From assembly GCF_002005445.1 (NCBI RefSeq), contig NZ_CP014692.1, positions 3,616,001 to 3,680,000 on the forward strand: a stretch of DNA of 64,000 nt, given 5' to 3'. The notes beneath the pieces were generated by a model. That model saw only the letters and a program-made list of their open reading frames with translations, ran no database searches and had not been told where the DNA came from. Of the stretch, positions 1 to 64,000 are shown in pieces. Source of the DNA: Acetobacter aceti. Its GTDB lineage: Bacteria > Pseudomonadota > Alphaproteobacteria > Acetobacterales > Acetobacteraceae. Numbering within the stretch: position 1 is the stretch's first letter; each line of letters starts with the position of its first letter. Position numbers and translations under genes: made by a program.

Positions 1-1333
1 TCATGGGAGGAGCCGTAAGCGCTCCGGCGAGGGCGGCCCCCATGAACGGTGCGGTGCAGGGGGTCGCGACAAGCACAGCGAGTAGTCCTGTCAAAAAATC
101 TCCTGACAGGCCACGGTACCGGCTAAGAACAGACTGTCCTGTGCTGATCACGGGTAATTCAAAAATACCCAGCATACCCAGACCAACCGCAAACAGAAGC
201 CAGCAGATTCCAGCGACAAACAGGGGGGACTGGAACTGAAACCCCCATCCTGCGGAAAGTCCGGTATTGCGAAGGGCAAGTGTCAGACTGCCAAGAAATC
301 CGAACATCGCCAGCACGCCTGCCGTATAGGCAAGACCGCTCTGAAAATGTTTCCGGTCTTCATGCAGGCGTAAAATGGCCAGCGCCTTCATGGCCAGAAC
401 CGGAAAGACACAGGGCATCAGGTTCAGAATAAGGCCACCAAGAAAGGCAAAGACGACAAGCGCCAGCCAGCCGTTCTCCGGTATGGGGCTTGCTGCTGCG
501 ACAGGCGTGGCGTTGAAGGACAGCACGCTTTTTTCGTTGGCCGCATCCCGTAGTTCCAGAAGACCGGTGAAGGATTTCCCTTCGGCAAATCCTTCCTCGG
601 GTTTCAGGCGGAGCGTCATCTGGTTCTGACCGACCGTCAGAGATTGCGGCGCGACCTGATCAATTCGTCCGGCGACGTCAGGGATGACCCACGCCTGCCG
701 CACGGCCTGTGATGACAGACCCTCTCCCTGCACAGTCAGCAGACCATTCGGGGTGATCGTTATCTGAAAAGGCGAAGGACGAGGCTGCCTTTCCGCAGAC
801 TGCGTGAACAGAGGCGACTGCGGGGAAGAGGTGACTGCTCCCGTTGGCAGATCAAGGTGGAAGTCAGCCTGTTCCGGCACGCAGACGGCGGCGCAGACAA
901 GCCAGTCCGCATGGGCGCTGACACTGGTGTCACGAGTTTGCGCGTCAGCGGCTTGAGGTGTGATCGTGACCGGCAGAAGTACGTCGCCGGTATAGCCGTA
1001 AGACATCAGCGGGCCTTCCGGCAGACGCTCCGGCGCGGGCCATTCAATGGCATCCGCCTTGCCTGAAAGGTGGCCGGAGAGTGTGACCGTGAGGTTTACC
1101 GGCTCTCCCGCGTCTCCGGGGTTCTTCCAGTAGGTGTGCCAGCCAGGTTTCAGATGCAGGAGCAGCCCGGCCTTGAAAGGATGTCCCGCTTCAATCCGGT
1201 CGCTGTCGGTCACAAGGCTGGCGGTGTCCCGTTCGCTTGTGACCGGCTGGCTTTCAGCGGCGGAGGCGGACAAGGAGAGGAACAGTCCGGCAAGCGCGAG
1301 GAAGCTGGTGGACAGGGTGCGGAGAGTGCGCAG
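1..1333 (-). CDS. DsbD/ScsB-family protein-disulfide reductase (partial, 5' part)
   Basis: This is an inner-membrane thiol-disulfide exchanger that passes electrons from the cytoplasm to periplasmic thioredoxin-like proteins. The N-terminus reads as a signal peptide (LRTLRTLSTSFLALAGLFL then ASAAES). A periplasmic domain follows, with WHTYWKNPGDAGEP and then WLVCAAVCVPEQADFHL, the CxxxCxPE region of the family. The membrane domain begins with LNLMPCVFPVLAMKAL, and ATPCTAPFMGAAL is reached just before the window edge; these hold the paired intramembrane cysteines. About 444 codons are visible and the C-terminus lies outside. The frame has no ATG, GTG or TTG between an upstream TAA and the signal peptide. 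I therefore place the start at a CTG preceded by AGGAG seven bases upstream. The family is clear; the choice between DsbD and ScsB is not. Confidence 0.85.
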   Translation of the reverse strand, partial: MRTLRTLSTSFLALAGLFLSLSASAAESQPVTSERDTASLVTDSDRIEAGHPFKAGLLLHLKPGWHTYWKNPGDAGEPVNLTVTLSGHLSGKADAIEWPAPERLPEGPLMSYGYTGDVLLPVTITPQAADAQTRDTSVSAHADWLVCAAVCVPEQADFHLDLPTGAVTSSPQSPLFTQSAERQPRPSPFQITITPNGLLTVQGEGLSSQAVRQAWVIPDVAGRIDQVAPQSLTVGQNQMTLRLKPEEGFAEGKSFTGLLELRDAANEKSVLSFNATPVAAASPIPENGWLALVVFAFLGGLILNLMPCVFPVLAMKALAILRLHEDRKHFQSGLAYTAGVLAMFGFLGSLTLALRNTGLSAGWGFQFQSPLFVAGICWLLFAVGLGMLGIFELPVISTGQSVLSRYRGLSGDFLTGLLAVLVATPCTAPFMGAALAGALTAPPM

Positions 1334-1340
1334 GGTCGCG

Positions 1341-1345
1341 CTCCT
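1341..1345 (-). promoter_or_regulatory. RBS that supports a CTG start
   Basis: Read on the minus strand this is AGGAG, seven bases before the CTG proposed as start of the DsbD-family gene. No standard start codon in that frame would keep the whole signal peptide. Confidence 0.4.
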
Positions 1346-1440
1346 GTGGCTGTGACGGATGGAGGGATCTCTTTACAGCAAAGAGGCGGCGGCGGGGAGC
1401 GGCGTTCTGTCACATGAAGAACGGCTCCAGATCCGAGAGA

Positions 1441-1470
1441 AATTTTTGATGAAGCTTTTTCCAGAAAACC
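1441..1470. repeat. Partial copy of the dispersed GAAGCTTTTT palindromic repeat
   Basis: It reads aatttttgatgaagcttttt followed by ccagaaaacc. This matches the left arm of the repeat at 62181 and 21521, with a decayed right arm. It lies between the divergent DsbD-family gene and hrpB. Confidence 0.45.
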
Positions 1471-1536
1471 TCCCATGAAACAGGCATCCCATCCCGGAAG
1501 ATTGCCCCGATCCACGCCTCCCGTCATAACCGAACC

Positions 1537-4077
1537 ATGAACGACAGAGCCGCCATCATTGCCACTCTTCTGAACACACCAGGCGAGGATCTTCCGGTCC
1601 GGGCGTGCCTGCCGACCCTGACCGCGACACTGGAGACGCAATCCAGCGCCGTGCTGGTGGCGCCTCCGGGGGCGGGCAAGACCACACTCGCGCCTCTGGC
1701 GCTGCTGGCGGCGACGTGGCGCGGTCAGGGTGAGCGGATCATCATGCTCGAACCCAGACGGCTGGCGGCACGGGCGGCGGCGCAGAGGATGGCGTCCCTG
1801 CTGGGTGAGAGGGCTGGAGAGACAGTCGGGTTTCGCACACGACTGGAAAGCGCCGTCTCGGAGGTGACCCGCATCGAGGTGGTGACGGAAGGGCTGTTCC
1901 TGCGCCGCCTGCTGTCCGATTCGACACTGGACGACGTGGCGTGTGTGATCTTTGATGAAATCCACGAGCGGTCTCTGGATGCCGATCTGGCGCTCGCCTT
2001 CTGTCTCGATCTTCAGCAGACGCTGCGTCCCGACCTGCGCCTGCTCGCCATGTCGGCGACGGCGGATACGGCGACCCTGTGCGGTCTGATGCAGGCACCG
2101 GTCGTGGAGAGCGAAGGACGACAGTTTCCGGTCGAAGTGCGTCATGCGAAGCGCGACCTGACCTCGCCGCGTGACCTGCCGGTGGAAGCGGCCCGCGCCG
2201 TGCGCGAGATGCTGGCGGAGCATGAAGGCGATATTCTCGTATTCCTGCCGGGGACCGGCGAGATCAGACGCGCCATGACGGAGTTACAGGGTGTGTCGGC
2301 CCTCGTTCTGCCCCTGCACGGGGAACTGCCTCCCGTTGAACAGGCCCGTGTTCTGACGCCTGAACCGGATGGTCGCCGTCGTGTGATTCTCTCCACCTCC
2401 ATCGCTGAGACATCCCTGACCGTGCCCGGCGTGCGGATTGTGATTGACGGCGGTTTTCGCCGGGCTCAGCGTTTCGATCCCGGGGCGGGACTGGCGCGGC
2501 TGGAGACCATGCGTATCTCCCGTGCGGCGGCGACGCAGCGGTCGGGTCGTGCGGGTCGTGAGGTGCCGGGCTTCAGCCTGCGGCTCTGGACGGAGGCGAC
2601 CGGGCGTGGTCTCGCTCCTCATGACCGTCCGGAAATTCTGGACGCCGATCTATCTGACTTCGTGCTGGCCACCAGTCTCTGGGGTGACGCCATGGGCGGG
2701 GAGAGCGCGCTCCGTTTTCCAGATACGCCTCCCGCGGGCGGGATCGCGGCGGCGCGTGATCTGCTCGGTCAGTTGGGTGCTCTGAACGGGGAAGGGCAGC
2801 CGACGGAGCTGGGGCGCAGAATGGCGTCGCTCGGCACGCATCCCCGTCTGGCGGCGATCATGTTGGCTGCCCGCAACCCGACCGAAGCGGCGCTGGCGGC
2901 TGATCTTGCTGCATTGCTGGAGGAGCGCGACCCTCTCCGGCCCAGAACGGGTGGCCGTGCCGGTGGGCCGCCACCCGTGCCGCCGGCAGACCTGTCGCTC
3001 CGTCTGGACCTGATTGCCGGAGGTGATCATCCGGATGCCGACCGGGGGGCTCTGGCGCGGATCAGGCAGGCGGCTGGCCAGTTCAGGCGTCGCCTCCGCC
3101 TGCCTGCGCACACGCCTGCATCGGGCGATGTCGCGGCCCTCGTCGCGGCGGGGTTCCCTGATCGCATCGCGCAGGCGCGGGGTGAGCCGGGAAGCTACCG
3201 TCTGTCAGGCGGTGGGAGTGCTCGCATCAGCAAGGCGGACAGGCTGGGTGAAGGGAAGCTGCTGGCTGTGGCGTCCCTGTTTTTGCGGAAAAGCGCCGAG
3301 ATCAGGCTCGCCGCGCCGCTTGATCCGAACAATCTGCCGCAGGCGCTGCTGGACAGGGCGACCGAGCAGGTGGAAACGGCGCTCGACTCGACCTCCGGTT
3401 CGATCATCGCGCGCCGACGTCTGCGGGTCGGCGCGCTGGTCCTGCGGGATCGGACCGAAACTGTAAACTGTGAGGACGCATCGGAGTTACTGCTGGCGCA
3501 GGTGGCGTCCTCGCTCGATACGGCCCTGACATGGAGCGAGGCGGCCCGGCAGTTTCAGGCGCGTGTCATTGTTTCCCGTGAAACACTTGGTCGAACCGAC
3601 CTGCCCGACCTGTCGGATGAGGCGCTCTCAGCTTCAGTCGCGGAATGGCTGTCACCCTGGTTGAATGGTGTGACGACGCTGACCGCGCTGAAGGGTCTGG
3701 ATCTTCTGGCGATCCTGCGCGCCCGCCTGCCGCATGGGGATCTGGTGGCGCTGGAGCGGGATTTGCCGACGGAACTCTCTCTGAAGGGAGGGCGTGTGAA
3801 GGTGGATTATACCGAACCGGTCCCGGTTGCTGCGGCGCGGGCGCAGGTCTTTTACGGCACCACGGAGACGCCCCGTCTGGCCGGGGGCAGGGTGCCTCTG
3901 CGACTGGCGCTCCTTTCGCCTGCCGGACGCCCGCAGGCTCTGACAGCCGATCTGGCGTCTTTCTGGTCGAATGGATGGCTGGATATGCGCCGTGATATGC
4001 GGGGACGATATCCGCGTCATGACTGGCCGGAGAATCCGGCTCTCGCAACACCGCCCGAACCACGAAAAAAACACTAA
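1537..4077 (+). CDS. hrpB: ATP-dependent helicase HrpB (DEAH/RHA family)
   Basis: This is a superfamily 2 RNA-helicase-type NTPase of the HrpB family; its cellular role in bacteria is poorly defined. Walker A GAGKTT is at residues 45-50, the DEIH box (DEIHERS) at about 140 and SAT at about 173-175. Motif VI QRSGRAGR comes near residue 335. Helicase-C and HA2-like regions and the long HrpB-specific C-terminal part follow, ending in EPRKKH. At 846 residues it has the usual full length for HrpB. The ATG lies after a divergent intergenic region shared with the DsbD-family gene. No operon partner is evident. Confidence 0.95.
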   Translation: MNDRAAIIATLLNTPGEDLPVRACLPTLTATLETQSSAVLVAPPGAGKTTLAPLALLAATWRGQGERIIMLEPRRLAARAAAQRMASLLGERAGETVGFRTRLESAVSEVTRIEVVTEGLFLRRLLSDSTLDDVACVIFDEIHERSLDADLALAFCLDLQQTLRPDLRLLAMSATADTATLCGLMQAPVVESEGRQFPVEVRHAKRDLTSPRDLPVEAARAVREMLAEHEGDILVFLPGTGEIRRAMTELQGVSALVLPLHGELPPVEQARVLTPEPDGRRRVILSTSIAETSLTVPGVRIVIDGGFRRAQRFDPGAGLARLETMRISRAAATQRSGRAGREVPGFSLRLWTEATGRGLAPHDRPEILDADLSDFVLATSLWGDAMGGESALRFPDTPPAGGIAAARDLLGQLGALNGEGQPTELGRRMASLGTHPRLAAIMLAARNPTEAALAADLAALLEERDPLRPRTGGRAGGPPPVPPADLSLRLDLIAGGDHPDADRGALARIRQAAGQFRRRLRLPAHTPASGDVAALVAAGFPDRIAQARGEPGSYRLSGGGSARISKADRLGEGKLLAVASLFLRKSAEIRLAAPLDPNNLPQALLDRATEQVETALDSTSGSIIARRRLRVGALVLRDRTETVNCEDASELLLAQVASSLDTALTWSEAARQFQARVIVSRETLGRTDLPDLSDEALSASVAEWLSPWLNGVTTLTALKGLDLLAILRARLPHGDLVALERDLPTELSLKGGRVKVDYTEPVPVAAARAQVFYGTTETPRLAGGRVPLRLALLSPAGRPQALTADLASFWSNGWLDMRRDMRGRYPRHDWPENPALATPPEPRKKH

Positions 4078-4175
4078 GTCGCGGCATCCATGCCACAGTG
4101 TGACATAAATTGATGGCGGACCCCTATCATTGGGATTGTATTCAGGTTTCGTTTATCTCAACGCATGAGGATGTG

Positions 4176-4196
4176 ATGAAGATGCTGAACGCATAA
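4176..4196 (+). CDS. Possible six-codon minicistron upstream of the DegP-like gene
   Basis: ATG AAG ATG CTG AAC GCA TAA is preceded by GAGG five bases upstream. Its stop overlaps the next ATG as TAATG, so translation could be coupled to the protease gene. No function is claimed; chance occurrence is possible. Confidence 0.2.
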   Translation: MKMLNA

Positions 4197-5416
4197 TGAC
4201 CGGATTGTCCTGTTTCCAGCCTTCCCGTTTGCGCCTTGGGCGATGCTGGGACAGGTTTTCGCTGTCAGCCAGAGGCCGTCTCGCTTTCTCCCTGTTGTCT
4301 GCTGGTCTTCTGGCCGGACAAGGGTTTGAAGCGTCTCCGGCTCATGCCGATGGCGCGGCTGCTCCGGTCACTCCCGCTGTCGGCAACGACATGGCGGGTG
4401 TGCTGGGCATTGCGCGGCCTCTGACATTCGCGCCTCTTGTCAAAAAAGTTGGCCCTGCCGTCGTCAATATCGCTGTGACGCGAGACATCAACCCGTCCAG
4501 CAGCAAACGTCTGCACGTATTGCCGGATGTCAAGGGAACACCGCTTGAACGTCGGTTCCGGGAACGTCTGCGGCATCATGGCGAGGAAATGCTCGGTGCG
4601 GGCTCGGGATTCATCATCGATCCATCCGGCATCATCGTGACCAACAATCATGTCGTCGGCGATGCGTCGAACATCACGGTGTCACTGTCCAACGGTCATG
4701 AGCTTCCGGCAAAAGTCATGGGTATTGATGACCTGACAGATATTGCGGTCATCAAGGTCGAAAGCCCTACGCCTCTGCCTTATGTGAAATGGGGCGAAAG
4801 CAGGCTGGTGCAGGTGGGTGACTGGATCATGGCGGCGGGCAATCCGTTCGGCCTGGGGTCATCGATCACGGCGGGGATCGTCTCGGCGCGTGGACGGGAT
4901 ATCGGCGCCAGCCCGTTCGATGACTTTCTGCAACTCGACGCGCCGATCAATCCCGGCAATTCCGGGGGGCCGACCTTCAACATGCAGGGCGAGGTCATCG
5001 CCATCAACACGGCTATCGTCTCTCCTACCGGCGGATCTGTCGGCATCGGCTTCTCAATCCCTTCCGAGCTCGTGATTCCGGTGGTCGAGGCCCTGCGCGC
5101 CAACGGGCATATCGAGCGCGGCTGGCTGGGCGTCACGCTTGAGGATGAGGAGGGGCAGGACGGGGCGAGAGTCGTCGATGCAGACAAGGGGGGAGCGGCT
5201 CAGAAAGCCGGTCTCAAAAAGAACGATTTCATCATTACTGTCGGGGCCGAACATGTGGAAAATGCCCGTACCCTGATTCGCATCATTGCGGCCACAAAGC
5301 CGGGAACGGTTCTGCCTTTGACCGTAAGGCGCAAGGCTGTCGTGTTGAAAATGCAGGTGTCCGTGGACACACGACCAGTTGATGACGGGCGCGACGGTGA
5401 CGGTGATGACCAGTGA
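4196..5416 (+). CDS. DegP/HtrA-like periplasmic serine protease
   Basis: This is an envelope quality-control protease with trypsin fold plus PDZ. A long, basic N-terminus with a hydrophobic segment (about residues 28-41) ends in SPAHADGA, a signal-peptidase-type site. The catalytic triad is visible: His152 in VTNNHVVG, Asp182 in DLTDIAVIKV and Ser256 in INPGNSGGP. One C-terminal PDZ domain spans about residues 300-390 (RGWLGVTLEDEEGQDGARVV onward). There is only one PDZ, as in DegS or short HtrA forms, whereas DegP and DegQ have two. The length of 406 residues fits that. The start overlaps the stop of a tiny upstream reading frame, so translation may be coupled. Confidence 0.9.
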   Translation: MTGLSCFQPSRLRLGRCWDRFSLSARGRLAFSLLSAGLLAGQGFEASPAHADGAAAPVTPAVGNDMAGVLGIARPLTFAPLVKKVGPAVVNIAVTRDINPSSSKRLHVLPDVKGTPLERRFRERLRHHGEEMLGAGSGFIIDPSGIIVTNNHVVGDASNITVSLSNGHELPAKVMGIDDLTDIAVIKVESPTPLPYVKWGESRLVQVGDWIMAAGNPFGLGSSITAGIVSARGRDIGASPFDDFLQLDAPINPGNSGGPTFNMQGEVIAINTAIVSPTGGSVGIGFSIPSELVIPVVEALRANGHIERGWLGVTLEDEEGQDGARVVDADKGGAAQKAGLKKNDFIITVGAEHVENARTLIRIIAATKPGTVLPLTVRRKAVVLKMQVSVDTRPVDDGRDGDGDDQ

Positions 5417-5651
5417 CGGATCGTTGCGGGGGGCGTTTTTCTCTCACTGAAACAGAAAGTGCTGAAATTGCAGGGATATCGCTTTGCGGCATCGCGCAGG
5501 CAGCTGACTGACCTTCCATGGGATGAGTATAAATCAAATAAGACGACAATACTTGATCTTGCCGGTTTCCGTACGCACATAATGAGATTATATGCTAGCA
5601 GGGATTCGGGAGCCCGGAGGGGTTGCCGCAGCCTTGTGTCGTCACGTTGAC

Positions 5652-5665
5652 AGGAGCTTACCATA
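5652..5665 (+). promoter_or_regulatory. RBS and AUA start of infC
   Basis: AGGAG at 5652-5656 is followed after six bases by ATA at 5663. The reading frame has an in-frame TGA at 5648 and no ATG, GTG or TTG before the conserved IF-3 N-terminal region, so this ATA is the best start. Confidence 0.7.
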
Positions 5666-6199
5666 CCAAGACCACCCATCCCCACCCCGCCTAATCGTGA
5701 GGGACCCCGCGTAAACGAAGAGATCCGCATTCCCCAGGTCCGTCTGATTGATGAGGAAGGCGAAATGCAGGGCGTGATGACAACGCGCGAGGCTCTGGCC
5801 CGTGCTTATGGCGTCGGATTGGATCTTCTTGAAATCAGCCCGAACGCTGAGCCGCCGGTCTGCAAGATACTTGACTACGGCAAGTACAAGTATGAGCAGC
5901 AGAAGAAGCGTAACGAAGCGCGCAAGAAGCAGAAAGTCATCGAGATCAAGGAAGTCAAGGTTCGTCCGAACATCGACGAAAATGACTACCAGGTTAAGAT
6001 GCGCTCCATGAAGTCGTTTATTGGCGATGGCGACAAGGTGAAGGTCACACTCCGTTTCCGTGGACGTGAGATGGCTCATCAGGATCTCGGGGTGAAGGTT
6101 CTGGAGCGTATCCGCAACGAGATGGAAGAAGCTGCCAAGGTCGAGCAGATGCCAAGGCTTGAGAACCGGCAGATGGTTATGGTTCTCGCACCGCGCTGA
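5663..6199 (+). CDS. infC: Translation initiation factor IF-3
   Basis: IF-3 binds the 30S subunit and proofreads initiator tRNA and start-codon choice. The protein has the N-terminal [17 protein letters not shown] segment, then the linker rich in Lys/Arg ([15 protein letters not shown]). The C-terminal domain has [16 protein letters not shown] and [16 protein letters not shown]. Starting at the first ATG (5765) would remove part of the N-terminal domain. The ATA start gives 178 residues, the normal size. E. coli infC uses AUU, and non-canonical starts let IF-3 repress its own translation; the AUA here implies the same feedback. A strong terminator follows directly. rpmI and rplT, often next to infC, are not present. 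Confidence 0.95.
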
Positions 6200-6224
6200 A
6201 CCGGGCGGTTAGAGACACGAAAAA

Positions 6225-6259
6225 GGGCGCTGAACAGCATTGTTCAGCGCCCTTTTTTT
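6225..6259 (+). terminator. Rho-independent terminator of infC
   Basis: It has a 12-bp perfect stem GGGCGCTGAACA / TGTTCAGCGCCC with a 4-base loop and a run of seven T. It sits 25 bases after the infC stop and also separates infC from the convergent chvG. Confidence 0.92.
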
Positions 6260-6388
6260 ATCTTTCACTTCAAACGCAAGGCTCCCGGAAGCCCAGCCGT
6301 TTCATCAGGCTCAAAAGCAATGCGGGATCAAAGAGATGTCGTCTTCTGTGGGGTATGGGCAAAGCCTCCAAAACGATGTCCGGAAACC

Positions 6389-8356
6389 TTACTGTTTGTT
6401 GTCGGAGGGTTCCGTCTCGGACGGGGCGGGCAGACGCCTATCGGATTTTGCGTGGCCAATTGCGCTTCCCCCCTGGTCACGGCTGATCGCACTTTCTGCC
6501 TGAGGCAGATGGATGACAAAGCGGGCGCCCAGCACTTTTCCTAAAGGGTCCATCCGGTTTTCCGCGCGGATAGTGCCTTTCAGGGCCTGGATGATCTGTC
6601 TGCTGATGGACAGGCCAAGACCGGAATGCTGCCCGAAATGCTCTGACTTTGGACGTTCGGAATAGAAGCGGTCAAAGACGGAATCGAGTTTCGAGGCTGG
6701 AATACCTGGCCCCTCATCAGAAACCGAAAGCTCGACGAACGGTCCAGCCGCGTGGGCTTCCAGCCAGATATGAGCATTTGGCGGCGAGAAGGAAACAGCG
6801 TTTCCGATCAGGTTGCGCAGAACCTGCACAAGCCGGTCTTCGACCGCCAGAGCACGGAGGGGATGCGCAGGCGTGTCATCATGGACCTTCACAGTAATCT
6901 CAGGCTGGCCCGGCTTGCGGGTGGACTGATGAATCTCAGCCAGAAGGGAAAGCAACGGTCCTATCGCCACAGGGGTTGCACGCGCCCGCGACAGTTCCGC
7001 ATCCAGTCGGCTGGCGTCAGAGATGTCTGTGATCAGACGGTCCAGTCTGCGGACATCCTCCGTGATGATGGTGAGGAGCCTTCTCTGACGCTGCACGTCG
7101 TCAATGCGGAGGAGCGTTTCGATGGCGGAGCGGATGGAGGTCAGCGGGTTCTTGATCTCGTGCGACACATCGGCTGCGAACCGCTCGATCGCATCCATGC
7201 GCGTCCATAGGGCCTGGGTGCTGTCCTGAAGCGCGCGGGCCAGATCGCCGATCTCGTCGCTTCGACCTAGCAGGTTGCTTGGTACAGTGCCGGAGCGTCC
7301 GGAACTTTCCCGCATGATATGCGCAGAGGCGGCAAGACGCAGCAGGGGGCGCGCGATGGTCAGTGACAGATACCAGGAGAGTAGAACCATGATCGCCATG
7401 GCCAGCAGGAAAAGCGACAGGATCGAGGAGCGGATCTTGAACAGCGATGTATCGATCGCCTCGCCGGTCCGTGTCAGTTGCAGAATGCCGACTGTCTGGC
7501 CATCGTGAATGATGGGCTCCGCGATGGTGATGACCAGCCTGTGGTTCTGTGTCCTTCGGATATAGGGGGGCGTTTCCACCTCATCGACTGAATGGTCGTT
7601 CGGCGTCCTGACATTGTGGCGCCGTGAGTGGCCTTCGTCCCGCAGGGGGCCATCATCCACGCCACCGACGAGAAAATCGATAACCGACCGCATGATGCCC
7701 GGATGAGACGGGGGGTCGACAGCCTCTCCGTGAGGAGGGGCTTCTCCGGCAGCGGGAGAGAGTGTCGGGGTAACCGCGATGTGGTTCGCCAGTTTTTCCT
7801 GCTGACTGTCGGCAATCAGCTGTCCGTCAGGTGAATAGACGCGCGCATCCGCGCGGGGGCTGGGTTCTGTAAGGCGCAGCAGGAGCGGGCGCGTCAGGCC
7901 CGGCTCAAGTGTGTAAGCTTCGGCGGGAAGGGCCGGATTGCGACGCGAGTGAGCGGCCGGGTTCGGGATGACGCCGCTCTGACCAAGTGCGCCGGCATAG
8001 ATCCGTGCCTGTTCCCGTAGCGCGTCGACTTCGGCGGCCAGCAGACTGTTACGGAACTGATTGAGGAACAGCAGCGTCATGCCGAACACGGCGAGCGGCA
8101 GGATATTGACCAGCAGAATGCGACGCATCAGCGGCGAGATCAGTCGTTTGGGAGTGTCTGCATCATGCTGTCTGGATGACAGAAAGGTCGTCGCCTTCAA
8201 TGTTGTGCGGCGGCAGAACCCGATGATGGCGTCCATGAGAGGCGGGGAGACTGCCGGCAATGACCGGGCCAGCTTTCGGATATCATCGGAAAGCTGGCTC
8301 AGACTGACGGGAAGCGGGGTTTTCCGGTGATGATCGCCCTCCGGTGGAGTGGTCAC
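6389..8356 (-). CDS. chvG: Sensor histidine kinase ChvG (ExoS-type)
   Basis: This is the membrane sensor of the alphaproteobacterial ChvG-ChvI acid/envelope-stress system. Transmembrane segments lie at about residues 79-100 and 309-331 and flank a periplasmic sensor domain of about 200 residues. A HAMP region follows, then HisKA with the phosphoacceptor His399 in FAADVSHEIKNPLTS. The ATPase domain has an N box (NLIGNAVSFSPP), DEGPGIP and GLGLSISRQI. The 655-residue length is slightly above the usual 580-600; the extra is an N-terminal cytoplasmic tail. The GTG start has AAGGGGAG upstream. It follows chvI by 26 bases, so the two are cotranscribed. Confidence 0.93.
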   Translation of the reverse strand: MTTPPEGDHHRKTPLPVSLSQLSDDIRKLARSLPAVSPPLMDAIIGFCRRTTLKATTFLSSRQHDADTPKRLISPLMRRILLVNILPLAVFGMTLLFLNQFRNSLLAAEVDALREQARIYAGALGQSGVIPNPAAHSRRNPALPAEAYTLEPGLTRPLLLRLTEPSPRADARVYSPDGQLIADSQQEKLANHIAVTPTLSPAAGEAPPHGEAVDPPSHPGIMRSVIDFLVGGVDDGPLRDEGHSRRHNVRTPNDHSVDEVETPPYIRRTQNHRLVITIAEPIIHDGQTVGILQLTRTGEAIDTSLFKIRSSILSLFLLAMAIMVLLSWYLSLTIARPLLRLAASAHIMRESSGRSGTVPSNLLGRSDEIGDLARALQDSTQALWTRMDAIERFAADVSHEIKNPLTSIRSAIETLLRIDDVQRQRRLLTIITEDVRRLDRLITDISDASRLDAELSRARATPVAIGPLLSLLAEIHQSTRKPGQPEITVKVHDDTPAHPLRALAVEDRLVQVLRNLIGNAVSFSPPNAHIWLEAHAAGPFVELSVSDEGPGIPASKLDSVFDRFYSERPKSEHFGQHSGLGLSISRQIIQALKGTIRAENRMDPLGKVLGARFVIHLPQAESAISRDQGGSAIGHAKSDRRLPAPSETEPSDNKQ

Positions 8357-8382
8357 CGTGTCTCCCCTTCCTGCCGCATGGT

Positions 8383-9090
8383 TCAGTCTTCCTTGTAGCG
8401 GTAACCGATACCGTAGAGTGTTTCGATCTGGTTGAAAGCGTCGTCGACCTGCCGGAATTTTTTCCGGACCCGCTTGATATGGCTGTCGATGGTCCTGTCA
8501 TCAACATAGATATTGTCGCCATAGGCGGCGTCGATCAGCTGATCACGGGATTTGACCAGCCCGGGACGGGAGGCCAGGGCCTTCACCAGCAGGAACTCGG
8601 TCACCGTCAGGGGAACATCGCTGCCTTTCCACTGGCACCGGTGGCGCGCTTCATCGAGCGTCAGATCACCGCGGACCAGAGTGTTGCTGGTTATTTCACC
8701 GGCAGCCTCGGCGCGGTTGACGTCATTGCGTCGCAGGAGCGCGCGGATGCGCTCAATCAGAAGCCGCTGCGAAAAAGGTTTCGTGATATAATCATCCGCT
8801 CCCAGACGCAGTCCCATCAACTGGTCGACTTCCTCATCCTTGGAGGAAAGAAAGATGATGGGCAGGTTGGAGCGGGCGCGAAGCCGCTGAAGAAGCTCCA
8901 TGCCGTCCATGCGAGGCATCTTGATATCCAGAACAGCCAGATCCACCGGGCGGCTGGTCAGATCCTGAAGAGCCTGTTCGCCATCAATGAAGGCGCGGAC
9001 AGCGTATCCTTCGGCTTCCAGAGTCATCTGGATGGAGGTCAGGATGTTGCGATCATCATCGACCAGCGCAATCGTCTGTTTTTCTGTCAC
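8383..9090 (-). CDS. chvI: Response regulator ChvI (OmpR/PhoB family)
   Basis: This is the cytoplasmic DNA-binding partner of ChvG. The receiver domain opens with [15 protein letters not shown], with acidic residues Asp11-13 and the phosphorylated Asp55 in [13 protein letters not shown]. The C-terminal winged helix has [16 protein letters not shown] and [17 protein letters not shown] and ends [10 protein letters not shown] place the start at a GTG (protein beginning [13 protein letters not shown]), with GGAGGG ten bases upstream. A further-upstream TTG in frame would add 19 residues not seen in the family. ChvI is the first gene of a two-gene operon, divergent from grpE. Confidence 0.92.
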
Positions 9091-9394
9091 GAAATCGATT
9101 CCCTCCGGGGCGCTGGTGCACCCGCTCTGTGGCTCAAACAAGAGCAAACTGGGTGGATGATAGCCCGGTCTGACATGCCGGGCTACCGGGTGAAAGTGGT
9201 CGGAATTTTATTTTTAGAAGGGATTGGGGGTTAATGCTGATGGGAAATGCAAATAAAGAAAGTAAAATTTAACCATTTACCGAGCAGTCTGAGACCGTGG
9301 GAGATGGGAGAAATGCGTTCGGCGGTGGCTGAGCGCAAAATTCGTCCAGTCTGCCTTCTTGTCGATTGCTCCGAGGATGCCTAATTCTTACCCC

Positions 9395-10006
9395 ATGACG
9401 AACATGACAGACACACACGAGGCCGGATCGCCAGCGGATGAGGCGGCGACAGACCTCAACGAGCACCACTCCTCCATAAATGGGGACGCGGCAGCTGATG
9501 ATCAGACGTCTTCGTCTGATCAGGTGATGAGCGCGGCCAGCAGCCGGATCAAGGAACTGGAGGCGCAACTGGCTGAAGAGCACGACAAGTGGATGCGCTC
9601 GGAAGCCGAGATGCAGAATCTTCGGACCCGCACAAAGCGTGAGATCGAGGATGCGCGTCAGTACGCCGTGCAGAAATTCGCACGCGATGTCGTGGAAGCG
9701 GCAGAAAACCTGAAGCGTGGCCTCGCCAGCCTGCCGCCAAAGACGGAAGGTGAGGACGGCATCATCACCAAGATGCGTGAAGGAATAGAAGGGACGGAGC
9801 GGTCATTCCTGTCCATTCTCGAGCGTCACGGCGTCATCTGCAACGATCCTTCCGGACAGGCTTTTGACGCGAATCACCATCAGGCCATGGCAGAGCAGCC
9901 CAGCCCTGATCATGAGACCGGAACCGTCATTCAGGCCTGGACGCCGACCTGGACGCTGCATGGCCGTCTCCTGAAGCCGGCGATGGTTGTTGTTGCCAAG
10001 AATTGA
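9395..10006 (+). CDS. grpE: Nucleotide exchange factor GrpE
   Basis: GrpE releases ADP from DnaK in the Hsp70 cycle. The first 40 or so residues are acidic and low-complexity. A long helix (RIKELEAQLAEEHDKWMRSE) follows, then MQNLRTRTKREIEDARQYAV and the C-terminal beta domain (FDANHHQAMAEQPSPDHETG, then GRLLKPAMVVV). The start is uncertain: ATGs at 9377, 9395 and 9404 are all in frame, and the only SD-like GAGG touches the first. The usual hrcA partner is absent; chvI is divergent upstream. dnaK follows after about 170 bases. Confidence 0.92.
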   Translation: MTNMTDTHEAGSPADEAATDLNEHHSSINGDAAADDQTSSSDQVMSAASSRIKELEAQLAEEHDKWMRSEAEMQNLRTRTKREIEDARQYAVQKFARDVVEAAENLKRGLASLPPKTEGEDGIITKMREGIEGTERSFLSILERHGVICNDPSGQAFDANHHQAMAEQPSPDHETGTVIQAWTPTWTLHGRLLKPAMVVVAKN

Positions 10007-10039
10007 TTCCGAAGGTGCGGGTTTTCGGGAATAACCGCT

Positions 10040-10070
10040 CTTGAAAGCCCGGCATCAGGCTCCTACATCG
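10040..10070 (+). promoter_or_regulatory. Candidate heat-shock (RpoH-type) promoter of dnaK
   Basis: CTTGAAA is followed 18 bases after its CTTG by CCTACATCG. This is close to the alphaproteobacterial RpoH pattern CTTG-N17/18-CYTATNTNNG, with one mismatch in the -10 core. It lies about 110 bases before the dnaK start. Assigned by eye only. Confidence 0.35.
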
Positions 10071-10177
10071 GATTTAAAGATGGTGTAGTCTGCCCCTGCT
10101 TATGGCGGGACTATTGAAATAAGGGTCGCATCCGGTGCTTCGGGCCATGTGCGACCGCTGAGAGAGGATTGAGTTAT

Positions 10178-12085
10178 ATGAGCAAAGTTATCGGTATTGA
10201 CCTTGGAACGACAAACTCCTGCGTAGCCATTCGCGAGGGTAACGAGACAAAGGTTATCGAGAACAGCGAAGGCGCGCGCACGACGCCGTCGATGGTGGCG
10301 TTCACCGAAGGTGGTGAAATGCTCGTCGGACAGGCCGCGAAGCGTCAGGCTGTCACCAACCCGACCAATACACTTTACGCTGTAAAGCGTCTGATCGGCC
10401 GCCGCTTTGACGATGCGACTGTTCAGAAGGACAAGGAGCTCGTCCCCTATTCCATCGTGAAGGGTGACAACGGCGACGCATGGGTCGAAGCGCGCGGCAA
10501 AGGCTATGCGCCTTCCCAGATCGCAGCGTTCGTGCTCGGCAAGATGAAGGAAACCGCTGAGTCTTACCTCGGCGAGAAGGTCACTCAGGCTGTCATCACG
10601 GTTCCTGCCTACTTCAATGACGCCCAGCGTCAGGCAACGAAAGACGCCGGTCGTATCGCGGGCCTTGAAGTCCTGCGTATCATCAACGAGCCGACGGCAG
10701 CCGCTCTGGCTTATGGTCTTGAGAAGAAGAACGGCGGCACTGTCGCGGTTTATGACCTTGGCGGCGGCACGTTCGACGTGTCCGTCCTCGAGATCTCTGA
10801 TGGCGTGATCGAAGTGAAGTCCACCAACGGTGACACGTTCCTTGGTGGTGAAGACTTCGACAACCGCATCATCGACTTCCTCGCCAGCGAGTTCAAGCGC
10901 GATCAGGGCATCGACCTGAAGTCCGACAAGCTGGCTCTGCAGCGTCTGAAGGAAGCTGCTGAAAAGGCGAAGATCGAGCTGTCTTCCTCCAAGGAGACCG
11001 AGATCAACCTGCCGTTCATCACGGCTGACGCTTCGGGTCCGAAGCATCTCGTGGTGAAGCTGACCCGTGCGAAGCTGGAAAGCCTTGTGGACGATCTGAT
11101 CGCCCGCACGATGGAGCCTTGCAAGGCCGCTCTGAAGGACGCAGGTCTGAACGGTTCCCAGATCGACGAAGTCATTCTCGTCGGCGGCATGACCCGTATG
11201 CCGAAGGTGATCGAAGCCGTTAAGGAGTTCTTCGGCAAGGAGCCTGCCCGTAACGTGAACCCCGACGAAGTCGTGGCGATCGGTGCGGCCATTCAGGGCG
11301 CGGTCCTGAAGGGTGACGTGAAGGACGTCCTGCTTCTCGACGTGACGCCGCTGTCGCTTGGTATCGAAACGCTGGGTGGCGTGTTCACCCGTCTGATCGA
11401 CCGCAACACGACGATCCCGACGAAGAAGAGCCAGACCTTCTCCACGGCTGAAGACAACCAGAATGCCGTCACCATCAAGGTCTATCAGGGCGAGCGTGAG
11501 ATGGCGGCTGACAACAAGCTGCTGGGCAACTTCGACCTGACCGGTATCGCTCCGGCTCCCCGCGGCGTGCCGCAGATCGAAGTCACGTTCGACATCGACG
11601 CGAACGGTATCGTTTCCGTCTCCGCCAAGGACAAGGCGACCGGAAAGGAGCAGCAGATCAAGATCCAGGCTTCTGGTGGTCTGTCCGATGCCGACATCGA
11701 CAAGATGGTCAAGGACGCCGAAGCGAACGCAACGGCTGACAAAGCGAAGCGTGAAGCGGTCGAAGCCCGCAACAACGCCGAGGGTCTGGTCAATCAGGTT
11801 GAGAAGTCTCTTGCCGAAGCCGGCGACAAGGTTCCCGCTGCTGACCGTAGCGAAGCGGAAAGCGCTGTTGCCGCAGTCAAGTCTGCTCTTGAAGGCTCCG
11901 ATGCTGAAGCTGTGAAATCTGCATCCGAGCGTCTGACACAGGCTGCGATGAAGATTGGTGAAGCGGTCTACAAGGCTGAGCAGGCTGGTGGTGCCGGTGC
12001 CGAAGGTGCTGCCGCTGGTGGCGCGAAGCCGGACGACAAGGTGGTTGACGCCGATTTTGAAGAAATCGACGACAAAAAAGCCTGA
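10178..12085 (+). CDS. dnaK: Chaperone protein DnaK (Hsp70)
   Basis: This is the cytoplasmic ATP-dependent folding chaperone that works with DnaJ and GrpE. It opens [16 protein letters not shown] (phosphate 1 loop). It also has the Hsp70 signatures [12 protein letters not shown] and [13 protein letters not shown], the linker [14 protein letters not shown] and a substrate-binding domain. The Ala/Gly-rich tail ends [13 protein letters not shown]. The ATG (AGTTATATGAGC) with GAGAGGA upstream gives 635 residues, the standard size. dnaJ follows after 169 bases that hold two hairpins. Confidence 0.98.
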
Positions 12086-12110
12086 GCGGACAGGTTCTGA
12101 CAGGGTGACC

Positions 12111-12129
12111 GGATAAAACCGGTTTATCC
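12111..12129. other. Hairpin between dnaK and dnaJ
   Basis: GGATAAA-accgg-TTTATCC is followed by a second weaker stem (GCGCCCG ... CGGGCGT, about 12160-12188) before TCTTTT. These could attenuate read-through or process the dnaK-dnaJ transcript, giving more DnaK than DnaJ. This is inference from structure only. Confidence 0.35.
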
Positions 12130-12254
12130 TGCAGGGTAGAAACGCCGTATCTTCAAGGCGCCCGTTCCAGTCAATGGGGCGGGCGTCATCTTTTATGTCC
12201 TCCCGGCGTCATGATGCGACGCGTGCGAGAGGGAGCCCGCTTACGAGGAAATCA

Positions 12255-13403
12255 ATGGCCACGAAACTTGATTATTACGCTGTTCTGGAAGTCACGCGAG
12301 AAGTCTCTTCTGATGAACTGAAAAAAGCGTACCGCAAGCTGGCCATGAAATATCATCCGGATCGCAATGCCGGAGATGCGTCGGCGGAAGAGCGGTTCAA
12401 GCAGATCAACGAAGCCTATGACATTCTGAAGGATGCTGAAAAACGCGCGGCCTATGACCGTTTTGGGCATGCTGCGTTCGAAGGCGGCGGCGGTGGCCCC
12501 GGTGGTTTCGACTTTGGCGGCGGCTTTGCCGGAGGTGGTCTGGGCGACATTTTTGAGCAGATGTTTGGCGACATGATGGGCGGCCGTCGTGGCGGCGGCG
12601 GTGGACGCAGTGCTGGCGCCGATATCCAGACCCAGGTCGAGATATCGCTGGCGGAAGCGTTCGCTGGCGTCAAGAAATCCATCACCATCAAAACCCGCGT
12701 CATGTGCGAGTCCTGCGACGGCACCGGCTCAAATGAGAAAGATGCGGGCGTTCAGGTTTGCCCGAGCTGTCATGGTGCGGGCAAGGTCCGTGCGCAGCAG
12801 GGGTTCTTTGTGGTCGAGCGTCCCTGTCCGACGTGTCATGGGGCTGGTCGTGTGGTCAAGGATCCGTGTCAGGCCTGCCACGGTGTTGGGACGGTAGAGA
12901 AGCCTCGCACACTGGAGATTGCTATCCCGGCCGGCGTGGAAGATGGCACGCGGATAAGGCTGTCCGGAGAAGGTCAGTCTGGTGGTAAGGGAGCTCCGGC
13001 CGGAGATCTGTATGTCCATATCGGCGTTCAGGCCAGCGAACTGTTCCAGCGTGATGGCTCCAATATTTACTGCCGTGTTCCGCTGCGCATGGCGCAGGCT
13101 GCTCTCGGTACTGAAGTTGAGGTGCCTGTGGTTGATGGCGGTCGTGCCAGCGTGAAAATCCCGGCGGGGACGCAAAGCGGTGAGCATTTCCGTCTGAGAG
13201 GAAAAGGTTTCTCCGCACTGCGGTCATCTTCCCGCGGTGACATGTATGTGCAGGTTGTCGTCGAGACCCCGCAGAATCTTTCCAAACGCCAGAAAGAACT
13301 TCTGGAGGAGTTTGAAAAGGAAGCGGGCGAGCATGTGAAGAGCAGCCCGGAACATGCGGGATTCTTCTCGCGTGTGAAGGACTTCTTTGAAGGCCGAAGC
13401 TAA
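12255..13403 (+). CDS. dnaJ: Chaperone protein DnaJ (Hsp40, type I)
   Basis: This co-chaperone stimulates the DnaK ATPase. The J domain has HPD at about residues 34-36 (AMKYHPDRNAGD), followed by a Gly/Phe-rich segment (GGGGGPGGFDFGGGF). Four CxxCxGxG zinc repeats follow (CESCDGTG, CPSCHGAG, CPTCHGAG, CQACHGVG), then the C-terminal substrate domains. The ATG preceded by ACGAGGAAATCA gives 382 residues, as usual. A longer in-frame start exists but has no family support. Confidence 0.97.
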   Translation: MATKLDYYAVLEVTREVSSDELKKAYRKLAMKYHPDRNAGDASAEERFKQINEAYDILKDAEKRAAYDRFGHAAFEGGGGGPGGFDFGGGFAGGGLGDIFEQMFGDMMGGRRGGGGGRSAGADIQTQVEISLAEAFAGVKKSITIKTRVMCESCDGTGSNEKDAGVQVCPSCHGAGKVRAQQGFFVVERPCPTCHGAGRVVKDPCQACHGVGTVEKPRTLEIAIPAGVEDGTRIRLSGEGQSGGKGAPAGDLYVHIGVQASELFQRDGSNIYCRVPLRMAQAALGTEVEVPVVDGGRASVKIPAGTQSGEHFRLRGKGFSALRSSSRGDMYVQVVVETPQNLSKRQKELLEEFEKEAGEHVKSSPEHAGFFSRVKDFFEGRS

Positions 13404-13462
13404 CATCTGCGGGTTTTCAGACCAGCTGATCTTCTGATAAAGATCAGCCGGGATACAGTATG

Positions 13463-13498
13463 AAAGGTCAGGAAAGCCTATAGGTGCTCCTGACCTTT
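13463..13498. terminator. Bidirectional terminator between dnaJ and treA
   Basis: Stem AAAGGTCAGGA / TCCTGACCTTT (11 bp) with a 14-base loop, flanked by T on the plus side and A on the other. It abuts the trehalase stop codon, so it can serve both convergent genes. Confidence 0.85.
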
Positions 13499-15403
13499 TT
13501 ATTTCTCATGAGGGGTCTGGCTCCCATGCCGGGACGGGGACGAAAGCGTCTGCTTCGTGGTCAGAGGAATTGGCGGCTGCTTTGTGGCCGGTCCGTTTTC
13601 TGCGGAGGAGTCGCTTCTGGAAGCCTGCCCTGCAAATGGATACTCACCCAGAATATGCTGGGCGATCTGCGGATAACGGGTCATCAGACCGAGCAGGGTG
13701 CCGTTGGTCCATCCAAAGCCGATCTGCATCGGGTACTCACCCCCACCAGCGCCTCCCGTCGGGCTGATTTCAGGATTGACCACATCGTATTTCTCAAGAA
13801 GAACACCACTTTTTTCATAAGTGCCGATGACGCGCTCCATCCACCGTTGCGCAATATCCTGCGCCAGGCCATCCTCGCCATACAGGTTGAGACCCTTGAT
13901 CGCCATCCATTGCAGGGGCGCCCATCCGTTGGGTGAATCCCACTGCTGTCCACTCGTGACATCAGTTGCGACGAGCCCACCGGGCTTCAGCAGTTTTTCC
14001 TTGATGGTCCTGGCGACGATATGCGCCTGCTGGTCCGTGGCGATGTGCATGAACAGAGGTACGGCCGTTGCCGCTGACAGCACATCTGTCAGCGTGCCGG
14101 TTTTCCAGTCGTAATCGTAGAAAGCGCCTCTTTTCGGATCCCACAGCACGCGGCGAATGGCGGCAACGCGCCGGTCAGCGTCGGCTTTGTAGAAAGCCGC
14201 TTTCTGTTTGTTTCCCGAAAGGTCATAGGCATGGGAAAGGGTTTGCGAAAGATGGGCCACCATAACGCTCATCTCGATCGTGATGAGATCCGTCGTGTGA
14301 ATGGTGGAAAGCGTGTGGCGGTCCATCAGCCAGCGTGATGAAAAATCCCACCCTGTTTCAGAACCGGCCCGTAAATTACGCCATACCTCCGCAGACGGAC
14401 GGGAGGTCGAGGCTGCCGTTGCGATATCCTCAGGATAGCTCTCGTCCCGTGGCGTATCGAGATCATCCCAGGGGCGCGTCAGGAGAGTGCCATCTTTCAG
14501 CCTGACAGCATGTCGCCACGCATGACCGGGCTCCAGTTTTGCTTCTCCATCGGTCCAGTAGTCATATTCACGCTGCAATTCGGGCAGATACTGGATGTAG
14601 GTCTTGTTGCCGTCATGACTGGCCAGAAGATCCGTCATCAACGCGAAGAAAGCGGGCTGCGAACGGCCAAGATAGTAAGTCCGGCTCCCGTTCGGAATAT
14701 GTCCGTACCGGTCGATCAGCGACGCCAGATCCCTGTAGGTGGAGCGCATCAGATCAATGCGTCCGCCCTCATACAGGCCGATCATCGTGAAATAGGTGTC
14801 CCAGTAATAAAGTTCCGTAAAGCGACCACCAGGAACAACGTATTTTTCAGGCAGAGGCAGCAGGGAGGACCAGGGCACGGGAGTATCCGGTTGCCGGGTC
14901 AGCACATCCCACATGCCTGTGATGTAATCCTTCACGTTTTCGCCCGGCTTGCGCTGATAGGCGGCTGACGTGATGGCCGGAATCGTGAAGTACGTGGCGA
15001 CAAAAGTTTTCAGGTCAAAACCCGGATCGTTCTTCTGTGCCCGCCATGTGGCCAGAATCTCTTCCGGCGGCCGGTTGGGGTAAGCGTCTGCGGCAGCTTT
15101 CGCATCATTGAAGATGTGTGCTTTTCCGATGGCCGAAAACAGTCCGTCCAGAGCGATTGAAGGAGGACGAAGATCCTGCTGGCCCGGTAACTTCGGGGCC
15201 TGGGGTGGAGGGATGATTGCAGGGTGAAGGATGACTGTGGAGGGTGTGCCTGAGGACGGGACTGTTCCGTCGTATTCTGCGGTCATTACCGGATCTCCGG
15301 GCCCTGTGGTCTGTGCAGCGGCTGGCCATGACGATAACAGCGAAGAGGCGAAAAGGCTGGAGGCCAGTGAACATGCGAGGATGGAAAAATGGTAACGCCT
15401 CAA
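13499..15403 (-). CDS. treA: Periplasmic alpha,alpha-trehalase (GH37)
   Basis: It hydrolyses trehalose to two glucose molecules in the periplasm. Both family signatures are present: PGGRFTELYYWDTYF and QWDSPNGWAPLQW. GSETGWDFSSRW probably carries the catalytic Asp, and LLEKYDVV is near the C-terminus. The signal peptide is RRYHFSILACSLASSLF...PAAAQ. I place the start at a TTG (TTGAGGCGTTAC) with GAAAGGA six bases upstream, giving 634 residues. An ATG 35 codons further upstream would bury the signal peptide. The gene is monocistronic, with tldD divergent and dnaJ convergent. Confidence 0.92.
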   Translation of the reverse strand: MRRYHFSILACSLASSLFASSLLSSWPAAAQTTGPGDPVMTAEYDGTVPSSGTPSTVILHPAIIPPPQAPKLPGQQDLRPPSIALDGLFSAIGKAHIFNDAKAAADAYPNRPPEEILATWRAQKNDPGFDLKTFVATYFTIPAITSAAYQRKPGENVKDYITGMWDVLTRQPDTPVPWSSLLPLPEKYVVPGGRFTELYYWDTYFTMIGLYEGGRIDLMRSTYRDLASLIDRYGHIPNGSRTYYLGRSQPAFFALMTDLLASHDGNKTYIQYLPELQREYDYWTDGEAKLEPGHAWRHAVRLKDGTLLTRPWDDLDTPRDESYPEDIATAASTSRPSAEVWRNLRAGSETGWDFSSRWLMDRHTLSTIHTTDLITIEMSVMVAHLSQTLSHAYDLSGNKQKAAFYKADADRRVAAIRRVLWDPKRGAFYDYDWKTGTLTDVLSAATAVPLFMHIATDQQAHIVARTIKEKLLKPGGLVATDVTSGQQWDSPNGWAPLQWMAIKGLNLYGEDGLAQDIAQRWMERVIGTYEKSGVLLEKYDVVNPEISPTGGAGGGEYPMQIGFGWTNGTLLGLMTRYPQIAQHILGEYPFAGQASRSDSSAENGPATKQPPIPLTTKQTLSSPSRHGSQTPHEK

Positions 15404-15506
15404 GAGAAATCCTTTCGTGCGACCGTGTCCTTGCAGGATAATGACGCAATACCCCCCTGCGGGTTTTCCGGTCCGGAAGAAACCGGTTATGACATAAGGA
15501 CGTATC

Positions 15507-17075
15507 ATGATGGTGAACGCCAGTCAGGACGTTCCCGCCTTCTGCCCCGGAGTCTTGCCCATGTCGTCCACTGCCTCAACCCGGAATACCGCTGTATCTG
15601 CCGGGGAAAAGAGCGTGCAGTCCTCGGTTGCGGGCCTTGGGCCGCTTGCCGCGACGGATCATCTTTTCTTTGAACGCGCCGGTGGTCTGCTGAGTCGGGA
15701 CGAGGCGGAGAGCATGACCGCCCATGCGCTGGAAGGCATGGAGGACGGAGAACTTTTTCTCGAATACCGGGAAAGTGAAGGGCTGTCGCTGGATGACGGA
15801 GTCATTCGTTCGGCCTCTTTCGATACGTCAAGCGGTTTTGGCCTGCGCAGTGTGCTGGGTGAGGAAACGGGATTCGCCCATTCCGACGAGATCAGCACGT
15901 CCTCTCTCAGGCGGGCAGCCGAGACGGTGTCAGCCGTAAGAGGCGGTCGGTCCGGTATCATGGCGCCGCCTCCGCGCTCGACCAACACGCGCCTTTATAG
16001 CGATAATAACCCGCTGCATGAGACGGATTTCGCCCGACGCGCCGCCCTGCTCGGTCAGATTGATGCTTATGCCCGGGGCAAGGACAGCCGCGTCGTGCAG
16101 GTGATGGCGTCCATCGCCTCCGAATGGCAGGCCGTGCAGATCATCCGTGCGGATGGGCTGAGAGTTGCGGATATCCGCCCTCTGGTGCGTCTCAACGTAT
16201 CGGTTGTGGTGGAAAAGGATGGACGCCGCGAGAGCGGTTCCTACGGTTTTGGCGGTCGCTACAGCGTGACGAAACTGCTTGAAGAGAACGCCTGGCAGCA
16301 TGGAGTTGATGAAGCGTTGCGGACAGCGCTGGTCAATCTGGATGCGCGTCCTGCGCCGGCGGGCGAGATGGAGATCGTGCTTGGCTCAGGGTGGCCGGGA
16401 ATCCTTCTGCATGAGGCGGTGGGACACGGTCTGGAAGGTGACTTCAATCGCAAGAAGACCTCCATGTTCTCGGATCTGATAGGAAAACGGGTCGCCAGTC
16501 CCGGCGTGACAGTGGTGGATGACGGCACATTGCCTGATCGTCGTGGCAGTCTGACGGTGGATGATGAAGGCACGCCCTCCGGTAGAACGGTGATGATTGA
16601 GGACGGCATCCTGACAGGCTTCATTCAGGATCGTCTGAACGCCCGTCTGATGGGCGTTGCCCCGACAGGGAACGGACGTCGTCAGTCTTATGGCTACATG
16701 CCGCTGCCCCGTATGACCAACACCCTGATGCTGGCCGGTCAGGCAAGTACTGACAATATGATCCGGTCAGTGAAACGCGGGCTTTATGCAGTGAATTTCG
16801 GTGGTGGTCAGGTGGACATCACGTCCGGGAAATTCGTGTTTGCAGCGTCCGAAGCCTACATGATCGAGGATGGGAAAGTGACGGCGCCTGTTCGGGGGGC
16901 GACTCTGATCGGTAATGGCGCTGATGCGATGACATCCATTTCGATGATTGGCGCTGATATGGCTCTTGATCCGGGTATTGGAACCTGCGGCAAAGCCGGG
17001 CAGGGCGTGCCTGTCGGTGTGGGTCAGCCTACCCTGAAAATGACCGGCCTGACCGTGGGAGGCACCGCTTCCTGA
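15507..17075 (+). CDS. tldD: Metalloprotease TldD
   Basis: TldD with PmbA (TldE) forms a zinc protease that trims peptides and antitoxins. The zinc motif HEAVGHGLEGDF is at about residue 302. Other conserved blocks are GWPGILLHEAVGHG, DRRGSLTVDDEGTP, ARLMGVAPTGNGRRQSYG and NFGGGQVDITSGKFVF. The C-terminus GVGQPTLKMTGLTVGG is nearly identical in character to enteric TldD. From this ATG the protein has 522 residues, about 40 more than usual. An alternative ATG at 15561, with GGAG eight bases upstream, may be the true start. A terminator-like hairpin follows. Confidence 0.94.
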   Translation: MMVNASQDVPAFCPGVLPMSSTASTRNTAVSAGEKSVQSSVAGLGPLAATDHLFFERAGGLLSRDEAESMTAHALEGMEDGELFLEYRESEGLSLDDGVIRSASFDTSSGFGLRSVLGEETGFAHSDEISTSSLRRAAETVSAVRGGRSGIMAPPPRSTNTRLYSDNNPLHETDFARRAALLGQIDAYARGKDSRVVQVMASIASEWQAVQIIRADGLRVADIRPLVRLNVSVVVEKDGRRESGSYGFGGRYSVTKLLEENAWQHGVDEALRTALVNLDARPAPAGEMEIVLGSGWPGILLHEAVGHGLEGDFNRKKTSMFSDLIGKRVASPGVTVVDDGTLPDRRGSLTVDDEGTPSGRTVMIEDGILTGFIQDRLNARLMGVAPTGNGRRQSYGYMPLPRMTNTLMLAGQASTDNMIRSVKRGLYAVNFGGGQVDITSGKFVFAASEAYMIEDGKVTAPVRGATLIGNGADAMTSISMIGADMALDPGIGTCGKAGQGVPVGVGQPTLKMTGLTVGGTAS

Positions 17076-17094
17076 TCGGCGGATAAGGCTGTGT

Positions 17095-17126
17095 GGAGCA
17101 GAATATCAGGGTTTCTGCTCCCTTTC
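17095..17126 (+). terminator. Terminator of tldD
   Basis: GGAGCAGAA / TTCTGCTCC forms a 9-bp stem with a 9-base loop, then CTTTC. The T tract is weak. Confidence 0.55.
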
Positions 17127-17199
17127 GTGGAATAAAAGAGGGTGGACGTCTTTCCTCTTGATAAATCAGCGTCCCCCAAAAACCTGCTCTGCCAACGAG

Positions 17200-18528
17200 T
17201 TATTTGATCAGCCGCAGGCCGCTACTGGTGATGATGCTCGACAGGGAAGACGCCAGCGCGCTTTTAATGGTGGGGCCATCGTCGGCTTCGAAGTAATAGT
17301 CAGAACTTGTAGCGCATGCCTGCATGGCGCCCTGCATGGAACCTGGTCCGGTCGTCGGCAGGGGAGCAATAACAGTGTCATACTGCTGCGACCCATAAAT
17401 GGGATAGTATGGCACCCATACAGAGAGAAGAGTGACTCCCATTTGCTTCAGGTTGGTGCAGGCTGATTGATAAGCCACTGTTACGATATGCTGATAGCCG
17501 TTAGCATTGCTGTAGATATCCTGCGCTCCATCTGAAATGAAAATGACATAAGTTCTTTGGCTGTTTTCACTTTCACCCTGACCGACATTGGTGAGTTGGC
17601 TGGCGATACTGTTGAGGGCGTCGCCTGTTCTGGTATACCCTAGCACAGGCAGGGCCACAGCATTTTCGAGATCAATTGTGCTGGCAACAGAATTTACAGC
17701 ATTCAGATCCGTCGTGGGAGCCTGTATCTGCTGTATTGTGGTCCCGTAAGTCGTAATACTTGCTGTGATGTGATTCTGATCTATATTCGAATAGTCAATG
17801 AGCTGGGCCATGAAATCCTGAACAGCCTGATTGACGTAGTCAATTTTGAGATTGATTCCGGCATTCTTTGCTGTGACTCGGGTATTGCATGGCGGAAGCC
17901 AGGAATTCCAGGATGAGGAAGATCCCTTAACGCAGGATCCCCGGTATCCGTTTGGGTCATGGCAGGCGAACGCACATTGTGCAGAACTGTTTTCAAGGGC
18001 GCTGATGTCCGCAGGTGTGCCGCCAATTCCCATGGAGTTGGAAATATCAACAAGAAATATGATCTGAATGTAAGAGTTGCCGAGTGTCATGGTGGCGGTG
18101 GATGTAACTGAAACAGCCGTTCCGGCACTCCGAAGAAACCCGCTCATGAAAGAGGATGTTTTTTTGGAAAGAGTGACCGAGACATTTCCCGAATACGTCG
18201 AAAGAGATGTGTAGGTCACACTGATATCAGGGGCCGTGGAGGATGCTGGTGTATTGGCTTTCACATAGTTCTCGACAGTCTGCTGGGCCATGGACGCGAT
18301 ATCGGCCTGGCTCATGGCGGTGCTGGAACTGGCCTGTGCTGCCCGGACAGTTTTTTCAGCTTGCAGGGCTGCGGCGTCCGCTACTCCCTGTAATGTTTTT
18401 TTGTTTTCGACTGACGCGCCAAGATTCACAGTGACGGCAATGCCGACAAGGAGCATTGAGACGCCGACGGCCGCCATAAGGCTGACGCCGCCTTTTCGAC
18501 AGTTATAAAACCTCTGATGTCCGAACAT
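17200..18528 (-). CDS. TadG-like pilus-assembly/vWA-domain membrane protein
   Basis: The N-terminus is a TadG/TadE-like anchor: RKGGVSLMAAVGVSMLLVGI (one transmembrane segment), then the conserved stretch NLGASVENKKTLQGVADAAA. A von Willebrand A domain starts near residue 155 with the metal-binding motif FLVDISNSMG (DxSxS at 161-165). It contains paired cysteines (CAFACHDPNGYRG and PPCNTR) that probably form disulfides outside the cytoplasm. No tad or flp secretion genes adjoin it, so it is an orphan here. The product may be surface-exposed; ligand unknown. The codons look more AT-rich than those of tldD. Confidence 0.75.
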   Translation of the reverse strand: MFGHQRFYNCRKGGVSLMAAVGVSMLLVGIAVTVNLGASVENKKTLQGVADAAALQAEKTVRAAQASSSTAMSQADIASMAQQTVENYVKANTPASSTAPDISVTYTSLSTYSGNVSVTLSKKTSSFMSGFLRSAGTAVSVTSTATMTLGNSYIQIIFLVDISNSMGIGGTPADISALENSSAQCAFACHDPNGYRGSCVKGSSSSWNSWLPPCNTRVTAKNAGINLKIDYVNQAVQDFMAQLIDYSNIDQNHITASITTYGTTIQQIQAPTTDLNAVNSVASTIDLENAVALPVLGYTRTGDALNSIASQLTNVGQGESENSQRTYVIFISDGAQDIYSNANGYQHIVTVAYQSACTNLKQMGVTLLSVWVPYYPIYGSQQYDTVIAPLPTTGPGSMQGAMQACATSSDYYFEADDGPTIKSALASSLSSIITSSGLRLIK

Positions 18529-18712
18529 TCTGAAGCGTTAAAACCATTCATGGTTGCCAGAATGCCCAATTAAACAGGGAAATCGTTTATAAATTATTTA
18601 TTTTTTGAGGCTTGCCATTTAATTGCATGAAAAAATCATTTGTTTTTCAGGGGCTTGGTAAAAACTGTAGATTGGCCTGTAAATTCATTTTCAAAATAAA
18701 TGAAACAAAAAA

Positions 18713-18865
18713 TCAGTGTGGGACAAAGAGTTTCAGTAAAAAAGCCGCCCCGATGAACCCTACAGTGCTCACTGCCCAGATGGCTGCAAACCAGCCGAAC
18801 CGGCGCAGGAGACTCCGGGGGGCTTTCTCCCCCCGGCCGGAAACGATCGCGTCAGTGATACGCAT
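18713..18865 (-). CDS. DUF2474-like small bd-oxidase-associated membrane protein
   Basis: This is a 50-residue protein starting MRITDAIVSGRG, with one predicted transmembrane helix (RFGWFAAIWAVSTVGFIGAA, then FLLKLF). Its ATG overlaps the cioB stop region by 14 bases in another frame. It therefore ends the cioA-cioB operon and is probably translationally coupled. Position, size and the RxGWF start match small proteins (DUF2474) found after cyanide-insensitive oxidase genes. By analogy with CydX it may stabilise the oxidase; that role is inferred. Confidence 0.7.
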   Translation of the reverse strand: MRITDAIVSGRGEKAPRSLLRRFGWFAAIWAVSTVGFIGAAFLLKLFVPH

Positions 18866-19871
18866 CGGCTTCCGTGACCTTTCCGCGGAAAACGCGATAG
18901 GAATAGACCGTATAGGCCAGAATGATGGGGATCAGGATGGCCGTTCCCACAAGCTGGAAAGCCTGACTGGATGGCGGGGAAGAAACATCCCACAGGGTCA
19001 GGGACGGAGGAACCATATACGGGAAAATGGAAATCCCGAGACCGGTGAAGCACAGAAAAAACCACCCCAGCGCGCAGAGAAACGGCGTGACCGGATGTTC
19101 CTTCTGTAAACCGCGGACAAACAGGAACGCCAGAAGCACCACAAGCACGGGTACGGGCGCGACGAACAGGATGTTTGGCCAGTCAGTCCAACGTACGAGA
19201 TAGGGTGCGTGCAGCATCGGTGTCCACAGGCTGACGGCGATAATACCCACGAAAAGGCTGACTGCCAGACGTCGCGCCCAGTAACGGCAGTTGGCTTCCA
19301 GCACGCCTGTTGTGCGCCAGACCAGCCAGCAGGCGCCGAGTAGTGCATAGCCGCACATCACGGACAGCCCGCAAAGAATGCTGAAGGGTGTCAGCCAGTC
19401 CAGTGGACCTCCGTTGAAAGCGTCTTTCGTCACCGACACGCCCTGAATAACGCCGCCAAGAATCGCGCCCTGACAGAATGCGGCGGTCGCTGATCCCCCC
19501 ATGAACGCGATATCCCAAAGGCCCGCTCGGCCGGTCTCGCGTGTCATGATGCGGAATTCAAAAGCCACGCCACGAAAGATCAGCGCCAGAACCATCAGAA
19601 GAATTGGCAGATACAGCGCTGGCAGAAGGGTGGAGTACGCCCCGGGGAAGACGCCGTAAAGCGTCGCGCCGCCGAGGATCATCCACGTTTCGTTACCATC
19701 CCAGACGGGGGCGATGGTGTTCACCATGATATCCCGCCGTCCCCGATCACGTTCAACGGCGAACAGCATGCCGATCCCCAGATCGAAACCGTCCAGAATG
19801 ACGTAAATGAGAATTGCCACAGCAAGGATCACCGTCCAGATGACCGGTAGCCAGTAAGCTGCATCACTCAT
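18852..19871 (-). CDS. cioB: Cytochrome bd-type (cyanide-insensitive) quinol oxidase subunit II
   Basis: This is the second subunit of the membrane quinol oxidase that reduces O2 to water without pumping protons. It starts WLPVIWTVILAVAILIYVIL with DGFDLGIGMLF, the classic CydB opening, and has ENEW-type block DGNETWMILGGATLYGVFP. Eight or nine hydrophobic helices span 339 residues, the normal size. The gap to cioA is four bases. In acetic acid bacteria this oxidase supports growth under high oxygen flux and acid. Confidence 0.93.
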   Translation of the reverse strand: MSDAAYWLPVIWTVILAVAILIYVILDGFDLGIGMLFAVERDRGRRDIMVNTIAPVWDGNETWMILGGATLYGVFPGAYSTLLPALYLPILLMVLALIFRGVAFEFRIMTRETGRAGLWDIAFMGGSATAAFCQGAILGGVIQGVSVTKDAFNGGPLDWLTPFSILCGLSVMCGYALLGACWLVWRTTGVLEANCRYWARRLAVSLFVGIIAVSLWTPMLHAPYLVRWTDWPNILFVAPVPVLVVLLAFLFVRGLQKEHPVTPFLCALGWFFLCFTGLGISIFPYMVPPSLTLWDVSSPPSSQAFQLVGTAILIPIILAYTVYSYRVFRGKVTEADAYH

Positions 19872-19875
19872 TGTC

Positions 19876-21306
19876 TCAGGCTCCGTGGTCTGGAGAGGAA
19901 AGGACGGTTTCAGGATGGGACCGCGTGCCCAGAACCGAGGCTGCGTCCTGCTCGCTCAGATCATGCTCGCCTTCTTCCGGTTGGCGACCCAGCATACGGA
20001 GAAGGATGGCGATGCCGGAACCAAAGACGATGACATACACCACGACGAACGCCGTCATGGAGAGAGCCATGCTGGGCAGCATGATGGGGGAAACGCTGTC
20101 AGCCGTTCTGAGCAGGCCGTAAACAGTCCATGGCTGACGCCCGACTTCGGTTGTCACCCAGCCGCAGAGCAGGGCCAGAAAGCCTGAAGGCGCCATGACC
20201 ACCGCCAGCCGGTGCAGGAATGGACTTGTAAAAAGCCTGCCGCGCCAGCGCATGTAGAGAGACAGGAATCCCGTCGCGGCCATCAGCATGCCGAGCGCGA
20301 TCATGATACGGAAGCTGAAGAAGATGATCGGTGACGGGGGGCGCTGATCCGCCGGGAAGTCCTTCATCCCCGGCACTTTGCCGTCAAGGCTGTGCGTCAG
20401 GATCAGGGAGCCGGCGAAAGGGAGTTTGATGGCGTAATCAGTGTGTTCGGTTTTCATGTTCGGAATGCCGAACAGGATTTCCGGAGCGTGGCTTTCCGTC
20501 TCCCAATCGCCTTCCAGCGCTGCGATTTTGACTGGCTGATATTTCAGCGTATTCAGGCCGTGTGCGTCCCCGGCAAGAATCTGAAGCGGTGCGACGATGG
20601 TCGCCATCCACATGGCCATGGAGAACATGACCTTTACGGGCTGACTGATGGGCAGGCCTTTACGTTTGTCCCGCAGCATGTGCCAGGCGGCCGTGCCACC
20701 GATGATGAATGCGACGGACAGGAAAGCCGCCATTCCCATATGCACAAGACGATAGGGGAAGGAGGGATTGAAGACAATCGCCAGCCAGTCTTCCGGCATG
20801 AAGCGCCCGGTCGCAGGATCTATGCTGTAACCGGCGGGCGTCTGCATCCATGAGTTGGAGGCCAGAATCCATGTCATGGAGATCAGCGTTCCGACCGAGA
20901 CGCAGCAGGTTGCGGCGAAGTGCAGCCCGCGCCCGACCTTGTTCATGCCGAAGAGCATGACGCCGAGAAAACCGGCTTCCAGAAAGAAGGCCGTCATCAC
21001 TTCGTACGACAGCAGGACACCGGTAATCGGTCCGGCTTTTCGCGAGAACACGGACCAGTTGGTGCCGAATTCATAGGACATCACCAGTCCTGAAACGACG
21101 CCCATTCCGAACACGACGGAAAAGATCTTGATCCAGTAACGGTAGAGATCGAGGTAGACCTGTTTGTCCGTCCTGAGCCAGAGCCCTTCCAGAACAGCCA
21201 GATAGGCGGCCAGTCCGATGGAAAAAGCAGGAAAAACAATATGAACGCCTACGGTGAAGGCGAACTGAAAGCGGGCCAGAAGCAGTGCTGATGCCGCGGA
21301 GACCAT
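19876..21306 (-). CDS. cioA: Cytochrome bd-type (cyanide-insensitive) quinol oxidase subunit I
   Basis: This subunit carries haems b558, b595 and d. It opens LLLARFQFAFTVGVHIVFPAF, with the first haem-ligand His in VGVH. It has the GRQPW motif (TTEVGRQPWTVYGLLRT) and MTWILASNSWMQTPAG. At 476 residues with a short Q-loop it is of the CIO (cyanide-insensitive) rather than long-loop E. coli type. The ATG is preceded by AAAGGGCATCCG. It is first in the operon cioA-cioB-DUF2474. Confidence 0.93.
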   Translation of the reverse strand: MVSAASALLLARFQFAFTVGVHIVFPAFSIGLAAYLAVLEGLWLRTDKQVYLDLYRYWIKIFSVVFGMGVVSGLVMSYEFGTNWSVFSRKAGPITGVLLSYEVMTAFFLEAGFLGVMLFGMNKVGRGLHFAATCCVSVGTLISMTWILASNSWMQTPAGYSIDPATGRFMPEDWLAIVFNPSFPYRLVHMGMAAFLSVAFIIGGTAAWHMLRDKRKGLPISQPVKVMFSMAMWMATIVAPLQILAGDAHGLNTLKYQPVKIAALEGDWETESHAPEILFGIPNMKTEHTDYAIKLPFAGSLILTHSLDGKVPGMKDFPADQRPPSPIIFFSFRIMIALGMLMAATGFLSLYMRWRGRLFTSPFLHRLAVVMAPSGFLALLCGWVTTEVGRQPWTVYGLLRTADSVSPIMLPSMALSMTAFVVVYVIVFGSGIAILLRMLGRQPEEGEHDLSEQDAASVLGTRSHPETVLSSPDHGA

Positions 21307-21685
21307 CGGATGCCCTTTAAAGTGTCGTCAGAAGGTAATTCGTTTCACAACGTAGGACAGCAAAGAGAAGTTGCAAAAGAAAATTTGTGTCAGTGCAGGA
21401 GGGGATTCGGGAAAGTATAATTGATATCATCCAAATAATGTCTTTGATGCGACTGTCATGGTGTGCCTGCGTGCCGTTTCAGGAACAGGTGTGTCAGAAA
21501 CAGGTCATCTTGTGACAGTAAAAGCTCTTGGTGAAGCTTTTTTCAAAAAGCTTCATGGAATATCCTATTGTTTGAAAATAAAAATCTCGATTAAAACGTC
21601 TGAATTGTTTGAAAGGAATTTCATGAGAGACTTTTCAGGGCAGACATCCTGGAACGAATGCTTCGTCCTTTCATAACGGCCCGGT
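21307..21685. other. Intergenic region between cioA and the gluconolactonase-like gene
   Basis: No gene is supported. It must hold the cioA promoter on its left side. One full copy of the palindromic repeat lies at 21521-21554, downstream of the minus-strand gene ending at 21686. Confidence 0.6.
21521..21554. repeat. Dispersed palindromic repeat, full copy
   Basis: aaagctcttggtgaagcttt then tttcaaaaagcttc: inverted arms GAAGCTTTTT / AAAAAGCTTC with a TTGGT flank. The same unit occurs at 46768 and 62181. Confidence 0.75.
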
Positions 21686-22876
21686 TCAGGATAGTCCGGC
21701 CCCCTGTGTTTCAAGAAGAAGGCGGAACATCTGTGAGCCGCAGCACATGTAAAGCTCGTTACGTTTTGGGCCACCAAAAGTGAGGTTGGAACACCCGAAT
21801 GGCAGACGGATCCGTCCGATCAGTTTTCCGGTCGGACTGTAGCAGAGCACGCCGGCCAGCCCGAAGGGACCGGAGGCTCCACACCACAGATTACCGAACA
21901 CATCTGTGCGGATGCCATCAGGGATCATATTGTGGTTTTCAAGCATGAAGGGACAGAAAATACGCCGGTTCTGCGGATGCCCATTGATCATGTCGAACGC
22001 ATAGATCACGTGCTGTGGACCGCGTGTGTCATGCGTGGGAGGCGGCAGGGTGCCTGTTGCATAGAAAATTTTCTGATCCGGTGAGAAACACAGACCATTT
22101 GGGGTAGGGACGTCTTCTGGGGACAGAACGGCTTCGATCGTGCCGTTCTGTCCGTCGACCCGAAAAATATGAACGGCCTGCCTGGCGTGACCGGCGAACT
22201 GAACCGGCAGTTCAGTGCCGAGAGTCCAGCGTAATTTCCCGGTCGGATTGGCGCCGTTGCCGGGTGAGTCAGGATGCCCTTCGATCAGGGTGTCGCCATA
22301 GGCCGGGTCGGTAAACCATATGCTGTTGTCAGATGGATTTACGATGACATCATTGGGAGAGTTGAGCGGCTTTCCATTGAATGAGTCCGCAATAACGCTA
22401 CAGCTTCCGTCATGTTCCCAGCGGATGACGCGACGCATATCATGTTCGCAACTGATGATGCGCCCCTGCGTATCGAGGGTATTGCCATTGCTGTGATAGC
22501 TTTCCTGTCGAAAAACGGACAGTGAGCCTTCTCCTGCGCCAGCGGGAGGGATCAGACGATATTGCTGGCTGCGGATGGTGTCGCTGAGCAGAAGAATGCG
22601 CGCTTCACCAAGCCAGGCCGGTCCTTCCAGCCAGCCGCCGCCTGTCAGCACGCGCTGTATGGGCGTGTTGGGAAACAGGAGATCCCGGAAAGATGGATCA
22701 AGGCTTATGATGTCGGGGTCGGGAAGATAACCGGTCGGTGCCTGAGAATCCCATGAGCGGGGTGGGGCAGACAGGGTTGATGGTGGTTCAGGCTGTGTTG
22801 CCGCCTTCGCAGGTGATGCTGCAATCATACTGAGGCCGGTGGCAAGAAATGCGCGTCGTCCAGCCAGTGGCGGCAT
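21686..22876 (-). CDS. SMP-30/gluconolactonase-family secreted enzyme
   Basis: This is a six-bladed beta-propeller hydrolase, likely a sugar lactonase acting on products of periplasmic glucose oxidation. A twin-arginine-like signal (GRRAFLATGLSMIAASPAKAA) indicates export. Family motifs are LTGGGWLEGPAWLGEARILL (metal-binding Glu), NGNTLDTQGR, NSPNDVIVNPSDNSIWFTDP, TPNGLCFSPDQKIFYATGT and IPDGIRTDVFGNLW. The Glu, Asn and Asp metal ligands are retained. The length, 396 residues, includes an extended N-terminus. It is monocistronic. Confidence 0.85.
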   Translation of the reverse strand: MPPLAGRRAFLATGLSMIAASPAKAATQPEPPSTLSAPPRSWDSQAPTGYLPDPDIISLDPSFRDLLFPNTPIQRVLTGGGWLEGPAWLGEARILLLSDTIRSQQYRLIPPAGAGEGSLSVFRQESYHSNGNTLDTQGRIISCEHDMRRVIRWEHDGSCSVIADSFNGKPLNSPNDVIVNPSDNSIWFTDPAYGDTLIEGHPDSPGNGANPTGKLRWTLGTELPVQFAGHARQAVHIFRVDGQNGTIEAVLSPEDVPTPNGLCFSPDQKIFYATGTLPPPTHDTRGPQHVIYAFDMINGHPQNRRIFCPFMLENHNMIPDGIRTDVFGNLWCGASGPFGLAGVLCYSPTGKLIGRIRLPFGCSNLTFGGPKRNELYMCCGSQMFRLLLETQGAGLS

Positions 22877-23080
22877 GGTGGAGAGTCTCCCGATTGCGTC
22901 TTCGTCAGGTGGCAGATTGCGGTGTGGGGGGCCTGATAGCTGGTCCCGGCTCAGTATGGTTCAAAACATCAGAAATTTACAGACCAATACATCTTGTCTT
23001 TTCAATATTTACAGCCCCAGCCTCTTATAACGATACGACCATGCCACGCTGGGATGCGGTGGAATCAAAGAGAAGAACCT

Positions 23081-23827
23081 ATGAAAACTGATGAAATTCT
23101 CTCTGAGCTGGCGCCGCAGGGTGTCATCAGGACAGCGATCAATCTCGGCAATCCCGTTCTCGCATCCCGTGATGCGACGACAGGAGAACTTGCTGGCGTG
23201 TCGGTCGATCTGGCCCGGGAAGTCGGGCGAAGACTGAATGTGGCGATTGATTTCAGATCCTTTGACGCGGCAGGCAAGGTGACGGACGCTGTCTCGTCCG
23301 GGGAACTGGATATGATGTTTCTGGCTGTGGATCCGGTGAGGGCTGCCGAAATTCTCTTTACAGCACCTTATGTTGTGATCGAAGGCACGTATCTTGTCCG
23401 TGAGGATGCGCCCTACCGGACCATTGAGGATATGGACCGCGCCGGTGTTCATATCGCCGTGGGGAAAGGGGCTGCCTATGACCTCTTTCTGACGCGCCAT
23501 CTGAAGCAGGCATCTCTTGAACGAGCGGCAACATCCCCGGACGCCATTGCCCTTTTTGCCACTCGACAACTGGATGCCGCAGCCGGTGTCCGTCAGCCTC
23601 TGACGGTTTATGCTGCGGAAAATCCGGGGTATCGGGTGCTTCCCGGACGTTTTACGGCGATCGAGCAGGGAATGGGTGTTCCGAAAGGACGGGAAATCGC
23701 CCGAGCCTGGTTGCAGGACTTTATTGAAGATGTGAAAGCGAGTGGACTGATCAGAAAATTGCTGAATGCGCATGGCCAGAGTGCGGCCAGTGTCGCGCCT
23801 CCGTCGGCCGGGTGGCCCACTTTCTGA
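23081..23827 (+). CDS. Family 3 solute-binding domain protein without an export signal
   Basis: The fold is that of periplasmic amino-acid-binding proteins (SBP_bac_3): GVIRTAINLGNPVLASRD, LAGVSVDLAREVGRRLNV, DMMFLAVDPVRAAEILFTAP and HIAVGKGAAYDLFLTR. The ATG at MKTDEILSELAPQ follows AAGAGAAGAACCT. The protein starts directly with the mature domain: there is no hydrophobic signal or lipobox. No permease or ATPase gene adjoins it. It may be a cytoplasmic ligand binder or a signal-less homologue. In-frame extension upstream gives no signal peptide either. Confidence 0.75.
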   Translation: MKTDEILSELAPQGVIRTAINLGNPVLASRDATTGELAGVSVDLAREVGRRLNVAIDFRSFDAAGKVTDAVSSGELDMMFLAVDPVRAAEILFTAPYVVIEGTYLVREDAPYRTIEDMDRAGVHIAVGKGAAYDLFLTRHLKQASLERAATSPDAIALFATRQLDAAAGVRQPLTVYAAENPGYRVLPGRFTAIEQGMGVPKGREIARAWLQDFIEDVKASGLIRKLLNAHGQSAASVAPPSAGWPTF

Positions 23828-23930
23828 CGCGAGTGGGTATAAATGAAGCCGGACGCTTTAATTGTATTGTTAATATATTGTTTTTATTTGTAAAGTGCGA
23901 TTTTGAGCGTCGTCTTTAATCCAGCAGGCG

Positions 23931-24563
23931 TCACGCACAGTTTCCGAGCAAGACGGGCTTGTCATCCGGTTGCCAGGGATTGAAACGATGCATGACCAGT
24001 TCAAAGAGATGTGAAGATGTGAAATTCTTTAGCCATTTCTGTAAGCGGGGAATGTCCTGCGCCGCAAACCATGCGGAATCTGTCGCGGAAAACTGACGGA
24101 TAAAAGGGGCGATGGCTGCGTCTGTAAGGCCGAAGACTTTCCCGTTCAGAAAGGGCGAAATTTCCAGCCTCGCTTCAAGGTCAAAGAGAATTTTCAATGC
24201 CTCATGTCGATGATGATGGGGGTCGCTCTGATGGCGTGTGGCGTATTTATAAAGATCGAGATGGTGCTTGAAGAGCGTGTCATTTCGCTCGATCAGATCG
24301 TAATGGGTGTTTTCGAGCCAGCGTCCGGGATCGGAGTGGGATAATGCCCACCTCATGATGTCCAGACTTTCATCAATCACACGGTCATCAGATAAAACGA
24401 GAACGGGAACCGTGCCTTTTGGTGACACGTTCAGCATTGCCTCTGGTTTGGCTGATAGTTTGATTTCCCGGCACTCACAGTCAGTCTGGCTGGAGAGCAA
24501 GGCGAGGCGCGCACGCATTGCATAAGGGCAGCGTCGGAACGTGTAGAGAACCGGCGATGTCAT
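23931..24563 (-). CDS. Glutathione S-transferase family protein
   Basis: The N-terminal thioredoxin-like domain has YTFRRCPYAMRARLALL, where the CPY motif resembles glutaredoxin-2/omega GSTs with a catalytic Cys. KGTVPVLVLSDDRVIDES follows (cis-Pro and glutathione-binding Glu-Ser). The C-terminal all-helical domain has the GLTDAAIAPFIRQF motif, which gives the conserved Asp. The length is 210 residues. Probable role: glutathione-dependent reduction or detoxification in the cytoplasm. No partner gene. Confidence 0.88.
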   Translation of the reverse strand: MTSPVLYTFRRCPYAMRARLALLSSQTDCECREIKLSAKPEAMLNVSPKGTVPVLVLSDDRVIDESLDIMRWALSHSDPGRWLENTHYDLIERNDTLFKHHLDLYKYATRHQSDPHHHRHEALKILFDLEARLEISPFLNGKVFGLTDAAIAPFIRQFSATDSAWFAAQDIPRLQKWLKNFTSSHLFELVMHRFNPWQPDDKPVLLGNCA

Positions 24564-24886
24564 TTTCGTATATGCGCAGATGGCTGGAGCGGAGAAAACA
24601 GATTAAACGTTTCATGATCTGATATGGAAACGGATCATATAAAGTAGAACGGCAAATGGCCACTCAAAATTTTCCAGAAAGCTACGTATGAATTGCTAAA
24701 GGGAATTTGATCAATATTTTTAAAAATCTTTACATAATAAGATTATTTTAAATGTTAATCTGGTTTTTATGGGCTGTGTCCCAAACACTATTAAAGGGGC
24801 TCAATCCCCTTGCCCTGGCCTGTGTTCAACCGGAATGAAGGAGGATGAGAGCTTTCCCTGTTACCGTAATGTGAGTAGGCAGGCAT
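24564..24886. other. Gene-free AT-rich stretch
   Basis: Strongly AT-rich between 24680 and 24770. A small stem AAGGGG...CCCCTT lies near 24796-24812. No gene is seen. Confidence 0.5.
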
Positions 24887-24913
24887 AAAAAAAGCCGTCC
24901 TGACGGACGGCTT
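24887..24913 (-). terminator. Terminator of the cold-shock gene
   Basis: On the minus strand, AAGCCGTCC / GGACGGCTT is followed by a run of seven T. It sits 28 bases past the csp stop. Confidence 0.9.
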
Positions 24914-24940
24914 CCAGACGGCATTACTGCCAGTCTTTAA

Positions 24941-25147
24941 TCACGCAGCCTTAAGGTTGACTGCGGATTTCTTGCCATTACGGCCAGCTTCGATTTCGTA
25001 GGAAATCTGCTGTCCTTCATTAAGCGAAGCCATGCCGGCGCGCTCAAGGGCTGTAATGTGGACGAATACATCCGGAGAGCCGTCCTCCGGCTGAATGAAT
25101 CCAAAACCTTTTGTAGAATTAAACCACTTTACGGTGCCTGTTGTCAT
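24941..25147 (-). CDS. cspA: Cold-shock protein, CspA family
   Basis: This is a single-stranded nucleic-acid-binding RNA chaperone of 68 residues. The RNP1 motif KGFGFIQP and RNP2 motif DVFVHITA are intact, starting [20 protein letters not shown] lies eight bases before the ATG. A long leader with no other gene lies upstream, as is common for csp mRNAs whose 5' UTR controls translation. Confidence 0.95.
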
Positions 25148-25635
25148 AACTAGGCTCCTTTTTAACATGGTGGTCGCGCACAGAACACGTGCACAATCGT
25201 AACTTCCAACGGGACAGACTGATACAACGTGCATCAGCGACCCTCATATAGAGCATCCACCGAAACGGTTATTCACATAGTGAAGAGGAGAAATCAAGAA
25301 AAATAATTATATTTTGTCAGGATCATAAAATAATCAATGTGACGGAATGTATTCCTCCTGTGAAATGACAATTTTATTTTCAGATAATATTTTTCAGTAT
25401 AAAGATTTAAGCATGAGAGCGGCCGGAAACGGGGAGGGGCGACCTTTCACCGAAAAAGCGTAATGGATCCTGATCTCCTGCGACTCCCACACAGGTCGGA
25501 TCGTTGATCATCATAAAGCAGCAGATTAACTCCGCCATCGACTGACAGGGTATTCCTGCTCTTGAACCGGAGCCTTGGGGAGGCCATTTTCACCCGCAGA
25601 TCATTTGATCCGGAATTGTTTGCAGGAGACCCACC
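25148..25635. other. Leader/promoter region of cspA and gene-free stretch
   Basis: Bases 25148-25420 form the upstream region of csp and are notably AT-rich around 25290-25410. The rest leads to the small plus-strand gene at 25636. No RNA family is recognised. Confidence 0.5.
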
Positions 25636-25854
25636 ATGTCCTACGCGCTGCTTGATGCCGCCCGTGTCGCCAAAGCCGCCAAGACGTCACTTGATGTTCT
25701 CAAGGCCGTCAATGAGTCCTCGGAAGCGCATCAGCGCAAAACCATCATGGTGGAGCGTATCGCGGCCCTTGCTCACGCTGCTTCGGAATCGCCGAAAAAC
25801 GACGGGGTGACGCTGACGTCGGAAGAGTTCTGGCTGATCAGCCTCAACTGGTAG
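25636..25854 (+). CDS. Conserved-looking small hypothetical protein
   Basis: A 72-residue soluble, helical protein (MSYALLDAARVAKAAKTSLD...EEFWLISLNW). GGAG lies six to ten bases before the ATG. No membrane segment or known motif is seen. It is followed after 33 bases by the PEBP gene, so the two may be cotranscribed. Function unknown. Confidence 0.65.
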   Translation: MSYALLDAARVAKAAKTSLDVLKAVNESSEAHQRKTIMVERIAALAHAASESPKNDGVTLTSEEFWLISLNW

Positions 25855-25887
25855 TCGAAACAGACCCTACGGCAAGGAGCCCATCCC

Positions 25888-26388
25888 ATGGTGTTCACAT
25901 TGACAAGCCCGGCTTTCGGCAATGGCGCAGTGATGCCTCAGGCGCAGGTCTATTCCGGAATGGGGCAGACGGGGGGCAATCTGTCTCCTCCGTTGCAATG
26001 GGAAGGCGCTCCGGCCGAAACCAAGAGTTTTGTCGTCACGCTCTATGATCCTGACGCTCCCACGGGCTCAGGCTGGTGGCACTGGGTAGTCGCCAATATT
26101 CCGGCGGATGTGACCTCGCTTGTCGAAGGCGCGGGTTCAGGTCAAGGGGGGCTTCCGGAAGGCGCGCTCGAAGTGCGGACCGATTTTGGTGTCCCGGGCT
26201 ATGGTGGAGCAGCGCCTCCTCCGGGACACATGCACCGCTATGTGTTTACCGTCACGGCTCTGGATGTTCCGCTTCTGGATGTGACCGTCGACTCCAGCCC
26301 CGCTCTTGTCGGATTTATGGTGCATCATCACCGTCTGGCATCGGCCCGTCTCACCGTCATTTACGGTTCGGGTGCAAAAACCTCATAA
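25888..26388 (+). CDS. YbhB/YbcL-type PEBP family protein (Raf-kinase-inhibitor-like)
   Basis: It belongs to the phosphatidylethanolamine-binding-protein fold. It contains GGNLSPPLQWEGAPAETKSF, the anion-pocket motif DPDAPTGSGWWHWVVANIP, and PPPGHMHRYVFTVTALD. At 166 residues it is the length of E. coli YbhB. There is no signal peptide. The physiological ligand in bacteria is unknown. Confidence 0.9.
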   Translation: MVFTLTSPAFGNGAVMPQAQVYSGMGQTGGNLSPPLQWEGAPAETKSFVVTLYDPDAPTGSGWWHWVVANIPADVTSLVEGAGSGQGGLPEGALEVRTDFGVPGYGGAAPPPGHMHRYVFTVTALDVPLLDVTVDSSPALVGFMVHHHRLASARLTVIYGSGAKTS

Positions 26389-26505
26389 TTCCGTGCTACT
26401 CATATAGTGAAATGAAGCACTGGAGCGGGGTTGTTGTTTTTGCGCCCTGTTCCCACCTTAAACAGAGGGTAAGTTCGGTCGGAACGGCCATGAGGAAGCA
26501 AGCAG

Positions 26506-27276
26506 ATGAATAACCAGGAACGCGATCTGATATCCAAATTCATTGCTCGTGTCGGAGGAGCGCCACAGACTGCTGCGGGGAGCGTACCCTCCACCAGTCC
26601 TTCCCTGCCGCCGATCGATCCCGAAGCGGATTCATTCATCGCCGAGAATTTCCAGAAATATCCGGAAGCCCGTTACCGCATCACGCAGATGGCTGTGGTG
26701 CAGGAAGCCGCGCTTGTTGAATCCCAGAACCGAATTCGTGAACTGCAGTTCCAGCTTCAGCAGGCGCAGCAGGCTGTGCAGCAGGCCCAGCAGTCGAAAG
26801 GCAGTTCGGGTGGTTTCCTTGGAGGACTGTTCGGGGGCGGACAGCAGCGTCCGCAGCAGGCGCCTCCTCCGGGATGGGGTGGTCAGCAGGGTTACGCTCC
26901 ACAGCCGCAGATGCAGCCCATGCCGCCGGGATTCCAGCCCGGCATGTTCCGGCAGGGCGGCTCAGGTTTTCTGGGTTCAGCCCTGACAACCGCCGCAGGT
27001 GTTGCAGGCGGCATGATGGCGGCCAATGCGCTTGAAGGCCTGTTCAGCGATCATCACGGTGGCGGAGAGGCAGCCGGCGGCTGGGGTGCTCCCGACCAGA
27101 CGGTGGTCAACAACTACTATGGTGACTCGGCTGGTGCGGGTGGGGCTGCCGACCCGTTTGCGGGAGCGGGCACCACTGCGGATCCGGGCTTTGATGTCGG
27201 AGGAAACGACGGTGGCAATGATGGCTGGGGTGGTGGTGGAGACGACTGGGGCGGCGGAGACGATCAGTCGTTCTGA
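26506..27276 (+). CDS. DUF2076 family protein
   Basis: The N-terminal helical part begins MNNQERDLISKFIARV and has DPEADSFIAENFQKYPEARY and ITQMAVVQEAALVESQNRI. A coiled coil rich in Gln (QLQQAQQAVQQAQQ) follows, then GGFLGGLFGGGQQRPQQ. A Gly/Ala-rich segment (FLGSALTTAAGVAGGMMAAN) resembles a membrane-active helix, and the tail is rich in Gly and Asp. This layout is typical of DUF2076, whose role is unknown. No partner genes. Confidence 0.85.
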   Translation: MNNQERDLISKFIARVGGAPQTAAGSVPSTSPSLPPIDPEADSFIAENFQKYPEARYRITQMAVVQEAALVESQNRIRELQFQLQQAQQAVQQAQQSKGSSGGFLGGLFGGGQQRPQQAPPPGWGGQQGYAPQPQMQPMPPGFQPGMFRQGGSGFLGSALTTAAGVAGGMMAANALEGLFSDHHGGGEAAGGWGAPDQTVVNNYYGDSAGAGGAADPFAGAGTTADPGFDVGGNDGGNDGWGGGGDDWGGGDDQSF

Positions 27277-27715
27277 TTGATCCCCTCAGTATTTTGGTTT
27301 CTCCCCTCGCGGGCTTCGCTCTCGCTGTCCGTTACCTGCGCCCGGTCTTCTTGTGTGAGGGCCGGGGCGTTTTCTGGTGGGCCCGGTAGTCCGCCGCCGC
27401 CTCACCCCCCGCTTCCTGCTCAAAGGGCCTATATTTGTGACTTTGCTGCAACAGGCTGCGGAAAGCGCCCTGCAAGGAAAGCAGGCCCTCAACTTATCTC
27501 GCTGTTTCACGTTCATAACCCCTGAAACCGGCTGCGTCACGGCAGGGAAGCAAGGGGTGCGGGCCATCCATGACAATGGCGACTGATTGCATCCGGACGA
27601 CGACGTGTTAGACAGGACGGCAGATAGACATTCACAGAAGCATAATATGTTTGTCCTGCTGGCTGGCCTTGCGGCCCGGCGGAGGGCTGACGGGGCAACG
27701 GAGAGACTGACGGGC
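27277..27715. other. Gene-free stretch upstream of mlaA
   Basis: Short frames on both strands lack coherent protein features. It is likely the mlaA promoter region. If mlaA starts at an upstream codon (27587 or 27647) this stretch shortens. Confidence 0.5.
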
Positions 27716-28552
27716 ATGGGCTCAGCGAAGGAAGACCTGCATCTGGAAACCTTTTCCAGCACTTCGGGCCATGCGGTGAAAACCCGCGTCCGCGCTTTCC
27801 GTAACGGCACACTCGTGCTCGGAAGTCTGGTTCTTGCCGGCTGTTCATCCATGGTGGCCCCGAAGCCGACAGATCCTGACGCCCTCGCCGACTACCAGGA
27901 AGCGAACGACAAGTATGAACCGTTGAACAGGAAGATGTACAATCTTTCGGTAACGGTGGATAAATACTCCATGCGGCCGGTCGCCAAGGCTTATGTCTGG
28001 GCCGTGCCGGTTCCCGTCCGCAAATCGCTCGGGAACATGGTGCAGACCATGAACGAGCCCGTGGTGTTCTTCAATGACGTTGGCGCAGGCAAGTCGCGCC
28101 GCGCTGGTGACGCGTTTGTCCGCTGGTGTATCAACATGGTGGCCGGTGTCGGCGGCTTCATTGATGTGGCGAAATACGCGGGTTATCCGCACCATGATAA
28201 TGACGGCGGCCTGACCCTTGCTACATGGGGCATTCCATCCGGTCCCTACCTTTTCCTGCCCATGATGGGGCCGTCCACCTTTCGTGACGGCATCGGATAT
28301 GGACTGGATCAGGGGCTTTCACCGTGGAACTATGTTCCGCGCGGCTATGGTCTTCTGACCTTCAACTGGGCCTATAATATCATGGGCATCATAAACACCC
28401 GGGCCAACCATCTCGATGATCTGGACCAGGTTCAGCGGGATGCGCTTGATCCGTATGCAACCATTCGAAGCGCTTACCAGCAGCAGCGCAAGGCCATGGC
28501 GGAGGCCATAAAGAATGACAATCGGGCGACTGTTCCCGATTGGTATAATTGA
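27716..28552 (+). CDS. mlaA: MlaA (VacJ) family outer-membrane lipoprotein
   Basis: MlaA removes mislocalised phospholipids from the outer leaflet of the outer membrane. A lipobox LVLAGC lies at the end of a hydrophobic N-terminus (RNGTLVLGSLVLAGCSS). The MlaA core is clear: DKYEPLNRKMYNLSVTVDKY, PVRKSLGNMVQTMNEPVVFF, DNDGGLTLATWGIPSGPYLF and PMMGPSTFRDGIGYGLD. The start is uncertain, since several in-frame codons precede the lipobox; 27716 gives 278 residues. mlaC follows after 45 bases. The mlaFED transporter genes are not in the window. Confidence 0.9.
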   Translation: MGSAKEDLHLETFSSTSGHAVKTRVRAFRNGTLVLGSLVLAGCSSMVAPKPTDPDALADYQEANDKYEPLNRKMYNLSVTVDKYSMRPVAKAYVWAVPVPVRKSLGNMVQTMNEPVVFFNDVGAGKSRRAGDAFVRWCINMVAGVGGFIDVAKYAGYPHHDNDGGLTLATWGIPSGPYLFLPMMGPSTFRDGIGYGLDQGLSPWNYVPRGYGLLTFNWAYNIMGIINTRANHLDDLDQVQRDALDPYATIRSAYQQQRKAMAEAIKNDNRATVPDWYN

Positions 28553-28597
28553 TCCGCCAGAAGAAAATTCCAGAAGAAGACCAGGGGCAGAGCCGCT

Positions 28598-29224
28598 ATG
28601 CAGACCAGTTTTACCCGTCGCTTCCTGCTTGGAACGCTTGTCGCAGTCAGCCTGATATCCGGCGTGGCCAACCCGGCTTCAGCCGAGGGGACGGCCACGG
28701 CTTTCGTTCGCAACCTTGGCGACCGTCTGGTCGCAATCGTGAACAGCGACCTGTCGGGCCCGCAGAAAAAGGAAAAGGTTCTCCCTATTCTGCAGGGGGA
28801 TGTCGATGTTGACGCCATCGGCCGCTTTTGCCTGGGGCGTTACTGGCGTACGGCAACGCCGGAACAGCAGGCTGACTATCTGAAGCTGTTCCGTCAGGTG
28901 CTGGCTAATACGATTACCGACAAGCTTGGTGATTACCGCGGAGTGAGCTTCACGGTCGGCAGTGCGACACCCAAGGGCGAGGATCAGTCTGTCGACACGA
29001 TCCTGCATCGCCCGCAGCAGGCTGACGCCAATCTTGAATGGATCGTCAACAGCAGCAGCGGCTCGCCGAAGATTGTGGACGTTGTCGCCGAAGGGGCAAG
29101 CCTTCGTCTGACACAACGTCAGGATTATGCCTCCTTCATCCAGCAGCATGGCGGTCAGGTTTCGGCCATCCTGGCTGCACTCAAATTACAGGTCCAGCAT
29201 CATCAGACTGCAAAGTCTGACTGA
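28598..29224 (+). CDS. mlaC: MlaC/Ttg2D-family periplasmic phospholipid-binding protein
   Basis: This is the periplasmic shuttle between MlaA and the inner-membrane Mla complex. The signal peptide is TRRFLLGTLVAVSLISGVAN...ASAEG. The core has DVDAIGRFCLGRYWRTATPE, FRQVLANTITDKLGDY and RLTQRQDYASFIQQHGG, typical of the toluene-tolerance family. It is 208 residues. HpnM, of the hopanoid pathway, is a close relative and cannot be excluded, but the mlaA neighbour favours MlaC. A strong terminator ends the pair. Confidence 0.88.
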   Translation: MQTSFTRRFLLGTLVAVSLISGVANPASAEGTATAFVRNLGDRLVAIVNSDLSGPQKKEKVLPILQGDVDVDAIGRFCLGRYWRTATPEQQADYLKLFRQVLANTITDKLGDYRGVSFTVGSATPKGEDQSVDTILHRPQQADANLEWIVNSSSGSPKIVDVVAEGASLRLTQRQDYASFIQQHGGQVSAILAALKLQVQHHQTAKSD

Positions 29225-29253
29225 GCTTCTTTCACAATGCGGTGACGCAGTGC

Positions 29254-29285
29254 GACGGCATCCTCCCGGGGGTGCCGTTTTTTTT
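29254..29285 (+). terminator. Terminator of mlaA-mlaC
   Basis: ACGGCATCC ... GGGGGTGCCGT stem followed by eight T. Confidence 0.88.
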
Positions 29286-29458
29286 ATGCCTGATATTCCC
29301 GCCCCGCTCTCTGGACGGGGAGTGGTTCTGATGATCCATGCAGGGCGGTGAAGGTGGCTGGAACGGCGGAATTACGCCTGTAACGTCCTGCCGGGCAGCC
29401 GGGAACGGCCCAAAGGAAAGCGCCCTGCACAGGCGCTCTTAAATGAAGGAGTCTGTTC

Positions 29459-29560
29459 ATGGGAATTGTGATGACGGCGAGTTCTTCTTCGCGACTCATG
29501 ACTGGCAGCATGCGGACTGGGGCGCTAAGGTCTCGCCATAATTATCGTACCGAGACCTGA
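29459..29560 (+). CDS. Possible 33-residue leader ORF upstream of nuoM
   Basis: It reads MGIVMTASSSSRLMTGSMRT and ends TET. GGAG lies seven to ten bases before the ATG, and the stop is nine bases before the nuoM GTG. A hairpin AGCGCC/GGCGCT (29419-29437) precedes it. It is rich in Ser, Arg and Met, with no hydrophobic stretch. It could be a translated leader or a chance frame. Confidence 0.3.
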   Translation: MGIVMTASSSSRLMTGSMRTGALRSRHNYRTET

Positions 29561-29569
29561 GAGTACGCC

Positions 29570-31081
29570 GTGCACCCGATCCTTCTTACCCTCGTCACCT
29601 ATCTGCCTGTTCTGGGCGGTCTGGCCATTCTCCTCGCCAAGGGAGCGCCGGAGACGGCAGACCGGACGGGGCGCTGGATCGCGCTCTGGACGAGTCTCGC
29701 GGTGCTGGCGCTCTCCGTTGTCATGTGGGTCGGTTTCGATCCGCAGATACCGGGTGCCCAGTATGAGACCCAACTGGCGTGGATGCCGAATTTTGGTATT
29801 TCGTACCATACGGGCGTTGACGGCGTCAGTCTCGTTTTCGTCCTGCTGACGGCCTTTCTCACGCCACTGTCGATCGGGGCCGGATGGCGGAGCGTGCAGG
29901 GGCGCGCCTGCGACTTCATGGCCGCCGTCATGTTCCTTGAAACGGCGCTGATGGGGCTGTTCTCGGCGCTCGATCTGGTCGTGTTCTACATGTTCTATGA
30001 GGCGACGCTGATCCCCGCGAGCCTGATGATCGGCGTCTGGGGCGGACCGAAGCGCGTCTGGGCGTCGCTCCAGTTCTTCCTGTTCACCTTCGGCGGCTCA
30101 CTGTTCATGCTCGTCGCGCTGGTCGCGATGTGGAACATGGCGGGCACGACCGATATCCCGGCGCTGATGCAGGGGCATTTCTCTCTGTCCGTGCAGTGCT
30201 GGCTGCTGATGGCCTTCGTTCTCGCCTTCGGCGTGAAACTGCCGCTGTTCCCGCTGCATGCGTGGCTGCCGGACGCCTACACCGAGGCTCCCACGCCGAC
30301 GACGGCGCTACTGTCGGGCGTGCTGTCAAAGACAGGCGCTTACGGTCTGCTGCGCTTTGGCGTCCTGATGTTTCCCGAAGCGGTGCATCGTTTCGCACCC
30401 TACATCCTGCCGCTCGGCGTCATCGCCATCATCTATGCCGCCTTCATCGCCTTCGCGCAGAAGGACATGAAGAAGGTCATCGCCTATTCCTCCTTCTCGC
30501 ACATGGGCATGATCGCGGTTGGTCTGTTCACCCTCAACGCCGAGGGTGTGGACGGCGCGATCTATCAGATGCTGTCGCATGGCGTGGTCATCGCGGCGCT
30601 GTTCTTCTGCGTCTCCGCCATCGCATGGCGCGCCGAGACCCGTGACATTTCTGCGCTTGGCGGTGTGGCGTTCCGCATGCCCGCGCTGGCTTCGCTGGCC
30701 ATGCTGTTCACGATGGCCAATGTCGGCCTTCCGGGAACCGGCTCCTTCGTGGGCGAACTCCTGGTCCTGATGGGGGCGATTCATGTCTCCTTCTGGCTGG
30801 CCCTGCTCGCCGGCACGACGATGATCATGGGCGCGGTCTACATGCTGGCGCTCTACCGCGATGTGATTTTCGGGTCCGTGAAGGGCACTGTCGGCCTCCT
30901 GCGTGACCTGACGCCCGCCGAGATGATGGTGCTCGTGCCGCTGGCTGTGGTCACGCTGTGGATGGGTGTCCACCCGGCGTCCTTCACCAGCCTGTTCGAT
31001 CCCGTGATCGTCCATGCGCTGGGGGCTCCCAATCAGGAAGCTATGGCGCACACAGCGCATCAGATGGTTGCCGCCCGTTAA
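29570..31081 (+). CDS. nuoM: NADH-quinone oxidoreductase subunit M (NuoM), solitary
   Basis: This is an antiporter-like proton-pumping subunit of complex I with about 14 membrane helices in 503 residues. Key residues are present: Glu144 in FYMFYEATLIPASLMIG, Lys223 in GVKLPLFPLHAWLPDAY and Lys254 in LLSGVLSKTGAYGLLRF. KDMKKVIAYSSFSHMG is also conserved. The GTG start follows CTGAGAGTACGCC. nuoL is not upstream and nuoN is not downstream; terminators lie on both sides. It is therefore an orphan copy, either a paralogue or a relocated subunit. Confidence 0.9.
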   Translation: MHPILLTLVTYLPVLGGLAILLAKGAPETADRTGRWIALWTSLAVLALSVVMWVGFDPQIPGAQYETQLAWMPNFGISYHTGVDGVSLVFVLLTAFLTPLSIGAGWRSVQGRACDFMAAVMFLETALMGLFSALDLVVFYMFYEATLIPASLMIGVWGGPKRVWASLQFFLFTFGGSLFMLVALVAMWNMAGTTDIPALMQGHFSLSVQCWLLMAFVLAFGVKLPLFPLHAWLPDAYTEAPTPTTALLSGVLSKTGAYGLLRFGVLMFPEAVHRFAPYILPLGVIAIIYAAFIAFAQKDMKKVIAYSSFSHMGMIAVGLFTLNAEGVDGAIYQMLSHGVVIAALFFCVSAIAWRAETRDISALGGVAFRMPALASLAMLFTMANVGLPGTGSFVGELLVLMGAIHVSFWLALLAGTTMIMGAVYMLALYRDVIFGSVKGTVGLLRDLTPAEMMVLVPLAVVTLWMGVHPASFTSLFDPVIVHALGAPNQEAMAHTAHQMVAAR

Positions 31082-31160
31082 AACGGCGGCACATTGTCAG
31101 TTATGGACGGAGGCCGCTGAACGGTCTCCGAAGAACTGGTTCCCGTATCATGAATGAGCC

Positions 31161-31208
31161 CTTGCAGCTTCCGGATTGTTTCATCCGGGAGGCCGCAAGG
31201 TTTTTTTT
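31161..31208 (+). terminator. Terminator of nuoM
   Basis: CTTGCAGCTTCCGG / CCGGGAGGCCGCAAG with a 10-base loop, one base, then eight T. Confidence 0.85.
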
Positions 31209-32398
31209 ATGGGTGGAGGGGACATCCTGCGAAGACATGATGGGTCTGAGCCATTGGGTTTTGGGTGGCCTGCGAAGCACAGCAGCGCATGAGGAACTTC
31301 GATCAAAGAGCAGCGGAGTCGGATCGGTTTGGAGAACAGACGGCCTCCTGAAAAAGAGCCGGGCAAGGCTGATATCGGACGCCTTCCCTGAATAGATGGT
31401 CGTCCATCAGTACGCGTCCGACCTACGCGCGATGAACGGTCATTCGGCCTTTGATCTCGTTGCTGGCCCGCTTCGGCGCCTGCGGACATATGGAATGGAT
31501 GCGATTGCTGGTCGCGCCATTCGGAACGTCGGGGTGGCTCCGGGTCGTGGCGCATACGAAAAAAAGCGCAGCACACGTTGGCTCCAGTGGGGTGGCTGGC
31601 GCTCACAGCCTGTCTCAACCAGTCATTTCTGGCCCGGTTCTGCCTGCTTGTTGTGCAGGGGGAATTACCGGCGTGCGCCGTATGCTCCGCTCATGGCGCT
31701 GGTGCCTTGCTGGTGCTGCTGCAAGCAGCGGGAGCCCGGTTATGGCGCCACCGGGGATGGGCTGGCCGGAACGGTGTAGCGACGACTTTATCGCAGACCA
31801 TCACCTTGGTGGGGGCCTGTGCCGGGGGTCTTGCTGCTCCAGTAAAAAGGAACACCATTCGACCTGTTTATGCCCGATGGTCTGAGCATCTCGCTTGTTC
31901 GGATCACACCGCAGACCGTGGTTTTCCGCCCGAACGAAGACACAAACAGGCAACAAAAATTATTTCCTTCCATTTCACGAACTTCCCGTCATGGAGAAGA
32001 TTTTTTATGAATCTTGTTGTATATATTAAAGGTTTTCCATTTTAATTTTCAGGAAACCATTGGTTGGGTGGTCTTCCGGAATGCGATCTTCTCATATCTT
32101 CCATGCTGGCCTGCCTCCAGCCTCCAAAGCGATCTTAAAAAACTAGACGGTCAGGTATATTATTTTAAAACAACAGGTTGCGTAGAATTTCGGCGATGAG
32201 CGTCGTTGATCCCGGATGTCATAATCGTGTGGAAACAGGGGCTGGGACCGGGGTATAAGGCCCGCAATCACGACACAACCTTTCATAAAACGGCAAAAAT
32301 ATTATATAGGCCTCAAATCCAACAGAAACGGCGATAAGTCTCTCACCATCGTCGGCCCCGCAAAGTGGTTGTCATATTACCTGAGAATGGCCAGCTGA
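31209..32398. other. Long stretch without an intact gene
   Basis: Frames here are short, overlap each other and have poor composition. Part of it (31578-31870) may be a decayed membrane-protein gene. After about 31950 the sequence turns AT-rich and probably carries the promoter for the acyl-AMP ligase gene. No transposase or RNA gene is recognised. Confidence 0.5.
31578..31870 (+). pseudogene. Possible DUF418-like membrane-protein remnant
   Basis: The frame reads APVGWLALTACLNQSFLARF and later LLVLLQAAGARLWRHRGW. The first part resembles the C-terminal PVGRxALTNYLxQS motif of DUF418 proteins. The rest has drifted and there is no intact start or N-terminal domain. Weak, eye-based assignment. 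Confidence 0.22.
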
Positions 32399-34189
32399 AT
32401 GACTGTCATATCCCGTATCGAAAGCATGCCCACCATCACTGGCTTTCAGGACACAACACCCTCTCCCGTTCCAACCGCCTCTGGTCAGAAGCGCCGCCAT
32501 GGTGATTTTGCAACCTTCACGGAAGCGCTGGATTACGCCGCCGAGGGGTCCGCTGGATACAACATCTATTCGGGGCGTGGAGTCCTGCTCGAAGCGCTGC
32601 CTTACAGCCTGCTGCGCGAACAGGCCCGTGAAATGGCGCGCCGACTGCTGACGCTCGGGCTTCAGGCCGGAGATCGCGTCGGTCTCATCGCCGAGAGTGA
32701 CGGCGATTTCGCCCGCATCTTCTTCGGCTGCCAGTATGCCGGGCTTGTCGCCACCCCCATGCCGCTGCCTGTCGCATTCGGGGGGCGCGAGACGTATGTC
32801 GGCACGATCCGGGGCATGATCGAAACTGCGGATGTTTCCGCCATTGTCGTGCCGGATATCATCGCGGGCTGGACGGACGACATCATCGCAGGCTTCGATC
32901 TCAAATTCGGTGGGTCACCCGCGCAGTTGATGGAGCTGCCCGCTGCCGACCGGCCGCTGCCGACCATCAAACCCGACGATCTGTCCTATCTCCAGTTTTC
33001 CTCGGGCAGCACCCGCTTCCCGAAGGGCGTCTGTGTGACCCAGCGCTCTGGCATGGCCAACGCGCATTCCATTAGCCGTGATGGCCTTCAGGTCCGTGAG
33101 ACAGGAGACCGTTGCGTCTCCTGGCTGCCGCTCTACCATGACATGGGACTCGTCGGGTTCTTCCTGACGCCCATGGCGTGCCAGTTGACCGTGGATCTGC
33201 TGCCGACCCGTGAGTTTGCGCGGCGTCCGCATGTCTGGCTGGATCTGATGTCGCGCAACAAGGGCACCCTGTCCTACAGCCCGTCCTTTGGCTACGACCT
33301 CTGCTCACGTCGTTCCGGTGCGGCCGACATCGATCTCTCAAGCTGGCGTGTTGCCGGAATCGGTGGCGACATGATCCGCCCTCACATTCTCGAGAGCTTC
33401 GCGGAACGCTTTGCCTCGCAGGGTTTTGATGCCCGCGCGTTTGTCGCCAGCTATGGTATGGCCGAAGCCACGCTCGCCATCAGCTTCGCGCCCCTGAATG
33501 TGGGTCTGCGGACCGATACGATCGATCTGCGTCGTCTGGAAACGGAAGGCGTGGCGCATCCATGTAACGATCCGTCCCACCTGCTGCGGACGTTCGTGCT
33601 GTGCGGCGAGGTTCTCCCGGGCCATGAAATTGAAGTTCGTGGGGCCAACGGCTCCATTCTGCCTGAACGCCATGTCGGCACCATCTATGCGCGCGGCCCG
33701 AGCCTGATGAGCGGCTATTTCCGTCTGCCGAAGGAAAGCGCCGAGGCTCTCAGTGCGGACGGCTGGCTCAATACGGGCGATCTTGGCTACATGCTGGATA
33801 ATCAGGTTGTGGTGACCGGTCGGGCGAAAGATCTGATCATCATCAACGGCCGTAACATCTGGCCGCAGGATCTTGAGTGGAGCGCGGAAAACGAGATCGA
33901 CGGCCTTCGCAACCATGATGTCGCGGTTTTTTCCGTCGAAGAAAATCGTGAGGAAAAAGTCGTGGCTCTGGTCCACTGCCGCGCCACCACACCGGAAGCC
34001 CGCACGACCCTGAGCGAGCGGGTGAGTTCGGTTTTCCGTCGCCATGGCGTGGACGCCACCATCATTCTGCTGCCGCCTCACTCGCTGCCGCAGACGTCTT
34101 CCGGCAAGCTCACACGCGCAAAGGCGAAGACAATGCTTCTGGCGGGCGCTTTCAACCGGCTGGACGAGAACACACCGTCTGCCGCCTGA
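32399..34189 (+). CDS. Fatty acyl-AMP ligase / acyl-ACP synthetase of the sphingolipid locus
   Basis: This is an adenylate-forming enzyme that activates a fatty acid and is expected to load it on the ACP encoded next. The P-loop motif LQFSSGSTRFPKGV lies at about 198-211. WLPLYHDMGLVGFFLTPM, FVASYGMAEATLAISF, WLNTGDLGYM and the hinge/C-terminal region (GRAKDLIIINGRNIWPQDLE, SSGKLTRAKAKTMLL) match FAAL-type rather than CoA-ligase-type proteins. It is 596 residues. ACP and serine palmitoyltransferase follow on the same strand, which points to acyl-ACP supply for long-chain-base synthesis. Confidence 0.9.
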   Translation: MTVISRIESMPTITGFQDTTPSPVPTASGQKRRHGDFATFTEALDYAAEGSAGYNIYSGRGVLLEALPYSLLREQAREMARRLLTLGLQAGDRVGLIAESDGDFARIFFGCQYAGLVATPMPLPVAFGGRETYVGTIRGMIETADVSAIVVPDIIAGWTDDIIAGFDLKFGGSPAQLMELPAADRPLPTIKPDDLSYLQFSSGSTRFPKGVCVTQRSGMANAHSISRDGLQVRETGDRCVSWLPLYHDMGLVGFFLTPMACQLTVDLLPTREFARRPHVWLDLMSRNKGTLSYSPSFGYDLCSRRSGAADIDLSSWRVAGIGGDMIRPHILESFAERFASQGFDARAFVASYGMAEATLAISFAPLNVGLRTDTIDLRRLETEGVAHPCNDPSHLLRTFVLCGEVLPGHEIEVRGANGSILPERHVGTIYARGPSLMSGYFRLPKESAEALSADGWLNTGDLGYMLDNQVVVTGRAKDLIIINGRNIWPQDLEWSAENEIDGLRNHDVAVFSVEENREEKVVALVHCRATTPEARTTLSERVSSVFRRHGVDATIILLPPHSLPQTSSGKLTRAKAKTMLLAGAFNRLDENTPSAA

Positions 34190-34365
34190 TTTCGGAGGCG
34201 CTGTAACGCCCTGTTCACCGGACCGGCACCGTCCGTCACATCAGTGGGGCGTCCGTGGCGTGACATTCCCTCTGGCGAATGACCGTCTTTTCCGCCATAA
34301 CCCCGCAGTTGAGCGGAGACATGCCTTCACAGGCTCCTCCGCAATGACTGTTTTAAGGTGCCCGA

Positions 34366-34617
34366 ATGAGTGAAACGGTTCAGGACGTCTCGGCTCTGAT
34401 CATCAACAAGCTTCTTGCCAATCCCAAAGTCCCCCGTGACATCAGTGGAGCCAGCAAGATTGTTGAAGACCTGGCGTTCGACTCGCTTGCTGTCATGAAT
34501 TTCGTCATGGAAATCGAAGACGAGCTGGACGTGTCCGTGCCTCTCGACCGTCTGGCCGAGATCCGTACGATCGACGACCTTGCCGAATGCATCGTCTCCC
34601 TGAAGAAGGGCAACTGA
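34366..34617 (+). CDS. Acyl carrier protein of the sphingolipid locus
   Basis: An 83-residue carrier with the phosphopantetheine Ser40 in EDLAFDSLAVMNFVMEIED. It is acidic and four-helical, as usual. It lies 176 bases after the ligase gene and six bases before the SPT gene. A dedicated ACP next to serine palmitoyltransferase is known from Caulobacter and Sphingomonas-type loci; it presumably presents the acyl chain to SPT. Confidence 0.93.
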   Translation: MSETVQDVSALIINKLLANPKVPRDISGASKIVEDLAFDSLAVMNFVMEIEDELDVSVPLDRLAEIRTIDDLAECIVSLKKGN

Positions 34618-34623
34618 TCGGTT

Positions 34624-35820
34624 ATGAGCATCTTCGACAAATTCCGCGGCGTCGAACAGCGCCTTGCCGAGCTTCAGGCCGAGGGAGGGCGCAATCCTTT
34701 CTCCGTCGTCATCGAGCGTCCGCTGTCATCGACCGTCGGGATTATCGAAGGCCGCGAAACCCTTCTGTTCGGCACCAACAACTATCTGGGCCTGAGCCAG
34801 TCGCCACGCGCCATTGAAGCCGCCGTGGAAGCCGTGAAGGCCCGTGGCGTCGGAACGACCGGCTCACGCATCGCCAACGGCACGCAGAGCCTGCATGAGC
34901 AGCTTGAGCAGCATATCGCCGGATTCTTTCACCAGAAGCACTGCATGGTCTTCTCGACCGGCTATCAGGCCAATCTGGGCATGATTTCCACGCTGGCGGG
35001 CAAGGGCGACTATCTTCTGCTGGACGCCGACAGCCATGCCAGCATCTACGACGCGAGCCGCCTCGGTCACGCGCAGGTCATCCGCTTCCGCCACAATGAT
35101 CCGGACGACCTGCACAAGCGCCTGAACCGGATCAAGGACGAGCCGGGCGCGAAGCTGGTGGTTGTCGAAGGCATCTACTCCATGACCGGCAATGTCGTTC
35201 CCATGGCGGAAATGGCGGCCGTGAAGCGTGAGACCGGCGCGACCCTGCTGGTGGACGAAGCCCACTCCTTCGGCGTGCTTGGCGCGAACGGACGCGGTGT
35301 GGCGGAAGCGGCTGGCGTGGAAGACGATGTCGATTTCGTTGTCGGCACCTTCTCGAAAAGCCTTGGCACTGTAGGCGGCTACTGCGTTTCCCGTCACCCT
35401 GAGCTGGAACTGGTGCGCCTTCACTGCCGTCCCTACATGTTCACGGCCTCACTGCCGCCGGAAGTCATCGCGGCGACCATGGCGGCGCTGGATGACATGC
35501 AGGCCCAGCCGGAACTCCGCACACGCCTGATGGAGAACGCGGCCCGTTTCCATGAGGGTCTGAACAGCCTCGGCCTGACGACCGGCAGGACGGTCAGTCC
35601 TGTTGTCGGCGTGGTGCTTGAGACAATCCCCGAAGCCATCATGCTGTGGAACACGCTCCTCAGCCTCGGCCTCTACGTCAATCTGAGCCTGCCGCCTGCG
35701 ACACCGGATCATCATCCGCTGTTGCGCTGCTCGGTCATGGCGACGCACACCAGCGAGCAGATTGACCGCGCCGTGGAGATCTTCCGCGAGGCGATGGCGC
35801 GACTGCCTGCTTCTGCCTGA
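34624..35820 (+). CDS. spt: Serine palmitoyltransferase (alpha-oxoamine synthase family)
   Basis: This soluble PLP enzyme condenses L-serine with an acyl thioester to 3-ketosphinganine. The PLP-binding Lys245 is in GTFSKSLGTVGGY. Asp211 is in DEAHSFGVLG and the ring-stacking His138 in DADSHASIYD; GTTGSRIANGTQSLHEQLE is also conserved. At 398 residues it matches bacterial homodimeric SPTs. KBL and BioF are related. The adjacent ACP and acyl-AMP ligase, and the clustered lipid kinase, favour SPT. A hairpin terminator of the repeat family follows. Confidence 0.93.
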   Translation: MSIFDKFRGVEQRLAELQAEGGRNPFSVVIERPLSSTVGIIEGRETLLFGTNNYLGLSQSPRAIEAAVEAVKARGVGTTGSRIANGTQSLHEQLEQHIAGFFHQKHCMVFSTGYQANLGMISTLAGKGDYLLLDADSHASIYDASRLGHAQVIRFRHNDPDDLHKRLNRIKDEPGAKLVVVEGIYSMTGNVVPMAEMAAVKRETGATLLVDEAHSFGVLGANGRGVAEAAGVEDDVDFVVGTFSKSLGTVGGYCVSRHPELELVRLHCRPYMFTASLPPEVIAATMAALDDMQAQPELRTRLMENAARFHEGLNSLGLTTGRTVSPVVGVVLETIPEAIMLWNTLLSLGLYVNLSLPPATPDHHPLLRCSVMATHTSEQIDRAVEIFREAMARLPASA

Positions 35821-35841
35821 GGGCAGCAGGCGCAGAAAAAA

Positions 35842-35878
35842 CCGCCTTTTTGAAAAAAGGCGGCACCCAGAAACTTTT
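35842..35878. repeat. Terminator-like copy of the dispersed palindromic repeat
   Basis: CCGCCTTTTT-ga-AAAAAGGCGG followed by caccCAGAAACTTTTG. It is the same architecture as the other copies read in the opposite orientation, but with GCC/GGC arm ends. It sits 21 bases after the SPT stop and 18 bases from the convergent dadA-like stop, so it can terminate both. Confidence 0.75.
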
Positions 35879-35895
35879 GTTATTTATTATCGGAT

Positions 35896-37158
35896 CTAAA
35901 AAGGAAAAGCGCGCCGCCCGAACCGGAAACGGGTCGGACGATAGGGCAGCGGATCGATATAGGGCGTCTCGCCTTTCATCATCTCGGCGCACAGGCGGCC
36001 TGTCGCCGGCCCGAGCGTAAAGCCCTGATGCGCATGGCCGAAGTGGAACCACAGCCCGGTGTGGGCCGGGGCCTCGCCAATGATCGGCAGCATGTCGGCC
36101 ACACAGGGACGACTGCCTATCCACGGCGTCGTTTCCACGGCCTCGCCAATATCCAGCATCTCCCGCGCCAGCTTCTCGCTCCTGATGATCTGCTTCCATG
36201 AGGGCGGCGCGTCGCGCAGAGCAAACTCCGCTCCCGTAGTCACACGCAACCCCTGCGCCATCGGCAACAACGCCACACCGGCATCCGTGTCGATCATCGG
36301 CGCATTGAGATGGCCGTTCCATTTGAAGTGACGGTGATAGCCTCGCTTCACAAAGAGCGGGAATTTATACCCCATGGAGCGTGTCAGATCGGACGACCAC
36401 GGCCCCAGCGCAATGACAGCCTGCTCGGCTGATACCGACCCGTCAGCAGTCCGGACCGTCCAGCCCGAGGCAAGATGCGCCAGTGTCCTGGCATCGCCAT
36501 GCACGATCTTCCCGCCTCCGGCGACGAACAGGTCAGCGTAACGCTGCACCAGAGCGCCGGGGTCTTTCACACTGTAGGGAGAAGGCCAGTAAACACCTCC
36601 CGTCATTTTCCGATACAGGGCAGGCTCCGCACGGGCCAGCGTCGCACTGTCGAGAATCCGACCTTCGACACCAAACTCACGGGCAAGATGACGGGCTCTG
36701 GCAGCCCCATCGGCAAAACCTTTTTCCGTACGGAAGATCTGGGTCCAGCCACCATGCCTGACCAGATCTCCAGCACCTGCGGCGTCGATCATGCGATCAT
36801 GCTCAGTCAGACAGTGACGGATGAGCGCTTCAAAGCCGCGCGTGATCGTCTCGTAACGCTTTGGGCCGGAATTCCACCAGTATTCCACCAGCCTGGGCGC
36901 GATGGCGGCCAGATCGGACAGCCGGTAATTGACGTCATTTCCCTGCTTGAATGCGACCTGAACCAGCTTCTGGAAATCATGTGGAAAAGCGTAGGGCTCG
37001 ACAGCCTCGCGCTGGATCAGCCCGGCATTGCCATAGGACGTCTCCCGTCCGGGCTCGCCACGCTCGACCAGAACGACATCGTAACCACGTTGCTGAAGAT
37101 GCCATGCGGTGCTGACACCGACCATGCCTCCACCGAGAACAAGTGCTGACCGCGCCAT
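35896..37158 (-). CDS. DadA-like FAD-dependent D-amino-acid dehydrogenase / oxidoreductase
   Basis: The Rossmann FAD-binding motif is at the N-terminus (ALVLGGGMVGVSTAWHLQ, then VVLVERG). The DAO-family core has KDPGALVQRYADLFVAGGGK and VIALGPWSSDL. The C-terminal FAD contact is WIGSRPCVADMLPIIGEAP with FHFGHAHQGFTLGPATGRL. At 420 residues it is the size of DadA, which deaminates D-amino acids at the membrane. The exact substrate cannot be told from sequence. It interrupts two sphingolipid units but has no obvious role in that pathway. Confidence 0.85.
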   Translation of the reverse strand: MARSALVLGGGMVGVSTAWHLQQRGYDVVLVERGEPGRETSYGNAGLIQREAVEPYAFPHDFQKLVQVAFKQGNDVNYRLSDLAAIAPRLVEYWWNSGPKRYETITRGFEALIRHCLTEHDRMIDAAGAGDLVRHGGWTQIFRTEKGFADGAARARHLAREFGVEGRILDSATLARAEPALYRKMTGGVYWPSPYSVKDPGALVQRYADLFVAGGGKIVHGDARTLAHLASGWTVRTADGSVSAEQAVIALGPWSSDLTRSMGYKFPLFVKRGYHRHFKWNGHLNAPMIDTDAGVALLPMAQGLRVTTGAEFALRDAPPSWKQIIRSEKLAREMLDIGEAVETTPWIGSRPCVADMLPIIGEAPAHTGLWFHFGHAHQGFTLGPATGRLCAEMMKGETPYIDPLPYRPTRFRFGRRAFPF

Positions 37159-37313
37159 GCAAAGACACTCCTGTCCGGACAGGGAGTCCGCAGCCTTGTC
37201 AGCGCGTCCCCCGATGATTGTTTTGCCTGATTTTTTCTACAGTAAACCGTGTGGCTTTCCCATAGATGGGCCGGAGATTGGTTGATGGATTTTCCCGGTG
37301 GGCGGGAAAAGGG

Positions 37314-37348
37314 GCTTTATTCTTTTTTGAAAAAACCAGAAAACTTTG
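37314..37348. repeat. Degenerate copy of the dispersed palindromic repeat
   Basis: ctttattcttttttgaaaaa then accagaaaactttg. It aligns with the copy at 35842 in the same orientation, with eroded arms. Confidence 0.5.
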
Positions 37349-37408
37349 ATCGATTAAAAGACATCCCTGTTCGACAGGCTGACTTCCAGACAGGCAAAAG
37401 TCTTTTTG

Positions 37409-37433
37409 CTTCTTTTTCTTCCAGAAAAAGAAG
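37409..37433 (-). terminator. Inverted repeat after the nucleotidyltransferase-like gene
   Basis: CTTCTTTTTCT-tcc-AGAAAAAGAAG is an 11-bp perfect stem, 19 bases beyond the minus-strand stop. It is A/T-rich on both arms. Confidence 0.5.
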
Positions 37434-37451
37434 GCCCCCTCCTCACCGCAA

Positions 37452-38462
37452 TCAGGACGAGCGCGAGAAAACTCCGGCCCGGGCAAGCCGCCACAATACA
37501 GCAGGGGCGCACAGGATCGGGTGACGCTCGGCAAACGGCGTGAGTGTTATGGCGACACCGCTATGGCGCTGAATTTTCCATGTGAGATACCGTGCTCCAC
37601 CGGTAAAGGTGAAGGCTCCCTTGAGCAGCCGCGCCACGTTCAGCGGTCGGCCCAGTCGCGCACGGATCGCCCATTGGCGCAGGGCGATCTGATGCTCCGC
37701 GTGCGCTATGTCCGGCACAATCTCTCCGTCAGGCAGGACGGATGCTTCCAGCCCCCCGGCCACCCATGACGCCGTCAGGAGCTGGCTGAAACGCGGCTCC
37801 TCACCCTCGATCAGGCTGCGGGAGCGACCGCTTTTCTCGACTCTCAGCTCCGCGGCGTAGGTCCGGCGAAAGAGGGCTTCCCAATACTGTTCCGGCTTTC
37901 CCTGATCCGGTCCCAGTGCGGCGGCCCAGCGGGCCGCCGTGCCGACAGCGCGGACAACGCATCGCAGCAGGGAATCCGCCGCCCCGGAATCGCGCACCCA
38001 TACGAGCCGGACGGGCTGGGAAAAGCGCGACCAGATTGTCGTGTCCCGGCTTTGAGGGCGGGTCAGACGCCGAAACTGGTCAAGGGTCAGGATCGCCACT
38101 TTCGCCCGGAGCGGCACGCCGTCGATTTCATGTTCATGATATTCGACGTTTGGTGGCAGAACGGCGTTCGCCGCACGCGCCAGCCAGCCACGAGGCCAGT
38201 CCGCCTGCCGGTCCACGATCACATAGAAATCCAGAACGCCTTCCGACAGGGCTTCCGGCGCAGTATTTCCCTTCGTGAGGGTTCTGACCAGAGAACCATA
38301 GAACAGGACACCGACGGGTCGCGCCGAACCAACCATGCGCTCTACAAAGTGGGTGATGATTGGGGGAACCGGCTCCGTCAGCTCTGCAACCACCGTCCGG
38401 GCGACAACCCCCGCCGCACGCGTTGAGGCCAGGGACCGCCCGGAAGCTGCGTTGCTCAGCAT
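37452..38462 (-). CDS. Nucleotidyltransferase-fold-like protein in the sphingolipid locus, unknown reaction
   Basis: A 336-residue protein. An N-terminal block GVLFYGSLVRTLTKGN followed by LDFYVIVD resembles the GS...DxxVxxD pattern of nucleotidyltransferase folds. I see no signal peptide and no clear membrane span, although the C-terminal third (ARLLKGAFTFTGGARYLTW) could contact membrane. Its start overlaps the end of the upstream lipid-kinase gene by seven bases, so the two are cotranslated and probably act in one pathway. A head-group step on phosphorylated ceramide is my inference. Function not established. Confidence 0.7.
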   Translation of the reverse strand: MLSNAASGRSLASTRAAGVVARTVVAELTEPVPPIITHFVERMVGSARPVGVLFYGSLVRTLTKGNTAPEALSEGVLDFYVIVDRQADWPRGWLARAANAVLPPNVEYHEHEIDGVPLRAKVAILTLDQFRRLTRPQSRDTTIWSRFSQPVRLVWVRDSGAADSLLRCVVRAVGTAARWAAALGPDQGKPEQYWEALFRRTYAAELRVEKSGRSRSLIEGEEPRFSQLLTASWVAGGLEASVLPDGEIVPDIAHAEHQIALRQWAIRARLGRPLNVARLLKGAFTFTGGARYLTWKIQRHSGVAITLTPFAERHPILCAPAVLWRLARAGVFSRSS

Positions 38463-39430
38463 CGGACAAAGGCCATGCGCGGCCCTTCCGTCAGGTGGAA
38501 CAGGCCATCCGTCCCGGCTTCCAGCTCTTCCCCATCCATCACCAGACGATCCTGTGTCCTGATGCTGATGGTTGCCGCCATGCCGCTGCGATAGGCGTTG
38601 GACGCACGCAGGCGGGCTGAGATGCGTCCTCTCAGAACCGAGAGGAGGCTACGAGCCAGACGTGGAGGGTGTCCCAGAATGTCGAGATAGATCAGGCCGC
38701 CTGTCGGACTGGAATCAAGCCAGAAGGGCCAGACGCCACGGGACAGCTTGTGAAGCCCTGTGCACAGGAAAAGAAAGCGGGAGTGAGTGTCCGGCGCGGC
38801 GCCATCCACGGTGAGGGTCATGGGCGAGCCACCGAGCCACTGGTTCCGGACGTCTTTCCGGAGAAAAAGCCGCAGCCCCCACAGGACGGTCGCAAAGATG
38901 GCCGTGTCATGGGCGTAGCGGTCGAGAATGGCCGGATTATGCGCCAGTTCGATGGCGCGGGTGAAGGCCGCCAGCCCGCAGAACATACCCGCTACGGGAA
39001 GCCGGTCCGGATCGGTCCATGAGACAATGACCGGCTGACGCCATGACACATCGTTCATGAGCGTGCCCTGACGTGCTTTCTCCAGGAGGGGCGAGAGTGC
39101 GGACATTTCCCTCAGACTGCACCCGACGTCGCTGGCGATCAGGTTGGTGTTGCCTGAAGGCAGAATGGAGAGGGCAGGGAGGCGCTCCCGAGGATAGGCA
39201 TTCAGGATGGCGCTGATGACATGAGTGACGGTCCCGTCGCCACCATCCACCACAACAACGCGGACATCCTGTCGCGCCAGTTCCCGGACGGCTGCGGTCA
39301 GCCCGTTCCGGCCTTCAGGGCACAGGAAAAGCGGGCCCAGTCTGGCGCGGGCCTGTTCCGCGAACTGTCCCGCATTCTTCATATTGCGACGACTGCGCGG
39401 ATTATGAATCAGGGCAACGCGTTCAGGCAT
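38456..39430 (-). CDS. Diacylglycerol-kinase-family lipid kinase (candidate ceramide/sphingoid kinase)
   Basis: A DAGK-catalytic-domain protein (YegS/LCB5 family). It opens ERVALIHNPRSRRN, with the ATP-binding GGDGT at 63-67 (VVVVDGGDGTVTH) and ILPSGNTNLIASD. The C-terminal beta domain has MDGEELEAG. At 324 residues the length is normal. In Caulobacter a homologous kinase phosphorylates ceramide. Here the location between SPT and the LptF/G-like operon supports a ceramide kinase. It is first in a two-gene minus-strand operon whose promoter lies beside the IS insertion. Confidence 0.85.
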   Translation of the reverse strand: MPERVALIHNPRSRRNMKNAGQFAEQARARLGPLFLCPEGRNGLTAAVRELARQDVRVVVVDGGDGTVTHVISAILNAYPRERLPALSILPSGNTNLIASDVGCSLREMSALSPLLEKARQGTLMNDVSWRQPVIVSWTDPDRLPVAGMFCGLAAFTRAIELAHNPAILDRYAHDTAIFATVLWGLRLFLRKDVRNQWLGGSPMTLTVDGAAPDTHSRFLFLCTGLHKLSRGVWPFWLDSSPTGGLIYLDILGHPPRLARSLLSVLRGRISARLRASNAYRSGMAATISIRTQDRLVMDGEELEAGTDGLFHLTEGPRMAFVRC

Positions 39431-39605
39431 TCGGCAATCCGCTCTTTTCAGACCACCGTCCCGGACGGCTTAAATTCCGCAAGTAAGCGGCGTCATATAA
39501 ACGGGCATCGCAAATTTGTCACATGCGCTGTTCTGAATGCTTCCTGCCTCCTCTCTGCGGTCATGCACCGTACGCAAATCATCTCTGCGGGTTCATGGCG
39601 TTTAA

Positions 39606-39621
39606 GGTTTGTGGGGATTCA
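39606..39621 (+). repeat. Left terminal inverted repeat of the IS
   Basis: GGTTTGTGGGGATTCA, 15 of 16 positions matching the right end. Confidence 0.8.
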
Positions 39622-40370
39622 TCGTGAATGAATGATAGCTGCGACGAGATAGATCATGGCGCTGAAGCTTTTGTCTGTTTTGTCGGCCCGCATCGCGATA
39701 CGTTTAAATTCCTTGAGTTTACAGAAGAAGTTCTCGATCAGATGACGCCATTTGTATATTTCGCGATCCAGCGGCAGTGGCTTTGAGCGCCTCGGATGCT
39801 GGGAAATGACAACCGTGGCGCCCCTTTCATCAAGATCGGCAATGATGCTGTTGCTGTCGAATGCCTTGTCTGCGATGAAAGCGTCGAATTCGAGACCGTC
39901 AATCAACGGTGGCACGTCCACGCTGTCAAAGCGTTGGCCGGGCATCAGGCGAAAGCGCACCAGATTGCCCAGAGCATCCGTCAGCGCGAGAATCTTCGTC
40001 GTCATGCCGCCTTTCGAGCGCCCTATGGCCTGGCTCTGAGTCCCCCTTTTGCGCCCTGACCATGACGGTGAACTTTCACGATCGTTGCATCGACCATGAC
40101 ATACTCCATGTCCGGATCGCCAGACAGGGCATCGAAAATCCTTTTGAAGACATCAGTGTTCCGCCAGTCGCTGAAGCGACGGAAGGCCGTGCTCCAATTG
40201 CCAAATACGGCAGGAAGGTCACGCCAGGGACTACCTGTTCGTACAATCCACAGCACTGCTTCCATAAAAAGGCGGTTGTTTCGACCACTCCGTCCTGGAT
40301 CTGTCAATTTGCCAAGACAGTGAGGTTCAATCTGCGCCCATTGGGCGTCCGTCAGCACAAAACGTTCCAT
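39619..40370 (-). CDS. IS5-family transposase in two frames joined by -1 frameshift
   Basis: The first frame (40370 to 40023) starts MERFVLTDAQWAQIEPH and has GRNNRLFMEAVLWIVRTGSP, WRDLPAVFGNW and MVDATIVKVHRHGQGAKGG. The second frame contains QAIGRSKGGMTTKI, FIADKAFDSNSI and RRHLIENFF-type text (KWRHLIENFFCKLKEFKRIA), giving the DDE catalytic residues. On the minus strand AAAAGGGGGA at 40050-40041 is a slippery site. A -1 shift there joins AKGG to TQSQAIGRSKGG, as IS5-type elements require. Both frames look intact, so the element may be active. Confidence 0.88.
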
Positions 40371-40401
40371 CCAGAGCTTGAATCATATCTCAAGCTCTTT
40401 G

Positions 40402-40417
40402 TGAATCCCCACAGACC
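40402..40417 (-). repeat. Right terminal inverted repeat of the IS
   Basis: TGAATCCCCACAGACC on the plus strand; its complement matches the left end with one mismatch. Confidence 0.8.
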
Positions 40418-40622
40418 TTAATTGATGGGATGAACCACGGCGTTGCGGGCTTCGAAAAAACATGCGTTCTGGTGTAGAGAAGAGCGTTGCCTATAATTCG
40501 ACCCTCAGCACTCTTGATTGACCAGACGGTTTGAGGGATCGATGCAGCAGATTGGGAGCAAGGCCCCTCTCAGGAACCGTGACCCTCAAGGGATCTGCAC
40601 AGGCAGGTCAGGAAGCCGCACC

Positions 40623-41537
40623 TTGTCAGTCGTTCTGGCACATCTGTCCGATCTCCATCTGCCGCTTGCAGTCGTGCCATCCTCCCGTGAATGGGCGATC
40701 AAGCGGATTATCAGCATCATTTCATGGCGCTGTAACCGACGCCATGTTCACAGAGCCCGGGCCCTCGCCGCTGTCATGCGTGATATCGAGACCAGCAGGC
40801 CGGATGCGCTGGCCATTACAGGCGACCTCACCAATCTGGGCACCCGCGAGGAATGTATCGCCGCAGGATGGTGGCTGGATCGCGCACCCTCGCCGCGCGC
40901 TGTCATTCCCGGCAATCATGACACCTTGATCCGCGCGCCCTGGACGGACGGTCCGGGATTGTGGCGCGATGCCGGAGGGATGCCGGATGCCGAGACCCCG
41001 GTTTTTCTACAGGTTGGAGACATTGCGCTGATCGGCGTCAGTTCGGCGGTCCCTTCACCTCCCTTTTTCGCTTCCGGCCGGGTCAGCGACATACAGATCG
41101 ACAGGATGGCTGAGCGGCTCCGTCAGGCTGGCGAGCAGGGGCTATGCCGGGTGGTGATGATTCATCATCCGCCACGCAAGGGGATGGTCGCCTGGACCAA
41201 GGCGCTGCGCGGGGTGGACCGCTTTGCGCAGGCCGTCCGTTCCGCCGGAGCGGAGATGGTCCTGCATGGCCATTCTCATCAGGGGACGTTCAGCGAGATT
41301 CCCGACAGCGATATTCCGGTCATTGGCGTCACTTCAGCCTCTCACAGGCCCGGCCACAGTCTGAAGCGGGCGGCGGGCTGGAACCGAATCAGTATCCGGA
41401 AAGAAAGCGGTATGTGGCAGATCGCCGTAGAGTCCCGTCGTCTTGCGGCGGATGGCCAGCTACATGCTTTCCGGACGACCCGTTTCACACGCCCCGTCCA
41501 GACAGAAGTTTGTCCGGCGAAAGAGACCGTCCTGTGA
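40623..41537 (+). CDS. Calcineurin-like metallophosphoesterase, first gene of the LptF/G-like operon
   Basis: Metal-ligand motifs of the family are in order: AHLSDLHL, ITGDLTNLG, IPGNHDTLI, VMIHHPPRKG and LHGHSHQGTF. I choose a TTG start (protein beginning SVVLAHLSDLHL after the initiator) with AGGAAG eight bases upstream, giving 304 residues. An ATG 27 codons further upstream exists but adds a tail outside the family. The stop overlaps the LptF-like start as GTGA. The family context suggests a phosphatase for a lipid or nucleotide intermediate, for example pyrophosphate-linked head groups; this is inferred. Confidence 0.82.
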   Translation: MSVVLAHLSDLHLPLAVVPSSREWAIKRIISIISWRCNRRHVHRARALAAVMRDIETSRPDALAITGDLTNLGTREECIAAGWWLDRAPSPRAVIPGNHDTLIRAPWTDGPGLWRDAGGMPDAETPVFLQVGDIALIGVSSAVPSPPFFASGRVSDIQIDRMAERLRQAGEQGLCRVVMIHHPPRKGMVAWTKALRGVDRFAQAVRSAGAEMVLHGHSHQGTFSEIPDSDIPVIGVTSASHRPGHSLKRAAGWNRISIRKESGMWQIAVESRRLAADGQLHAFRTTRFTRPVQTEVCPAKETVL

Positions 41538-42814
41538 CGACACCAGGGAACGACCGCTACACGCCTCCACTTGCGAGGCTACCCTCCCGGCTCCGTCCCG
41601 GAACGCTCGACACCTATCTGCTGGGCCAGACCATTCCGCCGTTTGTCATCGCCGTTTCAGTGGTGCTGATCGCGCTGCTGCTTGAGCGGCTTCTGGTGCT
41701 TCTGAACATTCTCGCCTCCGAAGCGAGTCCCTTCTTTACCCTGCTGCGGCTTCTGGCCGACCTGATGCCCCACTATCTGGGTCTGGCCATGCCCGCTGCG
41801 CTCTGCGTGTCCGTCTTCACGGTCATCCGTCGCATGAGCGAAGGCGACGAGATCGACGCCCTGATGAGCAGCGGCGTCTCGCTGGTCCGTATCTGTCGTC
41901 CCTTCGCGCTGACCGGGGCCGCCATCGGGCTGCTTTCGATCCTGCTCTACGGTTATATCCAGCCGCACGCCCGTTACCAGTTCCGGGAAGGTTTCTATTT
42001 TGCGAGCCATGCCGGATGGGCGCCTGTCCTGCAGTCCGGCATGTTCGCCGAGCCCTCTCCACGCCTGATGCTGACTGCGGATCATGTCAGTCACGGCGGT
42101 TCGCAGCTGAGCGGGGTGTTCATCCGCGATCTGAGCGAAGGCAAGGAACGTGATATCACCGCGCAGACCGGCACGCTCCGCACCGATACGGTCAAGGGAG
42201 AGGTTCAGGTCGAACTGTTCAATGGCTCGATTCTGACGATCCGGACGGGTGTGCAGCCCACAGTGACCACCTTTGATCATGCTGAACGCCTGATCAGCCG
42301 TTCCAGCAAGGTGACGTTCCGTAATCGTGGCGATGATGAACGTGAACTCACGTCCCGCGAGCTTGCCCGAAAGATCGATGCTGTTCGCCATGCTGCCAGA
42401 GAGGAGCCACCGCAGGATGCGGATATGGATGCAGTGTCCGATGCCGCCGCCAGCAACGAAATCCCTCTGGCGAGTATGCGGGCCGAGCTGCATTTCCGGC
42501 TGGCCCGCAGCCTGTCGATTCCCTTTATCCCCATTCTCGCCACTGCTCTGGCTGTGATCGGAAAACGCAAGAGAGGAGGCGCCGGACTGGCCGTGGCGGC
42601 GCTGCTGCTGGTGACATACGACCATATTCTCCAGCTCGGGGAAAGCCTGATCGCGAGCGGAAAATCATCGCCGCTTCTGGTCATCTGGCTGCCGACGCTG
42701 GTGTTCTGCGTGGCCTGTACCGTGCTGCTCCTGTTCAGGGCCAGTATTCTGCCGATACGCCGTCGTCGTCTCTCCGGTTCTGCTGCGGCTTCGTCAGGAG
42801 AGACGGCGCGATGA
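41534..42814 (+). CDS. LptF/YjgP-like permease, sphingolipid-locus paralogue
   Basis: This is a six-helix inner-membrane permease of the LptF/LptG family (YjgP/YjgQ). The first pair of helices lies near LIALLLERLLVLLNILASEA. The coupling-helix region is VFTVIRRMSEGDEIDALMSSG, followed by a large periplasmic beta-jellyroll domain (about residues 130-300). Three C-terminal helices start at LSIPFIPILATALAVIGKR. A GTG start in a 4-base overlap with the preceding stop gives 426 residues. LptFG normally extract LPS. The location with lptG, hydroxylase and cytidylyltransferase-like genes in a sphingolipid locus suggests a lipid other than LPS as cargo. Confidence 0.87.
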   Translation: MTTPGNDRYTPPLARLPSRLRPGTLDTYLLGQTIPPFVIAVSVVLIALLLERLLVLLNILASEASPFFTLLRLLADLMPHYLGLAMPAALCVSVFTVIRRMSEGDEIDALMSSGVSLVRICRPFALTGAAIGLLSILLYGYIQPHARYQFREGFYFASHAGWAPVLQSGMFAEPSPRLMLTADHVSHGGSQLSGVFIRDLSEGKERDITAQTGTLRTDTVKGEVQVELFNGSILTIRTGVQPTVTTFDHAERLISRSSKVTFRNRGDDERELTSRELARKIDAVRHAAREEPPQDADMDAVSDAAASNEIPLASMRAELHFRLARSLSIPFIPILATALAVIGKRKRGGAGLAVAALLLVTYDHILQLGESLIASGKSSPLLVIWLPTLVFCVACTVLLLFRASILPIRRRRLSGSAAASSGETAR

Positions 42815-43971
42815 GCGACCCTGACATTGCAAAAGGCCCCAGGCATGTTCTGCTGGGATATCTGTCACGGGCCCTGCTTTCCCGCACCGCGATGTGCAGC
42901 GGCATTCTCATCGCCCTGATGGAGATTCTGGCGCTGCTTGAGCAGATGACGCCGATCCTCAAGCGACAGCTCGGCATCAGGGGCGTGCTGACCTACATGG
43001 GACTGCATCTGCCGGCGATGCTCCAGACCGCCCTGCCTCTCAGCACGCTGATCGCCGGGCTGCTGATGTTCACACAGATGACCATCTCCAGTGAAATCGC
43101 CATTCTCCGGGCCGCCGGTCTTTCCCCATGGGGATTCATGAGGAAGCTGCTGCCGTCAGCGCTTCTTATCGGACTGTTCGGGTGCGTGCTGGAGGACCAG
43201 ATCACGCCACGGACCGAACTTGCGCTTGCTTCGTGGTGGAACCGTACCAACCCGACTCCGGACAACGGCAAGCCCTTCTGGTTCCATGTTCCCGCCGGCG
43301 TGGCCGAAGCCTGCATGGGATCAGCCACCGGACTGCCCGCAACAGACAGTGAACTCGCCCATGTCGGCTATATCTCGAGGGCCGGACGGGAAGCCTTCAA
43401 TATCGATCTGTATGATCGCAGCGCGAACGGACGGATTCTGCGCACGTTGCACGCGGCGCACGCCGTCTACAGCTTCAGCGGCTGGCATCTGTCCGACATT
43501 CACTGTGTGACGGTCTCCTTCGCGGAACTGGACACCACTGCGAATGAGAGTACCGTTCTCGACGCGCTCTGGAAAAATCCTTTCGGTCCAAACGATATGC
43601 TGCGCCTTTCTCTGGACTCGGCTCCCCTGTCGTCCGGCATGATTCTCGCGGCGCTTCACGGCACAGTCGCCACCAACCAGACACCCGGATATCTGCGGGC
43701 CGCGCTGTTCGAGCGCTTTCTCAGGCCGTTCACTCTGATCGTCATGCTTTTATTGGCGATGCCGGTGATCTATATACCCCCCAGAACCGGTCTAAGGAGC
43801 TGGTTGCCGGTCTGGTGCCTTGGCGCCGGTCTGTTGTTCATCATTGTGCAGGGCATGTTCCGTGCGATGGGCAACGCAGGTCTCCTGCCGGCTCCTGTCG
43901 CGACTGTCCCCGGCCTTATCATCTTTGCATTGGCCGCCGGGACCGCGTTATTGAGGAACGAAGACAAATGA
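42811..43971 (+). CDS. LptG/YjgQ-like permease, sphingolipid-locus paralogue
   Basis: Partner of the preceding permease, with an ATGA overlap. It has helices near MCSGILIALMEILALLEQMT and PAMLQTALPLSTLIAGLLMF, and the cytoplasmic helix MTISSEIAILRAAGLSPWGF. A periplasmic domain (about residues 135-270) follows, then C-terminal helices from FLRPFTLIVMLLLAMPVIYI, a typical LptG region. It is 386 residues. Two such proteins would need an LptB-type ATPase, not encoded here; the housekeeping LptB could be shared. Confidence 0.87.
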   Translation: MSDPDIAKGPRHVLLGYLSRALLSRTAMCSGILIALMEILALLEQMTPILKRQLGIRGVLTYMGLHLPAMLQTALPLSTLIAGLLMFTQMTISSEIAILRAAGLSPWGFMRKLLPSALLIGLFGCVLEDQITPRTELALASWWNRTNPTPDNGKPFWFHVPAGVAEACMGSATGLPATDSELAHVGYISRAGREAFNIDLYDRSANGRILRTLHAAHAVYSFSGWHLSDIHCVTVSFAELDTTANESTVLDALWKNPFGPNDMLRLSLDSAPLSSGMILAALHGTVATNQTPGYLRAALFERFLRPFTLIVMLLLAMPVIYIPPRTGLRSWLPVWCLGAGLLFIIVQGMFRAMGNAGLLPAPVATVPGLIIFALAAGTALLRNEDK

Positions 43972-44762
43972 GTGGCACCCTGCGGAACCCAACCATCCGG
44001 TCGGGGCGGAGCTTCGATCTGGGCAAGATGAATCTGCGTCAGCTCTGGATCGCCTATCTGACCTACCCCACGATTCTGCTGTATTTCGCCCTCATTGTAG
44101 TCAGCGTCTTCCTTGGCGCGCATTTCTTCGCAGGCTGGGGCGCAACGGCGGCCTCGATCCTTGCCGTCATGCTGGTCTATCCGGTTGTCTGGTATTCCCT
44201 GCATCGCTGGATTCTGCATGGACAGTGGCTCTACAAGTCCCGCTGGACCGCTTCCCTCTGGAAACGCATTCACTTCGACCACCATCAGGACCCGCATCTT
44301 CTGGACGTCCTGTTCGGCGCGCCTGCCACGACTCTGCCCACCATCGGTGCCGTGACGATTCCCGTGGGCTGGCTGATTGGTGGCTGGGGGGCTGCTGCGA
44401 CCGCCTTTGGCGCGGGTGTGACGATCACTTGTATTTACGAATTCTTTCACTGCATCCAGCATCTGAACTACAAACCGAAGGCCGCATGGATCCAGCGGAT
44501 GAAAGCGTGGCACGTCCTGCATCACTTTCATGATGAGGATGGCAACTTCGGCATCACCAGCTATGTCGTGGACCGTGCATTCGGCTCTTTCTATGAAGAA
44601 GCCCGCGCCCGTCCCCGTAGCCCCAGCGTGTTCAACCTCGGCTACAATCTGGAGCAGGCGAAGCGGTATCCGTGGGTCATGAAGCTGACCGGCTCTCCGC
44701 CACGCGACCGGCCCGATGGTGGCCGTCCTGCCGCCCGCCCAGCCAGCCGTGACGCCGCGTGA
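43968..44762 (+). CDS. Fatty-acid-hydroxylase / sterol-desaturase superfamily membrane enzyme
   Basis: A di-iron membrane oxygenase type with four or so hydrophobic helices. Clustered histidines form the signature: SLHRWILHG (His79, His84), HFDHHQDPH (102-110), FFHCIQHLN (161, 165) and WHVLHHFHDEDGNFG (182-188). This matches the superfamily that includes fatty-acid 2-hydroxylase (Scs7/FA2H). Acetobacter ceramides are known to carry 2-hydroxypalmitate, so hydroxylation of the ceramide acyl chain or base is a reasonable role. It overlaps both neighbours by four bases. Confidence 0.85.
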   Translation: MSGTLRNPTIRSGRSFDLGKMNLRQLWIAYLTYPTILLYFALIVVSVFLGAHFFAGWGATAASILAVMLVYPVVWYSLHRWILHGQWLYKSRWTASLWKRIHFDHHQDPHLLDVLFGAPATTLPTIGAVTIPVGWLIGGWGAAATAFGAGVTITCIYEFFHCIQHLNYKPKAAWIQRMKAWHVLHHFHDEDGNFGITSYVVDRAFGSFYEEARARPRSPSVFNLGYNLEQAKRYPWVMKLTGSPPRDRPDGGRPAARPASRDAA

Positions 44763-45532
44763 GTGAGTCCGGGCTGACAGCGATCGTTCTGGCCGGGTCA
44801 CGCGCAGGAGCCGCTGACCCGATGGCCGTCACCGCCGGACTTTCGCACAAGGCGCTGCTCCCGATTGCCGGAACACCGATGATCTCGCATGTGCTCGATA
44901 CGCTGCGTGCTGTGCCGAGTGTCGGGCGGATCATCGTCTGTATTGAAAACCAGAATGTTCTGAAGGGGATTCTGCCGGACGGCGTGGAGACCATGAGCGC
45001 CGCACAGGGACCGAGCGCGAGCGTTCTGGCGGCCATTCGTGACTGTGGGACTCCTCTGCTGGTCACCACGGCTGACAATCCGCTTCTGCGCCCGGAATGG
45101 GTGCAGTTTTTTCTGGATGACGCCGGAACAGCCGATATTGCCGTCGGTGTCGCCAGCGAGGCTTCTGTGACGCGGGATGTGCCTGGAACCAGCCGGACTT
45201 TCATCCGTCTTTCCGATGCCGCCTTTTCAGGGTGCAATCTTTTTCTGTTCCGTACACCCGCTTCCGCAAGAGTCGCCATGCTCTGGCAGAAGCTTGAAAA
45301 GGAACGCAAACACCCGGTCCGGATGGGGTGGCTGCTTGGTCCTTCCATCCTGCTGCGGTTCCTGCTGAAGCGTCTGGCGACAAAAAACCTGCTTGCACGT
45401 ATTCGGAAACTCACTGGGGCGCAGGGGAAATTTGTCTTCATGCCGGATGGACGTGCGGCTGTGGACGTGGATAAACCTGCTGATCTCGTGCTGGTAAGCC
45501 GTCTGATGGAAGCGACTCCGGACTTTCGGTGA
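44759..45532 (+). CDS. MobA/IspD-like NTP transferase, last gene of the LptF/G-like operon
   Basis: Rossmann-type nucleotidyltransferase. The N-terminal LTAIVLAGSRAG loop is followed by HKALLPIAGTPMISHVLDTL (conserved Lys31). TTADNPLL holds the metal Asp106, and VDVDKPADLVLVSRL matches the end of sugar-phosphate and cytidylyl transferases. The GTG start overlaps the hydroxylase stop (GTGA); 257 residues. No cofactor-pathway gene is near, so a molybdopterin or MEP role is unlikely. A head-group-activating cytidylyl- or similar transferase for a phospho-sphingolipid is my inference, parallel to the phosphoglycerate cytidylyltransferase described for Caulobacter ceramides. Confidence 0.82.
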   Translation: MSESGLTAIVLAGSRAGAADPMAVTAGLSHKALLPIAGTPMISHVLDTLRAVPSVGRIIVCIENQNVLKGILPDGVETMSAAQGPSASVLAAIRDCGTPLLVTTADNPLLRPEWVQFFLDDAGTADIAVGVASEASVTRDVPGTSRTFIRLSDAAFSGCNLFLFRTPASARVAMLWQKLEKERKHPVRMGWLLGPSILLRFLLKRLATKNLLARIRKLTGAQGKFVFMPDGRAAVDVDKPADLVLVSRLMEATPDFR

Positions 45533-45599
45533 TTGTTCAGAGAGAGTTATGGTTTGTTGGAAGTCGTCTTGGGTGGAATGTTTTCCTGCATGATACTCT

Positions 45600-45628
45600 C
45601 TGAAGCTTTTTGAAAAGAGTTTCTTTTG
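45600..45628. repeat. Degenerate copy of the dispersed palindromic repeat
   Basis: ctgaagctttttgaaaagag then tttctttt. It matches GAAGCTTTTTGAAAAAAGCTTC with eroded right arm. It lies 68 bases after the five-gene operon. Confidence 0.5.
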
Positions 45629-45828
45629 GTTTTCACGGCCGGTATTTGAGCGCCATATCGTTTCGAAACTTCGGCGCCTGTCGAAGGTTATATTTTTATC
45701 GTGATAAAACAGCTTAACGCTGTCGTATGAATTTGCATGCGCCTGTGATGCGTTGACGTCTGTCTGATGCCCGGTGCAGGCGTGACGCCGTCTCGGACAT
45801 CGGGCGTTATCAAACCAGGGAGATCACC

Positions 45829-46665
45829 ATGCACATTCCTGAACTTACGCTGAATGATGGGCTGACATTCCCCGTTCTGACGTTCGGAACCTATAAGATG
45901 AACGGCAATCCGGGCGTCGATGGTATGAAAAGCGCCATTGAGGCGGGGTACCACGCTCTGGATAGCGCCTTCAATTACGAGAATGAAGGCGCGGTAGGAA
46001 AAGCTGTTCGTGAAAGCGGCCACAAGCGCGGGAATCTGCGGATTGCGTCCAAACTTCCCGGTCGTCATCATAAGTTTGACGAAGCCATCCTGACCATTGA
46101 GGAATCTCTTTATCGCGCCGGGCTCGATTATTATGACCTCTATTATATCCACTGGCCCAATCCCAAACAGGGACTTTATGTCGAGGCATGGAAGGCTCTG
46201 ATTGAAGCGAAGAAGCGTGGTTATGTAAAATCCATCGCTGTCTGTAATTTTCTTCCCGAGCATATTGATCGGCTGAAAGAAGAAACCGGCGTTCTGCCGA
46301 GCATCAATCAGATTGAGCTTCATCCCTATTTTCCACAGGAAGACATGCGTGCCTACAACAGGAAGCACGGCATTCTGACGCAGTCATGGAGTCCGCTCGG
46401 TCGCGCCAGTGATCTTCTTACAAATCCTGTGCTGGAAAAGATTGCGGAGAGTCACAGCAAGTCGGTCGCGCAGGTTATTCTGCGCTGGCACCATCAACTG
46501 GGATGCGTCCCTATTCCCAAAGCCGCCAGTCACAAACGTCAGATGGAAAACAAATCGATCTTCGATTTTTCCCTGACCGATGAAAATATGCAGAACATTG
46601 CATCACTGGCCCGTCCGAATGGACGACTGAACGGTCAGGACCCTGCTGTTTACGAAGAATTCTGA
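45829..46665 (+). CDS. Aldo/keto reductase
   Basis: NAD(P)H-dependent carbonyl reductase of the (beta/alpha)8 AKR fold. The catalytic tetrad is present: Asp45 and Tyr50 (ALDSAFNYENE), Lys75 (IASKLPG) and His108 (YYIHWPNP). The signature region VKSIAVCNFLPEHIDRL, NQIELHPYFPQ and CVPIPKAASHKRQMEN are also typical. At 278 residues it resembles 2,5-diketo-gluconate reductase-like AKRs, which suits an acetic acid bacterium, but the substrate is not determined. It has its own terminator. Confidence 0.92.
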   Translation: MHIPELTLNDGLTFPVLTFGTYKMNGNPGVDGMKSAIEAGYHALDSAFNYENEGAVGKAVRESGHKRGNLRIASKLPGRHHKFDEAILTIEESLYRAGLDYYDLYYIHWPNPKQGLYVEAWKALIEAKKRGYVKSIAVCNFLPEHIDRLKEETGVLPSINQIELHPYFPQEDMRAYNRKHGILTQSWSPLGRASDLLTNPVLEKIAESHSKSVAQVILRWHHQLGCVPIPKAASHKRQMENKSIFDFSLTDENMQNIASLARPNGRLNGQDPAVYEEF

Positions 46666-46671
46666 TCCCAC

Positions 46672-46711
46672 AAAAAAGGAGTGTCCTCCACTTCAGGGAA
46701 GGCGCTCCTTT
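46672..46711 (+). terminator. Terminator of the aldo/keto reductase gene
   Basis: AAAGGAGTG / CGCTCCTTT forms a 9-bp stem (one G-T pair) seven bases after the stop, with a 19-base loop. Confidence 0.6.
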
Positions 46712-46767
46712 CTGCTTTCATAACCGCAGACAGAGCGCTGCCGGCAGAATTCCTGAAAATCATAAAG

Positions 46768-46802
46768 AAAGCTTTTGGTGACGCTTTTTTCAAAAAAGCT
46801 TC
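46768..46802. repeat. Dispersed palindromic repeat, full copy
   Basis: aaagcttttggtgacgcttt then tttcaaaaaagcttc. It lies between the convergent aldo/keto reductase and nfuA-like genes. Confidence 0.75.
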
Positions 46803-46872
46803 GAAGAGCATATCTCGTTTAAAAGATGCACTCCTCGAACGCTCAGCATATTTATCTGGAAACTCCAGTATA

Positions 46873-47436
46873 TCAGTCGACAACCTGTTCGACGGACACG
46901 ATTTCCGGAACATAATGCCGAAGCATGTTCTCGACGCCATGCTTGAGTGTTGCCCCTGAAGACGGACAGCCTGAGCAGGCGCCCTGCATGCTCAGGCGGA
47001 CAATGCCTTCACGATAGCCGCGGAAAACAATATCACCGCCGTCACTGGCGACGGCCGGACGGACACGCGTCTCAAGAAGCTCCTTGATCTGCTGGACAAT
47101 CTCTTCGTCACCCGGAGCCACAGGATCTTCAACCGAGGCAGCACCGGCTTCGACGGTCGGCCGGCCGGAGACGAAGTGATCGACCAGCGAAGACAGCACC
47201 AGTGGCTTCAGCTCTGACCAGTCTTCGGAATCCGCCTTGGTCACGGAGACGAAATCCGATCCCATGAAGACCCGCGAGACACCGGGCAATTCGAACAGCG
47301 CTTCAGCCAGAAGAGAGCGTCCAGAGACAGCGTCCGCATCGATAAAGTCAATGGTCCCGGCCTCGCCAGTGACATCGCGACCGGGAAGGAACTTCAGCGT
47401 GTTGGGGTTGGGCGTACCCTCGGTTTCGATAAACAT
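46873..47436 (-). CDS. nfuA: NifU/NfuA-type Fe-S cluster carrier protein
   Basis: It delivers Fe-S clusters to apoproteins. The N-terminal Nfu domain begins MFIETEGTPNPNTLKFLPG. The C-terminal NifU domain (LLETRVRPAVASDGGDIVFR) has the cluster ligands Cys154 and Cys157 in QGACSGCPSSGATLK. GGAGAGTTTGTC precedes the ATG; 187 residues, the alphaproteobacterial length. A longer in-frame start lacks support. It is monocistronic. Confidence 0.94.
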   Translation of the reverse strand: MFIETEGTPNPNTLKFLPGRDVTGEAGTIDFIDADAVSGRSLLAEALFELPGVSRVFMGSDFVSVTKADSEDWSELKPLVLSSLVDHFVSGRPTVEAGAASVEDPVAPGDEEIVQQIKELLETRVRPAVASDGGDIVFRGYREGIVRLSMQGACSGCPSSGATLKHGVENMLRHYVPEIVSVEQVVD

Positions 47437-47775
47437 GACAAACTCTCCTTCAGGCGCACCACTGGCGCTGATTCTGCCAGTCAAAGCATCCCGGCCACCA
47501 AAGAGGACTTTTCAAGTCCTGTATCTCTTTCAGGAGATGAGCCAGCCGCCCCGGAAACGCAAGCCCTCCCCGGTAATATCAGTTCTCCGTTGCACGGAAA
47601 GCGAGAGAGGGCTTGATCAGAGATACCGGTATGTCGCGCATGGAGGTCTGAGGCCGCCTCACGGAGACAGGGGAAGCATTATAAGATATTTTTCAAGGCG
47701 TTACCCCTACGCCACAGAGGAACTGGCTCTTTTGCGGGACTGTTCACAAACGGCACGCATCTCATACAGAAGGGT
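47437..47775. other. Gene-free stretch upstream of nfuA and downstream of the ligase-like gene
   Basis: No convincing frame on either strand. It should hold the nfuA promoter. No RNA gene is recognised. Confidence 0.45.
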
Positions 47776-49029
47776 TTAAACCGGAGGGGAGGGAGGCGCC
47801 TTTATCTCCGGTTCTCCCGGTGACCGCGGACTGATCTGCGCCACGAACAGCGTGGTCAGCCAGAACATGTACCACATGGGCGCCGGTCCTTTCACAAGCT
47901 GCGCGAAATCTGTCATCGCACTGACCAGCGTATGCAGCAGGATGGCAACGCTCAGAGGGCGAGCGCTCTTTTCAAAAGACATGAACAGGCTTTTGCACAC
48001 GACAGTCAGATAGATCAGAAGAGCCGCGACTCCGACAGCGCCGGCGTAAAGCCATGTGGAAAGCAGCAGGTTGTGAGGAAACGGCTCGTCGGGCGTATTG
48101 AATTTCCATGCCGGGCCGTGTCCGAAAACAGGCATGTGCCAGATATCGCGCCAGGCGAGCGCCCAGAGTCTGAAGCGGTGGGAGTCTCCGCGTCCGATCT
48201 GCTCCTGGATCAGGTGGAATACTCCGACATCCGCCCGGAGTCCGATCACCATGATGACGGCAAGGACCGGGAGCGCCATCAGGATGATTTTTGGATGCCG
48301 CATGCCCGCCAGTACCGGCACCGCCACCAGGATGCCCACCAGAGGCCCTCGACTTCCTGTCAGGAGAATAAACAGCAATGCCGCACAGGCAGCGCCCCAG
48401 TATTGCCACTGGTGCCGGGACAGCGCCCTTGAGAGGGCCATCAGCAGGACGCTGCCCATGATGACGGCACCCAGAATGGGATGCCGCGTCAGCCCCCACC
48501 CCTGCATTCTCATAATATCGCCCTGCCATTCGAGAGACCGGAAACCAAGCCGCAGGATCAGGGCGATCAGGATGTTGATCATGCCTGCCGTGATCATCAG
48601 TGTGACCAGACGGTTTCGGTAGTCGCTCCGGTTCGCAAATCCATCCGCCAGCAGGAAGACAAAAATGGATGTGCAGATGATATTCCACATCCAGAAAGCC
48701 GCTGCGCCGATCTGGGAAGTGGCTGTCACATTGGCGAGCGTGCTGATGCAGAAAGAGAGTATGACACCAGCCCCAGCAAGAAGGGGAGCGGGAGCGGATG
48801 TCCAGCGAAGATCAAAGTCCTTTTTACAGGCCGCGCAGATGAACAGTGGTATGATTCCGATATAGAATACATCGGACCAGACGGGCTCATTGGGAAGAAT
48901 GAAGCCTGAACCGATGAAGAAGAGCATCAGTTCATGCAGGAGTGCACGGCGGTCTTCCCGCCATAACCGTATCAGAACGCGGGGAGAGGCGAGCATGTTC
49001 GTCACCAGGGCATCGCTTCTGGATGACAT
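47776..49029 (-). CDS. O-antigen ligase/polymerase-like (Wzy/WaaL family) membrane protein
   Basis: It has about 11 hydrophobic helices in 417 residues. The Wzy_C-type region is present: CAALLFILLTGSRGPLVGILV, followed by a periplasmic loop with QEQIGRGDSHRFRLWALAWR and FGHGPAWKF and then PFPHNLLLSTWLYAGAVG. The conserved Arg and the H-x-n-HN loop of O-antigen ligases are visible. The first 28 bases of its frame overlap the end of the glycosyltransferase gene, so both belong to one surface-glycan operon. Confidence 0.82.
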   Translation of the reverse strand: MSSRSDALVTNMLASPRVLIRLWREDRRALLHELMLFFIGSGFILPNEPVWSDVFYIGIIPLFICAACKKDFDLRWTSAPAPLLAGAGVILSFCISTLANVTATSQIGAAAFWMWNIICTSIFVFLLADGFANRSDYRNRLVTLMITAGMINILIALILRLGFRSLEWQGDIMRMQGWGLTRHPILGAVIMGSVLLMALSRALSRHQWQYWGAACAALLFILLTGSRGPLVGILVAVPVLAGMRHPKIILMALPVLAVIMVIGLRADVGVFHLIQEQIGRGDSHRFRLWALAWRDIWHMPVFGHGPAWKFNTPDEPFPHNLLLSTWLYAGAVGVAALLIYLTVVCKSLFMSFEKSARPLSVAILLHTLVSAMTDFAQLVKGPAPMWYMFWLTTLFVAQISPRSPGEPEIKAPPSPPV

Positions 49030-50048
49030 TCGTCCATGATCACGTCGACCATGAACTGAGCCACTGCCTGCTCATTGAAATGCTCCGCATAACGGGCGCG
49101 ACCTGCCGTGCCGGTGCGCATACGCATGTCAGGCTCGGCGGAGAGCCGGGCAAGTTTTTCGATCAGTTCATCAAGATCGGAAAAGAACAGCATTTCCTCT
49201 TCAGAGAAGTAATCCGTGTAACCCGTTGCGCGTTCAATCGCCACCACACAGCCATTGCCGGCAAGATGCGCAATGCGGTCGGACGTGTACAGATAATAGT
49301 CGGCGCGTCGCGAAATATTCAGCCCGACAGCACTGGTTTCCAGAACCTGTTGATAACGCGCGCCTGAAAAATGCGGGCGTCCTTCAATTCCGCCTAGCGC
49401 CATGCGCAGGGAAGGCAGGCGTGAAGAAACAAATCCGATGAATTCATCCATGTTCCACTCCCGGCCGCAGATCTCACGAAGAGGACGGGAAGGATGGCCG
49501 CAGGCGTAGAACAGGTCATTGGGAAGATTGCTGACCAGATCCGCGCGTCCGGTTTCGACTGAAAAATCAACCGGATTGGGCAGAAAACTCATGGCATGGC
49601 CACCGGCCCGCATCAGATCAAGCGGTTCTCCCGCCGTTGAAATGAAGGTCTTGTCGACCACTCCCAGCTTGTTCCGGATGCGCTGCACATTATCCGGCTC
49701 GAATAACGGGTCCACATTCCACTGCGCAATCCGCACGCCCGGAACGATGCCCCTCACGGCGGCGACCGTCTCCGCGTCAATCATGTCCGCATGCCCCATC
49801 AGAAGAATGTCGGGACAATGCTGACGGCAAAATGCCAGAAGCGCTTTGTTGACTGCGCGTCGCCCGAATTTACGGCTCCCGAAAAGAGAGCTGGCGCGTG
49901 CGACATCGCGGTCGGCGAAGTTGAGCACGAGGTGGCCTCGTCTGATGAGGCCGTTCGACAGTTTGATCTGGACGGAATGCTTCGGTCCCACACGCAGGCC
50001 GGTCATGAACGGACCGACATGAACGATGGTGAGAGAGGGCTTGTGCAT
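49002..50048 (-). CDS. Glycosyltransferase (GT-B-like) of a surface-glycan operon
   Basis: 348 residues. The N-terminus reads LTIVHVGPFMTGLRVGPKHS (nucleotide-sugar-transferase-like start). PDILLMGHADMIDAETVAAV and VRIAQWNVDPLFEPDNV follow. The C-terminal half has YQQVLETSAVGLNISRRADY and DRIAHLAGNGCVVAIERATGY, as in CgeB/DUF3880-type glycosyltransferases that end with a spore-type GT domain. No signal or membrane span is seen. Donor and acceptor unknown. It is coupled to the downstream ligase-like gene. Confidence 0.75.
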   Translation of the reverse strand: MHKPSLTIVHVGPFMTGLRVGPKHSVQIKLSNGLIRRGHLVLNFADRDVARASSLFGSRKFGRRAVNKALLAFCRQHCPDILLMGHADMIDAETVAAVRGIVPGVRIAQWNVDPLFEPDNVQRIRNKLGVVDKTFISTAGEPLDLMRAGGHAMSFLPNPVDFSVETGRADLVSNLPNDLFYACGHPSRPLREICGREWNMDEFIGFVSSRLPSLRMALGGIEGRPHFSGARYQQVLETSAVGLNISRRADYYLYTSDRIAHLAGNGCVVAIERATGYTDYFSEEEMLFFSDLDELIEKLARLSAEPDMRMRTGTAGRARYAEHFNEQAVAQFMVDVIMDECHPEAMPW

Positions 50049-50221
50049 GCCTTGAAATACTGCCTTGTCTGTCAGGGCTCCTGAACCCGTAATAACGGAC
50101 AGATTATGGCAGGCTTTTGGCAGACGCCATACAGCCGGCAGATCTTTTATCGGCTGATCGATCTACTGCGGTGGACAGTGCAGGCAGCGGGGACGCTCCT
50201 GCGGCTTCTGCGATGCGTCGA

Positions 50222-51553
50222 TTACAGCAGTATCTTGGAAAAAGTCTCGTAACTCAGACATTCCTGTGCCCATCCCGAAACGAAATCCGCCACGATCGAG
50301 ACGAAGGTTCCATCTTCCGCAAGGATACAGCTGCATTTACCCTGTTTCACCACAGACAGGTTGCCCGGCGTCGCTCCCAGCGAAATCCAGCCCTCCCGTT
50401 TTTCAGGAAAAAAGTTTTTTCCAAGGTAGGAGACTGTCGGATAGACGACTCCATCATATTCAATGGAGCTGACAGGCACTGCATCGCCTTCCATCCAGAC
50501 GATGTTCGAACTCGTGAACTGACGCCGTTTCAGCGAGTATCCAAGCGTTCGCCCCCGATGGTCCAGAAAGATGGGACGGCCTTCGATAAAAGGCTCATCC
50601 TTAAGGGAATACAGACGAAAATCCCCGGTTGTATGGTAGCGGATCATGGCCCTGAGCAGGGTCCGCGCCTGATGGGTGTATCCCCGATTGTTCAGGATGG
50701 CCGCGAGCCTGTAAAATATCGTTTCATCATTCAGGATGTCGTCAACTTTCCGCACATCCGCAAAGCGCCTGCTGGCAAGCAGTTGCCATGTCAGCAGCGG
50801 ATGCCGTTCAAACCCGGCCCGAATGCGGTTGTAGATATTGACGGCGTTCTCGCGTCGGAAGGCGCGTGTCTGTTGCGCCAGCAGGGCCTGACGCTCCCGC
50901 ACGGGGAGGGTGGAACTGGCCGTCTCGATCAGCGCCATCAGGTTTTTGCTGCCCTTGAGGCTCTCATAGACAATATGGCCTGCGCTCGGGACGTTGACGA
51001 GCCCGACCAGAACGTCTGAACGACCAAGCGTATAGCCGAGAATGGTCTCAGCCGACTGCCGGTCGTCACGGTGATGTCGGTCATGGAGAATGAAGATATC
51101 GCCGCTGATATCTTCCCGCTTGATCCCCATGCCACGCATTGACGATGTACATAGCGCCGCCCATTCAGGGATAACAGCCGTCTCCCTGTCATCGATGGAA
51201 AGCTGAGGCGCAAAGGCTATCGTGACGTCGGTCTTGAGCACCATTGAATATTTGATGGCGGCGTAGGCTCCGGCGGACAGACCGATGGCGATTGTCTTTC
51301 TGTATCCTGCGGAGTAGCGCCAGATGACTTCCAGCGCCTTATGCATGTTGGGAGAGTAATACCAGTTGCGCTGTCTGGTTGTAATGCCGATGCATGAAAT
51401 ATCGTATTTCTGGAAAACGGGTTTTCCAAAATAAAGGGTTGAGGCGCTTTCCTCGTGACCGATACCGATAAACGTAATGACAAGAAAGTCTGAGCTGCCC
51501 TTGTGAAAATGGACAACAATATCATCACTGTCGAAAATAATCTGGTCGTCCAT
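50222..51553 (-). CDS. Unknown protein with alpha/beta-hydrolase-like N-terminal half
   Basis: 443 residues, no signal peptide. The N-terminal half shows a nucleophile-elbow pattern AIGLSAGAYAAIKYS (GxSxG). A candidate acid is in IFILHDRHHRDDRQS and a candidate His in VPSAGHIVYESLKG, the right order for an alpha/beta hydrolase. The second half is helical (ERQALLAQQTRAFRREN), then a beta-rich end. It precedes the glycosyltransferase on the same strand with a 173-base gap. Polysaccharide acyl-group removal or export modification is possible, but I do not recognise the family. Confidence 0.65.
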   Translation of the reverse strand: MDDQIIFDSDDIVVHFHKGSSDFLVITFIGIGHEESASTLYFGKPVFQKYDISCIGITTRQRNWYYSPNMHKALEVIWRYSAGYRKTIAIGLSAGAYAAIKYSMVLKTDVTIAFAPQLSIDDRETAVIPEWAALCTSSMRGMGIKREDISGDIFILHDRHHRDDRQSAETILGYTLGRSDVLVGLVNVPSAGHIVYESLKGSKNLMALIETASSTLPVRERQALLAQQTRAFRRENAVNIYNRIRAGFERHPLLTWQLLASRRFADVRKVDDILNDETIFYRLAAILNNRGYTHQARTLLRAMIRYHTTGDFRLYSLKDEPFIEGRPIFLDHRGRTLGYSLKRRQFTSSNIVWMEGDAVPVSSIEYDGVVYPTVSYLGKNFFPEKREGWISLGATPGNLSVVKQGKCSCILAEDGTFVSIVADFVSGWAQECLSYETFSKILL

Positions 51554-51627
51554 TTACGCACCCGGGAATAATAACGCACCTCACTCTTTATAGATCAAAA
51601 TATAAAAAAAGATAACAGTTGGCGCAA

Positions 51628-51939
51628 TCACGGATCAGTGTCTGTTTTTATGGCAGCTCTTCTGCCAGGCAGATGTGGAGGAGGAATCCGTACTGCAGGA
51701 AGGGGGGCAAGGACAGGAGCCGGAAGCGGGGTATCCGGAATCACCATCTGCCAGGGCAGGATCCTGACGGATATCCGCTGGACGATGGGCGGCACCATGA
51801 TCTTGCCGGGGCGGGTCATATAAAAGAGACCGGCGGCGTAAATAACGAGCAGACAGAGAAAGACACCGATTTTCCAGCCCCGTTTTCCGGGACGTTGCGG
51901 CATGCCGGGGACAGGAACGGAAAGGAGGGCGCGCTTCAT
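51628..51939 (-). CDS. Small proline-rich single-pass membrane protein, hypothetical
   Basis: 103 residues: a basic N-terminus, one transmembrane helix (KIGVFLCLLVIYAAGLFYM), then a Pro-rich tail (PLPAPVLAPLPAVRIPPPHL) that would face the periplasm. It precedes the hydrolase-like gene by 74 bases on the same strand. The composition is coherent, but no family is recognised and the frame could still be spurious. Confidence 0.45.
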   Translation of the reverse strand: MKRALLSVPVPGMPQRPGKRGWKIGVFLCLLVIYAAGLFYMTRPGKIMVPPIVQRISVRILPWQMVIPDTPLPAPVLAPLPAVRIPPPHLPGRRAAIKTDTDP

Positions 51940-52064
51940 CTTTCAGCCGCTAGCCCATCAGCCCTCTCCATGCAATCCGTTTGCTTTCGTTACGATCACG
52001 CTCCACATTCTCATCACAGCCATTCAGAGACCGCCGTGCCTTTCCTGCCCAAGCCCATTTCTCC

Positions 52065-53546
52065 ATGATCAGCGTGCTCGATCCTATCGTCATTATCCTC
52101 TGGCTTGCGGCGCTCATCACAGGGTCGCTCGTTCTGTCCGGGGTTGTGCCGTGGAGACGCAAGAAAGCCCGCTCGCCGGAAGATCTGCTGGATGCGCACC
52201 GCAGTCTGCCCGCATGGGCCATCTGCCTGTCGATTGTTGCAACCGAGACCTCGACGCTGACAGTCATCAGTGTGCCCGGCATCGCTTACATGCAGGGCAT
52301 GGTGTTCGTCGGTCTCGGTGGCGGCTATCTGCTGGGCCGTATCGTGGTCGCCCGTTATCTGCTGCCGCTTTACATGCGCGGAGACCTCGCCAGCGCGTAC
52401 CAGTATCTCGCCCTGCGTTTCGGACGCCGGATGCAGCGACTGGCCGCCGTCACCTTTCTCGTCACGCGCCTGCTGGCGGAAGCCGTGCGGCTGTTCGCCT
52501 CCACGCTCCCCATCTGCGCCCTGCTCGCCGCCCGCGGTCTGTCGCTGTCCCCCCTGACTGTCCTGCTCGGCCTGACCGGACTGACCGCGCTTTACACCGC
52601 AATCGGAGGACTTCGTGCCGTCGTGTGGTCAGATGCGGCGCAGTTTCTGCTCTACAGCTTCGGGGCTGCACTCTGTGCCTTTCTGCTCTGGCGGCAGCTT
52701 ACGCCGGAACAGATGGCTCTTCTTCCCCACTCCGGTCATCTGCTGCCCTTCGCATTTCATGCGCCCATTCTGACAAGCCCTTACGCGCCGCTGACAGCTC
52801 TTGTCGGGGGGGCGGTCCTCGCGATGGCCTCTCACGGCACGGATCAGCTCATGGTGCAGAGGGCTCTCGCCGCCCGCTCCCTGCGTGATGCGCAATGGGC
52901 GATGATCGGAAGCGCTGTTGTGGTGACGGTGCTGTTCGCCCTGCTGTCACTGGTCGGCGTCTTCCTGTGGGCACGACACGGAGGGCTCTCTCTTCCGGCA
53001 TTGGGATTCAGGTCGCCGGACGAACTGTTTCCCCGTTTTATCGTCAATGAACTCCCTGCCGGTCTCTCAGGATTGCTCGTCGCCGGGATTATCAGCGCAA
53101 CAATGGGGTCACTGTCTTCGGCTCTGAATGCGATGACCGGATCGACCTTTGCGGATCTGATCGGAACAGCTCATCCCGCCAGCCGGGCCGTGACGTGGGC
53201 AATCACCGGATTCTGGGCGCTGGCGCTCATCGCCACGGCCTGCGCATTTTCAGCCTCGGCCCGGTCGGTGCTGCTGTTCGGTTTCCAGATCGCCGGATAT
53301 TCTTATGGCGCGCTTCTGGGAGCGTTTCTGCTCGGCCTGCTCTGTCGGTGGGCAACCGAATATGTGGCGATTACGGCTTTTGCAGTCACGGTGCTGACCA
53401 TGGCTGTGGTGATCGCCAGCGTTCATCCTGAAGGCGCCAGCATCGCCTTTCCATGGCTGGTCCCTCTTGGGGTCTGCATCACCTTTCTCGTCGGTCTGCC
53501 GCTCTCTTTTGCGCTCGGACGTTCAGAACAGCCTCTTGTGAAATAG
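52065..53546 (+). CDS. Sodium:solute symporter family protein
   Basis: An SSS-family transporter with about 13 membrane helices in 493 residues. Motifs: RSLPAWAICLSIVATETSTL (TM2-3 sodium-site region), GIAYMQGMVFVGLGGGYLLG, GGLRAVVWSDAAQFLLYSFG and ISATMGSLSSALNAMTGSTF. These include the G-x-WSDxxQ block typical of the family. The ATG is chosen just before the first helix (MISVLDPIVIILWLAALI); upstream in-frame codons add an unsupported tail. The substrate cannot be predicted. An inverted repeat follows the stop. Confidence 0.88.
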   Translation: MISVLDPIVIILWLAALITGSLVLSGVVPWRRKKARSPEDLLDAHRSLPAWAICLSIVATETSTLTVISVPGIAYMQGMVFVGLGGGYLLGRIVVARYLLPLYMRGDLASAYQYLALRFGRRMQRLAAVTFLVTRLLAEAVRLFASTLPICALLAARGLSLSPLTVLLGLTGLTALYTAIGGLRAVVWSDAAQFLLYSFGAALCAFLLWRQLTPEQMALLPHSGHLLPFAFHAPILTSPYAPLTALVGGAVLAMASHGTDQLMVQRALAARSLRDAQWAMIGSAVVVTVLFALLSLVGVFLWARHGGLSLPALGFRSPDELFPRFIVNELPAGLSGLLVAGIISATMGSLSSALNAMTGSTFADLIGTAHPASRAVTWAITGFWALALIATACAFSASARSVLLFGFQIAGYSYGALLGAFLLGLLCRWATEYVAITAFAVTVLTMAVVIASVHPEGASIAFPWLVPLGVCITFLVGLPLSFALGRSEQPLVK

Positions 53547-53549
53547 GGA

Positions 53550-53585
53550 CGTTCTTTGAAATCTTGTTAAAAACTTCAAAGAACG
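53550..53585. terminator. Inverted repeat between symporter and porin genes
   Basis: CGTTCTTTGAA / TTCAAAGAACG, an 11-bp perfect stem with a 14-base loop between convergent genes. There is no T tract, so termination is uncertain. Confidence 0.5.
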
Positions 53586-53618
53586 GGCTGTCGTCATAAG
53601 CGCCGGTTCGGGCAGCAC

Positions 53619-55313
53619 TCAGAAAGTGATACCCGCCCGCATGCCCACGATATTGCCACCGGTCACGCCGGGGTACGGGCTGGTGCGGTTGTTCACATGG
53701 GCATGGCTATAGTTCAGCATCAGGCGGGCATAATTCACGAGATACCAGTTGACCCCGGCCGTCGCTACCCACGCATTGCCGCCTGAAGGGACGTCTTTCG
53801 CATCCATCCAGTCGCCGCGCATCGCCACTTCCCACGCTCCCGGCCCCCCATCCAGAACGGGGGAAAGCACGCGGGGAGATGCCCACTGGCCGGTATGGGC
53901 GAAGTAGTTGGGGGTTTCGCCTGTCAGGAAAATGCCTGCCTGAAGACTGGCGGCCTGTATGGTGCCTGCATGTCCGCCCATGTCCGCTCCGTCATAGGTT
54001 CTGCGGAACTGCATGTGTCTGGCTCCATATTCGCCCAGAAGCCATGCCGTTTTCCAGATTGCGAAAAACTCTGCGCCACCAGCAAGGGAATTTGCCAGAG
54101 GTGTTGTATTGATGCGGGCGGAAAAGGCGTCATCGGTGCGGGCGAGAAGCCTGATATTCTGCGTAAATTGCGCTGTGGGTTTGACGTCTTCATAAAATCC
54201 CCATGCGCCGAGATGAATCAGTGATTCTTTCGAGCGATAGGGGATCCAGTGAGCACGGGCTTCGTAGGTCAGATCATCACGCAGATTATTCGAGCTGTTT
54301 ACTGAATTGACATCGTCGCCCGAGATCTGGGCGACAAAATGCCAGCTTTCACCAAAAATCTTGAAGGCTCCGCCTAAACCGTACCATCCCTTGACCGGCA
54401 CAATGGTGTTGGCGACCAGATCACGGTCCAGAAACACGGTGGCGTCCGAACCCGTGGAGCCATCGAAACCGCGTTCGTTGAATTTGTTACCCAGAGTGAA
54501 TTCGGTCAGATGACCACCAAATTTCATGCTCCATGTCGCAAAGGCGCTCATGATCGTGGGCGTATTGTCAGCGAAATCGGCCTCGAAAACCCATGACAAC
54601 TGCTTGGCGCGGCCCTCCACACCCAGTCGGGCGGCGCGAAGACGGGTGCGGGAGACATTCTGGTTGTGGTAATCGGAGCCGAACGATGCACCGTAATCCG
54701 CCAGAATACGGCCACGAATGCGAATGGAATACAGACCGTCAGGCGTGGTGATCGCGGGAAGTCCCCGTCCCCATTTCAGCACCAGCCCTCTCACTGTCGT
54801 TGTGTGGGAGGAGTAGGGAATGGAGGATTCAACGCCATAGACCGGGGATGAACCTGAGGGCATGGCTGAAACAGCCCCCGACGTTCCAGGGGCTGCTGCC
54901 GTGAGAGGGTAGGATGACAGACCCGCATCAGCGGACGCTGTGGAGGTCGCATGCATCATCGTCGTGTCGTTAAAAACGGGTGTGACATCGGGATCGGATG
55001 TGGATTTTTTTGCGGCCATGGAAGGCGTTGTCTGTGTGTCTCCATGAATAGGCATCCGTACATGGGCCTGGGTCACTTCAGCGACATCCTGATGGTGTGG
55101 TGATGGCGCTGGAGCTTTGCGGGCCGGAGAATGTTCAATGGCGTCCAGACGACTTTGCAGGGCCTGAATCTGTTTGGCCTGTGATTTCACCAGTTCGGCC
55201 AGAGCGCGGACATCGACGCCCCCCGTGTCCGCCATGGCCTGAGCCGACCAGAACAGGGAGGCAGTGCCTCCAGACAGAAGCAGGTTACGCAGGGATTTTT
55301 TCTGAATACGCAT
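53619..55313 (-). CDS. Outer-membrane porin (phosphate-selective porin O/P-like)
   Basis: 564 residues with a signal peptide (RNLLLSGGTASLFWSAQAMA). A short coiled coil (LAELVKSQAKQIQALQSRLD) follows, typical of trimer-forming porins. A low-complexity linker of about 110 residues comes next. The beta-barrel has alternating strands and ends in GMRAGITF, with terminal Phe for BAM recognition. OprP/O-like features include SIRIRGRILADYG and RLRAARLGVEGRAKQLSWVF. The MFS gene lies upstream on the same strand, 50 bases away, so porin and carrier may form an uptake pair. Confidence 0.87.
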   Translation of the reverse strand: MRIQKKSLRNLLLSGGTASLFWSAQAMADTGGVDVRALAELVKSQAKQIQALQSRLDAIEHSPARKAPAPSPHHQDVAEVTQAHVRMPIHGDTQTTPSMAAKKSTSDPDVTPVFNDTTMMHATSTASADAGLSSYPLTAAAPGTSGAVSAMPSGSSPVYGVESSIPYSSHTTTVRGLVLKWGRGLPAITTPDGLYSIRIRGRILADYGASFGSDYHNQNVSRTRLRAARLGVEGRAKQLSWVFEADFADNTPTIMSAFATWSMKFGGHLTEFTLGNKFNERGFDGSTGSDATVFLDRDLVANTIVPVKGWYGLGGAFKIFGESWHFVAQISGDDVNSVNSSNNLRDDLTYEARAHWIPYRSKESLIHLGAWGFYEDVKPTAQFTQNIRLLARTDDAFSARINTTPLANSLAGGAEFFAIWKTAWLLGEYGARHMQFRRTYDGADMGGHAGTIQAASLQAGIFLTGETPNYFAHTGQWASPRVLSPVLDGGPGAWEVAMRGDWMDAKDVPSGGNAWVATAGVNWYLVNYARLMLNYSHAHVNNRTSPYPGVTGGNIVGMRAGITF

Positions 55314-55362
55314 CGGGTGCAATTCTTATGAATTGAAGTGTTGGTTGCTGACTGATGGCGTG

Positions 55363-56679
55363 TCAGGAAGCAGAGCCTGTCCTGTCGTAAGGACGCGCAA
55401 TCAGTGTGGCGACCAGACCGCAGGCTGCGGCAAGCGAAAGCCATAGTCCGGGCATGGAACGATCATGTGTTGTTCCTATCAGCCAGGTGCAGATGGCCGG
55501 GGTGAAACCACCGATGCAGGTCGCCAGACTATACGCCAGGGAAAATCCTGTTGTCCGTATGCGGGGAGGCACTATTTCCGTCAGGAATGGGACAGCTCCG
55601 CCGTTATAGGCGCTGTAAATGAGTGCAAGCCATAACTCGACAACCATCAGATGAAGGAAGGAAGGATCTGCTGTAAGCCATTTCATGGCTGGCCACGCCG
55701 TTGCGATCGCAATGAGTGTTGAGCCAATCAGAAGAGGTTTGCGCCCGACACGGTCAGACAGCGCGCCAAATAACGGCAATGCCAGAAAATTTGTCAGTCC
55801 GACGAGCAGTGTCACAATCAGGGCGTCACGCGATGACAGATGCAGAACGGCGTGTCCGAAGGCCGGTGTATAGGCTGTAATGACGTAGAACGATGTGGTG
55901 GTCATCAGAACCATCATGATGCCGGTCAGGCAGATCCGCCAGTCTTTCAGGAGAGCTGAAAGCGTTTCCCGGAATGTCGGATGGTGATGGATTTTCTCAA
56001 AGGATTCAGTTTCTTTCAGATTACGCCGTAGAAAAAAGAGAACAGGCACAATCAGGCAGCCGATAAGCAGGGGAACGCGCCAGCCCCATGACGCCATCTG
56101 CTCAGGAGCGATGAACGCCGTCAGGGCCACGCCGATTGCAGCGGCGGCCATCACGGCGACCTGCTGGGAGGCCGACTGAAAGGCGACGATAAAGCCGCGC
56201 GTTCTTTCTGTTGCGATCTCGGAGAGATAGACGGATGTTGATCCCAGTTCGACACCGGCGGAGAAGCCCTGCAAAAGGCGGCCGCACAGAATGAGCAATG
56301 GGGCGACAAACCCGATTGTCGCATAACTGGGTGTCAGAGTCAGGGAGAGTGTTCCCACTGACATGAGGGCGAGTGTGAGCAGAAGTCCTTTTCTCCGGCC
56401 GATCCGATCCACGTAAGCGCCCAGAATGATGGCTCCCAGCGGGCGCATCAGAAATCCCGCGCCGAATGTCGCGAATGACTGCAAAAGCTGGGCTGACGGA
56501 TCTTTCGAAGGAAAAAAAGCCGCGCCAATGGCCGCCGCGTAATAACCGAACACCATAAAGTCGTACATTTCCAGCATGTTTCCGCTGGTGACCTGAATGA
56601 TGGCCCGCACAGGATGCGGTGTACGCCGGTGTTCTCCGGAAACTGGCTGGGACGTGTCTGACGCGGAGGTGCTGTTCAT
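55363..56679 (-). CDS. MFS transporter of the metabolite:H+ symporter group
   Basis: 438 residues, 12 helices. The start, IIQVTSGNMLEMYDFMVFGY followed by PLGAIILGAYVDRIGRRKGL, and GFSAGVELGSTSVYLSEIAT are hallmarks of the CitA/KgtP/ShiA (MHS) branch, which takes up organic acids such as citrate. The second-half motif LFGALSDRVGRKPLL is intact. Citrate is plausible but unproven. It is followed directly by the porin gene. Confidence 0.88.
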   Translation of the reverse strand: MNSTSASDTSQPVSGEHRRTPHPVRAIIQVTSGNMLEMYDFMVFGYYAAAIGAAFFPSKDPSAQLLQSFATFGAGFLMRPLGAIILGAYVDRIGRRKGLLLTLALMSVGTLSLTLTPSYATIGFVAPLLILCGRLLQGFSAGVELGSTSVYLSEIATERTRGFIVAFQSASQQVAVMAAAAIGVALTAFIAPEQMASWGWRVPLLIGCLIVPVLFFLRRNLKETESFEKIHHHPTFRETLSALLKDWRICLTGIMMVLMTTTSFYVITAYTPAFGHAVLHLSSRDALIVTLLVGLTNFLALPLFGALSDRVGRKPLLIGSTLIAIATAWPAMKWLTADPSFLHLMVVELWLALIYSAYNGGAVPFLTEIVPPRIRTTGFSLAYSLATCIGGFTPAICTWLIGTTHDRSMPGLWLSLAAACGLVATLIARPYDRTGSAS

Positions 56680-56951
56680 GGACTGGTCACATTCTCGGTT
56701 TTGGGCTGGCCTCTAATTCACTTGACGCCTTACGCTCAAATTCATGCATTTGTTTCAAATGTGTCCATCCATAAAATACCGCCTGTCCGCTTTACGACGA
56801 AAAAGTGATATGTTTGTCGCACTTCAGGATCAAGACCGGAAGCATCGAGACACACAGTCTTTTTGGGGCTGCAGAAACTCTCTCCCGGTCAGGCGTTTAT
56901 GTGAGTGGCGCGTGTTTTCCGACAGGTGGAACCGGCGAGACAGGAGGTTTT

Positions 56952-57203
56952 ATGAACATACGCGACAATCAGGCCGATAATCGTTTTGAAACGGAAGTCG
57001 ACCAGATCACGGCATGGCTGGACTATCAGAAATCAGACGGGAACCTGATTATCCTGCATACGGACGTGCCCGAAGCTCTGGCTGGGCGCGGCGTGGGGTC
57101 GGCGCTCGTGCGTCATGCTCATGACGTTGCGCAGGCCGAGAATCTGAAACTGGCATCGCGCTGCTCATTCGCAACCGCGTGGATGAAAAAGAATATGAAA
57201 TAA
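56952..57203 (+). CDS. Small GNAT-type N-acetyltransferase
   Basis: 83 residues, with AGGAGG before the ATG. The acetyl-CoA loop is visible: HTDVPEALAGRGVGSALVRHA (R/Q-x-x-G-x-G/A), followed by ENLKLASRCSFATAWMKKNM. It matches the minimal YjdJ-type GNAT fold rather than a truncated long enzyme. Substrate unknown. Confidence 0.85.
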   Translation: MNIRDNQADNRFETEVDQITAWLDYQKSDGNLIILHTDVPEALAGRGVGSALVRHAHDVAQAENLKLASRCSFATAWMKKNMK

Positions 57204-57307
57204 TAATAGATTATTGGAAATTAAAAATTCATTATTCACCGTTATTTGAAAAATATCTCATTCTGCCATATGGTATTAAAAATTATATGTGGAGTTGAAC
57301 GGAAAAC

Positions 57308-58768
57308 ATGATTACGGAAAAGACTCTTTCCAGTCTTCCGGCCGGAGTGAATGGGCCTCTTTACGATATCAGAAAGATAAAGAATGGCATTCTTCACTTT
57401 GGTGTCGGCAATTTTTTTCGTGCTCATGAAGCCTTCTATGTTGATGCAATTCTCAAGGATGATCCGGAATGGGGGATTGTCGGAGTCGGGCTTACGGGCA
57501 GCGAGCGATCCAGAAAGAAGGCTGAAACCTTTACCAGTCAGGATTGCCTCTACTCGCTGACAGCAACCGCTCCGTCCGGGGAACACTCCACGCGGATCAT
57601 CGGATGCCTGCGAGACTACCTTCTTGCTCCCGCAGATCCTGAGGCTGTGCTGAAACACCTCGTCGATCCGGAGATCCGTATCGTCTCCATGACCATCACT
57701 GAAGGTGGTTACAACATGGATGAGAAAACGGGTGAGTTCGATCTCAATGATGAAGACGTCAAGACGGACCTTCAGAATCCGGACAGGCCAGAAACAGTCT
57801 TCGGCTACGTGGTGGAGGGACTTCGGCGTCGTCGTGAGGCCGGACTGCCCGCTTTTACTGTCATGTCCTGCGATAATCTGCGGCATAACGGCAATGTCGC
57901 CCGCAAGGCGTTCCTCGGCTATGCCCGCGCCCGTGACGCCGATCTGGCCAGGTGGATCGAGGAAAACGCCACATTTCCCAACAGCATGGTGGACCGTATC
58001 ACCCCTACCGTCACGCCCGATATCCATGAGAAACTGAACAGGGAAAGTGGCCTGAATGATGATCTTCCAGTGATTGCAGAAGATTTTCATCAGTGGGTGA
58101 TGGAAGATCGCTTTGCGAACGGCCGACCGCCTCTGGAAAAAGCCGGTGTGCAGTTCGTTGAGGATGTGACGCCCTATGAGCAGGTGAAGATCCGCATGCT
58201 CAATGCCTCGCACATCATGCTGTGTTTCCCCGGCGTTCTCGTCGCCTGCGACACGGTGGCGGAAGCGGTGCAAGATGCTGATCTGCGCGGCAATGTCGAG
58301 ACTTTCCTTAACGAGGATGTCATGCCTGCACTCAGGGCGCCAGAAGGTCTGAGCCTTGAAGAGTATCGAGACAGTGTGCTGCACCGCTTCTCCAATGCAG
58401 CGATGGGCGATCAGACACTTCGGATTGCGGGTGATGGCTGCTCGAAGATTCAGGTCTTCTGGACGGATACGGTCAGGAAGGCGCTCGAAAGCAAGCGAGA
58501 CATTGCCCGCATTGCGTTCGGCATGGCGGCCTATCTCGAAATGCTGCGCGGTGTGAACGAGAAGGGCGATCACTACACGCCAAACGAACCGACGTTCAAG
58601 GACGCTCAGTGGAAACTCGCAAAGTCTGACGACTTCGTCGCGGCGCTAGGTCTGCCCGCTTTCGACGCCTGGCGGGATCTGGATACCACGGCTCTCGATC
58701 AGAAAGTGATTGAAATCCGTAAGATTATCCGGGAAAAAGGGGTGAAGGCGGCGTTGCCTGTACGCTGA
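57308..58768 (+). CDS. Mannitol dehydrogenase family polyol dehydrogenase
   Basis: 486 residues, NAD(P)-dependent, long-chain polyol dehydrogenase. The N-terminal Rossmann domain has ILHFGVGNFFRAHEAFYVD. Conserved substrate-site text is FTVMSCDNLRHNGN, FPNSMVDRITPTVTPD and KIRMLNASHIMLCF. It fits mannitol 2-dehydrogenase (fructose to mannitol) or fructuronate reductase; the length and sequence style favour the mannitol enzyme common in acetic acid bacteria. A GC-rich hairpin follows. Confidence 0.9.
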   Translation: MITEKTLSSLPAGVNGPLYDIRKIKNGILHFGVGNFFRAHEAFYVDAILKDDPEWGIVGVGLTGSERSRKKAETFTSQDCLYSLTATAPSGEHSTRIIGCLRDYLLAPADPEAVLKHLVDPEIRIVSMTITEGGYNMDEKTGEFDLNDEDVKTDLQNPDRPETVFGYVVEGLRRRREAGLPAFTVMSCDNLRHNGNVARKAFLGYARARDADLARWIEENATFPNSMVDRITPTVTPDIHEKLNRESGLNDDLPVIAEDFHQWVMEDRFANGRPPLEKAGVQFVEDVTPYEQVKIRMLNASHIMLCFPGVLVACDTVAEAVQDADLRGNVETFLNEDVMPALRAPEGLSLEEYRDSVLHRFSNAAMGDQTLRIAGDGCSKIQVFWTDTVRKALESKRDIARIAFGMAAYLEMLRGVNEKGDHYTPNEPTFKDAQWKLAKSDDFVAALGLPAFDAWRDLDTTALDQKVIEIRKIIREKGVKAALPVR

Positions 58769-58771
58769 TGG

Positions 58772-58788
58772 CGGGGGCTTTGCCCCCT
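58772..58788 (+). terminator. GC hairpin after the mannitol dehydrogenase gene
   Basis: GGGGGC-ttt-GCCCCC, four bases past the stop, followed by ctaccccacaaagg. There is no long T run, so its terminator role is uncertain. Confidence 0.45.
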
Positions 58789-58982
58789 ACCCCACAAAGG
58801 GGCGCGGCCTCTTTGATTCTGTTTATTGACGGCGTTTCAGTGTATCGAGTTTTGCCTTGTATCGGATATAAATTCTACGAAAGAACTTTCCGCATAGTAG
58901 AGTAGACATGATTTATTCAGATGCGCACAGAATCTCCACCATATAAAAAGCCCAGATTGCTCCATCGCGTGGAAAATTACGA

Positions 58983-60593
58983 TCAGATTTCAAGGTCTGC
59001 AGGAAGTAGTCCAAAAAGTCCTCGCACAAATGCGAGCGCGTCATTATCAACCGTAAGCAAATGGCGCACTGCTTTCTCGTATTCTGCGATTGTGCGGAGT
59101 CCAAGCGTCGCAACGATATTATCGAGCGCCTTACACTCCCGCACTGAGCACTGCGTGAGAATTGTGATCCAGTCTTTGGCCACAACAGCCCTGTCGAGTT
59201 TTGCTTTTTTCGTAGCGTGAATATGAGGGCCGTTATTTGTGACTGCGACTTCTTGTCCGTCGAGAAGATCATCGTCGTTCGGAATTTGATCCATGATCAG
59301 CTTGCGTAATGCCTTTTTTGCAATATTTTTGCTCAAGCGTTCCGTGTGAAGAGCGATACCCTCGATACCGCGCAAGATAGCTTTCTCTGCAATTGCAGCT
59401 GCGTCCCCTCCGACAGCGTCTGTATGGCGAATAGCGATTTTCTTTATGACCTCAGGATGGAAGTAGATCGCTTCAACTGAGTAGAACGGCAGCACATAGA
59501 CGCCACGTAGCCGTTTTGCTTCGATCTGATCCTGATCGTAACCGTCACCATCAGCAATGCCGAACGCTTGTAGCCAGTGGAAATTTTCAGCAGAACGGCC
59601 TCCGGCAACGGCATTTTCGACTTCTCGGCAACTTCCTTTCGGTATCACAGACACCATCGGAAAGATGAGACTATAAAGAGGCTTATCTAAACTGCTTTCG
59701 GTACCTTCGACGAACAGCACTTTCCTGCGAGCGCCAAGAAGGTCGCGTTTAAGAATATCGTCAATTGGCGCGTCTGCGGGCAATTCATCGGCTTCCCATT
59801 GCCACGCATGTTGACCTTGGAAATCGCAAGCGCGGATCAAGAGCGTTCGTGCGCGCGGTAACTCAAGAGGAAGATCAAGGTCATGTGTGGAGACAGCAAA
59901 TCCACAGTCTGAGCGTCTTTCAAATAGCAGACTAAGAAGTGGAGCGATAATCGAGCGATGAAGATGCCTCTCGGGCTCGTCTATGATTAAAAGCGTTCCC
60001 GGTGGCGCGGTAAGGACGTCGCTGGCGATCATCAACGCATTGCGTTCACCGTCAGATAACTCTGCCGCGCTGTATTCAGGACCACCGTCTTTACTTGCCA
60101 TCAGGCGTTCATTTGCGTGGATTGAAATTTTGATCGGGATGTTGGACTGTCGTAATAATTCGTTAATAATAGCAATCGGCGCTTCGATTTTTTTAGCTTC
60201 GTTGACACCTTCGCTGTCATTAGCATCAACCGCGGCAGCTATAGACCTCGCCCGAATATTCTCCGCGTTCACTAATTCGTACACAGTCATGCTCGCGCGT
60301 TGTGCTGCATAGATGTCTCTATAACGAGCTCGCGTTTGGCGATCTTCGTTTTTTATACTCATCTCTATCTGTAATTTCGTCGCCGGCGTCAGTTCAAGCG
60401 CATCGTTGTTCATCCAAGTCTGCCGATGAGCGGAAATCTTGCGAACATTCTCCGGATTCTGGTTCACGAAACGTTGCATCAGACTTGACTTGCCGGTACC
60501 GTTAGCGCCCAAGACAAAAATCAATTCACCCGTATTGAGTTGAATATTGGCAACGGCTGCATTCAAGCAGGGAAAGCTAAGATTAAAGTACAT
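58983..60593 (-). CDS. AAA/ABC-type ATPase fused to a DUF4435 (TOPRIM-like) domain; PARIS/OLD-like candidate defence protein
   Basis: 536 residues from the ATG after GGGGAACAC. The N-terminal ATPase has Walker A GANGTGKS (29-36), the ABC signature AELSDGERNAL (178-187), Walker B LLIIDEPERHLH (201-212) and the switch STHD (235-238). The C-terminal domain has KVLFVEGTESSLDKPLY (Glu296) and FGIADGDGYDQDQIE (Asp348, Asp350), then VLPFYSVEAIYFHP. This is the Glu...DxD layout of DUF4435/TOPRIM effectors. Separate AriA and AriB make up the PARIS anti-phage system, and fused forms are known. The gene is more AT-rich than its neighbours and stands alone. Confidence 0.8.
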   Translation of the reverse strand: MYFNLSFPCLNAAVANIQLNTGELIFVLGANGTGKSSLMQRFVNQNPENVRKISAHRQTWMNNDALELTPATKLQIEMSIKNEDRQTRARYRDIYAAQRASMTVYELVNAENIRARSIAAAVDANDSEGVNEAKKIEAPIAIINELLRQSNIPIKISIHANERLMASKDGGPEYSAAELSDGERNALMIASDVLTAPPGTLLIIDEPERHLHRSIIAPLLSLLFERRSDCGFAVSTHDLDLPLELPRARTLLIRACDFQGQHAWQWEADELPADAPIDDILKRDLLGARRKVLFVEGTESSLDKPLYSLIFPMVSVIPKGSCREVENAVAGGRSAENFHWLQAFGIADGDGYDQDQIEAKRLRGVYVLPFYSVEAIYFHPEVIKKIAIRHTDAVGGDAAAIAEKAILRGIEGIALHTERLSKNIAKKALRKLIMDQIPNDDDLLDGQEVAVTNNGPHIHATKKAKLDRAVVAKDWITILTQCSVRECKALDNIVATLGLRTIAEYEKAVRHLLTVDNDALAFVRGLFGLLPADLEI

Positions 60594-60952
60594 GTGTTCC
60601 CCAATACACAAATGCTATAATGTATATTACATTACGCAATGGCGATATAAGTGCTGAATACAAGTGCGGTAGTGACAAAGCTTTCCGCCCAGAGTAAGTT
60701 TGAGCAATCCCTGATCAATCGGAACATACAGAGAATATCTTCATTGACAAGCTATAAAGACGTATAACAGTGGTATGTTTGAAGTTGTTTTGGGGGGACC
60801 GCTGAGCATCCGGTTAATTGCTTTTTTGACCGACAAAATGAATGCTCGATCCAACCTGGGGCTTTCATAGATATTAATGCAGCGAACGGCAGTTTGCTTA
60901 ATATCCACGCCTAGAAGCCCACATTCCACATTCTTGCCTAAGCACCCTACCC
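60594..60952. other. AT-rich flank upstream of the AAA-DUF4435 gene
   Basis: It holds the probable promoter (ATTATA-like text near 60610-60640 on the minus strand). No intact gene. The short frame at 60741-60956 has no recognisable domain. A sharp change to GC-rich sequence occurs at about 60955, which may mark the edge of an acquired segment. Confidence 0.45.
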
Positions 60953-62062
60953 TCAAACCACCCTCTCCCCACCCCCAAACACCTCCACCACCTCGAACCC
61001 TTCATTCATCACCACCAGATCGGCCCGCAGTCCCGGCGCGATACGTCCGCGATCATGCAGACCGAGATAAGCGGCGGGGCTGGTCGAGGTGAGGCGGCTT
61101 GCGGCGGGGAGGGACACGCCGCCCACCGTCACGGCGTTGCGTAACGCGACATCGAGCGTCAGCACGCTGCCCGCAAGAGTGCCGTCGGGTAGCCGCACGG
61201 CGCCGTCACGGATGATCACATCCTGTCCGCCAAGCTGGCTCGGTCCTTCCGGTTGCCCGGTTCCGCGCATGGCGTCGGTCACGAACAGCAGCCGCTCACC
61301 CATGACGCGGGACGCAAGACGGAACGTGGCCGGGTGGACGTGGTGGGTGTCGAAGATCATCTCGGCATACCCGGCGTCGCTACACATCAGCGCGGTGACA
61401 GGACCGGGATTGCGGCTCTGGATCGGGGCCATGGCGTTGAACAGATGGGTCGCGCCGATGGTGCCTCCAGCGGTGCAGACACGGCAGATCGCCTGTTCCG
61501 TTTCTTCATAACCGGCGACGGTATGGCCAAGACTGACGCGCACACCGGCTTCCGCAAAGCGGCGCATGGCGGTGTCGGCGTGATCGAGTTCCGGCGCGAG
61601 CGTGACGACGCGGACGATGCCGGTCTCCAGCGCCTCCTTCACACGGTCGGGTGTTGGTGGAATGGCGAACGGTGGCTGTGCGCCCAGCTTGTGCGGGCTG
61701 ACGAACGGTCCTTCCAGATGCGCGCCGTGAATGATCGGCCCATTCCCCGGTGATGCCCTGCGCGCCTCCGCAACGGCCCGCAGCGCGTCCATCACCTCGG
61801 GCCAGGGGCTGGTGATGGTGGTGGGCAGGATGGTCGTGGTGCCATGCGTCAGATGGAAGCGTGAGAGGCGGTGAATGGCGGCGACTCCGTCCATGGTGTC
61901 GGCTCCGTCGCCGCCATGGACGTGCCCGTCGATAAAGCCCGGCAGGATGAAACGCCGTCCCGCATCGGGACGCGGCGTGACGGACTGGATGCCGGTTTCG
62001 TCAAAGACCACCTCACCGGAAACAACGCGATCAGGGAGAACGATCTGGCCGGTCAGTTTCAT
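60953..62062 (-). CDS. nagA: N-acetylglucosamine-6-phosphate deacetylase
   Basis: It removes acetate from GlcNAc-6-phosphate during amino-sugar and cell-wall recycling. An amidohydrolase barrel with FIDGHVHGGDGADTMD (HxH), HGAHLEGPFVSPHKLGA (metal Glu), SLGHTVAGYEE, GATHLFNAMAPIQSRNPG (His) and LLFVTDAMRGTG (catalytic Asp). 369 residues, as usual. nagB and the PTS genes are not adjacent; it stands alone. Confidence 0.94.
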   Translation of the reverse strand: MKLTGQIVLPDRVVSGEVVFDETGIQSVTPRPDAGRRFILPGFIDGHVHGGDGADTMDGVAAIHRLSRFHLTHGTTTILPTTITSPWPEVMDALRAVAEARRASPGNGPIIHGAHLEGPFVSPHKLGAQPPFAIPPTPDRVKEALETGIVRVVTLAPELDHADTAMRRFAEAGVRVSLGHTVAGYEETEQAICRVCTAGGTIGATHLFNAMAPIQSRNPGPVTALMCSDAGYAEMIFDTHHVHPATFRLASRVMGERLLFVTDAMRGTGQPEGPSQLGGQDVIIRDGAVRLPDGTLAGSVLTLDVALRNAVTVGGVSLPAASRLTSTSPAAYLGLHDRGRIAPGLRADLVVMNEGFEVVEVFGGGERVV

Positions 62063-62180
62063 GGCGGACGGTCTTTCAGTTGCCGGAAGGGATCTTGGGA
62101 ATATGGTGCGAGGTCGCCCCTCGCAAGCCTGTCATCCGCATGTAGTTACGCCATCACACTCCGAAACCGATTAACTTGAA

Positions 62181-62214
62181 AAAGTTTTTGGTGAAGCTTT
62201 TTCCAAAAAGCTTC
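62181..62214. repeat. Dispersed palindromic repeat, full copy
   Basis: aaagtttttggtgaagcttt then ttccaaaaagcttc. It lies just beyond the 3' end of the secreted-protein gene. Confidence 0.78.
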
Positions 62215-62222
62215 AGAAACCT

Positions 62223-62669
62223 TCACTGACCTCCCATAAAGTTCTTCCACGCACTCCCCTGAGGACGCGTCAGCACAATATGCGCCCGGCAGTTCGGCGT
62301 GCCGTAATCGCCGACAATGGTGTCGCCTTCCGGATGGCCTTCGAACACCATCGGCAGGGGGTGACCCTTCATGTCCTTGAGCAGAAGCTGGGCGTGAAAG
62401 CGGTTGTGGTTCTTGTCCGGCACACCGCGCAGCACCAGCGTTCCGGTGCCCGGCGCAAAGAACAGCCTTTCAGACCTCACCTGCAGAACGGAAGGGTGCT
62501 GATCGGGGCAGGTTCCCTTGTCGGTCACCAGCGTTCCGATCCAGTCGCCGAGCGGATCATCCTGCGCTGAAGCAAAGGCGGGCAAGGCCATGCCATCAAG
62601 CAGACCTCCGGCCAGCAGACCTCCGATCAGCAGATGGGCGCGAAGCGTGTGTGAAACGGAAAAGCGCAT
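62223..62669 (-). CDS. Secreted protein of unknown function
   Basis: 148 residues with a signal peptide (LLIGGLLAGGLLDGMALPAFASA). The mature part reads as a small beta-barrel-like domain: DPLGDWIGTLVTDKGTCPDQ, TGTLVLRGVPDKNHNRFHAQ and GDYGTPNCRAHIVLTRPQGS. Two cysteines could form a disulfide. There is no metal or catalytic motif. The WIGTL...G-x-L-x-x-G rhythm resembles lipocalin-like periplasmic proteins, but I do not recognise a family. Confidence 0.7.
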   Translation of the reverse strand: MRFSVSHTLRAHLLIGGLLAGGLLDGMALPAFASAQDDPLGDWIGTLVTDKGTCPDQHPSVLQVRSERLFFAPGTGTLVLRGVPDKNHNRFHAQLLLKDMKGHPLPMVFEGHPEGDTIVGDYGTPNCRAHIVLTRPQGSAWKNFMGGQ

Positions 62670-62822
62670 GAACGGGACCTCTGGCTGACACGGGTTGCAG
62701 ATGCCAACCTAACCCGAATATGTGGGAAACGGGTGACGTCGGCGCACGCTCGTCCTATACCGCGCGAAAAGCATGCCGCAATGTAGTACGTCATCCCGAT
62801 GTCGTGCCTTAAGGAGCCCTTC

Positions 62823-64000
62823 ATGTCCGCCACCGATCAGGACGCCGCCACACCCGCCCTCGATGCCTCCCTGCACGCCGATCGGATCCTGATCCTTGAT
62901 TTCGGCTCACAGGTGACGCAGCTCATCGCCCGTCGTGTGCGCGAGAGCGGCGTTTACTGCGAAATCTGGCCATTTACGGCGAACGAGGAGCGCATCCGCA
63001 GCTTTGCGCCGCGTGGCATCATCCTCTCGGGTGGTCCGGCCAGCGTGCATGATGAAGGCGCGCCAACCATTCCGGACGTGGTGTTTGCGCTGAACGTACC
63101 GGTGCTCGGCATCTGCTACGGCCAGCAGGCCATGTGCAACCAGCTTGGCGGCAAGGTCGAAGGCTCCGACCACCGTGAGTTCGGCCGCGCTTTTGTGGAG
63201 ATCACCGAGGACTGCGCCCTGTTCCGTGGCGCATGGGCGCGTGGCGGTCGTGAGCAGGTGTGGATGAGCCACGGTGACCGGGTAACGAAACTGCCGCCGG
63301 GTTTCCGCGCCGTGGCGACGTCCGAGGGGGCGCCGTTCGCGGTGATCGCCGATGAAGGACGCCGCATGTATGGCGTGCAGTTCCACCCGGAAGTGGTCCA
63401 CACACCGCATGGCGCGGCGCTGCTGAAGAACTTCACGCACAATGTCGCGGGCTGCACCGGCACATGGACGATGGCCCGTTTCCGCGATGTCGAGATCGAG
63501 AAGATCCGTCAGCAGGTTGGCGACAAGCGGGTGATCTGCGGCCTGTCGGGAGGCGTGGACTCCTCCGTCGCCGCCGTGCTGATCCATCAGGCCATCGGTG
63601 ACCAGCTTACCTGCATCTTCGTCGATCACGGTATGCTCCGTGCCGGTGAAGCCGAGGAAGTGGTCAAGACGTTCCGTGGCCAGTTCAACATCAAGCTGAT
63701 CCACCGCGACGCATCCGACATGTTCCTCTCTGCTCTGGAAGGCGTGACGGACCCGGAGATCAAGCGCAAGACCATCGGACGTCTGTTTATCGAAGTGTTC
63801 GAGGAAGAAGCCGCGAAGATCGGTGGCGCCGAGTTCCTCGCGCAGGGCACGCTCTATCCGGATGTGATCGAAAGCGTCAGCTTTACGGGTGGCCCGTCCG
63901 TCACCATCAAGTCGCACCACAATGTTGGTGGCCTGCCCGAGCGCATGAACATGAAGCTCGTCGAGCCGCTGCGTGAGCTGTTCAAGGATGAGGTTCGTGA
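62823..64000 (+). CDS. guaA: GMP synthase (glutamine-hydrolysing), 5' part
   Basis: It converts XMP to GMP using glutamine-derived ammonia. The class I amidotransferase domain has [20 protein letters not shown], the nucleophile Cys98 in GICYGQQAM and [11 protein letters not shown] (His, Glu). The ATP-pyrophosphatase P-loop is [17 protein letters not shown], followed by [10 protein letters not shown] and [14 protein letters not shown]. About 392 codons are visible and the C-terminal dimerisation domain lies beyond the window. The ATG gives a 20-residue acidic leader before the conserved start. Confidence 0.97.

Follow-up and report, generated by a model that had tools for sequence, protein, structure and literature searches.

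The closest described system to the locus reported here is the phosphosphingolipid locus of Caulobacter crescentus/vibrioides (CC_1168-CC_1152), for which the available part of PMC11324152 identifies CpgB as a ceramide kinase, reports that CPG requires both CpgB and CpgC, and has both CC_1153 and CC_1158 acting in the formation of CPG2. The same source already proposes that LptC2, LptF2 and LptG2, together with CC_1166, move phosphosphingolipids, and the transport idea itself is therefore not new. In the sections available to us, PMC11324152 and PMC11087976 (both 2024) state that the route of bacterial sphingolipids to the outer membrane is unknown. Our study revealed a version of this locus at positions 32399-45532 of the window, the 64,000-nucleotide stretch of Acetobacter aceti DNA that was analysed (NZ_CP014692.1, 3,616,001 to 3,680,000). 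For nine of its products (AasR, AcpR, Spt, CpgC, CpgB, LptF2, LptG2 and the CC_1158 and CC_1153 proteins), the Caulobacter locus encodes an orthologue, and the divergent order of cpgB and cpgC is the same in both.

The locus opens with the three genes expected at the start of a Caulobacter-type CPG pathway, all on the plus strand: aasR (32399-34189), encoding a fatty acyl-AMP ligase of 596 aa (PF00501; NF006624, 882 bits against a cut-off of 600) with 55 % identity to its C. vibrioides orthologue; acpR (34366-34617), encoding an acyl carrier protein (PF00550); and spt (34624-35820), encoding a serine palmitoyltransferase (NF047599, 639 bits, cut-off 500) whose best PDB matches are solved SPTs and which is 60 % identical to the C. 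vibrioides protein. CpgC and CpgB follow on the minus strand, their genes overlapping by 7 bases: cpgC (37452-38462) encodes a CC_1161 orthologue with a Tam41-like nucleotidyltransferase fold, which shares 43 % identity with the C. vibrioides protein in the CC_1161 position, and cpgB (38456-39430) a CC_1160 orthologue, a DAGK-family ceramide kinase (PF00781, 32 % identity). The remaining genes form a plus-strand operon comprising mpe (40518-41537), a metallophosphoesterase orthologous to CC_1158 (PF00149, 36 % identity); lptF2 (41534-42814; PF03739), whose GTG start at 41534 falls inside the stop of the upstream gene; lptG2 (42811-43971; PF03739); a PF04116 fatty-acid hydroxylase-family membrane enzyme (43968-44762; FA_hydroxylase match in a search on 43815-44762), in whose conserved boxes the histidines were invariant across an alignment of 13 sequences; and ntpT (44759-45532), a MobA-like NTP transferase (PF12804, NTP_transf_3) that shares 40 % identity with the C. 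vibrioides protein in the CC_1153 position. A preliminary description of this DNA had named an acyl-AMP ligase, ACP, SPT, overlapping kinase, metallophosphoesterase, LptF- and LptG-like proteins, hydroxylase and NTP transferase, and the open reading frames and domains bore out each of these in its place.

The order cpgC, cpgB, mpe, lptF2, lptG2, hydroxylase, ntpT was kept in 19 of the 20 same-family stretches fetched around cpgC, which argues that the locus is no chance neighbourhood. No CpgA, CerR, CerS, CpgD or LptC2 was present among the window locus genes, and in this respect the locus is unlike that of Caulobacter. CerS was located by whole-genome search at an unlinked position (G000:C1:1458851-1460002, E 3.5e-100), so that the window genome holds CerS as well as CpgB and CpgC; in one related stretch (L053), cerS sits between the hydroxylase gene and ntpT. 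The gene at 35896-37158 was considered as CerR and rejected, as it belongs to the D-amino-acid-dehydrogenase family (DadA-like). It gave no tblastn match in the 20 same-family stretches around cpgC, and the sole phmmer matches, of 25 and 15 bits, lay outside the cassette. An IS5-family insertion sequence outside the pathway (39602-40421) lies between cpgB and the lptFG2 operon, with 20-nt inverted repeats (95 % complementary) and transposase ORFs of the DDE and DUF4096 types; Kozakia carries an IS5 element 87 % identical to it.

CpgC was further examined by structure modelling (pLDDT 91), and the best PDB match was the mitochondrial CDP-DAG synthase Tam41 (Foldseek E 1.4e-7, probability 1.00), although the two share only 12 % identity and the TM-score by query length is 0.49. 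CpgC had no Pfam match and a PDB sequence search with it was uninformative. Its relatives conserve Y-G ... D-x-Y residues, which we take to be a nucleotidyltransferase motif. On the strength of the model, CpgC is probably a CTP:ceramide-1-phosphate cytidylyltransferase, the predicted substrate being a ceramide phosphate, unlike that of Tam41.

The NTP transferase at 44759-45532 was considered as CpgD and rejected, as it matched the CC_1153-place protein, whereas blastp at E 1e-4 did not connect it with CpgD. A CpgA profile was negative in all 24 same-family genomes searched, including that of the window, in a search run without a positive control of its own, and the CpgA transferase expected of a CPG2 producer was therefore not among the matches in these 24 genomes. 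This suggests that the head group probably differs from the CPG2 of Caulobacter. The nine orthologues, CC_1153 and CC_1158 among them, would also be expected if the same CPG2 were made, with the functions of CpgA and CpgD supplied by unlinked, diverged enzymes; we consider this unlikely, since the profile that was negative in the family found cpgA in many loci of the class.

The preliminary description had proposed a pathway-specific LptFG pair, a reading that it made depend on the window pair not being the only LptFG of the genome. The count identified a second pair, adjoining LptD, and so the window pair as sole LptFG is rejected and this objection falls. Scored against the curated LPS-export models, LptF2 reached 189 bits (TIGR04407, cut-off 230) and LptG2 171 bits (TIGR04408, cut-off 240), both models being run on the window pair only (LptF2 as 41507-42814). 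Quick trees were then inferred from 71 pairs, hand-picked before any tree was built; complete pairs from L037, L041, L042, L043, L086, L090, L093, L107, L126, L129 and L225 were left out, as were the loci L212, L219, L242 and L246, for which a single gene was covered, and copies of loci already included, while rows L120, L123, L155 and L165 were labelled LPS+ without an LpxC test and the last tree omitted six long or odd rows. All 30 housekeeping pairs fell on one side of a branch in the LptF+LptG, LptF and LptG trees (SH-aLRT 100, 98 and 96, respectively). The window pair was thus placed apart from the housekeeping LptFG and did not group with the sole LptFG pairs of LPS makers, in agreement with the proposed pathway-specific pair. 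In the joint tree, 38 pairs from sphingolipid loci or f13 genomes grouped together (support 85). Pairs of genomes lacking LpxC grouped with the window pair.

To our class sample of 337 alphaproteobacterial genomes we applied a CpgC count, scored on the best 6 candidates per genome, which was positive in 38; an LpxC search of 68 genomes that included all 38; and a PF03739 count on the best 5 candidates per genome, for which full scoring gave the same counts for 12 of the 38. Where CpgC and LpxC were both present (n=17), 16 genomes had four PF03739 genes and one had at least five. Where CpgC was present and LpxC was not (n=21), 19 genomes had two, G362 had three and G189, which is 82 % complete, had none. 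The association of LptFG counts with LpxC gave a Fisher p of 3e-11 by genome and 3e-6 by family, with deeper kinship uncorrected. Within the family of the window organism, all 18 CpgC-positive genomes searched had four or six LptFG genes, compared to two in nine and one in one of the 10 CpgC-negative genomes. LptD was found exactly once in each of the 43 genomes tested, 20 of them LpxC-less. As a point against the proposed machine, a search of 36 genomes for LptC came up empty in 6. This pattern of LptFG gene counts against CpgC and LpxC across the class is new here, and it supports the sphingolipid role proposed for the pair.

LptFG2 was therefore present with sphingolipid genes, with or without LPS genes, the exceptions being G029, G184 and probably G116. 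G029 has retained spt, cpgC and LpxC, but mpe and lptFG2 are missing from its cassette; the second LptFG pair of this genome falls in another part of the tree, together with a third pair from G042. G184 has SPT, no LpxB and no LptFG; G116 has no pair near cpgC, and its second pair is absent from the tree rows. Also at odds with the pattern, G141 has four LptFG genes and no SPT match at E 1e-120, and G442 carries the pair at a distance from cpgC, although beside cerS.

LptF2G2 could instead be a second LPS exporter, a duplicate or one for a variant LPS, that lies in a sphingolipid locus by chance. Both proteins are indeed PF03739 members with matches to the LPS-export models, if below the cut-offs, and extra pairs near glycosyltransferase genes in G029 and G079 indicate that an additional LptFG pair does not by itself imply a link to sphingolipids. 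However, the pair lies within the same 20 kb as cpgC in 13 of the 16 LpxC-less loci fetched, LpxB is missing from 19 of the 21 LpxC-less genomes (the other two gave an LpxB match of 105 bits, in G176, and weak pieces, in G392), and the trees set the housekeeping pairs of LPS makers apart as a group, which makes this explanation very improbable. Somewhat less remote, though still doubtful, is the export of another outer-membrane lipid by a pair whose genes merely travel with sphingolipid genes. Co-occurrence does not name a substrate, and in the f13 genomes G131 and G442 the neighbours of the pair are cerS and a gene of the fatty-acid desaturase family. CpgC was not matched in G131 or G263, so the LptFG2 class is not tied to a phospho head group alone. 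Against such a lipid, LptFG counts track CpgC and LpxC across 21 families, and G021, of the same family as the window organism, has SPT and CerS, no CpgC and only two LptFG genes. The adjacency of lptFG2 to ceramide and head-group genes in the fetched loci points the same way, but adds little, since spt or cpgC had served as the anchor in selecting these loci.

Taken together, the LptFG counts, the adjacency to cpgC, the trees and the single LptD suggest that LptF2G2 extracts sphingolipid and passes it on to an LptD shared with LPS. It is likely that the locus makes a phosphorylated, head-group-bearing and probably hydroxylated ceramide, which the sphingolipid-specific LptF2G2 would move to the outer membrane; the preliminary description had put forward a hydroxyceramide locus with its own exporter, and the wider genome comparison supports this. 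Ceramide would be formed by AasR, AcpR, Spt and the unlinked CerS and phosphorylated by CpgB, after which CpgC would probably activate it as CDP-ceramide and the CC_1153-type NTP transferase and CC_1158-type phosphoesterase would act on the head group, giving a product that is unlikely to be CPG2. The lipid would then be extracted from the inner membrane by LptF2G2, presumably working with the common LptB ATPase and with LptA and LptC in putative roles, and handed to a single bridge that ends in LptD and would also serve LPS.

On balance, we favour two versions of the Lpt machine distinguished by their inner-membrane extractor, with LptFG1 loading LPS and LptFG2 sphingolipid onto one LptD; when Alphaproteobacteria lost LPS, LptFG1 would have gone with it, while LptFG2 and LptD stayed. 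If so, the surface of LPS-less Alphaproteobacteria would be the work of an Lpt machine with no part in LPS handling, which would explain the role of LptD and LptFG in bacteria without LPS genes. The comparison of genomes sharpens the earlier locus-based suggestion into a prediction of one extractor per lipid and one common outer-membrane gate, for which strains that lack LPS genes and carry just one LptFG pair are clean test organisms.

Compared to the housekeeping LPS exporter, LptB2FG(C) with LptD, the window pair shares the PF03739 family and the adjoining lptF-lptG order, yet it lies across a branch of support 100 from the 30 housekeeping pairs, is not beside lptD and scores under the curated LptF and LptG cut-offs. 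The window genome has one LptC, whereas Caulobacter has two, and its PF04116-type hydroxylase is encoded inside the operon, whereas the acyl hydroxylase reported for Caulobacter, in the literature available to us, is the unlinked DesA-type CC_0202. Sphingomonas, for which the available part of PMC10964400 describes glycosphingolipid envelopes without lipid A, has its likeness in the LpxB-less genomes of our sample, which also carry SPT and the LptFG2 class. Unlike Sphingomonas as described there, the window organism has both LpxC and LpxB, and it should therefore make both LPS and sphingolipid.

The preliminary description had proposed that the sphingolipid locus possesses its own LptF/LptG (LptFG) pair besides the ordinary one, and this proved correct, as the genome carries two pairs, the other of which adjoins the only LptD found. 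In the same family, all 18 of the searched genomes with CpgC (the CC_1161 orthologue) had four (n=16) or six (n=2) LptFG genes, whereas those lacking it had two (9/10) or one (1/10). In a class sample of 337 alphaproteobacterial genomes, counted from the best five LptFG and best six CpgC candidates per genome, the 17 with both CpgC and LpxC, a marker of LPS synthesis, had four LptFG genes (n=16) or at least five (n=1). The 21 with CpgC in which LpxC was not found had two (n=19), three (n=1) or none (n=1, an 82 % complete genome). These groups represent 9 and 12 families, respectively, and the difference by family gave a Fisher P value of 3e-6, which ignores deeper kinship. LpxB was likewise not found in 19 of these 21 genomes, the remaining two giving one match of 105 bits (G176) and weak pieces (G392), and the search for LpxC also covered 14 CpgC-negative genomes, each of which had it. 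Among 16 loci fetched from LpxC-less genomes, the LptFG pair lay inside the cpgC stretch in 13; in G176 the two were separated by approximately 11 kb of one contig, in G442 the pair adjoined cerS outside the stretch, and in G362 it was not placed. Exactly one LptD was present in each of 43 genomes searched, 20 of them LpxC-less. LptC was single in 29 of 36 genomes, double in Caulobacter and not found in six.

Phylogenetic inference used 71 concatenated LptF and LptG pairs, alongside separate trees for each protein. The 30 housekeeping pairs, all from LpxC genomes, were separated from all others by a branch supported at 100 (joint), 98 (LptF) and 96 (LptG). Opposite were 24 sphingolipid-locus pairs from presumed LPS makers (20 with LpxC found and four named records in which LPS is presumed), 11 from LpxC-less genomes, three from one family of the class sample (f13: G131, G263 and G442) and three extra pairs, without which the other 38 grouped together with support of 85. 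SPT was present and LpxB was not found in all three f13 genomes, and LpxC was not found in G442, the only one searched for it. Since the pairs of LpxC-less and f13 genomes fall opposite the housekeeping branch, the LptFG of the apparently LPS-less genomes in the tree is, by sequence, of the sphingolipid class. A fatty-acid desaturase family gene was also observed in f13, between lptG2 and cerS in G131 (L266) and between the lptFG2 pair and cerS in G442 (L267).

In G021, at least, the second pair seems to track the genes for the phospho head group and not ceramide as such, because this genome has SPT and CerS, no CpgC and just two LptFG genes. However, G131 and G263 count against such dependence, as they carry sphingolipid-class LptFG despite having no CpgC match. 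Further CpgC-negative genomes of the class sample had extra LptFG genes: four in G141, which gave no SPT match at E 1e-120, and in G364, and three in G144, G205, G346 and G409. G184, a 100 % complete genome on a single contig, has SPT, and neither LpxB nor LptFG was found in it. G029 has kept spt and cpgC and lost lptFG2, its second pair grouping with a third pair of G042, and G116, whose second pair is outside the tree sample, appears to resemble it. This third LptFG class (L244/L263 in G029, L247/L264 in G042) has glycosyltransferase and CDP-alcohol transferase genes around it in G029, where it may serve another lipid or substitute for the lost LptFG2. G079 (L265, 8319–11580) contains a highly divergent pair that is accompanied by an ABC ATPase gene of its own and adjoins glycosyltransferases. 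Two other types of SPT locus were observed. One (L175 from Acidocella aminolytica, L177, L178 and L180) has CpgD-like and LptG2-like genes and no cpgC in the fetched stretches, L175 scoring 98 bits for lptG2 and 30 bits for lptF2; the other (L113, L114, L116 and L118) has a metallophosphoesterase gene between spt and cerS, and neither cpgC nor lptFG2 in the fetched stretches.

All ten genes previously described for the locus were found at 32399–45532, as ORFs with their domains. Four-base overlaps link the last five (metallophosphoesterase, lptF2, lptG2, hydroxylase and NTP transferase), lptF2 starting with GTG at 41534 within the stop of the upstream gene, and these suggest a single translationally coupled operon. 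Two insertions had been overlooked. One, a D-amino-acid-dehydrogenase-like gene (35896–37158), separates spt from cpgC and gave no tblastn match in the stretches of 20 relatives; the other, an IS5-family element (39602–40421; 820 bases, 20-nt inverted repeats at its ends), separates cpgB from the divergently oriented lptFG2 operon, whose expression it may alter in this strain. Plasmid relatives of the element and a neighbouring gene were nearest in Kozakia, Komagataeibacter and Acetobacter, and farther in Sinorhizobium and others; on these nearest relatives and on the preliminary description rests the assignment of the host to the Acetobacteraceae. The genes for the outer-membrane lipid asymmetry proteins MlaA and MlaC (27587–29224) are found upstream of the locus, a few kb from it. 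CpgC was present in 31 of 120 same-family genomes, and the order cpgC, cpgB, mpe (metallophosphoesterase), lptF2, lptG2, hydroxylase, ntpT (NTP transferase) was kept in 19 of the 20 read (16.7–20 kb each), one with cerS inserted ahead of ntpT (L053); the exception, from G029 (L052), lacks mpe, lptF2 and lptG2. In the class sample CpgC was present in 38/337 genomes, and lptF2 and lptG2 accompanied cpgC in 17 of 20 fetched stretches.

The named Caulobacter vibrioides record (L168) has the gene order published for CC_1168–CC_1152 (PMC11324152). Identity of the window's proteins to this record ranged from 28 to 60 %: Spt 60 %, AasR 55 %, AcpR 50 % (56 residues), CpgC 43 %, NTP transferase 40 % (to the protein at the place of CC_1153), phosphoesterase (CC_1158) and LptF2 36 % each, CpgB 32 % and LptG2 28 %. 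CerS lies at 1.459 Mb, and was present in 18/18 CpgC-positive same-family genomes, including this one, and in 3/6 CpgC-negative ones; CpgA was found in none of these 24, in a search without a positive control. The predicted structure of CpgC (pLDDT 91) best matched the mitochondrial CDP-DAG synthase Tam41, in agreement with the CDP-DAG synthase domain that the available part of PMC11324152 reports for CC_1161, and together these suggest a CDP-ceramide intermediate, putatively made by CpgC. Caulobacter CpgD is described as the maker of CDP-glycerate in the available parts of PMC12275187 and PMC13228409. Among the matches listed from open-licence literature, by titles and abstract openings, there was no report of the pattern of LptFG against LpxC in sphingolipid-bearing genomes. 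According to the available part of PMC11087976, no transporter had so far been identified, and that of PMC11324152 describes phosphosphingolipid transport as unknown and proposes LptC2, LptF2 and LptG2 with CC_1166 as the transporters.
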